From a virus: a stretch of 29,925 nucleotides of DNA. Where the stretch lies: the IMG/VR virus record IMGVR_UViG_3300037010_000335, positions 1-29,925 of that record, one strand, 5' to 3'. The notes beneath the pieces were generated by a model that was not told where the DNA came from, ran no database searches, and saw only the letters and a list, made by a program, of their open reading frames with translations. The translations under genes and the position numbers were made by a program. Of this stretch, positions 1 to 29,925 are shown one piece after another; position 1 is the stretch's first letter, and the number at the start of each line of letters is the position of its first letter.

Positions 1-1375
1 CAGGAGATAGTTGATCGGCCCCGGACATCTTGAGGATGGTCATGTCGTCAAAGTGCTTGCAGATAATCTGAGCCTTCAGGCGTAGCAGATTCGTTGCGTA
101 CTGGCTAACCTCGTCCTGATAGACCTTGAGCCTGAGTGTCGCGTAGCTATTCTTGATGTTCTGCGCGGTTGCAGTCTCGCTGGCCTGCGTCTGGCCTCGC
201 AGAATGTCACTGATGCCGGTAATCTCGTAAATCTGGCTCTTTATCTGCTCAAATGCCGTATAGGAATCATTCAGGGCCTGGGCAATGGGCGCAATTTCAA
301 CTAGCTGGATCGATCCCGATAGTCCATTCTTCTCCGCAAATGCACCCCAATTTTTTACGGGCAAAAGTTCTGTATTTCCGCCTTCCTTGAATAACCTGGC
401 CAGATCCGGAATGGACGAATCATAGACGCCGAATACTTTTAGCGCCTTAATCAGTCCATCAATCCGGTCGGATAGAAGGTCTAATTGTGTGGCCTGGTCC
501 TGATACAACGTAAAGTCTGGAACCGGAACCAGCGAGTCATTGGTTAGAGTGGCGTAAAGCGGACGCGGGCAGGGGAAAAAACCCTCTAAATCGAGTGGAT
601 CGTCCTTTTCATCTACAAACTTACCGAGTGATTTTGAGAGCCAGAACACGCGCCCGGCTTCCTTGTCCCATATCTCTATAATCAGGGCGCGTTTATCTAC
701 CCCGTCCGGATCGGTATTCTTGGTCTCAGTTGGCGAAGCATCTAATGGAATACGGTCCGCATCATCCCCGAATCTCTCCTGCAATGCCTGGCGGGTCAGA
801 TAGACCTTTCTCCAGACAATCGAGACTTCTTCCCACGTCCGCGCAACCGAATGACCAAAATCTTTCCAGTGTACGTAATCGGTCGGCGCGGCCTCAAAAT
901 CAAGTTTCTCAGAGACTGGATTATCGGCCTCAACATCTTCCGTGATCTCGGTTTCAATGTCCGATTGGGTGAAGGTTGGTTCATAACGTACCCATGCAAT
1001 TCCCCTACCACCCAGAAAACGGTCATATACCGACTGGCGGAGGGTCTGCTTGTAGTCCGAGTAATGCTCAATTTCAAACTCCAGCGCCCGCTCTAGAATC
1101 AGGCACGCTACCCGCCCAACTGGGTCATTGTCTCTGTGCAGTCGCGAAACATCGGGCTGCGGAATCCTTGAGAATGTAGACGCCTTGAGGGTCTGGACAT
1201 TCGACCACAACACGTTAAATCGTGATCCGTCCGAATCACGAATATTCCTGGACTCGTCCTTGTAACGGTCCATGATCTTCTTGACGCGCCCCTCCCATTT
1301 CCGGAACTCGCGCTCGTATTGGGAGATGTGGTTGAGGTAATACTCAACCGACTTGGGTAGTGCAACGTCAGTCAT
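1..1375 (-). CDS. Portal protein, C-terminus beyond the left edge
   Basis: Reading from an ATG at 1375 the frame stays open to the window edge (458 codons), so the C-terminus is missing. The portal dodecamer forms the DNA channel at the head vertex and docks the terminase. The product is hydrophilic, begins MTDVALPKSVEYYLNHISQY, and contains the stretch GISDILRGQTQASETATAQ, typical of P22/BPP-1-type portals of roughly 700 residues. The ATG shares one base with the stop of the 91-aa gene upstream (TAATG), indicating translational coupling. Position directly after TerL supports the call. The family is assigned from motif memory and gene order, not from a search. Confidence 0.85.
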   Translation of the reverse strand, partial: MTDVALPKSVEYYLNHISQYEREFRKWEGRVKKIMDRYKDESRNIRDSDGSRFNVLWSNVQTLKASTFSRIPQPDVSRLHRDNDPVGRVACLILERALEFEIEHYSDYKQTLRQSVYDRFLGGRGIAWVRYEPTFTQSDIETEITEDVEADNPVSEKLDFEAAPTDYVHWKDFGHSVARTWEEVSIVWRKVYLTRQALQERFGDDADRIPLDASPTETKNTDPDGVDKRALIIEIWDKEAGRVFWLSKSLGKFVDEKDDPLDLEGFFPCPRPLYATLTNDSLVPVPDFTLYQDQATQLDLLSDRIDGLIKALKVFGVYDSSIPDLARLFKEGGNTELLPVKNWGAFAEKNGLSGSIQLVEIAPIAQALNDSYTAFEQIKSQIYEITGISDILRGQTQASETATAQNIKNSYATLRLKVYQDEVSQYATNLLRLKAQIICKHFDDMTILKMSGADQLSP

Positions 1376-1650
1376 TAGGCCGTAAATACCGTCACGTTAG
1401 CCGTACCCCCAATAACAACGTAACAGCCATAACCAAGGCCGGCAGGAACCGAATAAAACTGTCCTGCGGTCAGTGCAATGGTTCCGGTAACAGGCAATGA
1501 TGTTGTGGTTGTGGCCGAGTCATAAATAGCAATGGTGCCGCTCGTGGAGGTCGAACAAAAAACGCCGGCCAGCGTGCATGAAACGTTCGAAACGTTCGCG
1601 CTAGCAGAGACATTGTGGTAGCCGTAGCCGTTTTGGATGATTCCTGGCAT
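1375..1650 (-). CDS. Small beta-rich virion protein (head decoration/fibre-like)
   Basis: This 91-residue protein is rich in Ser, Thr, Gly and Val, has no charged clusters, and looks like a small all-beta virion domain. Its start MPGIIQNGYGYH and end GGTANVTVFTA match a type of short structural protein seen beside phage portal genes. A GAGG Shine-Dalgarno lies about seven bases before the ATG. It follows TerL with only one base between and its stop overlaps the portal ATG. By composition it resembles the 97-aa product beside the coat gene, so both may decorate the capsid. The exact role is inferred. Confidence 0.6.
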   Translation of the reverse strand: MPGIIQNGYGYHNVSASANVSNVSCTLAGVFCSTSTSGTIAIYDSATTTTSLPVTGTIALTAGQFYSVPAGLGYGCYVVIGGTANVTVFTA

Positions 1651-1651
1651 A

Positions 1652-2986
1652 TCAAATCCTCGTGTTAGTTATCCGCCGTTGGGATGCGTACAGTTCATCT
1701 AGTGTCACGGTGTTGTCACCAACGGTTATTCCGCGTATTGGGTCATCTGGCGCTTTAGGCTTTTGTTCTTCTCGCCACGCTACTGCTAAATACCTCAAGG
1801 CATCTGAGGCATGTGAGGTCCAATCGTGACGGGGCTTATCTTTGAACGCCTTCTTGTCCTCGTCCCATTCTCGCTGGTATTGCTTGATGGCCTCTATGCC
1901 GTCCCTACAATTGGCAGAGTCAATCCAGATACGAGGAAAAGCCGCACGGGCCGCTTGGATTCCGTCCAGCATGTCAAGATGTGGCGTAATCGACAGGCGC
2001 TTATGGCCAAGGTAGTTCGAGAGTTGTTCAATGATCGATTTTCCTCCGGAGGCAAGCGTCTTGGCTCTCGCGTCATGCGGCAAGTAATGCGTCCCGTAGC
2101 TATATGGCTTTCCGGCAACTACGTTTCCATAGTGCTCTATGTCTCTACCCGATGCGGCGTAATAGTCGATTATGTGTATTTCTCCGCCGATGACCTGGTA
2201 GTACCAGATAGCCGTATCGTCAGAGTATCCAAGGTCCCACGCGGTATGCACGGGGAATGCCTTTTGCCATTCGACCCGTGTAATCCTTCCAGCGACTTCA
2301 GCCTGGTATATTTCACGTCCCCATATCGCGCCAGGAATAGCGGCGTCGAAGTCGCATTCCATTTCCTGACGCCAGGCGTCATCATCCAGCTCTGTTTTAA
2401 GTGCGTCGTATTCGGACTTAGGAAGAATTCCGCTGGCCGATGCCGTGATCTTTATGGCGAGCCATTCGGGATCATTCGCAGCGCGGCTGTAGGTTTCCCA
2501 GAATAGGTTTCTACCTTTTGGTGTACCGATGATGATCGCCTTACCCTGCCGATCCGCCAAAGCCGGCCTTATAACGTAGTTCCAGACGCTCGGTCGCCAG
2601 TCTCCATATTCATCAGCGATCACGAAGTCAAAGAACAGACCACGTAGCGCATCGGCATTGTCCGCGCCGTAAAGCTGGATTCTCGACCCGTTCGGGTAAT
2701 CAATCCTAAGTTCTGATTCGTTCGTCGATACATTCGGCACTACTGACGAGTATCGCTTGAGGTAATCCCATGCAACACTTTTGGCCTGGCGATAGAACGG
2801 GGCCAGATATGCACCACGAAAATCTGTCTTAGTGGTCGTTAATGCTTCGCGGAGCAGGTGATTGATACACGCAACCGTCTTGCCTGCTCGGCGATGTGCG
2901 ACGATACAAGCCCATCGTTTTTGTGTGTTGTGGAGCGGCTTAAATGCGTCTCTAGGCTTATACGGAATTTGTATCAGCTTTGCCAT
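1652..2986 (-). CDS. terL: Terminase large subunit (ATPase and nuclease)
   Basis: TerL pumps DNA into the prohead and cuts the concatemer. The 444 residues carry Walker A HRRAGKT (31-37), Walker B FVIADE (121-126) followed by YGDW, and coupling motif IIIGTPKGRN (151-160). The C-terminal RNase H-like nuclease domain has AWDLGYSDDTAIW (acidic D251), a second acidic site near D305 and a third at SHASD (about 395). Length and motif order are those of a complete TerL. The start at 2986 overlaps the preceding small gene by 13 bases. A 226-codon open frame on the opposite strand is a shadow of this gene. Confidence 0.97.
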   Translation of the reverse strand: MAKLIQIPYKPRDAFKPLHNTQKRWACIVAHRRAGKTVACINHLLREALTTTKTDFRGAYLAPFYRQAKSVAWDYLKRYSSVVPNVSTNESELRIDYPNGSRIQLYGADNADALRGLFFDFVIADEYGDWRPSVWNYVIRPALADRQGKAIIIGTPKGRNLFWETYSRAANDPEWLAIKITASASGILPKSEYDALKTELDDDAWRQEMECDFDAAIPGAIWGREIYQAEVAGRITRVEWQKAFPVHTAWDLGYSDDTAIWYYQVIGGEIHIIDYYAASGRDIEHYGNVVAGKPYSYGTHYLPHDARAKTLASGGKSIIEQLSNYLGHKRLSITPHLDMLDGIQAARAAFPRIWIDSANCRDGIEAIKQYQREWDEDKKAFKDKPRHDWTSHASDALRYLAVAWREEQKPKAPDDPIRGITVGDNTVTLDELYASQRRITNTRI

Positions 2987-3207
2987 GAGAACACATGGAC
3001 CAATGGCTGATCCTCGTTACCGCGTACTTCAATGGCCTTTAGATCGGGAACTACCTTGCCAATAACGATTCTCGCCGCGTTGACTTGGGCTTGGGTCATT
3101 TCTATTTCACCGATTGCGAATTGATTCAAACGGTTAAGAAGCTGACTAGCCCTTATCAGGCGTTTTGTTTTATCGTCGTGATTGATCTTCTCTTTTCGTG
3201 CTGCCAT
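2974..3207 (-). CDS. Candidate terminase small subunit
   Basis: This 77-residue, basic N-terminal, helical protein starts MAARKEKINHDDKTKRLIRA and contains EMTQAQVNAARIVIGKVVPDL followed by KAIEVRG. That pattern is common in short phage proteins immediately upstream of TerL, where they are presumed DNA-recognition small subunits. It overlaps TerL by 13 bases. The SD before the ATG at 3207 is poor, and a strong hairpin (3215-3230) lies just upstream, so translation could be structure-controlled. A second small-subunit-like protein lies at 14063-14344, so which one serves TerL is uncertain. Confidence 0.6.
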   Translation of the reverse strand: MAARKEKINHDDKTKRLIRASQLLNRLNQFAIGEIEMTQAQVNAARIVIGKVVPDLKAIEVRGNEDQPLVHVFSWQS

Positions 3208-3214
3208 TTTTCAT

Positions 3215-3230
3215 CGCGGAGTGGTCCGCG
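3215..3230. other. Perfect 6-bp inverted repeat before the TerS candidate
   Basis: CGCGGA and TCCGCG are separated by four bases. On the minus (coding) strand the hairpin ends eight bases before the TerS-candidate ATG and covers where a ribosome-binding site would be expected. No U-tract follows on either strand, so it is not a terminator. Confidence 0.5.
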
Positions 3231-3247
3231 CCTAAAATGATGATGGT

Positions 3248-3400
3248 TCAGGCAATGCCAAAGAAAGCTTTGATCTTGGCCCAGGTATCTGACTCAAGGT
3301 TATGCACTTCTACTGGAATGTTGGCGATTTCGGTTTCGATCTTGGTAACTTCAGCGCGTGCATCGGCCAGCTTCTGGTTCAGAGCATCGATTACAGTCAT
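3248..3400 (-). CDS. Small coiled-coil protein, 50 aa, unknown
   Basis: The start at 3400 is chosen because GAGG lies six bases before this ATG. A longer GTG-started version to 3451 has no visible SD. The protein begins MTVIDALNQKLADARAEVTK and has leucine/alanine heptads up to about residue 30, then the hydrophobic end WAKIKAFFGIA. It resembles small phage proteins with a coiled coil and an amphipathic tail. It is the first gene after the Q-like regulator and precedes the TerS candidate. No function can be assigned. Confidence 0.6.
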   Translation of the reverse strand: MTVIDALNQKLADARAEVTKIETEIANIPVEVHNLESDTWAKIKAFFGIA

Positions 3401-3469
3401 ATTCAACCTCATATAGCGGGATGTATTTTTGGAGCCGGTGCTGACTGCCACGGTAGCTGAAACAATAGC

Positions 3470-3517
3470 AAAAATAGGGCTAAGTGTAGGGCTCTATTTT
3501 GTAGGCTATTTTCCTAC
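3470..3517. promoter_or_regulatory. Tandem repeats between the Q-like gene and the late genes
   Basis: On the plus strand GTAGGGCTCTATTTT (3486-3500) is followed directly by GTAGGCTATTTT (3501-3512) and then CCTAC (3513-3517). A weaker copy, ATAGGGCTAAGT, precedes at 3474-3485. GTAGG/CCTAC also makes a hairpin. The tandem array lies in the 134-bp gap just downstream of the putative late regulator and upstream of the TerS/TerL/portal genes. It is a reasonable candidate for the regulator's target or a late promoter. On the minus strand a weak CCTACA, 17-base spacer, TATTGT promoter overlaps it. Confidence 0.45.
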
Positions 3518-3534
3518 GCATGACTTCTCTACCA

Positions 3535-3933
3535 CTAAGCCTGAATTGCTTTATCGGTAGTTTCCCACTTCCCTGTTAATCTGATTTGCATCCTGACCAG
3601 CCCGATGCACTTTGACGCAGCACAATGGGCACGCTCATAAAATGTATCTCGACAAATTCCCATGTCCGCTGCGATAGCTTTGATTGGTTTAATCTTAATC
3701 TCACAGTAGATGACAACGAATGGAACAAACTCGCCTACATCGAGGCTTGATACGGCAAGATTAAATGCATTGAGTTCTGCGGACATAGGGCCATTAGGTT
3801 CTCTACCAGTCTTGCTTGGCATGAATTGAGCCAGAATATTTCGCTGTAAAGGTGGGCCAAGAAACCTGCGACTATCGAGCCATTTAACCCATTCCTGGGC
3901 CATCTGATAAGCGGCCTCGTTACGATGCGCCAT
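3535..3933 (-). CDS. Q-like late transcription regulator (HTH)
   Basis: The 132-residue protein has an N-terminal WVKWLDSRRFLG segment, a middle helix ELNAFNLAVSSLD, and a C-terminal helix-turn-helix IKAIAADMGICRDTFYERAHC (about 84-104). This order resembles phage antiterminator Q / sigma-region-4-like late regulators. Its place at the end of the early leftward operon, after the nin genes and before terminase, matches where lambdoid phages keep Q. It overlaps the upstream 64-aa gene by 14 bases and has an AAAGGGA SD. Whether it acts as an antiterminator or an activator is not shown by the sequence. Confidence 0.55.
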   Translation of the reverse strand: MAHRNEAAYQMAQEWVKWLDSRRFLGPPLQRNILAQFMPSKTGREPNGPMSAELNAFNLAVSSLDVGEFVPFVVIYCEIKIKPIKAIAADMGICRDTFYERAHCAASKCIGLVRMQIRLTGKWETTDKAIQA

Positions 3934-4114
3934 GAGATTCCCTTTCGGTCGGGTTGTAATAGCTTTTGCATCGGCGTTTGTGCGAATTGTTGTCGTTTAT
4001 GCAGTATTGAATACCCCAGAGTCTGGATAGGTTTATGCATCCTTTACAGGTGCGACTTTCTTCCATCTCGATAACCTTGGCTGGATCGCCATATCGATAT
4101 GCGCGTTCTGTCAT
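3920..4114 (-). CDS. Small Cys-rich protein, 64 aa, unknown
   Basis: The protein begins MTERAYRYGDPAKVIEM and has CKGC, then YC, then RRC, enough cysteines for a zinc site. It is basic toward the C-terminus. It overlaps the previous gene by four bases (ATGA) and the next by 14, so it is part of the coupled early operon. Small Cys-rich proteins of this kind are common in nin regions. No function is recognised. Confidence 0.6.
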   Translation of the reverse strand: MTERAYRYGDPAKVIEMEESRTCKGCINLSRLWGIQYCINDNNSHKRRCKSYYNPTERESHGAS

Positions 4115-4302
4115 CGCTCCATCTCCGTCCGCTTCGCAATCCTATCCCTACGCTCAATCCGATTTGCTATGCACCGTCCGCACAGCCACCGTTGTCTGAT
4201 TGGGCCACCGCAGGATATGTGCTTTCCTCCTTCTATAGGCTGCGTGGTCTGGCAGTTCTGGCAGTATCTTGTTGAGGGCGGATTGTATTGGTTGACGGTC
4301 AT
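4111..4302 (-). CDS. Small zinc-ribbon protein, 63 aa
   Basis: Cysteine pairs CQNC (residues 14-17) and CGRC (about 41-44), plus HISCGG between them, form a probable zinc ribbon, followed by a basic tail NRIERRDRIAKRTEMER. The gene overlaps NinG by four bases upstream and the 64-aa gene by four bases downstream. It resembles nin-region zinc-finger proteins. Its partner is unknown. Confidence 0.6.
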   Translation of the reverse strand: MTVNQYNPPSTRYCQNCQTTQPIEGGKHISCGGPIRQRWLCGRCIANRIERRDRIAKRTEMER

Positions 4303-4733
4303 TCCATGTCCTTGAGTCGGGTTCCGTAGTATTCGATAGCGTTTTCAACAAGTTCGCGTTTCTGCGTTGGGGATAATGTCTTCCGAGCCTCTGACTTCAG
4401 CTCGTCGATCTTCTCGTGCCCGTAGAAGTCAATCATGAATCGGGTATATTCGATCAGGTGGCCTTCATCAAACCGATTGCAGTAGTGGCACTCAGGATGG
4501 ACATTTTCTTCCACGTAGCGAACGGCAGCGCCTCTAGCCTTAGGCACGAAATGGCCACAGTCTGAGTCTTTCCAGTAGATAAACTTCCCGCATGAGACGC
4601 ACTTGACCATCCCGTTATCTGCGTACTTTTGACGGATATAGAGGCTCATTAGATTGTCGGCCTTGTCCTGCAAGGTAGATAGCTTTGGCCGACGTGGTTT
4701 GGTTGGTTTCTTGGGAATCATCGTTTCAACCAA
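4299..4733 (-). CDS. ninG: NinG/Rap recombination protein
   Basis: NinG (Rap) of lambda is a structure-specific endonuclease that promotes RecBCD- and Red-dependent recombination. The 144 residues show the family pattern: C45-x2-C48, DCGHF around 58-62, RYVEENVHPECHYCN with C82 and C85, then a helical C-terminus. The length is somewhat below lambda NinG. The N-terminus PKKPTKPRRPK is basic. It overlaps NinB by 16 bases. Initiation at the internal Met5 is possible. Confidence 0.9.
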   Translation of the reverse strand: MVETMIPKKPTKPRRPKLSTLQDKADNLMSLYIRQKYADNGMVKCVSCGKFIYWKDSDCGHFVPKARGAAVRYVEENVHPECHYCNRFDEGHLIEYTRFMIDFYGHEKIDELKSEARKTLSPTQKRELVENAIEYYGTRLKDME

Positions 4734-5140
4734 TCAGCGTATTCATCTGGAACTGGATCGGTCAGTTGTATCCCGTTATCAATCGACCACGCAATCACGT
4801 ACTCCATAATGCTAGATAGTTTCCTAACGCTCATTGTCGCTGTACTCTCACGGATATTTATAAATTCGCCCTCAAGGCCTGGAACGATCTCTGGCTTTTC
4901 TCCGGTAGCAATCTGCCAGCCAGAGACAAATAACCCCTTCCAGAACTCAACTGATCGCTTATTCCCCATGTACTTAGCCTGTCGGCTAATATCATTCAGG
5001 ATGGCGTGAAATTTCGCGTTTTGCGACAGTTTGCGGGTCGGCTCTTTGATCTCTACCACGTAACCGTCAGGAGCGTCCTTAACGGCCTGTATAGCCCCCA
5101 TACGAGCAGGTTGGTGGGCTAGGATATATTGCTGTCTCAT
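4718..5140 (-). CDS. ninB: NinB/Orf recombination mediator
   Basis: Lambda NinB (Orf) binds SSB and single-stranded DNA and can replace RecFOR. The 140-residue product has the family signatures VEIKEPTRKLSQNAKFHAIL (about 29-48), SVEFWKGLFVSGW and STATMSVRKLSSIMEYVIAW, and is full length. It overlaps the upstream 62-aa gene by four bases and NinG by 16. NinB and NinG adjacent in this order is the lambdoid nin arrangement. Confidence 0.93.
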   Translation of the reverse strand: MRQQYILAHQPARMGAIQAVKDAPDGYVVEIKEPTRKLSQNAKFHAILNDISRQAKYMGNKRSVEFWKGLFVSGWQIATGEKPEIVPGLEGEFINIRESTATMSVRKLSSIMEYVIAWSIDNGIQLTDPVPDEYADWLKR

Positions 5141-5325
5141 TTACGCCCCCATTCCGACAGAATGGCAATTTTCAACTCCTCGGAACGTTTCAGTACCATC
5201 GGCTTCTTGAGATATTCCGTCCTGTATTCCTTGGGCTGCTTCAGCAGCCATCTCGCCTCGCATGTAATCGCATGAGACCGTGAGAAAGTGCATCCGGGCT
5301 TGTCGCAGGGTCGCTGATTGCACAT
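5137..5325 (-). CDS. Conserved small phage protein (DUF7696-like)
   Basis: The 62 residues contain CDKPGCTFSRSHAITCEARW, then LLKQPKEYRTEYLKK and a C-terminal helix ending SEWGRK. The R/K-P-x3-R-x3-L pattern resembles the small DUF7696-type proteins near phage replication genes. The family name is from memory and uncertain. Its ATG follows directly on the stop of the 56-aa gene, and it overlaps NinB by four bases. Function unknown. Confidence 0.6.
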   Translation of the reverse strand: MCNQRPCDKPGCTFSRSHAITCEARWLLKQPKEYRTEYLKKPMVLKRSEELKIAILSEWGRK

Positions 5326-5496
5326 TCACTTCCGACCACTTTTATTTAGCTTTTCGACAGCCTTCAATGCCTGTTCCCGTGCCGACAGCTTCGGAAGATG
5401 GTGCGATGCCATGCGCTCGGCATCAGACCGGGGTAGTCCGCCGTCATACTCGATTATGGCGGCGCGTTCCTCGTAGGCTTCCTGAGCGTCGGTCAT
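5326..5496 (-). CDS. Small phage protein with EYDGGL motif, 56 aa
   Basis: An ATG at 5496 opens a 56-codon frame ending TGA at 5326. The product starts MTDAQEAYEERAAIIEYDGG and continues with LPRSDAERMASHHLP. The EYDGGL-x-R-x-x-A segment recurs in small phage replication-region proteins. The start overlaps the stop of the DnaC-like gene (ATGA), and the next ATG follows the stop with no gap. This spacing supports a real gene despite its size. Function unknown. Confidence 0.7.
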   Translation of the reverse strand: MTDAQEAYEERAAIIEYDGGLPRSDAERMASHHLPKLSAREQALKAVEKLNKSGRK

Positions 5497-6269
5497 TTAC
5501 GTCCCCGATAGGATTCCCAATCTAATGATTCCCACTGTCCGCCATCCCGCAGTCGGTCAAATGCCCGATGGCCTAGATATTCGGCCAGCCCTTTGCGATC
5601 CTGGTTGGTCAGGATGATGATCGGCAGCATATCCCGATAACGCTGGTCGATCACGTCGGTCAAAATCACCTGCTCGCCTTCGCTTCCGTACTGCATACCG
5701 ACTTCATCCAGGATCAGAAGATCGACTCCGCAGAGGGTGTCGAGAACTTGCGATTCAGTGCGCTCGCTATCCCTGCGCCAAGTTGCCCGGATCATGCGGA
5801 TCATGTCCATAGAAGTCAGGTACATGGCAGTATGGCCAGCTTCCATGATGTGTTGAGCGATGGAACAGGCCAAATGGGACTTTCCTGTACCCGGAGCCCC
5901 AGAGAAGACAATACCGCCGCCATCCTTCAGACGAGCCTTGAACTCGTTGGCCCAGGCAATTGAGTGCGACTTGGCCCGTGCCTTTCCCGCCGTATCGGCT
6001 TCGTAGGTGTCGAATGTCTTTCCCTGGAAGCGATAGGGAATTCCAGCCCGGCTCAATGCGCGTTCTATCCGATCCTGGCGTTCCGCCTCGTCCCGCTTCC
6101 GGCGTTCTTCGTCCTCGGCCTTCTGGCGATTTTCTACGCACTGCGGGCAGCCAGAACGACGCCCGAGAACCTTTCCGGAAATGACGATTTGGTGAGCGAT
6201 GTATGACCCATGCTCGACGCATTCGACCTGCTCGTCGGTAATGCTCGATTGAGGGCTAGAAAGTGCCAT
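5493..6269 (-). CDS. DnaC-like helicase loader (AAA+ ATPase)
   Basis: The 258-residue protein probably loads the host replicative helicase at the phage origin. It has an N-terminal Cys/His segment (C17, H20, C41, C44), a charged linker (about 50-70), Walker A GAPGTGKS (124-131), Walker B LLILDEVG (184-191), and the sensor-like IIILTNQDRKGL. These are DnaC/IstB-family features. It overlaps the O-like initiator by 14 bases, the O-P arrangement of lambdoid phages. Confidence 0.92.
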   Translation of the reverse strand: MALSSPQSSITDEQVECVEHGSYIAHQIVISGKVLGRRSGCPQCVENRQKAEDEERRKRDEAERQDRIERALSRAGIPYRFQGKTFDTYEADTAGKARAKSHSIAWANEFKARLKDGGGIVFSGAPGTGKSHLACSIAQHIMEAGHTAMYLTSMDMIRMIRATWRRDSERTESQVLDTLCGVDLLILDEVGMQYGSEGEQVILTDVIDQRYRDMLPIIILTNQDRKGLAEYLGHRAFDRLRDGGQWESLDWESYRGRK

Positions 6270-6987
6270 CGGGATTTACCCCTTCGAGGTAGTTTTTCGT
6301 TGAGAAGTCGCCATGCCTGGACGGCGCGGCCTCTTGTCGCTGTGTGGATTTTGTCATCCAGTCAGCCTTAAAGCCACCCCAGCCACGCAGACAGCATTCG
6401 GCAATGGCACCGGAGAGAGGGATTGGAACCTTAACCGCTTCGGACTCGATTCCTTCCAGTGCAGTCAGAGTTGCAGGGAGCTTCTTGGCCTTGCGGAGGG
6501 TTATCCAGTCATCGGCATGCTGAATCCCGACTCCCCGCTCAACGAGATACAAACGAGCGTCAAAGCGCGAGTGTGTTTGTTTTTGTTTTTTTTCTTTCTC
6601 TGTCTCTTCTCTTCTCTTCTCTACTGTCCGTTTCTGTAACGTTACATCTTCGTTACCGGATTGTTTTTGTAACGCACGATGCCTTGCGACCCGCTCTGCG
6701 CTTGAGTCTGACGAACGTTGGCGTTTATCCCATGCAATAGGCTGATTGCTTTCGTTGATCAGATTCTTTGCAATTAAACGTGCCTTAGTGTCGGTCCATT
6801 CTTCGCTTGTAACGCGGAGTTGAAACGACATCTCATCATCCTGTAACGTTACATTTCCGTTACCGCAACGGATGCACATCAACATGACTAAACGGCGTTG
6901 ATCGATCTCTGAAAGCATTTGCACTTTCGGATCAGTAGCAAATTCTGAATAAAGCCGAAACCAGGCCGCAGGTTCATCTGTCCTCAC
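6256..6987 (-). CDS. Replication initiator, lambda O-like
   Basis: A GTG at 6987 is preferred: AAGGGG lies seven bases before it and it overlaps the stop of a 30-aa ORF (GTGA). An in-frame ATG at 7140 would overlap the HTH gene by 68 bases. The product has an N-terminal domain AAWFRLYSEFATDPKVQML followed by SEIDQRRLVMLMCIRC, a highly charged Lys/Glu linker (ETEKEKKQKQ), and a C-terminus ending GFKADWMTK plus tail. This is the layout of phage origin-binding proteins. Repeats inside the gene (6635-6865) may be the origin itself. Confidence 0.8.
   Translation of the reverse strand: MRTDEPAAWFRLYSEFATDPKVQMLSEIDQRRLVMLMCIRCGNGNVTLQDDEMSFQLRVTSEEWTDTKARLIAKNLINESNQPIAWDKRQRSSDSSAERVARHRALQKQSGNEDVTLQKRTVEKRREETEKEKKQKQTHSRFDARLYLVERGVGIQHADDWITLRKAKKLPATLTALEGIESEAVKVPIPLSGAIAECCLRGWGGFKADWMTKSTQRQEAAPSRHGDFSTKNYLEGVNPDGTF
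6571..6622. other. Pyrimidine-rich tract inside the initiator gene
   Basis: The plus strand is almost entirely T and C with scattered G, including TTTCTTTCTC and repeated TCTTC. On the coding strand it is a purine run encoding the charged Lys/Glu linker. It lies beside the TGTAACG repeats and could be the easily melted element of an origin. Confidence 0.45.
6635..6865. repeat. Candidate replication origin repeats inside the initiator gene
   Basis: Two 24-bp segments, 6635-6658 and 6842-6865, differ at two positions. Each starts with the palindrome TGTAACGTTACA and ends CGTTACCG. Two further TGTAACGC motifs lie at 6668 and 6808. Lambda-type origins are iterons inside the O gene, so this placement is suggestive. 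The repeats also encode similar peptides (GNGNVTLQ and GNEDVTLQ), so a purely coding explanation remains possible. Confidence 0.5.
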
Positions 6988-7076
6988 GTAACTTCCCCTT
7001 TTCGTCCGGTCGTTCCCCTCTGGTGCTGATTCTGATAGATCACAACACCATCCATATAGCCGGATAGGTGGCTCAT
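6984..7076 (-). CDS. Possible 30-aa coupled ORF
   Basis: An ATG at 7076 overlaps the stop of the HTH gene as ATGA. The frame ends at 6984, where its TGA overlaps the GTG start of the initiator as GTGA. The product begins MSHLSGYMDGVVIYQNQHQR and ends GRKGEVT. Both junctions have the spacing typical of coupled genes, so it may be a small gene or a leader that couples initiator translation to the upstream gene. No family is recognised. Confidence 0.45.
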   Translation of the reverse strand: MSHLSGYMDGVVIYQNQHQRGTTGRKGEVT

Positions 7077-7543
7077 ACATACCCCAGCGTGGTGAATCCC
7101 TGACCCGGTCGGTGTCCTGGTTTCTGGCCGCCTTTGCCACTGTGCTTCATAGCATAGCGGACGTGGTTCGGAGCGATCACCAGAACGTCTGGAACCTCCT
7201 CTTTTGGTTCGATGCAATACGGCTTTCGCTTTCTCTGTCTGTTCTTCATCGTCTCGCGAGTTAGGCCTAGTTGACCTGCCATCTTCTTAATGCTCTGACG
7301 GCTTCTCTTCAATTTTTCTGCGGTAATTTGCAGGGGATATTGGGCATACATCTTGATCAAGGTCTGTTTATCCTTACTTGACCAAGCGGTAGGAGTCCGC
7401 TTGCATACCTTATGCAGATCAAGTATGTGCTTCACCGAGTGGTGAGAGCAGCCCAGGATTTCTGCGATCTGAAATCGGCTCTTCGTTTTGTAGAGCTCGG
7501 TGGCCTGGGCAATGAGATCGGTCGTCCAGAATTTACGGCTCAT
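7073..7543 (-). CDS. DNA-binding protein with two HTH-like segments
   Basis: The 156-residue basic protein has an N-terminal helix-turn-helix RFQIAEILGCSHHSVKHIL (about 23-41) and a second one LQITAEKLKRSRQSIKKMAG (about 71-90), then a basic stretch KNRQRKRKPYC. It overlaps the Cro-like gene by 11 bases and sits in the position of lambda cII. It may regulate the early operon or assist replication, but the sequence does not decide this. Confidence 0.65.
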   Translation of the reverse strand: MSRKFWTTDLIAQATELYKTKSRFQIAEILGCSHHSVKHILDLHKVCKRTPTAWSSKDKQTLIKMYAQYPLQITAEKLKRSRQSIKKMAGQLGLTRETMKNRQRKRKPYCIEPKEEVPDVLVIAPNHVRYAMKHSGKGGQKPGHRPGQGFTTLGYV

Positions 7544-7727
7544 TGCTGAGCCCCTTTACTTTTTCGCATGCGGAATTCAAAGACTGCATCGTATCCCAAC
7601 TGGGTGATGTCTTACGGTTGATTATCCGCCATATTGTTGCCTGGCTGATTCCTGATGTCATGGCTAGCGTCGGCCATACGCCTTTTCTTGACTCTAGCCG
7701 TTCGATTAGTTTATCGAGTTCGTTCAC
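7533..7727 (-). CDS. Cro-like HTH repressor
   Basis: The 64-residue protein has a helix-turn-helix WPTLAMTSGISQATIWRIIN (about 18-37), the fold of Cro and YdaS-type repressors. It starts with GTG at 7727 with only a weak SD, about 30 bases after a predicted transcription start. It is the first gene of the leftward early operon and faces a divergent control region with palindromes, as Cro does in lambda. No opposing CI gene is present. Confidence 0.7.
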   Translation of the reverse strand: MNELDKLIERLESRKGVWPTLAMTSGISQATIWRIINRKTSPSWDTMQSLNSACEKVKGLSNEP

Positions 7728-7744
7728 TTTGTTCTATCCATTTA

Positions 7745-7756
7745 GTCAATGTTGAC
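7745..7756. promoter_or_regulatory. Palindrome GTCAA-TG-TTGAC, possible operator
   Basis: Five-base perfect arms flank a two-base centre. It lies at the predicted start of the leftward transcript, between the -10 box and the GTG of the Cro-like gene. A repressor bound here would block initiation. Confidence 0.45.
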
Positions 7757-7762
7757 GCCCAC

Positions 7763-7791
7763 ACAATACGCCTAAATTATTTTCCGTGCAA
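7763..7791 (-). promoter_or_regulatory. Leftward early promoter (sigma-70 type)
   Basis: On the minus strand TTGCAC (7791-7786) is followed by a 17-base spacer and TATTGT (7768-7763). Transcription would start near 7756 and enter the Cro-like gene after about 29 bases. The -35 box is half of a larger palindrome. Confidence 0.55.
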
Positions 7792-7808
7792 ACATAATTG
7801 TGCTTGCA
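7787..7808. promoter_or_regulatory. 22-bp imperfect palindrome, candidate shared operator
   Basis: Outer arms TGCAA and TTGCA are perfect and the centre AATT is self-complementary. Only two pairs in the 22 bp fail. It covers most of the -35 boxes of both divergent promoters, so one protein, for example the Cro-like product, could control both early operons. Confidence 0.55.
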
Positions 7809-7833
7809 TTTACGATATAGGTATGGAATGATG
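7804..7833 (+). promoter_or_regulatory. Rightward early promoter (weak match)
   Basis: TTGCAT (7804-7809) is followed by an 18-base spacer and AATGAT (7828-7833). The match to consensus is weaker than for the leftward promoter, but the -35 mirrors it across the shared palindrome. The leader before the first gene would be about 95 bases. Confidence 0.4.
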
Positions 7834-7841
7834 CCTACACA

Positions 7842-7857
7842 CTCTGAGCAATCAGAG
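7842..7857. other. Hairpin with GCAA tetraloop in the rightward leader
   Basis: CTCTGA and TCAGAG pair perfectly around GCAA, a GNRA-type loop. It lies in the untranslated leader of the rightward operon, where lambda has its nut site. A boxA-like element is not obvious, so an antitermination role is only a possibility. Confidence 0.4.
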
Positions 7858-7933
7858 ACACATCGGCAAAGCAAGTAAGCAATCTGGTCAGAACATATTT
7901 TTCAGTAGCATTGCCGGCCCGGAGATCCACATA

Positions 7934-8539
7934 GTGGAGAGAAAATTGGATACAAGAAAGAAGAAGACAGCAATTATTGAGGCAGAAGGCGAAGCGGTGA
8001 CGGCGTTGGTCGGACACGCCGTTGACCGGGTAATTAGAGGAATGGACGGGGCCGTCGAGCAGCCCATTACAGCCGACCGGTCAACGGCCATGAACACGGA
8101 GGAATACTCAGAGGCCAAGAACACGGGCTACAAATCGGTGGCCATGAACATGGGGGACGGTTCTGAATCTACGAACACGGGAGAACAATCGGTTGCCATG
8201 AACACTGGCTACCATTCAGTGGCACTGAACGCGGGTTACCGTTCGACGGCCATAAACACTGGGGAATACTCACAGGCCAAGAATGAGGGAGGGCAGTCGG
8301 TTGCCATGAACACTGGAGACTACTCGGTGGCCGAGGTGAAGGGCACTGGGTCGGTTGCGGCATCCATTGGCACCCAAGGTCGCGCCTGCGCTGCCGTTGG
8401 CTGCGCAATCGTCCTCTGCTACCGAGACGAGAACAACGGCCGTCTGATCCATATCAGCTCAAGCAAAGTAGGAGAAAACGGAGTCAAGCCTGACACCTGG
8501 TACGTTCTCGACGCCGATGGAACATTTGTAGAGGTGTGA
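7934..8539 (+). CDS. 9-residue-repeat protein (probable beta-solenoid)
   Basis: The GTG at 7934 has GGAG nine bases upstream. After a charged N-terminus (1-49), residues 50-148 form eleven units of nine residues of the type S-V-A-M-N-T-G-Y-x, for example SVAMNTGYH and SVALNAGYR. This should fold as a beta-solenoid. The C-terminal domain (about 149-201) contains CAIVLCYRDENNGRLIHISS and KPDTWYVLDADG. Proteins of this build occur in phages and bacteria without known function. It is the first gene of the rightward early operon. Confidence 0.7.
   Translation: MERKLDTRKKKTAIIEAEGEAVTALVGHAVDRVIRGMDGAVEQPITADRSTAMNTEEYSEAKNTGYKSVAMNMGDGSESTNTGEQSVAMNTGYHSVALNAGYRSTAINTGEYSQAKNEGGQSVAMNTGDYSVAEVKGTGSVAASIGTQGRACAAVGCAIVLCYRDENNGRLIHISSSKVGENGVKPDTWYVLDADGTFVEV
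8081..8377 (+). repeat. Coding 27-bp degenerate tandem repeats (11 units)
   Basis: The DNA repeats with a 27-bp period matching the nine-residue protein units, with recurrent words such as GCCATGAACAC. The units have diverged at third positions, so this is a protein-level repeat and not a CRISPR. Confidence 0.8.
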
Positions 8540-8540
8540 A

Positions 8541-8885
8541 ATGAACAAACATGACGGTTGGCTGGAACAGCCCTACTCCGATTCCGATATGCGACAGGCT
8601 GCCTTTGATGCTAGCCATACGCACATCAAATATGCATTATGGGATTCGCTGGCCTCTTCGCCGCTGACCGCCCAGAAGATGGCCGATGATTGGGAGATTC
8701 TGATAAACATTGAGGGAGAAGTCCTCCAGAAAATAGCCTACGCAAAAGCGCACCCGGATGAATGCGCGTGGGCAATTATCCAGATAATCGGCCTGGTTGA
8801 TCTAAAGTTGGACCTGGTGGCTACGTATCAGGCTGAACACCCGCAGTACGATGATGAAATCGAACACTCACGGAGGACAGCATGA
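8541..8885 (+). CDS. Hypothetical early protein, 114 aa
   Basis: The product is acidic and mostly helical, starting MNKHDGWLEQPYSDSDMRQA and ending DDEIEHSRRTA. The ATG follows the repeat-protein stop by one base, with GAGG before it, and its own stop overlaps the next ATG (ATGA). No domain is recognised. Confidence 0.65.
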   Translation: MNKHDGWLEQPYSDSDMRQAAFDASHTHIKYALWDSLASSPLTAQKMADDWEILINIEGEVLQKIAYAKAHPDECAWAIIQIIGLVDLKLDLVATYQAEHPQYDDEIEHSRRTA

Positions 8886-9178
8886 CAAATATCAGCACCA
8901 GTGATTGTAACCATGTTCGAGATTTCGACTGTGGCAACTCAATATTTCGGTATGACAAAAAGCGCCATACCAAATCTGACCCGGAGCACGGCATGATCTA
9001 CATCTTTGTGATGATCCTGGCCGCGCTGGTCCTGACCGTCTCCATGGTACGCAACGACGATCCCGCCAGCTGCCTTCCGAGCACACCCGATCAGGTCAGC
9101 GTCGGTCGGATGGATAAGCAGGGCCATCTGGTCTGTGTGATCCAGCCAGCCCACCCTAAACGCATCAGCATGGAGTAA
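8882..9178 (+). CDS. Small membrane protein, unknown
   Basis: The 98-residue protein has one transmembrane segment around residues 37-56 (GMIYIFVMILAALVLTVSMV), followed by a hydrophilic domain with two cysteines. Translation starts at 8882 in a four-base overlap with the previous gene. An internal Met just before the membrane segment could be an alternative start. It sits between early genes, so it may be an inner-membrane early protein. No family is recognised. Confidence 0.6.
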   Translation: MTNISTSDCNHVRDFDCGNSIFRYDKKRHTKSDPEHGMIYIFVMILAALVLTVSMVRNDDPASCLPSTPDQVSVGRMDKQGHLVCVIQPAHPKRISME

Positions 9179-9181
9179 GAC

Positions 9182-10030
9182 ATGAGTAACGAGATAGCCG
9201 TAGTAAACGAACAACGGGCACTTACAGCCGGAGAAATCCGGGCTCATGTAAACCGCGTCCAAGAAGTGATGAAGGCCGTTATGCAGCGAGAAACGCACTA
9301 TGGCGTTATCCCTGGAAGCAAGAAGCCAAGCCTGTATAAGCCGGGTGCTGAGGTTCTTTGTGTGACCTTCCGAGTAGCCCCTAGCTACAGGATAGAAGAA
9401 CTTTCAACGGATGATAGCGTGCGTTACCGGATCACCTGCGTAGGAACCCATCAGACAACAGGCGTGGTGCTCGGCGAAGGCGTTGGCGAATGCTCGTCAA
9501 ACGAGGAAAAATACAAGTGGCGTCGGGCCATCTGCCAGGAAGAATACGACGACACTCCTGCTGATCGAAAGCGCATCAAATACGGGAAATACCAGGGCAA
9601 AGTAGAGAGGACCCAACAACTGCGCACCGAGCCAGCAGACATTGCCAATACCGTGCTTAAGATGGCCGTCAAACGCGCCCAGGTCGCCATGACGCTGAAT
9701 GTCACCGCCGCCTCTGACTGCTTCACCCAGGATATTGAAGACCTTCCGCCCGAGTTGCTGGAGATCGAGCGCAACCGGGAACAGGGCGGAAAACCTCCAG
9801 AAGAAAAGCCGCCCTACCCTGCCGCCGAATTTGAAAAGAACATCGAAGTATGGAGAAAGGCCATCATGGACGGACGCGCATCAGCAGAACAAATAATCGC
9901 CCGGTCGTCCACCAAGTACATGCTATCTGATGAGCAGAAATCCGCCATCATATCCCCCATTGAAAAAGCACCGGAAGCCGCGCCGATTAATGGCGAATGG
10001 GTTGCCGATTTTGCAGGAGCAGAACAATGA
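9182..10030 (+). CDS. Putative single-strand annealing protein
   Basis: The 282-residue protein has the conserved segments AVMQRETHYGVIPGSKKPSL, RYRITCVGTHQTTGVVLGEG, VGECSSNEEKYKWRR and DIANTVLKMAVKRAQVAMTL followed by NVTAASDCFTQDIEDLP. These mark a widespread phage family found next to YqaJ-type exonucleases, suggesting an annealing partner like Red beta or Erf. The pairing is visible here: its stop overlaps the exonuclease start (ATGA). The biochemical role is inferred from context, not shown by a catalytic motif. Confidence 0.6.
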   Translation: MSNEIAVVNEQRALTAGEIRAHVNRVQEVMKAVMQRETHYGVIPGSKKPSLYKPGAEVLCVTFRVAPSYRIEELSTDDSVRYRITCVGTHQTTGVVLGEGVGECSSNEEKYKWRRAICQEEYDDTPADRKRIKYGKYQGKVERTQQLRTEPADIANTVLKMAVKRAQVAMTLNVTAASDCFTQDIEDLPPELLEIERNREQGGKPPEEKPPYPAAEFEKNIEVWRKAIMDGRASAEQIIARSSTKYMLSDEQKSAIISPIEKAPEAAPINGEWVADFAGAEQ

Positions 10031-11541
10031 TCGAAATCGAAGAAGCCCAAGGAAGCGAAGCATGGCTCGCCCACCGTGCCAAGTGCCTGAATGCCAGCGA
10101 AGCACCGGCCATGATGGGCGTCAACCCGCACAGGAGCCGCGCCGATCTTCTAAAAGAGAAGTCTACCGGGATTGCGCCTGAGATTGATGCCGAGACCCAG
10201 GCTAGGTTCGACCGTGGCCTTAAAGAAGAAGAAATGGCCAGGCCTATAGCAGAGCGAATCATTGGTGAAGAACTGTTCCAGATTGTCGCAACTGATGACA
10301 CCGGCAAGTATTCCGCCAGCGCGGATGGCTCGACGATGTTCTGTGAAATCGGATTCGAACATAAATCATGGAACGACTCGCTGGCTGAAAAGGTAGCAAC
10401 CGGCCACGTTCCCGAGTCTCACAAATGGCAGCTTGTGCATCAGCAGATGGTTTTCGGATTCGATAAGGTACTTTTCATGGTGTCCAATGGAACTGAAGAA
10501 AAGATGGTTTATTGCTGGTTTAAGGCAACCGATGAAGAAATTAAGCGACTGATTTCCGGTTGGGATCAATTCGAGGCCGACCTGGAAGAATACCAGTACG
10601 TCGAAACCAAGCCCGAGGCAATCGGCCGCGCACCGGATCAACTGCCGTCCCTGCACATCGAAGTAACTGGCATGGTCACTGCCTCGAACCTGGACGAGTT
10701 CAAGGGAACCGCGCTGGCCGTGTTCCGTGGCATCAAAACCGACCTGAAGACCGACCAAGATTTCGCCGACGCCGAGAAGGCCATCAAGTTTTGCAAGGAC
10801 GCTGAGGAACGGCTGGAATCTGCAAAGTCCCACGCGCTGAGCCAGACCGAGAGCATTGATGAGCTTTTCCGCACCATCGACTCCATCAAGGAAGAGGCCC
10901 GGACGGTGCGCCTCAAGCTGGACAAGCTGGTCAAGGTTGAGAAGGACAACCGAAAGTCCGAGATCATCACGATGGCCCACGCCAAATATCGTGCCCACGT
11001 TGACGCACTCAACAAGCGGATCGGCGGCCAGTGGATGCCGACCATCGTTCCGGCCTTTGCCGAGTCCATAAAGGGACTCAAAAGCCTGGACAGCATGATC
11101 GACAGGATCATAACCACGCTAGCCAATGCCAAGATAGATGCGAACGAAACAGCCATGCGCATCTCCTACAATAAGAGCGCAGTCGGCGAGGATATGGCGC
11201 TGTTCCCGGACTGGCTGAATGTCTGCACCAAGTCAGAGGAGGACTTCGCCGCCATGCTATCCATGCGCCTCAACCAGCGCAAAGAGGCCGAAGAAAAACG
11301 ACTTGCGGAAAGGCGTGCCGTGAAAGATGCGATGACGGAAGTTATGCCGCGAGACATACAGCCTGTGAGCGTGGAAACGCCGACCAATGCTATTCAGCAG
11401 GGGATTAACCAGCAGCAGAAGCCGAACCAGTGGACTGTTATCGACCCGCAAGACCGGACGCACAAGGGAACATTGGAGCAGATGACTCAGCTCTTGGTGC
11501 AACAGCGCCAGCTCGAAAACACAGTTAAGCAGGAGTATTGA
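10027..11541 (+). CDS. YqaJ-type exonuclease with C-terminal coiled-coil domain
   Basis: The start at 10027 is chosen for its ATGA overlap with the annealing-protein gene, although the frame is open to 9997. The N-terminal nuclease domain has GSEAWLAHRAKCLNASEAPA (about 9-28), a probable active-site segment CEIGFEHKSW with E-x-K, and KWQLVHQQM. From about residue 225 a long helical region (AEKAIKFCKDAEERLESAK) resembles the DUF1351-type domain often fused to phage recombination nucleases. It probably makes 3' overhangs for the annealing protein. Confidence 0.8.
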   Translation: MIEIEEAQGSEAWLAHRAKCLNASEAPAMMGVNPHRSRADLLKEKSTGIAPEIDAETQARFDRGLKEEEMARPIAERIIGEELFQIVATDDTGKYSASADGSTMFCEIGFEHKSWNDSLAEKVATGHVPESHKWQLVHQQMVFGFDKVLFMVSNGTEEKMVYCWFKATDEEIKRLISGWDQFEADLEEYQYVETKPEAIGRAPDQLPSLHIEVTGMVTASNLDEFKGTALAVFRGIKTDLKTDQDFADAEKAIKFCKDAEERLESAKSHALSQTESIDELFRTIDSIKEEARTVRLKLDKLVKVEKDNRKSEIITMAHAKYRAHVDALNKRIGGQWMPTIVPAFAESIKGLKSLDSMIDRIITTLANAKIDANETAMRISYNKSAVGEDMALFPDWLNVCTKSEEDFAAMLSMRLNQRKEAEEKRLAERRAVKDAMTEVMPRDIQPVSVETPTNAIQQGINQQQKPNQWTVIDPQDRTHKGTLEQMTQLLVQQRQLENTVKQEY

Positions 11542-11542
11542 G

Positions 11543-11773
11543 ATGGATATTGTTGATCGAATTTATGCTGTTCGTGAGGATGGCTCGGACCCCGACTTAA
11601 TATACGAAGCTGCGGAAGAGATATTCCGACTGCGCGATGCCATCCGCCAGACACTCGACTCAAACTGGCACATGGCGGACGGCGATGTCTGTGCTCTGAT
11701 GGTGCTCAAAGTCGCTCTACGCGAGTCTGGCGTACCGTGGCATGGCGAAGTGTTAGCAGGAAAACGTAAATAG
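11543..11773 (+). CDS. Conserved small phage protein, 76 aa
   Basis: The product starts MDIVDRIYAVREDGSDPDLI and continues YEAAEEIFRLRDAIRQ, a pattern shared by many short phage proteins with an AA-x-EI-x-RLR segment. The ATG is one base after the exonuclease stop. It ends just before an elaborate nested stem-loop. Function unknown. Confidence 0.65.
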   Translation: MDIVDRIYAVREDGSDPDLIYEAAEEIFRLRDAIRQTLDSNWHMADGDVCALMVLKVALRESGVPWHGEVLAGKRK

Positions 11774-11774
11774 G

Positions 11775-11821
11775 CTTGTTAGTGGATTGCATGTTGATAA
11801 CAACCTGCAAATTCTAACAAG
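11775..11821. other. Nested three-part inverted repeat between genes
   Basis: CTTGTTAG (11775-11782) pairs with CTAACAAG (11814-11821). Inside, TTGCA (11787-11791) pairs with TGCAA (11806-11810), and GTTG (11793-11796) pairs with CAAC (11801-11804) around ATAA. There is no U-tract on the transcript strand. The box order is opposite to an attC site, so it is listed as a structured element of unknown role. Confidence 0.6.
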
Positions 11822-11848
11822 AGCAAAAAACAGATCGAAAGGTAATAA

Positions 11849-12532
11849 GTGAAAAAACTCCGAGTGCTTATCGCCTGTGAATACAGCGGAAGGGTGCGCC
11901 GCGCCTTTGCCCAAATGGGGCACGATGTGCTATCGGCTGACTTTGAACCGGCCGAGGACGGCAGTCCATATCACTATCAGGGCGATTGCTTTGATCTGAT
12001 AAATGACCAACCATTCGATCTTATGATCGCGCATCCGCCATGTACTTATTTGAGCGTGAGCGGAATGCATTGGACGAAGCGCGGACTGCGTGACCCGAAA
12101 CTAACAGAAGACGCCTTGGCGTTCGTGCAACGGCTGATGGATGCACCGATAGCCAAAATAGCCATTGAGAACCCGGTGAGCGTGATTTCTAGCAGGATTA
12201 GAAAACCTGACCAGATTGTGCACCCATACATGTTCGGAGATAACGCGAGTAAGAAAACATGCCTTTGGATTAAGGGTTTGCCGCCGTTGAGGCCGACGAA
12301 CTTTGTAGAGCCGCGCTTGGTGTGCTGCGGTTCCGAAGTGCCGAACGCCGATAAGTACGCCTGCCCGAACTGTAATGGCGACAAGGTGGCGCGACCACGG
12401 TGGGGCAACCAGTGCGATAGCGGTCAGAACAAACTAGGACCTAGAAATGACCGCTGGAAGGAGCGGAGCCGCACATACCAAGGCATTGCAACCGCAATGG
12501 CGGAACAGTGGGGGAAAGCCAACAACGCCTAG
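11849..12532 (+). CDS. DNA cytosine-5 methyltransferase-like protein
   Basis: Starting at a GTG after GAAAGG, the 227-residue protein has an N-terminal Rossmann segment LRVLIACEYSGRVRRAFAQM, the catalytic-type motif HPPCTYL (62-68) and ENP (107-109), the PC and ENV motifs of C5-methylases. A Cys cluster (CC at 159-160, CPNC 172-175) may bind zinc. It is shorter than classical enzymes and lacks an obvious large target-recognition domain, as in a known phage subfamily. It may protect phage DNA from restriction. Confidence 0.75.
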   Translation: MKKLRVLIACEYSGRVRRAFAQMGHDVLSADFEPAEDGSPYHYQGDCFDLINDQPFDLMIAHPPCTYLSVSGMHWTKRGLRDPKLTEDALAFVQRLMDAPIAKIAIENPVSVISSRIRKPDQIVHPYMFGDNASKKTCLWIKGLPPLRPTNFVEPRLVCCGSEVPNADKYACPNCNGDKVARPRWGNQCDSGQNKLGPRNDRWKERSRTYQGIATAMAEQWGKANNA

Positions 12533-12596
12533 CTAACCGGAGCAGTCTGATTTATCTACTACGTACATGTTGAGAGAAATATTATAGGATGGTGTA

Positions 12597-12812
12597 ATGA
12601 TGATTGAGAAACTGAAGTGGACCGATGTAACCAAGAAGCTTCCGGACGATGCCGGTACGGTGTTGCTTTGGGTACGAGCCGCGAGGCCGTTTTCTAACCC
12701 AGGATGGATGACTGGTTATTTCGACGAGGGCGAATGGCACGATAGCGAAACTGGGTACGCGGTGCATAGCATCGTCACGCACTGGGCGGAACCGAATGGC
12801 CCTGGTATCTAA
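12597..12812 (+). CDS. DUF551-like small protein
   Basis: The 71 residues contain KWTDVTKKLPDDAGTVLLWV and end with VHSIVTHWAEPNGPGI, the W-x-x-V-x-x-x-LPDD...HW-x-P pattern of DUF551 proteins common in phages. Start is at 12597 or the adjacent ATG at 12600. The stop TAA lies inside the first attC-like site, so the gene and site form a cassette-like unit. Function unknown. Confidence 0.7.
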   Translation: MMIEKLKWTDVTKKLPDDAGTVLLWVRAARPFSNPGWMTGYFDEGEWHDSETGYAVHSIVTHWAEPNGPGI

Positions 12813-12862
12813 CGCTTTAATTCAGGTGCGCGAAGCCATCCCGCTGGATTGACGGGTTATGT
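12807..12862 (+). other. attC-like site 1 (after DUF551-like gene)
   Basis: The left box ATCTAAC (12807-12813) fits the R'' consensus RYYYAAC. The right box is GTTATGT (12856-12862). Inner arms AATTCAG and CTGGATT pair with one G-T. Closer to the loop CGAAG, GTG pairs with CA(T)C leaving T12839 unpaired. The order matches integron attC sites (R'', spacer, L'', loop, L', spacer, R'). It points the same way as the gene. Confidence 0.6.
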
Positions 12863-12880
12863 TTTGTTTTGCGAAAGTGA

Positions 12881-12909
12881 TTGACACATGATTGGTTATG
12901 CAATACATT
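12881..12909 (+). promoter_or_regulatory. Sigma-70 promoter before the 73-aa gene
   Basis: TTGACA (12881-12886, perfect -35) is followed by a 17-base spacer and TACATT (12904-12909). It lies just after the first attC-like site and about 50 bases before the ATG at 12958. The 73-aa gene and those after it therefore seem to have their own promoter besides early read-through. Confidence 0.6.
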
Positions 12910-12957
12910 ATTAATCACGCAAGGCGCGGTGCCGAGCAGAAGCCTTAAGGAGAGATC

Positions 12958-13179
12958 ATGAACAATGTCAACCATGTCGAAGAGTCAAGGAAATACCCCA
13001 ACTTCTCGCAAGGGTACGAGGCGATTGGTGCCTCGGCCCAAGACGAGGCCGATCTTATCGCGGCTGGACGTCGCAAGTGCGACGATGGAAAATGGTACGC
13101 GAATGGGTATGGCCCCGTTCGAGGGGGATGGGGGTACTACGGAAACAACGGGGTTGGATACGGTCCGGTCTACCGATGA
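12958..13179 (+). CDS. Hypothetical Gly/Tyr-rich protein, 73 aa
   Basis: An AAGGAGAG SD precedes the ATG at a good distance. The N-terminus is polar (MNNVNHVEESRKYPNFSQGY). The C-terminus is rich in Gly, Tyr and Trp (GYGPVRGGWGYYGNNGVGYG). No domain is recognised. It is transcribed from its own promoter, and its stop overlaps the start of the next gene. Confidence 0.6.
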   Translation: MNNVNHVEESRKYPNFSQGYEAIGASAQDEADLIAAGRRKCDDGKWYANGYGPVRGGWGYYGNNGVGYGPVYR

Positions 13180-13388
13180 CCGGGCCGAAACGTCCAGCGC
13201 ACCGACCGGCGCAATACCCAGGCGAGTCAATGGCAACATTAACGGTTCGCCTTCCGGTGCGACTTAAAGAAAAGGTGGTGCGCATCAGCAATGGGCGCAC
13301 CGGTAAATGGGTTTGCGAGCGGATCGAGAAGGCCCGTGAACCTAACGCAGAGCTAATGGTAGCGAGTGAAAACGCAACAACGAAGTGA
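13176..13388 (+). CDS. Small ribbon-helix-helix-like protein
   Basis: The start at 13176 overlaps the previous stop as ATGA. A second ATG at 13230 would give 52 residues beginning MATLTVRLPVRLKEKVVRIS. That segment has the beta-strand plus helix pattern of ribbon-helix-helix DNA-binding proteins (TLTVRLP, then two helices). It could repress its own promoter at 12881. The last codons run into an attC-like site. Confidence 0.55.
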   Translation: MTGPKRPAHRPAQYPGESMATLTVRLPVRLKEKVVRISNGRTGKWVCERIEKAREPNAELMVASENATTK

Positions 13389-13429
13389 GTTGGATGTTCG
13401 AGCGTCCCACATTGAGCGCCTTGTTATGC
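13340..13429 (+). other. attC-like site 2 (after RHH-like gene)
   Basis: The left box ACCTAAC (13340-13346) fits RYYYAAC and lies inside the end of the RHH-like gene. The right box is GTTATGC (13423-13429). GCTAATG pairs with CATTGAGC leaving one unpaired G, the same extra G seen in classical attC L' arms. At 90 bases it is longer than the others, with a weakly structured centre. Confidence 0.5.
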
Positions 13430-13451
13430 GTCGAATTTTAAGGAAAGAAAT

Positions 13452-14075
13452 ATGTCCATTTCATCCCCAGCGACACGTCGTAAACGGGTCCTAGAGAGCT
13501 TCAAAACGGCCGCCGACTGCATCGGCACGATTGAGCCAGGCGCCGCTATTTTTGCGATAACACGCGGGCAGTTTTCCATGATCGACGCGACGCTGGCTTG
13601 CCTTGACCAGTGCGGACCGTCTGATATTTCTATATGGACTTGGACCGTTGCCGAGTATGAAATAGAGTGCATGGAGCGGCTGCGCAACGATGGGCGCGTG
13701 AAAAATGCTACGCTTGTAATTGACTATGGCGCTCGCGTAAAAAATTCCACGCTTATTTCGCGCTGGAAAGACACATTCGGTCAGAAGTCGGTTCGATATG
13801 TGGTGAATCACGCCAAAATTGTCACAATTTGCAGCAATAAATTTAGGTTACTGCTGCGCGGATCCATGAATCTTAACTTCAATCCTCGGTTTGAGCAATT
13901 CGATCTTACGGAGGGCGGCGAGGATTACGACCTCGTAAAAAAAATAGAGGGCGATTTGCCGATATTGGGCGATTCCGCGAGTGGCATGGAGATATACAGA
14001 GCTAGCCGAGTGTCAGAGGCGTTTGAGCCGGAGCAGTTATCATTTTTTACCGGAGTAAAGATATGGGCAAAATAA
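13452..14075 (+). CDS. Phospholipase D-like (HKD-type) phage protein
   Basis: The 207-residue protein has one HKD-like half-site: H120-A-K122 followed by RGSMNLN at 136-142, as in the PLD pattern H-x-K...G-S-x-N. Upstream are GAAIFAITRGQFSMIDATLA and SIWTWTVAEYEI. PLD-fold proteins include nucleases that act as dimers when only one motif is present. The Asp usually following HxK is not evident. It overlaps the next gene by 13 bases. The role (nuclease, packaging or defence) is unknown. Confidence 0.6.
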   Translation: MSISSPATRRKRVLESFKTAADCIGTIEPGAAIFAITRGQFSMIDATLACLDQCGPSDISIWTWTVAEYEIECMERLRNDGRVKNATLVIDYGARVKNSTLISRWKDTFGQKSVRYVVNHAKIVTICSNKFRLLLRGSMNLNFNPRFEQFDLTEGGEDYDLVKKIEGDLPILGDSASGMEIYRASRVSEAFEPEQLSFFTGVKIWAK

Positions 14076-14344
14076 TTGATATTGCGGCAGAGATTCAGCG
14101 CGATAACCCGCACGCCAGGCTGATTGACGTACATGTTTTTGCGGATGCCTTGCGAATTTACCATGAGGCCGCGGCAAATGTGGCGGCGAACGGTGCGATT
14201 TGCTCGCATCCACGCACGGGAGCTCCAATTGAAAACCCATATCTTAAAATACAGGCCCAACAAGGGATAATACTTGGCCGCATGAAAACTATAAAAAGCG
14301 ACCGAGTGATGGACCTTCTGGATAAGTCCGGTGGCGCGGAGTGA
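14063..14344 (+). CDS. P27-type terminase-small-subunit-like protein
   Basis: The 93 residues contain RIYHEAAANVAANGAICSHP and RTGAPIENPYLKIQAQQGII, resembling the P27 small-subunit pattern Y-x-x-A...G...NP...K. The protein lies far from TerL and next to the PLD-like gene, so it may be a DNA-recognition partner of that protein and not the packaging subunit. The ATG at 14063 lies within the end of the PLD-like gene. Confidence 0.55.
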   Translation: MGKIIDIAAEIQRDNPHARLIDVHVFADALRIYHEAAANVAANGAICSHPRTGAPIENPYLKIQAQQGIILGRMKTIKSDRVMDLLDKSGGAE

Positions 14345-14345
14345 T

Positions 14346-14825
14346 ATGCCATACCTAAACGAAGATGGGACGATAGACACATGGAAAGGATACATACGCA
14401 AATGCGACCACTGCGGAGCTATAGAAAAGGTATTTGATAAGGCCACAGACCAACTCGTAGGACGACATGACGAAATATTCTCATTAGAAAATACGATACG
14501 CAAATTGTTCAATGGGACGCGCGGACCGGGGTTGCCAAAAGTTTTGTGCGTTGAGTGCATGACGAGGATGATGCCAAACCTGCACAAGCTGAGGGATGCA
14601 ATTGAACTAGATATTTTCGTAAATAGACTGAAAGGTGCAATAAATGAAAAACGAAAGCAAGGAACTAAAGACCACCGGACAACTGCGGACGATGCTTGCG
14701 AATGCTGCGAAAGGTGTTCTAAACGGAGACTTAGACATCGAGCGTGCAACGGCGCTGCACAAGCTGGCGAAGAACATCAGCGAGAGCCTGTACAGCGAAA
14801 CCAAAATAGCAATGTTCAACCATGA
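14346..14825 (+). CDS. Zinc-ribbon protein with long C-terminal overlap
   Basis: The ATG at 14346 begins MPYLNEDGTIDTWKGYIRKC, one base after the previous stop. A GTG at 14331 is an alternative. CDHC (about 20-23) and CVEC (about 70-73) form a probable zinc ribbon. After residue about 100 the frame overlaps the 79-aa gene for 182 bases. That tail is Cys/Arg-rich (ACECCERCSKRR) and looks unlike a domain, so it may be an out-of-frame extension. Function unknown. Confidence 0.5.
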   Translation: MPYLNEDGTIDTWKGYIRKCDHCGAIEKVFDKATDQLVGRHDEIFSLENTIRKLFNGTRGPGLPKVLCVECMTRMMPNLHKLRDAIELDIFVNRLKGAINEKRKQGTKDHRTTADDACECCERCSKRRLRHRACNGAAQAGEEHQREPVQRNQNSNVQP

Positions 14826-14883
14826 GATCGGCAGCGCCATTCCGAAGATGGGAGACCTACCGCTTGGCGGAAGCGATGCATAA
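14644..14883 (+). CDS. Conserved small phage protein, 79 aa
   Basis: The product has KTTGQLRTMLANAAKGVLNG, then DIERATALHKLAKNISESLY and SETKIAMFNHE, a pattern of short helical phage proteins common in early regions. AAAGG precedes the ATG by eight bases. It overlaps the zinc-ribbon gene in another frame. Its stop TAA lies inside the third attC-like site. Function unknown. Confidence 0.7.
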   Translation: MKNESKELKTTGQLRTMLANAAKGVLNGDLDIERATALHKLAKNISESLYSETKIAMFNHEIGSAIPKMGDLPLGGSDA

Positions 14884-14943
14884 CGCCATAGATCAGAGGC
14901 GCGAGCCGCAGGCTAAGCGTCCCACTGGAGCGGATGGTTAGAA
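14878..14943 (+). other. attC-like site 3 (after 79-aa gene)
   Basis: Boxes GCATAAC (14878-14884) and GTTAGAA (14937-14943) flank an imperfect hairpin. AGCC/GGCT pairs around GCA. CGC pairs with GCG. GG pairs with CC leaving T14920 unpaired, and CAG pairs with CTG followed by an extra G. The unpaired T and G are where classical attC sites have theirs. The next gene starts in or just after the right box. Confidence 0.6.
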
Positions 14944-15257
14944 AGATGTTGAAGCTAGAGAGAGTGCGGAGGGTTAAAAGTGGGCAAGCCTACATAGCAG
15001 AGAGATGTCTAAGTAAGCGTGGGGAATACCCAAGCACAGATCATGTCGCTGTTTTTGTCGAGTGGTGCATTGATGCCGAAAGGAGAAGGAAAATGTGCAT
15101 TGTGATGAAAGGATCAGAACCAGTGAAACCAGAGCCTATAGCCGGGTCAGGATGGATTTTTTGGCGCGAGGTCGATCCTTCTAACGACGCCTTAACCGGT
15201 GCCGAAGGCGTCAAAGTTGAAGGCACAGTTATGCAACAGAAGGACTTATATGGCTGA
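14934..15257 (+). CDS. Hypothetical protein, 107 aa
   Basis: The frame starts at ATG 14934, inside the attC-like site, or at ATG 14946 just after it. The later start fits a cassette layout. The product is basic at the N-terminus and contains SGQAYIAERCLSKRGEYPST and GSGWIFWREVDPSNDALTG. No domain is recognised. Its end encodes part of the fourth attC-like site and overlaps the next gene by eight bases. Confidence 0.5.
   Translation: MVRKMLKLERVRRVKSGQAYIAERCLSKRGEYPSTDHVAVFVEWCIDAERRRKMCIVMKGSEPVKPEPIAGSGWIFWREVDPSNDALTGAEGVKVEGTVMQQKDLYG
15179..15234 (+). other. attC-like site 4 (inside end of 107-aa gene)
   Basis: Boxes TTCTAAC (15179-15185) and GTTATGC (15228-15234) flank GCCTTAAC (15189-15196) and GTTGAAGGC (15216-15224), which pair perfectly except for an unpaired G15219. 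Three-base spacers separate boxes and arms on both sides. A GCC-GAA-GGC hairpin forms the loop. This is the cleanest of the four. Confidence 0.6.
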
Positions 15258-15465
15258 CATTACGATGTGTACCCAGACACTTTGCCCGAACTCAGGGCGC
15301 TGCTATCGAGTGCAGGCGAAGGCTAGCGACTGGCAAAGCATGGCGACGTTCCACTACACGGTATCTGCGCATGGCATTGAGTGTGCCAACTACATTCCAA
15401 TGTACCGAACAGTGGCATCAGACTCTACAGTGTATAACGCAGGATATACACCAAGTGACCAGTAA
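15250..15465 (+). CDS. Conserved Cys-containing small phage protein
   Basis: The 71-residue product starts MADITMCTQTLCPNSGRCYR and contains VQAKASDWQSMATFHYTVSA, ending in an acidic tail. C-x4-C-x5-C and a later C-x-NYIPMY suggest a metal site. Similar short proteins with TMC-x4-CP-x-x-x-x-C occur in phage early regions. The ATG at 15250 is inside the end of the previous gene. Function unknown. Confidence 0.65.
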   Translation: MADITMCTQTLCPNSGRCYRVQAKASDWQSMATFHYTVSAHGIECANYIPMYRTVASDSTVYNAGYTPSDQ

Positions 15466-15802
15466 TACCTTAATGCAAGCAAAGATACTCCGCATGTTTT
15501 CAGGTGTTGAGTTTTCCGCCGTTCTGGAAAAGTCGCCTGCTATTTTTCCCCCGAGTTTTCCAGCCGCTCCCAGCCTAGCTTGGAAAGTGCTTTCCTCACG
15601 TCTTCAAAATCGCCGAATATTCCGGACATAGCCGTGAAACATGGCACTCGAACGTTAACGACCTGAACGACGGGATTTTCGCGCTATCCGGTAAGTAACA
15701 GAACCAACCAGGATTTGCCCCGTTTCTGGATAGAATGCATAGTGTATTCATCGCAACGTCTCCACAAAACGCATGGACACATCCGGGTGTCATGCGGGCA
15801 GT
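15466..15802. other. Convergent intergenic region with GGAAAA/TTTTCC cluster
   Basis: This 337-bp stretch separates the ends of the rightward early and leftward late operons. Within 15512-15595 there are six TTTTCC-type motifs in alternating orientation. They include the pair 15512-15517/15526-15531, a hairpin GGAAAG-TG-CTTTCC (15582-15595), and GAGTTTTCC twice. A 65-codon minus-strand frame (15596-15793) lacks features of a real gene. No clear rightward terminator is visible. Confidence 0.4.
15766..15795 (-). terminator. Probable terminator after the lysis genes
   Basis: On the minus strand GCATGACAC pairs with GTGTCATGC-type sequence (one bulged base) around CCGGAT, followed by G and four T residues. 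It begins eight bases after the holin stop, a natural end for the late operon. The short T tract makes it a weak terminator. Confidence 0.5.
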
Positions 15803-16357
15803 TCATTTGGTCTGAGACAGAATAATCTTGTTCTTGTCGTTAGACCCAGCTGACGAACCGAAGTAGTAGGATATTGCTGAAATCCAAGCTGTTCCCAGCG
15901 CACCCAGCATAATATTTAGGATGTCCCGGCTACCTGTCGGCGGCTGGTACTGCAGCAGGAATCCGAGAATTCCGAAGAACCCGAAGGTGATGCAGAATGA
16001 CAGCAGGCTCGGCGTCCAGTCCTTGACGATCTCTTCCCGCTTCCGTGCGGAGTCTCGATCTGCGGTGTCTGTCTGGGCAAGCGCGGCCTCGTGGTCAGCG
16101 TTGAGCTTGGCCAGGTCTATACCTTGCTGGCTAATGATTTCTGCGTGTTTCTGATCCGCAGCGCGTACTTGGGCGATGATGTCAGGCGTCATGCCGCCGA
16201 CCTGGATAACTTTGGTTATGTCTTCCTGCGAGGCGGTCGGTCCGAGTCCGAAGGCCTGCGCCAGTGCTGATACGGCAGTTCCGGCCAGCGGGCCGCCGAG
16301 CATGGTGGCCAATGCCGGTGCGATGGAACCGATGGCCGTCTTGAGGTCAAAGCTCAT
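15803..16357 (-). CDS. Holin (3-TM / GTA-type)
   Basis: The second ATG (16357) is preferred because GGGGG lies seven bases before it. The ATG at 16363 lies one base after the G run. The protein has a hydrophobic N-terminal region (about 8-40), a charged helical middle, and two membrane helices (about 117-138 and 148-169) linked by a short polar loop. This is the layout of three-TM phage holins. It lies directly after the endolysin gene and last in the late operon. Confidence 0.75.
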   Translation of the reverse strand: MSFDLKTAIGSIAPALATMLGGPLAGTAVSALAQAFGLGPTASQEDITKVIQVGGMTPDIIAQVRAADQKHAEIISQQGIDLAKLNADHEAALAQTDTADRDSARKREEIVKDWTPSLLSFCITFGFFGILGFLLQYQPPTGSRDILNIMLGALGTAWISAISYYFGSSAGSNDKNKIILSQTK

Positions 16358-16372
16358 ATTCATACCCCCGAA

Positions 16373-16843
16373 TTAGGCCGCGCTTGCGACCTTGAATAAA
16401 CGATTCATCCACCCCCGACCATAATTCGGCCAGGTGTTGAGTTTCATATAATCGAACACCCGAAGGGTCATGAAGTTAGCCGTCTGTTCTGGAGTAGCTT
16501 GAGCGGCCTTGTGCATCGTCAATGGTCCAAGTTCGCCATCAACCTGCACGCCAACTGCACTCTGCAATAATCGCGTAGCGGATATTGGGCCTTGATTGAC
16601 TGCACTATCAAATACGTACAGACTCAATGGCCAAGGGATTTCGTCGCAACGCATCCGGTTCCAGTAATCGCGCATGTAGATTGCCATAGCGTCGTCCTCA
16701 GTAAGATTGGCAATATCCAGATTCGGGTACGCCTTCTTGCTGATTCCCCATTTCGTTTCACCGCCCGGGTCGTTCTGGTCATTGACATATCCGCCTTCGA
16801 CTCCAACCACAATCGAAAACGCTCTATCGAAATCTCCGGTCAT
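16373..16843 (-). CDS. Endolysin, glycoside hydrolase 108 family
   Basis: The 156-residue enzyme would cleave peptidoglycan glycan chains at lysis. The catalytic motif VEGGYVNDQNDPGGETKWGI (E16) is near the N-terminus as in GH108 lysins. A C-terminal peptidoglycan-binding part has AVGVQVDGELGPLT. There is no signal peptide, so export depends on the holin. It overlaps the 83-aa membrane gene by four bases. Confidence 0.93.
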   Translation of the reverse strand: MTGDFDRAFSIVVGVEGGYVNDQNDPGGETKWGISKKAYPNLDIANLTEDDAMAIYMRDYWNRMRCDEIPWPLSLYVFDSAVNQGPISATRLLQSAVGVQVDGELGPLTMHKAAQATPEQTANFMTLRVFDYMKLNTWPNYGRGWMNRLFKVASAA

Positions 16844-17091
16844 CGGTCGGCCTTTCCATCTAGTTTGTCTTCAATCTTGTCCAGCTTGGCAAAGAGAGCA
16901 TCTGACAATTTCATAAAATCATTTTTATGGACGTATTGCCCAGCTACGAGAATTTCCACGTGGGATAATTTCTCGGCCAGGTTTTTGTCAGCTTCCTGCA
17001 ATGCCTTGAGCGAATCCCACGCCGCTTTGAGATAGGCACCCAGGATCACATTGGCGAGAGCAATCGCTATATCTATCGTATTCTGTTCCAT
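16840..17091 (-). CDS. Membrane-anchored coiled-coil protein of the lysis cluster
   Basis: The 83 residues have a hydrophobic N-terminal segment (IDIAIALANVILGAYLKAAW, about 6-25), then a charged coiled coil (LKALQEADKNLAEKLSHVEI) and the end DALFAKLDKIEDKLDGK. This type of protein commonly lies before phage endolysins and is thought to aid lysis, like XhlA. It overlaps the endolysin by four bases. Confidence 0.55.
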   Translation of the reverse strand: MEQNTIDIAIALANVILGAYLKAAWDSLKALQEADKNLAEKLSHVEILVAGQYVHKNDFMKLSDALFAKLDKIEDKLDGKADR

Positions 17092-17099
17092 GCGTTCAC

Positions 17100-17381
17100 T
17101 TATTTAATGGCGTTTTCACAATGATTCGGATGAATGTAATCGAGCAACTGGCAGAGCCAGCATCCCCATTTAGCTCCTCGTTGCCTAGCGTATTCAGCCC
17201 GCGCAGAAATGGTCATTGAAGCATTTCCGCCCCACGGTACGTTCCAGCTTTCATCCTCAGCAATCAGGCATTGCCAACCACGATCTCCGCCAGACAGAAC
17301 GATGAATGAAGCCCATAGATAGCGGATCGGGGCAATGCAAAGCAGAACGATCCATAGGGCCAGCCTGATGACGTAATTCAT
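17100..17381 (-). CDS. Lysis-region membrane protein with Cys/Trp motif
   Basis: The N-terminus is a membrane segment (YVIRLALWIVLLCIAPIRYL, 3-22). The soluble part contains GGDRGWQCLIAEDESWN and ends with GAKWGCWLCQLLDYIHPNHC. This conserved phage protein occurs near lysis genes. CWLC and the last HC could bind metal. It overlaps the upstream gene by four bases. The exact role is unknown. Confidence 0.6.
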   Translation of the reverse strand: MNYVIRLALWIVLLCIAPIRYLWASFIVLSGGDRGWQCLIAEDESWNVPWGGNASMTISARAEYARQRGAKWGCWLCQLLDYIHPNHCENAIK

Positions 17382-17596
17382 ACCCTATTCCTCTGTAACT
17401 TGATTCCAAATAAACCGCCCAAAGACCGCCAGACGGCATAATTTTTCCAAGTCTTCCCAATGTGACTCAAAAATGGAAGTGGGATCCAGCCATAGACAAT
17501 AGTGATGGTCCACAACCATCCGAATCCGGAAGACGCAAACACGTCCCCCGGTTCGCTGCCGTAGGTAATGCTCGGGCGGTCACAAATTCCGATCAC
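17378..17596 (-). CDS. Small hydrophobic protein, 72 aa, unknown
   Basis: A GTG at 17596 starts the frame, with no clear SD. One or two membrane segments lie around residues 22-45 (FGWLWTITIVYGWIPLPFLS). The C-terminus is basic (KLQRNRV). It is coupled to the next gene by a four-base overlap. No family is recognised. Confidence 0.5.
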   Translation of the reverse strand: MIGICDRPSITYGSEPGDVFASSGFGWLWTITIVYGWIPLPFLSHIGKTWKNYAVWRSLGGLFGIKLQRNRV

Positions 17597-17636
17597 GAGG
17601 ATCTTGTTTAGTTGTTGTTGGCTACCAGGCCGCGGC

Positions 17637-18524
17637 CTAAACAGCGGCGAGCATTTCCAACGCGCGATGATTGGACCATACCACTTCGGTTCTAGGAACT
17701 TTCGCTGTTGCCGATCCAGTACCTTGCAGGCCGCTATTGCGGTGACTCACTGCGGCATGGCACGCTGTTTCGTAGCGTGTTACCGTCCACCCTGCATCTG
17801 CAAGCGGCGAATAGACCTGATGGTCATAGCCAGATAGCACGACCGCGCCTTTGCATGCCAACATCGTTTCGACAAGCTGTGCATGGTGGTCATGGCCTTG
17901 TTCGACCGCATAAACCTGTCTGTCTTTGCGTGTTTCGTGGTGATAGGGCGGGTCCACGTAAAACACCGCGTCTGGCGTGTCCCAATAGCGAATGACCTCC
18001 AGCGCATCGCGGCTGTCAATCTGCGCACGCAAAAGGCGGAGATGCCAATCGTCAAGCATTGACAAGCGCATCATCCAACTGTTTGCGTTCGAAGCACACC
18101 CTGATTTAGGCGTGAAACTCCTTCCCCAGTTGCCGATATTTTTGGGTTTTACCCCTCCAAACCCTTGATTAATCGCCACGAAGAACGCCCAAGCGCGCTG
18201 CACGGTATCGTTCACGCTTTCGTCCTTGAGAATCTCAATCGCACGTCCAAAATCAGCTCTGGCATAGAGCGTGTATCGAATTCGGTGCTTCAGTTCCTCG
18301 AACGTCTCCTTATCTTGCAGGCAGCGGAACAGATTGACAAGATCGCCGTCAAGATCGTTGAGAGCTTCGAACGGTGCTGGTTCGCGCGCAAAGAACAGCG
18401 ACGCCGCCCCCATATATGGCTCGCAGTATGGTCGGCCGCCTTTCGGCACATGGCGCATGAGTTTTGCGATCATATTGCCTTTTCCGCCGTACCATTGGAC
18501 GGGCGCACGCAAATGGTCGGCCAT
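17637..18524 (-). CDS. DNA adenine N6-methyltransferase (Dam/D12 class)
   Basis: The 295-residue protein has the SAM-binding motif QWYGGKGNM (10-18), CEPYMGAASLFFAR, the segment AFFVAINQGFGG, and the catalytic DPPY (191-194) followed by HHETRK. This is the D12-class layout. Phage enzymes of this group protect DNA or alter regulatory sites. The target sequence cannot be deduced. Its ATG overlaps the stop of the 44-aa gene by one base (TGATG). Confidence 0.93.
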   Translation of the reverse strand: MADHLRAPVQWYGGKGNMIAKLMRHVPKGGRPYCEPYMGAASLFFAREPAPFEALNDLDGDLVNLFRCLQDKETFEELKHRIRYTLYARADFGRAIEILKDESVNDTVQRAWAFFVAINQGFGGVKPKNIGNWGRSFTPKSGCASNANSWMMRLSMLDDWHLRLLRAQIDSRDALEVIRYWDTPDAVFYVDPPYHHETRKDRQVYAVEQGHDHHAQLVETMLACKGAVVLSGYDHQVYSPLADAGWTVTRYETACHAAVSHRNSGLQGTGSATAKVPRTEVVWSNHRALEMLAAV

Positions 18525-18658
18525 CAGAATAATCCCGCTTTACCAGCGGATTGCCGCTCTTTCAACAAGGAATCGCTATCTTTAGCCTCTTTGGTTATAT
18601 TCCCCTCGGTAAATAGTTGGTAGTTGGCGGTAAACATGTTTAGCAGGCGTTGCTTCAT
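18524..18658 (-). CDS. Small coupled protein, 44 aa, unknown
   Basis: An ATG at 18658 overlaps the stop of the upstream 147-aa gene (ATGA), and its own TGA overlaps the methylase ATG (TGATG). The product starts MKQRLLNMFTANYQLFTEGN and is then Lys/Glu/Ser-rich, ending QSAGKAGLF. Both junctions argue for a translated gene. No family is recognised. Confidence 0.6.
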   Translation of the reverse strand: MKQRLLNMFTANYQLFTEGNITKEAKDSDSLLKERQSAGKAGLF

Positions 18659-19098
18659 GCGGGCCACTCCAATTCCGGAAGCTCGGCTTCGAGTTCTTCC
18701 CACGCCGGAGTCTGTCGCGTGCCAGACTGAACTGCGCTCAGGATTTCATAACACTTGGCCCACGTCGCGTCGCGTGCCTGCACGCAGCATTGTCCTTCAG
18801 CAGAGAAGTTTGGATTCGTGCTTGTCGTATAGGTGCAAGCCGAGAGAATTCCGTCGTAGCCGCGAGTACGCGCAAAGGTGTCAAGTCGAGATTGGACCCC
18901 TGCGGAGAATTCAGCGATGATTTCCTCTGGCGTCTTTGGCGGAGGAGGAGGATTGACAAATGTTGTTCCGTCCCACGTCGAGCCAATTTGCACCGACTCG
19001 GGCGATTCGACAAGTGTGTAAAGCTCGCCGTAGCAATCCAGCGAAGGAACTTCCCATAGATCTACTACTTTACCGTTTTCTATTCTTGCTGCGCGCAT
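18655..19098 (-). CDS. Tail-fibre-associated protein (assembly-chaperone-like)
   Basis: The 147 residues begin MRAARIENGKVVDLWEVPSL and have a Pro-rich linker NPPPPPKTPEE (about 49-59). The C-terminal domain contains SRLDTFARTRGYDGILSACT and ARDATWAKCYEIL. The C-terminal pattern recurs in proteins following phage tail fibre genes (DUF4376-like). The start overlaps the tail fibre stop by one base (TAATG). It may aid fibre folding or be a minor fibre part. Confidence 0.7.
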   Translation of the reverse strand: MRAARIENGKVVDLWEVPSLDCYGELYTLVESPESVQIGSTWDGTTFVNPPPPPKTPEEIIAEFSAGVQSRLDTFARTRGYDGILSACTYTTSTNPNFSAEGQCCVQARDATWAKCYEILSAVQSGTRQTPAWEELEAELPELEWPA

Positions 19099-20441
19099 TA
19101 TTCAAACTCCCAAATTTCTATGTAGCCAGCTCCGCCGATGCCGCCGGCGACGCTGGTGCCGCCGCTGCCGCCGCCGCCGCTGCCGGTGGTGCCGACGGTG
19201 CCTGCGCTGTTGCTGCCGCCGCCGCCGCCGCCAGCAAGCACGCAGTTTCCGCCATTGCCGCCGACGGCACTGCTGTTGCTGCTGCCGGCGCCGCCACGCA
19301 TATTGGCTCCTCCTCCACTCGTCGATCCGCCGGCACCGCCGACACCGCCGCTGCCTGTGCCGCCTGTGCCGCCATTGCCGCCGCCGGCAGATATGCCGGC
19401 AATCGTCGTTGCTCCGCCATTTCCGCCATTGGTGCCGCTGCCTGCGCCGCCGGTTCCGGCAGCACCCACCGTATAAGCGTAAGACGCTGCGGGTGAGGTG
19501 ATAAATATATCGCCATATCCGCCGCTGCCGCCGCCACCGGCGCCGCCGCTGCTGGTGCCGCCGCCGCCGCCGCCGCCTCCGATCGCCCGTACCAATATCC
19601 GGTTGATATTAGCCGGCTTGGTGTATGTCCCACTGCCCGCCGTGGAGTAGCGTGTGATGTTGTACAGTCTCCCAAGGGAGGACACCGCCCCGAATGTTCC
19701 GTTGCCCCGCAAAAACTGAGTCACGTCATTGGGCGGCGTAGGAACCAATCCGCCAGTTGTGGCGGTCATAGTGGAAATGGTCTGGAACGTCCTGTCCCCG
19801 CGCAAGTACGTTGTGTTATCTGCCGTCCCGCTGCCGAGGGCGGAGTTGAGGATGTTCGAGGTTGAGGTTCCTGTGAGGCTGGTGGCAGACGTTGCACTGT
19901 CAGCAGTGGAAGCGTGGTTTACCGATGTCCCGACCAGCTGGAATTGCGTCCCGTCATAAACCACCTCAACGACTGCCCCGGAAGGAATATCACCGACAGC
20001 AAGAGCGGTTGCCCCGTTCTTGGTGATCGCCTTCGCCCCCAGTCCGTTTAGATTGAGCGTGACAGAGGTTGTGGTGTTCGCCCCAGATGAGACAAAGCGG
20101 AAGCACTGACCGGCTGCGTAAGCCCCCATCCCAATCGCCGCTAAAGCGGTGATGGTGTCGGTTCCGGAAACCGAAGTAAGCCATTCAAAGGTGTTGTCCT
20201 GGCATTGTGCTGCTGATGCATATTCGTTGCGGTTTTGAGCATTGGCCACATTGATATGCCTGAAGCCGGTCATGGGCAGGTTATTGGTTATCGGAGTCTG
20301 ACCGTCCTGAGAGATCGATTGGGTTAGAGATGTGGCAATGTCGGTCATCGTGTTATTGGCCCAATTAGGGTCAATGGTGGTGCCGTTGTTTACCGGGTTG
20401 CCGGATGGTAACGAGTAGGAGCCGGAGCCGTTACGGGACAT
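19098..20441 (-). CDS. Tail fibre/adhesin with glycine-rich tip
   Basis: The 447-residue protein likely binds the host surface. The N-terminus (SLPSGNPVNNGTTIDPNWAN, then LPMTGFRHINVANAQNRNEY) is typical of phage tail fibres. The C-terminal third is a Gly-rich domain (GGAGGGGSGG, GGNGGTGGTG) ending GYIEIWEFE. Gly-rich tips can form polyglycine-II sandwiches, as in the S16 adhesin. A terminator lies just before the gene (20461-20480). Confidence 0.85.
   Translation of the reverse strand: MSRNGSGSYSLPSGNPVNNGTTIDPNWANNTMTDIATSLTQSISQDGQTPITNNLPMTGFRHINVANAQNRNEYASAAQCQDNTFEWLTSVSGTDTITALAAIGMGAYAAGQCFRFVSSGANTTTSVTLNLNGLGAKAITKNGATALAVGDIPSGAVVEVVYDGTQFQLVGTSVNHASTADSATSATSLTGTSTSNILNSALGSGTADNTTYLRGDRTFQTISTMTATTGGLVPTPPNDVTQFLRGNGTFGAVSSLGRLYNITRYSTAGSGTYTKPANINRILVRAIGGGGGGGGTSSGGAGGGGSGGYGDIFITSPAASYAYTVGAAGTGGAGSGTNGGNGGATTIAGISAGGGNGGTGGTGSGGVGGAGGSTSGGGANMRGGAGSSNSSAVGGNGGNCVLAGGGGGGSNSAGTVGTTGSGGGGSGGTSVAGGIGGAGYIEIWEFE
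19138..19580. repeat. GCC/GGC-rich low-complexity DNA in the tail fibre gene
   Basis: Runs of CCGCCGCCG and CCGCTGCCG on the plus strand encode the Gly-rich tip on the minus strand. They open long Ala-rich and Pro-rich frames in other phases, which are composition artefacts. Such repeats can change length by slippage. Confidence 0.8.
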
Positions 20442-20460
20442 GTGCTATCCTTCAGACGAT

Positions 20461-20480
20461 AAAAACCCGCACGGTGCGGG
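20461..20480 (-). terminator. Rho-independent terminator before the tail fibre
   Basis: On the minus strand CCCGCA pairs with TGCGGG around CCG and is followed by five T residues. It lies between the 603-aa protein and the tail fibre, so it probably reduces fibre expression or ends the upstream transcript. Confidence 0.8.
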
Positions 20481-20494
20481 ATGGAGTGTGAAAA

Positions 20495-20641
20495 ATGAAC
20501 TTTTCTACGCTGCTCGGAATCGCTGCGATTCCTTTGTTTTCTCTTGCTATTCGCGGCCTAGCGCACTTGATCGGGCTTGTCGCGATTAGATTTTTGCCGT
20601 CATGGCTGAGTCGGGTCCTGACGCAGAAGATTGGACATTAA
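20495..20641 (+). CDS. Small hydrophobic protein on the opposite strand, 48 aa
   Basis: An ATG at 20495 preceded by GGAG at 20482-20485 opens a 48-codon plus-strand frame. The product MNFSTLLGIAAIPLFSLAIR continues with GLAHLIGLVAIRFLP and ends KIGH. It could form two short membrane helices. Its 3' end overlaps the end of the minus-strand 603-aa gene by 42 bases. No promoter is evident. It may be a small membrane protein or chance. Confidence 0.4.
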   Translation: MNFSTLLGIAAIPLFSLAIRGLAHLIGLVAIRFLPSWLSRVLTQKIGH

Positions 20642-22411
20642 GGCGGCTAACGCTGGCGGATAAACCGGGCCTAGTGCAGCGGCAGTATTCGCCAGTGGAG
20701 ACAGAACAGGACTTGCCGCCATTGCGCCTTTTTGGGCGGCCCCAAGTGCCGCCGCTATGTTTTTAGCCGCTGAGACAGACGGGCCGCTTGTATAAACGCG
20801 GCTTGCTATATTGCCGGGGATCGACAAGGCCCAATCCATCGGGTTCAATGACCCCATTCGAGTTGCCGATCCTGAGTCTCCTACCAGCGGCTGGAAAGCC
20901 TGGGCGAATCGTGCTGCGTCATAGAGCGGTGACTGATTATTGCCGAATAGAAACCCTGAGCGGTCTTTATGCTGAAGCAACGAAGCCAAGGCGCGTCCGT
21001 TCACATTACCGCTGGACGGGTTCACCACGTTGTCTCGGCCCGTCAGCAACATCAAGTTGCGATATTGCCCCCGCGCTGTATTGAGCGCATCCGCTAGGTC
21101 TGGACGGCCAGAGTCACGTAGGCCATTAAACAGAACATCATCAACATGGTCTTTCACATCGCCCAATGCCATTCCTAGCTGACGGTCTCCGCTTCCGCTG
21201 GTCATTTGGTTAGAGGATGCCTTTCCGAGTTTGCTTGCGAGGTCTGATAGCTGCTCAGTGGTGGCACTTCCATTGACAGCGTTGTTCATAAACCGCCTGA
21301 CTAGCGGATGGTCGGAGATGGATTTCGTACCGTCGCCGATTAGGCCTTGATAGTCTGACTCGGTTTGCGCAAGTTTTCCAAGGAACGAATCTGGATCAAT
21401 CGGAACCTCCCCCTGCCCTTTGATCCCTTCGTAAACCTGTCCGATGCGATCGGCGGCATTTCCGAGCGTCACGCTGTCGAGCGTCGGGGAATCCTCACCA
21501 ATGCCCAATGCCCAAATTCTATTTAGGGTTGAGTTGTTAGAAGCCTTGATTGCGTTGAATGGGCCGGAAGTCGACGGATGGCTTTCCAAGAACGCTTCGG
21601 CCTGCTGGAGCGGGATACTGCCGCTTATTTGCCCAGGGGTCGCACGGAAGCCAAGATTTAGCCCGGAAGACATTGCGGCCTGTTGCGCTGGGTTGAGTCC
21701 AGCAGCTGAACCGGGAGGAACTACTCCTGGGCCGAATCCGCCACCACTGGCCGATGCGTTAATCCCTTCAGATGCGACAGTTGAGCCTGCACCACCAGCA
21801 GAACCAGCACCACCAGCAGAACCAGCAGAACCAGCAGAACCAGCAGAACCAGCATTCCCGCCAAGTGCTCCTGCCATGTTCTGAGACTTAAAAGCATTGG
21901 CTAGACGTTGCGCATATCCGGAAGCATATTTACCCGCTGCCCCTCCTAACGCGCCAAGCGCAGCATTAGTCACTGCACTCTCACCTCCGCTAGTTGGCTG
22001 AGCGGCACCAAGCGCACCTCCTAAAGCCATTGATCCGACATAGGTGTTCACGCCGGGGATTAGCATGGCTGGTGCCGCTGCTCCAGTATTCCCCGCCAGG
22101 TTACCCCACCATCCAGATCGTGTATTCAGAAGAGGGGCCATTGAGGTTTTCCAATCTTCCACCTCTTGCGGTGTGGCTTGCCCGAACCTCTGTTTAGCCC
22201 CAAGCATCAGCCCTTCTACCGCACCACCGGCAGATGCAATGAAGCGATCCATAGGTGACATGCTGGAAACCTGATTTTGATACAGATTAGCCATAGACGG
22301 CACAGCAGCAGACGGCACAGCATCTGCCCTCATGTGATCAGCAAGGCTCATCGTGTGAGCAGCAGGAGTACCCGCAGCATCGGCCCTCATCAAGTCGGCT
22401 AGGCTAGGCAT
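20600..22411 (-). CDS. Putative DNA-ejection / internal virion protein, 603 aa
   Basis: The protein is Ala/Gly/Ser-rich. It starts with two copies of an SLADxMRADA motif (residues 3-12 and 22-31), has hydrophobic Gly-rich stretches (ALGGALGAAQ, ALGALGGAAGKYASG), and a GSA repeat (about 186-208). Such proteins are ejected with DNA in podophages. It follows the 649-aa protein with no gap. Assignment rests on composition and gene order. Confidence 0.6.
   Translation of the reverse strand: MPSLADLMRADAAGTPAAHTMSLADHMRADAVPSAAVPSMANLYQNQVSSMSPMDRFIASAGGAVEGLMLGAKQRFGQATPQEVEDWKTSMAPLLNTRSGWWGNLAGNTGAAAPAMLIPGVNTYVGSMALGGALGAAQPTSGGESAVTNAALGALGGAAGKYASGYAQRLANAFKSQNMAGALGGNAGSAGSAGSAGSAGGAGSAGGAGSTVASEGINASASGGGFGPGVVPPGSAAGLNPAQQAAMSSGLNLGFRATPGQISGSIPLQQAEAFLESHPSTSGPFNAIKASNNSTLNRIWALGIGEDSPTLDSVTLGNAADRIGQVYEGIKGQGEVPIDPDSFLGKLAQTESDYQGLIGDGTKSISDHPLVRRFMNNAVNGSATTEQLSDLASKLGKASSNQMTSGSGDRQLGMALGDVKDHVDDVLFNGLRDSGRPDLADALNTARGQYRNLMLLTGRDNVVNPSSGNVNGRALASLLQHKDRSGFLFGNNQSPLYDAARFAQAFQPLVGDSGSATRMGSLNPMDWALSIPGNIASRVYTSGPSVSAAKNIAAALGAAQKGAMAASPVLSPLANTAAALGPVYPPALAALMSNLLRQDPTQP
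21791..21854. repeat. 9-bp coding tandem repeat (ACCAGCAGA-type)
   Basis: Units ACCAGCAGA and ACCAGCACC repeat without interruption and encode a Gly-Ser-Ala/Gly-Gly-Ala linker in the 603-aa protein. Near identity of the units suggests recent expansion by slippage. Confidence 0.85.
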
Positions 22412-24361
22412 TTAGAATGCTCCCAATTTAGACAGCGCATCGGCCTTGTTGATGAAGTTCGGGTCTTGCTTTAACACTCCTTGCAGGAAGGTACGAGCAG
22501 CCGCTGGATTGGACTCGCGCAGAGTCTTGTATTGCCAGATGCGCGGGTCTGCATTCTGGTCGAAAGCCATTTCCTTCTGCTGGTATCCAACTGCGTCTCT
22601 GTTGTTGCCATAAGGAGACAGGAGCGCGGCCTTGGCCTTAACCATCTCATTTGCCCCTACAAGGTTTCCAACTGCTTCATGGATGGCATCTGCTGTCATG
22701 TGCGAACCTGGGAACGCAGCTTGCAGGAGGGTTCTGGCCGAGTCCGTACCCATGCCACCCGAACCCAAGCGAGCAACGATTTGGCTGCTGTATTTGTTCA
22801 GCAGGTCATTCGCTGTCTGCGCGTCATTTGCCTGCGTTGTTCCTGGAATGAGCGAGATAAGACCGTTGGCAAAAGCCAGTTTACTTGATGCCGGTCCGAC
22901 GATGGCTTTTTGTGCCAGTCCGTTGATGTTTTGCAGATATGACGTGGTGGTCTGCGCTTGGCGATTGGCTTCCTGAAGGCTAGCCCATGCTTCCTGGCTC
23001 TTATTCGCTTGAGTGGTAGCAGCTTCAGAATCACCAAGGCGCGGGCCTGCCGCCATCGGTTTAGGTTGAGCATTACCGAAGATGCGCGAACCCTGCTCGT
23101 GAAGCATGATCCCAGTTCCAACTGCCTGACGGATGGCTGGATTGTTTAGGTCGATTGGCTGGTTAGGATCAAGACCCAAACGATGCGCAACGTCCTTGAT
23201 GTAGGATTGGGTGTCGTTCTCGATCGGAGGTGCCCAGCGGTTAATCACGCCTGAAAGCGTGTTGATTCCCTTCGCACTGTATGCTTTCAGGTTGTTATCG
23301 ATTGCTAAAAGACCTGCCTGCGGAGTTGCAAACGACTGAAACCCGGTAGACGCGCCTTGCGGACGGAGGTTGCTAAAGTTGTTTCCCGGAACTCCACCGC
23401 CTGCTGCTTGAGCCGCGATCGTTTTCGGAATGAGTTCCATTTGCTGCGTCTGCGGATTATAGGTCTGCACCATATCAACCATGCCGGAACCTGCCGATGT
23501 CCCTGCCGCGTTGCGTTGAAGTGCCTGCGGATATGTGACCGGCTGACCTTCAAGCGTCTGCAACCCGCTAGGGGCAGTTGCGCCTTGGTTGTAGGTTGGC
23601 ATAGTGCCACCTGGAATTTCAGGTACGAATCCCACCGGCTGCATCGTAGTCGGGTTGATGTACATTCCGTTCTTCTCGATCAATCCATCCTTGGCGGCTT
23701 TCTCCACGGTGTATTGAGCAATCGAACGCGGGTCTATTCCCTGCGCCTGCCAGTTATTCATTTCCTGCGTCGGTGCCGGTGCCGTCCGAGCCCAAAACGC
23801 CTTAGCCGATTCAGGGCTGAGACCTTCGAGTATCATGGACTGGATGACGTTTTGCTGGTTGAATGGGTTAGCTTGAGCCTGTGAGCTGATAGGTGCCGAA
23901 GTCTGGCCCAAGTAGGGATTTCCCTGGGGTGTACCTGCCGAATTGGGAGCCAAGGAGGCCCCCTGCGAGAAAGGGCTAGACGCACCGCCTGGCGTCGGCT
24001 GTGCTGTAGGCTGGGTCGTGGGTTGCGATTGGCCATACATCGAAATAGAGCCGTCGCCACCGTACCCTGGAAGCCGAGACAGCATCGCGTTCATATTTCC
24101 GATATTCTGCTTCATCAGGTAGGCATTCCCGCCCGACTCCATCTTTCTCCCACCAAGCACCTGCGCTAGGCTGGACAGGTATTGTGTGACCGAAGGGGCA
24201 ACATAATGACCGCTGACCATCTGTCCTTGGTTCGGTTGCATACCTTGTTGCATCAGAGCCTGACCCAGTTGAATTGCCTGTTGTTGGCGTGCGTATTCAT
24301 CAGGATCAAAGCCCGGATTTTGGGCCATCCCAATAGTCTGTAGTAGGTTGTTATCTGCCAT
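22412..24361 (-). CDS. Internal virion protein with peptidoglycan-hydrolase-like domain
   Basis: The 649-residue protein has a Gln/Pro-rich N-terminus. A central domain (about 320-430) contains GNNFSNLRPQGASTGFQSFA, AGLLAIDNNLKAYSAKGINT and RWAPPIENDTQSYIKDVAHR. That motif series is known from phage structural lysins of the P5 / lysozyme-like type. It probably cuts cell-wall glycan during DNA entry. The rest is helical. It lies between two other ejection-type proteins. Confidence 0.7.
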   Translation of the reverse strand: MADNNLLQTIGMAQNPGFDPDEYARQQQAIQLGQALMQQGMQPNQGQMVSGHYVAPSVTQYLSSLAQVLGGRKMESGGNAYLMKQNIGNMNAMLSRLPGYGGDGSISMYGQSQPTTQPTAQPTPGGASSPFSQGASLAPNSAGTPQGNPYLGQTSAPISSQAQANPFNQQNVIQSMILEGLSPESAKAFWARTAPAPTQEMNNWQAQGIDPRSIAQYTVEKAAKDGLIEKNGMYINPTTMQPVGFVPEIPGGTMPTYNQGATAPSGLQTLEGQPVTYPQALQRNAAGTSAGSGMVDMVQTYNPQTQQMELIPKTIAAQAAGGGVPGNNFSNLRPQGASTGFQSFATPQAGLLAIDNNLKAYSAKGINTLSGVINRWAPPIENDTQSYIKDVAHRLGLDPNQPIDLNNPAIRQAVGTGIMLHEQGSRIFGNAQPKPMAAGPRLGDSEAATTQANKSQEAWASLQEANRQAQTTTSYLQNINGLAQKAIVGPASSKLAFANGLISLIPGTTQANDAQTANDLLNKYSSQIVARLGSGGMGTDSARTLLQAAFPGSHMTADAIHEAVGNLVGANEMVKAKAALLSPYGNNRDAVGYQQKEMAFDQNADPRIWQYKTLRESNPAAARTFLQGVLKQDPNFINKADALSKLGAF

Positions 24362-24370
24362 TTCTATTCC

Positions 24371-25189
24371 TTATGCTAAAAGCATCGCCGCTGCTAATGT
24401 TGCAAGCCCTGAAGTAGTATTTGCAGATTGTGCGTTCTGCGCGTTGACGTTTCCGAGTTGGGCGTTGTATCTGGAATTTGTCGCACCTAACAAATCAGCC
24501 CCGGATGTAGTGGCTTGTTGCGCCGGGTTGATATAGTTAGGATTCTGAACTTGGGATCCGGTGCGCAATGCGTTAATCATGTTGATGGGCTGCATCTGGT
24601 TATAGGCCTGCTGGTTGAATGCCTGATTATTGGCGTTCAATCCCATATTCATTCCAGCCGTCGTGGCTTGGGCGTATAGGTTGTTGTTATTCTGGTTCTG
24701 CTGCTGCCAGGCGTTTTTCCACGCCTCAGAACCTTGGGTTACTCCCTGGTTGGCCAGTTGTGCGGTAAGGAAGTTATTCGATCGGTCCACCTGAGGTTGC
24801 AGTTGGGCCATCATCGCGTCTTGATACGACTGCCCAGGGTTGATTCCCGTCGAAGGGAGTAAAGACATATCGACACCGGGTTTGCTAAGGACCTGATTTG
24901 CATACCCAAGCCCGTTATTCGCCGTCCCCAATAACCCGATGGACAGGTTATTGTTCCGATCCAGCATTGTCTGTTGTGCCGGAGTAAGCGTTTGCGTCGC
25001 CGTCCACTGGGCATTGACGTTCGATGGATCATTCGGCATGTTGGTCGAATAGTTCAGGCTCCCGTAGGGCGTGACCTGATTTACCCGGTTCGCCTGGGCC
25101 GCATATTGAGCCGCCTGGAGATTACCGGCCGCCGTTGCATTGGCTGCGCCTACGTAATCCGGTGGCGGAGGTGCAGATGATTTACCCAT
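24371..25189 (-). CDS. Virion ejection-type protein, Asn/Gln/Ala-rich, 272 aa
   Basis: It begins MGKSSAPPPPDYVGAANATA and is very rich in Asn, Gln and Ala, ending in a hydrophobic tail GLATLAAAMLLA. Such proteins precede large ejection proteins in podophage late operons. No catalytic motif is visible. It follows the GNAT gene with one base between. The function is inferred from order. Confidence 0.65.
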   Translation of the reverse strand: MGKSSAPPPPDYVGAANATAAGNLQAAQYAAQANRVNQVTPYGSLNYSTNMPNDPSNVNAQWTATQTLTPAQQTMLDRNNNLSIGLLGTANNGLGYANQVLSKPGVDMSLLPSTGINPGQSYQDAMMAQLQPQVDRSNNFLTAQLANQGVTQGSEAWKNAWQQQNQNNNNLYAQATTAGMNMGLNANNQAFNQQAYNQMQPINMINALRTGSQVQNPNYINPAQQATTSGADLLGATNSRYNAQLGNVNAQNAQSANTTSGLATLAAAMLLA

Positions 25190-25190
25190 A

Positions 25191-25589
25191 TTATGTCCAG
25201 TTCAAAATACGGCACTTATCGCGCCATAAAACCATGATTAGTATGTCGCCGCCGTCATCCGACGCGTTCTTCATCACGCCTTCTATTTCATACCCGATGT
25301 GCTTGTTGAGCCGGATAGCCTTAGTGTTGCTGGCATTAACCATACCGGTGACTCGCTTGAGGTTGCATTTGTTGAAACAGTAGTCCGCAGCGGCGATCCA
25401 GAACCCCTTAGGAGCAGGTTCGTCTTGCCGTTGATGTGCGATCATGTTCACGCCGTTGTATGACTCAAAAGCAAATCCAGCGATTAGTTTTTTGTCCTTT
25501 ACGTAGCCGATTCCTACAGTATTCGGTCCGATAGCCGACCCAACCGCCTCGTAAACCCAGGCGGCGACTTCCGGGCCTTGGACAATCAT
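25191..25589 (-). CDS. GNAT-family acetyltransferase in the virion operon
   Basis: The 132 residues show GNAT features: a beta strand VGIGYVKDKKLIAGFAFESY, then NKCNLKRVTGMVNASNTKAI (the acetyl-CoA-binding turn and helix region) and RLNKHIGYEIEGVMKN near the C-terminus, the NIGY-type motif. It lies between the hub and ejection protein genes, where several podophages have such a gene. The acceptor is unknown. It may modify a virion or host protein. Confidence 0.7.
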   Translation of the reverse strand: MIVQGPEVAAWVYEAVGSAIGPNTVGIGYVKDKKLIAGFAFESYNGVNMIAHQRQDEPAPKGFWIAAADYCFNKCNLKRVTGMVNASNTKAIRLNKHIGYEIEGVMKNASDDGGDILIMVLWRDKCRILNWT

Positions 25590-27110
25590 CTAGAGTATAT
25601 CCCCTGGTTCCATGACAATATCCGTTGAAATCCAAATAACGGACGTTCCCTTGGCAGCACACATGAAACGAGGAGCAGCGGAATATCCGATGCCGTTGAT
25701 ACCGTTCCACGACTTATAAATGGAGTTAGAGCCGCCGCCCCATTTCGCAGTACCCCATATCGACATACCCCATACCCCCCCGGATGGCGTTGAGTAGGTT
25801 AGAGAGGTACTCGGTGCCGTAGTGTCAAAATCTACATTGACATTGGCATAAATGGCCGGCTGACCATTCGATGACAAAATAGGGCGCATCATGGTGAATC
25901 GTTTTAACTTTCCGCGAAGATCGAAATAGTTAAATGCCTGCAAGGCATCGCCGTTAATCTGTACCCCGGCGTCATCGTTGCCATACCATGCCTGACCAAC
26001 ATAGCCATTGCCGCCGAAGTAAATCTGATCCTGCGACATTTCCCAGGTATTCGCGGCCCATCCGGTGAATCTGCACCATGCTCCGGTAACTGTGTTCTGC
26101 ACGTACTGTTCTTGTGAACCCGTGGCGACAGGAACATTCAGAATTAGGGCGTTTTGCAGTGGATAGGTGGTCGCCTGCCAGCCGAAGTTAGAACCATAAA
26201 GCGAGGTGGCCGAACTAATCGCCCACTGAATATTGTCGGTGAGCGTTCCCTTATTTCCCAAATCAGAGAAGAACCTACCCTGGCTCATCGGGGTCAGCCC
26301 TTCCTGAGAAATCAGAAGCAAGTCCGATCCGAATTTGGTAAAGCACTTGCGCCCAATCGGTGAGCCGACATACCAGATGCCGAGCAGACTCCATGCGGTC
26401 GAGTTTGAAGGATCGGTTCCGGAGTAAATCAGCATTTCACCCTCGGATGTGATGAAGGCGACGTAATCGGACATGCCGAAACCGCCCTGTACCGTCCATT
26501 CGGCCATGCTGACCAGATACCCACCCCTGCGACACAGCGATCCGAAATCAAGCGAATTCGCCGCGCCGCCGACCGAGATAACCGGCAGATACCAAGCCCT
26601 CAAGCTTTTGGTTTCGATGAACCATACCCGCTGCTTAGCCACATATGGGTGAGTTAGCAGGGTTGTTGTGATGCCGGTTATCGCAGGAGTCGAGGCCCCA
26701 TCAATAGCCTTCCAGGTGGTGCCGTTGTACAGAAGCGGCTTGTCTATGCCGTTCGCCAGATAGAGGAAGTTCCCCCCCGGAGTGGCGACGTTGGTGTGAT
26801 ACCACTTATCTGAGGTTGCAGTAGTCCAAACCGGAGCGCCCACCGCCCCGCCTGCGGTCACATCGTAGATATACGCTCCAGATGCAGCGAATAACTTTGT
26901 ATTATCCCCGGCGTTGTAGGACATGACCGCGTTGACTTGCCCACCCAGACCTGTAGCAAACTGCCTGTATCCATTGCGCAATATTACATCGGACGGACGC
27001 GGGAACCAGTTATTCAGATAGACCGCATTATTGGGCGGCATCTCTCCCAAAGAGTTCTTCGCGTCCCATCCCCCAACCGGGGCTGATAGTGAAAACGGGT
27101 TACTGGCCAT
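25590..27110 (-). CDS. Tail hub / DNA-stabilisation protein (gp10-like)
   Basis: The 506-residue all-beta protein begins MASNPFSLSAPVGGWDAKNS and has repeated Trp/Gly strands (VYLNNWFPRPSDV, LLGIWYVGSPIGRKCF, WGMSIWGTAKWGGGSN), suggesting a propeller. It is near P22 gp10 in length (about 470) and position, after the adaptor. It would close the portal channel after packaging. It overlaps the adaptor gene by 11 bases. Confidence 0.65.
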   Translation of the reverse strand: MASNPFSLSAPVGGWDAKNSLGEMPPNNAVYLNNWFPRPSDVILRNGYRQFATGLGGQVNAVMSYNAGDNTKLFAASGAYIYDVTAGGAVGAPVWTTATSDKWYHTNVATPGGNFLYLANGIDKPLLYNGTTWKAIDGASTPAITGITTTLLTHPYVAKQRVWFIETKSLRAWYLPVISVGGAANSLDFGSLCRRGGYLVSMAEWTVQGGFGMSDYVAFITSEGEMLIYSGTDPSNSTAWSLLGIWYVGSPIGRKCFTKFGSDLLLISQEGLTPMSQGRFFSDLGNKGTLTDNIQWAISSATSLYGSNFGWQATTYPLQNALILNVPVATGSQEQYVQNTVTGAWCRFTGWAANTWEMSQDQIYFGGNGYVGQAWYGNDDAGVQINGDALQAFNYFDLRGKLKRFTMMRPILSSNGQPAIYANVNVDFDTTAPSTSLTYSTPSGGVWGMSIWGTAKWGGGSNSIYKSWNGINGIGYSAAPRFMCAAKGTSVIWISTDIVMEPGDIL

Positions 27111-27801
27111 ATCCAGAGTCCGGGATGTTCTCCCAGCCGATTAGGACGCTGGACAACTTGGGAGCGAAACTCAGGGTAGAAGAGCCTGCGTCGTTCGATT
27201 TTGCTACAGACAAATAGCGCATGAATTCGACCTGATACTCTTGGGTATTGAAGCCCTTGACCGAGAAATACCTCAGCTTCAGACCAGTTATCATCAGGCG
27301 ATCCGGAAAAATGCAGACATCTGTGTCCAGCGTGAACGAACTCTTAACCGTTGTGTCCGCTCCCGTCACCCATGCGTTTGAGATGTACTCGTAACCGACT
27401 GTTTCTCCGGTGTTGGTCGTTGGCCAGACATTCAGCGCATTGCCCATCAATCGATAACGTAGCCGTGGACCGACCGAGATATATGCGGAGGTCAGGAACT
27501 CCCATTGTTGAGGCGACTCAGGACCGAGCATTTCCCACCGTTTCGACTTGTCATAGTGGGTCCTGTCAATTTGCCGATCATAGTCACTCGGTAGCGGATA
27601 AGATGCCGCTCCGGTCGTGTTGAAGGTATAGGCCTTCTGTAGAGCTTGCCAGTCGAATTCCCTGCTTAGATCGCCGCCAATTCCATTTAACAGGGCTAGC
27701 ATCTGCACTGTATCGGAGGCGGTATTGCCAGCCACATAGTTAGGCGCGGTGAGACCCATTTCTCCGCAAGCCTGCTGTACGATCTGAAGCAGTGTTTTCA
27801 T
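27100..27801 (-). CDS. Head-tail adaptor (P22 gp4 / T7 gp11-like)
   Basis: The 233 residues start MKTLLQIVQQACGEMGLTAP and contain LSREFDWQALQKAYTFNTTG, SYPLPSDYDRQIDRTHYD and NALNVWPTTNTGETVGYEYI. These are hallmarks of the podophage tail tubular A / adaptor family that attaches beneath the portal. The ATG follows the stop of the 193-aa gene immediately. Confidence 0.8.
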   Translation of the reverse strand: MKTLLQIVQQACGEMGLTAPNYVAGNTASDTVQMLALLNGIGGDLSREFDWQALQKAYTFNTTGAASYPLPSDYDRQIDRTHYDKSKRWEMLGPESPQQWEFLTSAYISVGPRLRYRLMGNALNVWPTTNTGETVGYEYISNAWVTGADTTVKSSFTLDTDVCIFPDRLMITGLKLRYFSVKGFNTQEYQVEFMRYLSVAKSNDAGSSTLSFAPKLSSVLIGWENIPDSGYGQ

Positions 27802-28383
27802 TTAGTCGGATTCCTGGTCTTCTTTTGCTGGTCTGCCACGCTTAGGCTTCTGTTCTTCAAATAAACGCGCCATGCGTTCGACCTGTTCCTTAAGGTCTGC
27901 GATCTCTTGTTCACGCTTTCGCAGCTCCTCAGTCTGTGCCTGAACCAGTGCCGAATCCTTAGCATTTTCAAGATAGGCCTTGGCCTTATCACGCAACGCA
28001 TAGGGCGCCATCCCGGCGGCCATGCCGATTGACATAATCTGGATGTCTGAGGAATTAGCAATCTGCTCGACGGTATAAAACCTGAAATGACGAAGTTCCG
28101 TAGCCTGAGCCGCGGTCAGCAACGGCCATTCTCGGATAAGCGTGCCTTGCGTCTCGATTGAATCGCTTTCCGTCTTCTCGTTTAGGTATTGCGCCCACTC
28201 AATCGGGAAGCGGGTTTTGTGGCTTTCATTCACGTACGTGTCAATGATCGAGGTCGAATTTCCTGGAATTTCAATACGCACGAAGTCAGCCATGAAATGA
28301 ATAGGGCGGCCTTCACGCGAGGAAAGGAATTCGTTCTGAATTGGCTTGGAATAGAAACGTACAGCAAGGGATTCGGTCTGCAT
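27802..28383 (-). CDS. Conserved late protein with coiled coil and AT-hook-like tail
   Basis: The 193 residues have an N-terminal beta-rich part (RIEIPGNSTSIIDTYV), a middle domain (LRHFRFYTVEQIANSSDIQI), a coiled coil (EELRKREQEIADLKEQVERM, about 150-170), and the end KPKRGRPAKEDQESD, where GRP resembles an AT-hook core. It lies between the coat-region terminator and the adaptor. A DNA-binding or assembly role is possible. No family is recognised. Confidence 0.6.
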   Translation of the reverse strand: MQTESLAVRFYSKPIQNEFLSSREGRPIHFMADFVRIEIPGNSTSIIDTYVNESHKTRFPIEWAQYLNEKTESDSIETQGTLIREWPLLTAAQATELRHFRFYTVEQIANSSDIQIMSIGMAAGMAPYALRDKAKAYLENAKDSALVQAQTEELRKREQEIADLKEQVERMARLFEEQKPKRGRPAKEDQESD

Positions 28384-28412
28384 TTAGATGCCTCAAGTGG
28401 TTGAGTTTTGTT

Positions 28413-28436
28413 ATGGGTTCTCTGTTAAAAACCCAT
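28413..28436. other. Inverted repeat ATGGGTT/AACCCAT beside the terminator
   Basis: ATGGGTT (28413-28419) and AACCCAT (28430-28436) pair around ten bases. It directly abuts the coat-region terminator, downstream on the minus strand, and may form a back-up stop or an RNA-processing structure. Confidence 0.5.
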
Positions 28437-28458
28437 AAAAAAAGGGCCGAAGCCCTTT
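28437..28458 (-). terminator. Rho-independent terminator after the coat genes
   Basis: On the minus strand GGGC-TTCG-GCCC forms a stem with a stable UUCG-type loop, preceded by AAA and followed by seven T residues. It lies after the coat and decoration genes and is likely to keep their transcripts more abundant than those of tail genes. Confidence 0.9.
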
Positions 28459-28476
28459 CCACTCGTTGAGTGAGGA

Positions 28477-28770
28477 TTAAACAGATGCTTTACTGAACCA
28501 GCCATAATCGCCCGTAGACATGGCTGTCGCTGGGGATGTGTATGAACCACCCGAACTAGTGGCTGAGAAGGTGCCCGCATTGACGGTACATACAGTGGTT
28601 GAAGCGGTGATCGCTCCACCGGCCTTAGCGAAGACATAAATCTTGCCGTCCGAGGCAAAAACTTCCGTGCCAATGGCATGGGGAACCACCCGAGCGCCGG
28701 ACGTGATGTCAGTGGCCAGTGTGGTATTCACCAAATCGATGCCGTGAATGATGCTGATAGGATATGCCAT
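28477..28770 (-). CDS. Small capsid decoration-type protein, 97 aa
   Basis: The product is beta-rich with many Thr, Ser, Gly and Ala (AYPISIIHGIDLVNTTLA, then CTVNAGTFSATSSGGSYTSP). A strong AGGAGG SD precedes the ATG. It follows the coat gene by 12 bases and is followed by a terminator, the normal place of a highly expressed head protein. The decoration role is inferred. Confidence 0.65.
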   Translation of the reverse strand: MAYPISIIHGIDLVNTTLATDITSGARVVPHAIGTEVFASDGKIYVFAKAGGAITASTTVCTVNAGTFSATSSGGSYTSPATAMSTGDYGWFSKASV

Positions 28771-28782
28771 GTGATCCTCCTG

Positions 28783-29778
28783 TTAGGCGATCAACGCGCC
28801 GCAGAATTGCGGACCGTTGGATGTGAGGTTGCCTGCCCAGCCAATGAGTTTGGTAATCGCGTCTTGGTTGACAGATTGCCGTTCGCCACCGATGGGGACG
28901 TAGTTGCGGTCCTTGTGTGGACGAAGGAACAGATAGTCCGTGTTCAGGAACCACATGTGGTTGGCGGTCGCGTGAGCACCGATACCGCCGCCCAGAACAA
29001 CATCCGCCGCCGTGCCGCCGCCATAGAACTTCAGTGCAGCGAAACCTGCGCCGGCCATCTCGGGGTCAGAGACCTTCTGAATGGCTTGCAGGGAATTGAC
29101 GTACATGCCGTAATAGGTATTGTCGGCAACGATCAGGTCGGCTTTATTGTTCCCCCGGATCAGTTTTACGGCCAGTTGGGTCATGTATTGCTGGATGTTG
29201 GCCGCTGATACCGGTGCGCCGCCGTTGGTTACGCCTGAGTAAGCCTGGTTCTGCCAGAACGTCCAGGTTGATCGAGCGATGCCGCCGTAAGTCGTACCGG
29301 ACGGAGAATCCGCAACGGCCAGAGCCAAACCAGTCAGGTTCTTGCCGTTATTGCCCGTACCGTCACCGTATAGGTCGGTATCGAGCCGATTCATCAGTTG
29401 GGCTTCAGCGACCTTCACGCGACCTTCGAGCAGGTCTATGATCTGTTCCTTGCCACTGTTCTGTAACATTTCCAGACCGGAGATCGTTACCGCAGCGGCA
29501 TATTGAGCGATGGAAAACTGCGCCGAGCTGATCGGGCTGTTCGGGGTTACGTTAAGCACTTCGTAACCGGAATAGCTATTCACGTTCGAAGTAGTGGTGT
29601 CGTTGTACATAATCTCTTCCAAGATCACGTTACCACCAGAAAATGGGCGAATATTCCCTTTCTGCTTCAGACGTAGTAAAAGAGGGTTATTTTGGGTGAC
29701 GTTATCAGCCAGTTCGCCGGAGCGATTTTGAATGGTAGTGGCGATAATGTCGGATATTGCACCGTTGGCGAAGGCCAT
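28783..29778 (-). CDS. Major capsid protein
   Basis: The 331-residue protein starts MAFANGAISDIIATTIQNRS and contains EEIMYNDTTTSNVNSYSGYE, IIDLLEGRVKVAEAQLMNRL and ADLIVADNTYYGMYVNSLQA. These are typical of podophage and siphophage coat proteins with the HK97 fold. An AAGGAA SD precedes the ATG. Position between a scaffold-like gene and the decoration gene, with a terminator after, supports high expression. Confidence 0.9.
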   Translation of the reverse strand: MAFANGAISDIIATTIQNRSGELADNVTQNNPLLLRLKQKGNIRPFSGGNVILEEIMYNDTTTSNVNSYSGYEVLNVTPNSPISSAQFSIAQYAAAVTISGLEMLQNSGKEQIIDLLEGRVKVAEAQLMNRLDTDLYGDGTGNNGKNLTGLALAVADSPSGTTYGGIARSTWTFWQNQAYSGVTNGGAPVSAANIQQYMTQLAVKLIRGNNKADLIVADNTYYGMYVNSLQAIQKVSDPEMAGAGFAALKFYGGGTAADVVLGGGIGAHATANHMWFLNTDYLFLRPHKDRNYVPIGGERQSVNQDAITKLIGWAGNLTSNGPQFCGALIA

Positions 29779-29799
29779 AATGGTTTCCTTTTTCCGAAA

Positions 29800-29925
29800 T
29801 TAAAAATGTCCACCGAGGGATGCTTCGACCGATTCGGCCAATTGATCCCTGAGTGATTTTTTGCCAGTTCCACTATTCATCGCGCCTGTAGGGCTTGCTG
29901 ACTTCGGGGAGACTGCTTTTGCCTT
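29800..29925 (-). CDS. Head (scaffold-position) protein, C-terminal fragment
   Basis: From the right edge a frame is open for 41 codons to TAA at 29800. The visible end contains GAMNSGTGKKSLRDQLAESV and EASLGGHF. It is hydrophilic and lies just upstream of the coat gene, where scaffolding proteins are encoded. The start is beyond the window, so the family cannot be confirmed. Confidence 0.55.
   Translation of the reverse strand, partial: KAKAVSPKSASPTGAMNSGTGKKSLRDQLAESVEASLGGHF

Follow-up and report, generated by a model that had tools for sequence, protein, structure and literature searches.

The window, by which we mean the whole 29,925-base stretch of linear viral DNA analysed here, carries at the end of its early operon an array of integron-type attC sites and small genes that is very probably a mobile CALIN, with cassettes moved by an integrase acting in trans. 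The genes of this array run inverted relative to their attC sites, and each attC travels with the gene that follows it.

Genome setting and attC sites

The minus strand of the record encodes portal, large terminase, major head protein and lysis genes. The plus-strand early block closes with a RecE-like exonuclease (9997-11541) followed by a small ORF (11543-11773), and 3.7 kb of small plus-strand genes lie between this block and the convergent lysis genes. A search of INPHARED found no close relative among known phage records.

The original prediction had named four attC-like sites among these small genes. All four are found where it placed them, each with a TAAC left box and a GTTA right box, and each agrees with the complementary R''/R' consensus YYYAAC ... 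GTTRRRY; their location at the 3' ends of genes also holds, two ORFs entering or crossing a site (RHH-like, 13077-13388; 107-aa, 14934-15257). The tally itself was short by one, since there are five sites in total, the additional one being decayed.

The sites were scored with R1, a covariance model built from 40 chromosomal attCs of Methylococcales (methane-oxidising bacteria) integrons alone, most of which were located by a structural scan adjoining intI. The R1 stems are backed by covariation, with 90% of cells paired and double changes in 95 cells versus 33 in shuffles. The sites are listed below, where "minus" gives the canonical attC orientation, AA/C the crossover point within the left box, and sites 1 to 4 of the text are attC1 to attC4.

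12520-12571, minus: attC0, decayed, aligned with 2672-2733 of relative L182; predicted crossover AA/C at 12525/12526
12807-12862, minus: attC1, TAAC 12810-12813, GTTA 12856-12859; R1 match 12806-12863, 24.4 bits, E 2.8e-4; crossover AA/C at 12812/12813
13340-13429, minus: attC2, TAAC 13343-13346, GTTA 13423-13426; R1 match 13339-13430, 31.0 bits, E 6e-6; crossover AA/C at 13345/13346
14878-14943, minus: attC3, TAAC 14881-14884, GTTA 14937-14940; R1 match 14877-14944, 37.9 bits, E 1e-7; crossover AA/C at 14883/14884
15179-15234, minus: attC4, TAAC 15182-15185, GTTA 15228-15231; R1 match 15178-15235, 17.7 bits, E 0.014; crossover AA/C at 15184/15185

With filters off, these four sites take ranks 1 to 4 among R1 matches in the whole window, all with the plus strand as the R1 strand, and the fifth-ranked match reaches only 10.5 bits (E 0.96), so the four exceed what chance would give. 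Across 727 kb of distantly related phage loci gathered via terminase, no R1 match reached E<=10, while in the positive control, Tetrasphaera phage TJE1, it gave three matches of 31.6-36.3 bits. The four sites are thus genuine integron-type attCs by sequence and structure. R1 finds no match to attC0 in the window; its better-preserved form in L182 (2671-2740) scores 16.3 bits, and homology to L182 begins at 12524.

The inner arms pair as TTAATTCAG/CTGGATTGA in site 1, GCTAATG/CATT[G]AGC in site 2, TCAG/CTG[G]A in site 3 and GCCTTAAC/GTT[G]AAGGC in site 4, square brackets marking the unpaired residue. The unpaired residue predicted on the 3' arm is accordingly a clear extra G in sites 2-4, as the L''/L' arms of a bottom strand should have in one arm, but site 1 has a T.G wobble in its place.

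Thermodynamic folding alone is not decisive as an attC detector, given that sites 1-3 fold no better than shuffles and only site 4 does better. In sites 1, 2 and 4 the attC fold differs from the fold of lowest energy and reaches -3.9 to -6.6 kcal/mol, where the sites of TJE1 reach -10 to -18, and bottom-strand folding falls below -9 kcal/mol for sites 3 and 4 only. Being weak and non-minimal, sites 1, 2 and 4 may be poor or decayed substrates. An Rfam scan gave no matches; we know of no attC family in Rfam.

It is most improbable that these hairpins are ordinary intergenic elements, such as terminators, RNA processing sites or late-gene linkers, that merely resemble attC. Their placement between co-directional genes and the significant folding of site 4 would suit such elements, yet a model learned from bacterial attCs picks out just these sites and has no match in the 727 kb of other phage loci, and relatives gain and lose the intervening DNA cassette by cassette at the canonical cut, as described below.

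Strand, cut point and inversion of the genes

In attC sites, the bottom strand is the one with the extra G on its 3' arm, and its left box is cut between A and C (PMC2727003). On the window's plus strand the unpaired G is located in the right arm, which identifies this strand as the attC bottom strand and places the expected cut at TAA/C in the left box. The original prediction, which expected exchange at the GTT of the right boxes, therefore had the polarity reversed: the coding strand is the recombinogenic bottom strand, cut at AA/C of the left box.

The orientation of R1 was calibrated on Methylococcales integrons, in which the R1 strand was the intI strand in 15 of the 15 examined and cassette genes lay opposite the R1 strand rather than on it by 51:9, with 11 unclear. 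The phage genes are located on the R1 strand, that is, inverted relative to attC. Other viral contigs with many such sites, whose phage nature is an IMG/VR label (a Terminase_6N family search matched few), have 48 genes on the R1 strand to 19 on the other, with 20 unclear, and differ from Methylococcales in gene orientation at p about 1e-10. A gene in attC orientation is usual for integron cassettes, although not obligatory, and this usual arrangement is not the one found here, the genes lying on the attC bottom strand. Such inversion means that a gene's stop codon often supplies the TAA/C of the core box and that the hairpin sits before the gene travelling with it.

Calling strands by longest ORF proved noisy, at 12:3:10 in this lineage, and the genes were therefore confirmed by the codon positions at which substitutions fall. 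Third-position changes dominate between relatives in most plus-strand ORFs (10/5/34 by codon position in the PLD gene, 4/0/20 in P27, 2/1/21 in the 73-aa gene), supporting most of them as probable genes; the third-position excess is not clear in the RHH-like and zinc-ribbon-like frames.

Cassettes and their turnover in relatives

With boundaries at the left-box AA/C, a cassette comprises an attC and the gene after it, the genes being inverted. The array is thus a cassette array, as first proposed, but the units were drawn with the site after the gene, and the third of them, running from the PLD gene to the 79-aa ORF, consists of two cassettes joined at 14337/14338, where relatives carry an attC. 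The resulting layout is as follows.

11849-12532, plus: DNA methyltransferase gene at the left array end (phrog_757, E 1e-65), possibly a cassette
12526-12812, plus: cassette 1, attC0 and the DUF551 gene (12597-12812; PF04448)
12813-13345, plus: cassette 2, attC1, the 73-aa gene (12958-13179) and the RHH-like ORF (13077-13388), which runs into attC2
13346-14337, plus: cassette 3a, attC2, the PLD-like endonuclease (13452-14075) and a P27/Terminase_4-like ORF (14063-14344); phrog_16945, E 9e-34; PF05119 weak, below cut-off
14338-14883, plus: cassette 3b, a zinc-ribbon-like ORF (about 14346-14825) and the 79-aa ORF (14644-14883), joined to 3a, own attC lost
14884-15184, plus: cassette 4, attC3 and the 107-aa ORF (14934-15257)
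15185-15437, plus: cassette 5, attC4 and a small ORF (start about 15251, stop 15465) that runs into the array end; proposed from the boxes and the shared array end
15438-15469, no strand assigned: common array end GCAGGATATACACCAAGTGACCAGTAA, the attI-proximal end in canonical orientation

We compared the array with relatives, which are contigs of the same metagenome series with a backbone identity of about 85-98% and include L082/L083, G006 (L121/L186), G007 (L122/L189) and others. Array contents vary inside the conserved flanks, which lie near 11774 and 15435-15650, and the units between sites have been gained, lost or reordered from one close relative to another, bearing out the predicted unit-wise presence and absence. 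The PLD+P27 pair is present in the window, L083 and G006 (13343-14337 of the window in the latter) and absent from G007, while the zinc-ribbon and 79-aa pair is present in the window, G007 and G011, the latter two with an attC just upstream of the unit, and absent from L083 and G006. The DUF551 gene is first in the window's array and last in that of G007, its cassette occurring in both G007 and G011 beside other neighbours; the 107-aa unit recurs in L083 after a different upstream gene; the methyltransferase gene is missing at the corresponding place in G006 and G007; and the common array end follows differing last genes in L083, G006 and G011. G011 (69 kb) has another backbone, yet the methyltransferase, DUF551, 73-aa+RHH and zinc-ribbon units are common to it at 88-94% (12804-13356 at 88% for the 73-aa+RHH unit). 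The units thus have what defines an integron gene cassette, namely a gene with an attC, two core cut points and presence or absence as a whole.

A second cassette locus adds to the one first recognised in the window's array:

3519-3578, minus: second cassette locus, empty in the window, after a 132-aa ORF (3535-3933)

The locus is without cassettes in the window, L002 and L007, and holds attCs and cassettes in L003, L005/L004, L006 and L008, its cargo including two N6/N4 methyltransferases, a 269-aa ORF and others. The array end is found there in shortened form in L008, and an attC closely related to attC4 sits there in L006. One L006 cassette from this locus recurs in the G011 array, and its protein matches solved structures of Thoeris anti-defense 1 (E 1e-18). 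Some cassettes are accordingly common to phages of different backbones and to the two loci.

Breakpoints and linkage between attC and gene

Boundaries of natural variants cluster at the left-box AA/C, the canonical IntI cleavage point. Among 32 ends of homologous segments in five arrays, which are not all independent, 12 fall within 5 bp of AA/C (5000 random draws averaged 0.75 and never exceeded 6), as opposed to 1 of 32 within 5 bp of the right-box G/TT, which is no more than chance (random mean 0.75). Boundaries lie at 12804 at attC1 (vs G011), at 13343 (vs G006) and 13356 (vs G011) at attC2, and at 14877, 14885 and 14886 at attC3 against three relatives; some boundaries fall mid-attC or elsewhere. 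Left-edge breakpoints had been considered a sign of homologous recombination, a reading that was dropped once the strand analysis put the canonical integrase point there.

The identity of an attC tracks its downstream gene. Pairs with only the downstream gene in common have a mean attC identity of 0.77 (n=10), against 0.585 for pairs with only the upstream gene in common (n=15) and 0.575 for those that are unrelated (p about 0.001); independent viral contigs go in the same direction over few pairs (0.765, n=6, vs 0.58, n=2). This indicates, in line with the prediction from strand, that an attC and the gene following it move together, and in combination with the AA/C breakpoints it favours an integron integrase over mere homologous exchange.

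We consider it unlikely that the sites are attCs by descent only and that shuffling now proceeds by homologous recombination, with short attC sequence as linker. In keeping with that course, the RecE-like exonuclease gene adjoins the array, short conserved blocks are common to the attCs, sites 1, 2 and 4 fold poorly and some boundaries lie mid-attC; it predicts, however, crossovers throughout the attC and chiefly in its long conserved right half (GTCCCGCTGGATTGACGGGTTA), whereas the crossovers concentrate at AA/C and not at the right box, and the attCs remain with the downstream gene. The mid-attC boundaries and the unclean 3a/3b fusion do indicate that other recombination also acts. To judge from the poor folding of sites 1, 2 and 4 and from the join at 14337, this genome's array may be partly in decay.

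Source of the integrase and of the cassettes

As the original prediction stated, no integrase is seen among the ORFs of the window, and a search of 17 related records for the integron integrase (TIGR02249) gave no matches. The intI gene of a complete integron is thus missing, and four to five attCs within 2.7 kb with no intI nearby make the array a CALIN. A comparison of the array end with regions upstream of Methylococcales intI, as a search for attI, gave no significant similarity.

An exact 50-nt attC of several viral contigs is also present in two Methylococcaceae MAGs, both of which carry IntI above the family cut-off, and IntI is present in 85 of the 151 Methylococcales genomes searched. 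The identical attC in IntI-bearing MAGs and the common occurrence of IntI make it plausible, at the level of sequence matches, that methane oxidisers are the host or the cassette source. Attempts to assign a Methylococcales host through the terminase or the PLD gene gave weak matches or none: terminase matches in Methylococcales genomes reached 46% at best, and searching them for the PLD gene gave no match.

We infer that a host integrase moves the cassettes in trans. The enzyme would be an integron integrase, most likely supplied by the host, which may still be active on these genomes, excising and inserting cassettes during infection via folded, single-stranded plus-strand (bottom) attCs. 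Phages would thereby exchange small accessory genes, such as methyltransferases, nucleases and a Tad1/Acb2-type sponge.

Comparison with known systems

CALINs in phage genomes have already been reported by Qi et al. 2023 (PMC9892861), who, in the sections on which we draw, describe TJE1 with 3 attCs, two of them used in an IntI1 assay that found five of six phage sites active. The present array resembles such phage CALINs, TJE1 among them, in its several attCs, the lack of an integrase, and the small genes and DNA methyltransferases that separate the sites. TJE1 is canonical, with genes on plus and R1 matches on minus, unlike the array described here, whose genes are inverted relative to attC. 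Whereas those sections concern IntI1 activity, our evidence comes from natural variation between close relatives and from a second locus; a comparison of natural cassette variation in relatives was not found in them. Across open-licence literature, preprints aside, we likewise found neither natural cassette shuffling between related phages nor systematic gene inversion relative to attC.

The array is also like the sedentary chromosomal integrons of Methylococcales in attC sequence type, one 50-nt attC being identical, but those integrons have intI, attI and genes oriented with attC (51:9), in contrast to the phage, which has no intI or proven attI. By analogy, IntI-mediated insertion at attG (non-attI) sites could explain how cassettes enter a phage without attI, and the common array end (15438-15469) is a candidate entry site.

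Implications for phage biology

It is possible, though we put it somewhat short of probable, that this phage group has its own pool of cassettes with inverted genes, in which the coding strand is recombinogenic and a host integrase exchanges counter-defence genes during infection at fixed operon-end loci. If so, phages would have an equivalent of the bacterial integron that works without an integrase gene of their own. What appears new against the parts of the phage-integron literature considered here is a set of related phages with visible cassette turnover and breakpoints at the integrase cut point, which makes testable whether viruses borrow a host integron integrase for gene swapping and why genes run inverted relative to attC. 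Some of the swapped genes would serve counter-defence, namely methyltransferases and, in relatives, a Tad1/Acb2-type sponge.

Cassette loci and array ends

Beyond its main array, the window's phage lineage has a second cassette locus, at 3519-3578, which is unoccupied in the window and filled with differing cassettes among relatives of the lineage. The main array terminates in (GCAGG)ATATACACCAAGTGACCAGTAA, a common array end found after differing last genes, which also occurs in a phage with another backbone and represents a candidate attI-like entry site. At the ends of genes, TAACG(2-5)GTTA mini-sites resemble attCs with the hairpin deleted, numbering 4 in ~28 kb of arrays against an expectation, drawn from other phages, of ~1.

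Features in the window and compared viral contigs
Second locus, occupied: L003 228-1047
Second locus, occupied: L005 101-910
Second locus, occupied: L006 2927-3745
Second locus, occupied: L008 8434-9365
Common array end: window 15438-15469
Common array end: L083 (backbone relative) 4810
Common array end: L186 14091
Common array end: L182 10428
Common array end, shortened: L008 9367
Mini-site: L083 4321
Mini-sites: L182 2369, 4809, 7403
Tad1/Acb2-type sponge homologue: L006 3297-3659
Tad1/Acb2-type sponge homologue: L182 7459-7821

In the close relative L002, an insertion at ~1380-2124, near window 3415-3437, lacks attC bounds. Window 7934-8539 encodes a repetitive protein bearing degenerate AMNTG.(Y/E).S.(V/A) repeats, with a relative at L182 14640-15450.

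Occurrence in other viral-labelled contigs and cassette content

Long attC arrays are present in many further contigs that are viral by IMG/VR label (L195-L226), in which the attC covariance model gave 127 matches at E<=0.1 across 548 kb. The viral-labelled, 9.2-kb contig 3300035336_000037 (G174) carries a full integron integrase (7224-8168; 475 bits) together with attCs.

Two phages carry a homologue of the Tad1/Acb2-type (anti-Thoeris/anti-CBASS) sponge in cassette form, each at a different locus, the L006 homologue matching PDB entries at E 1e-18.
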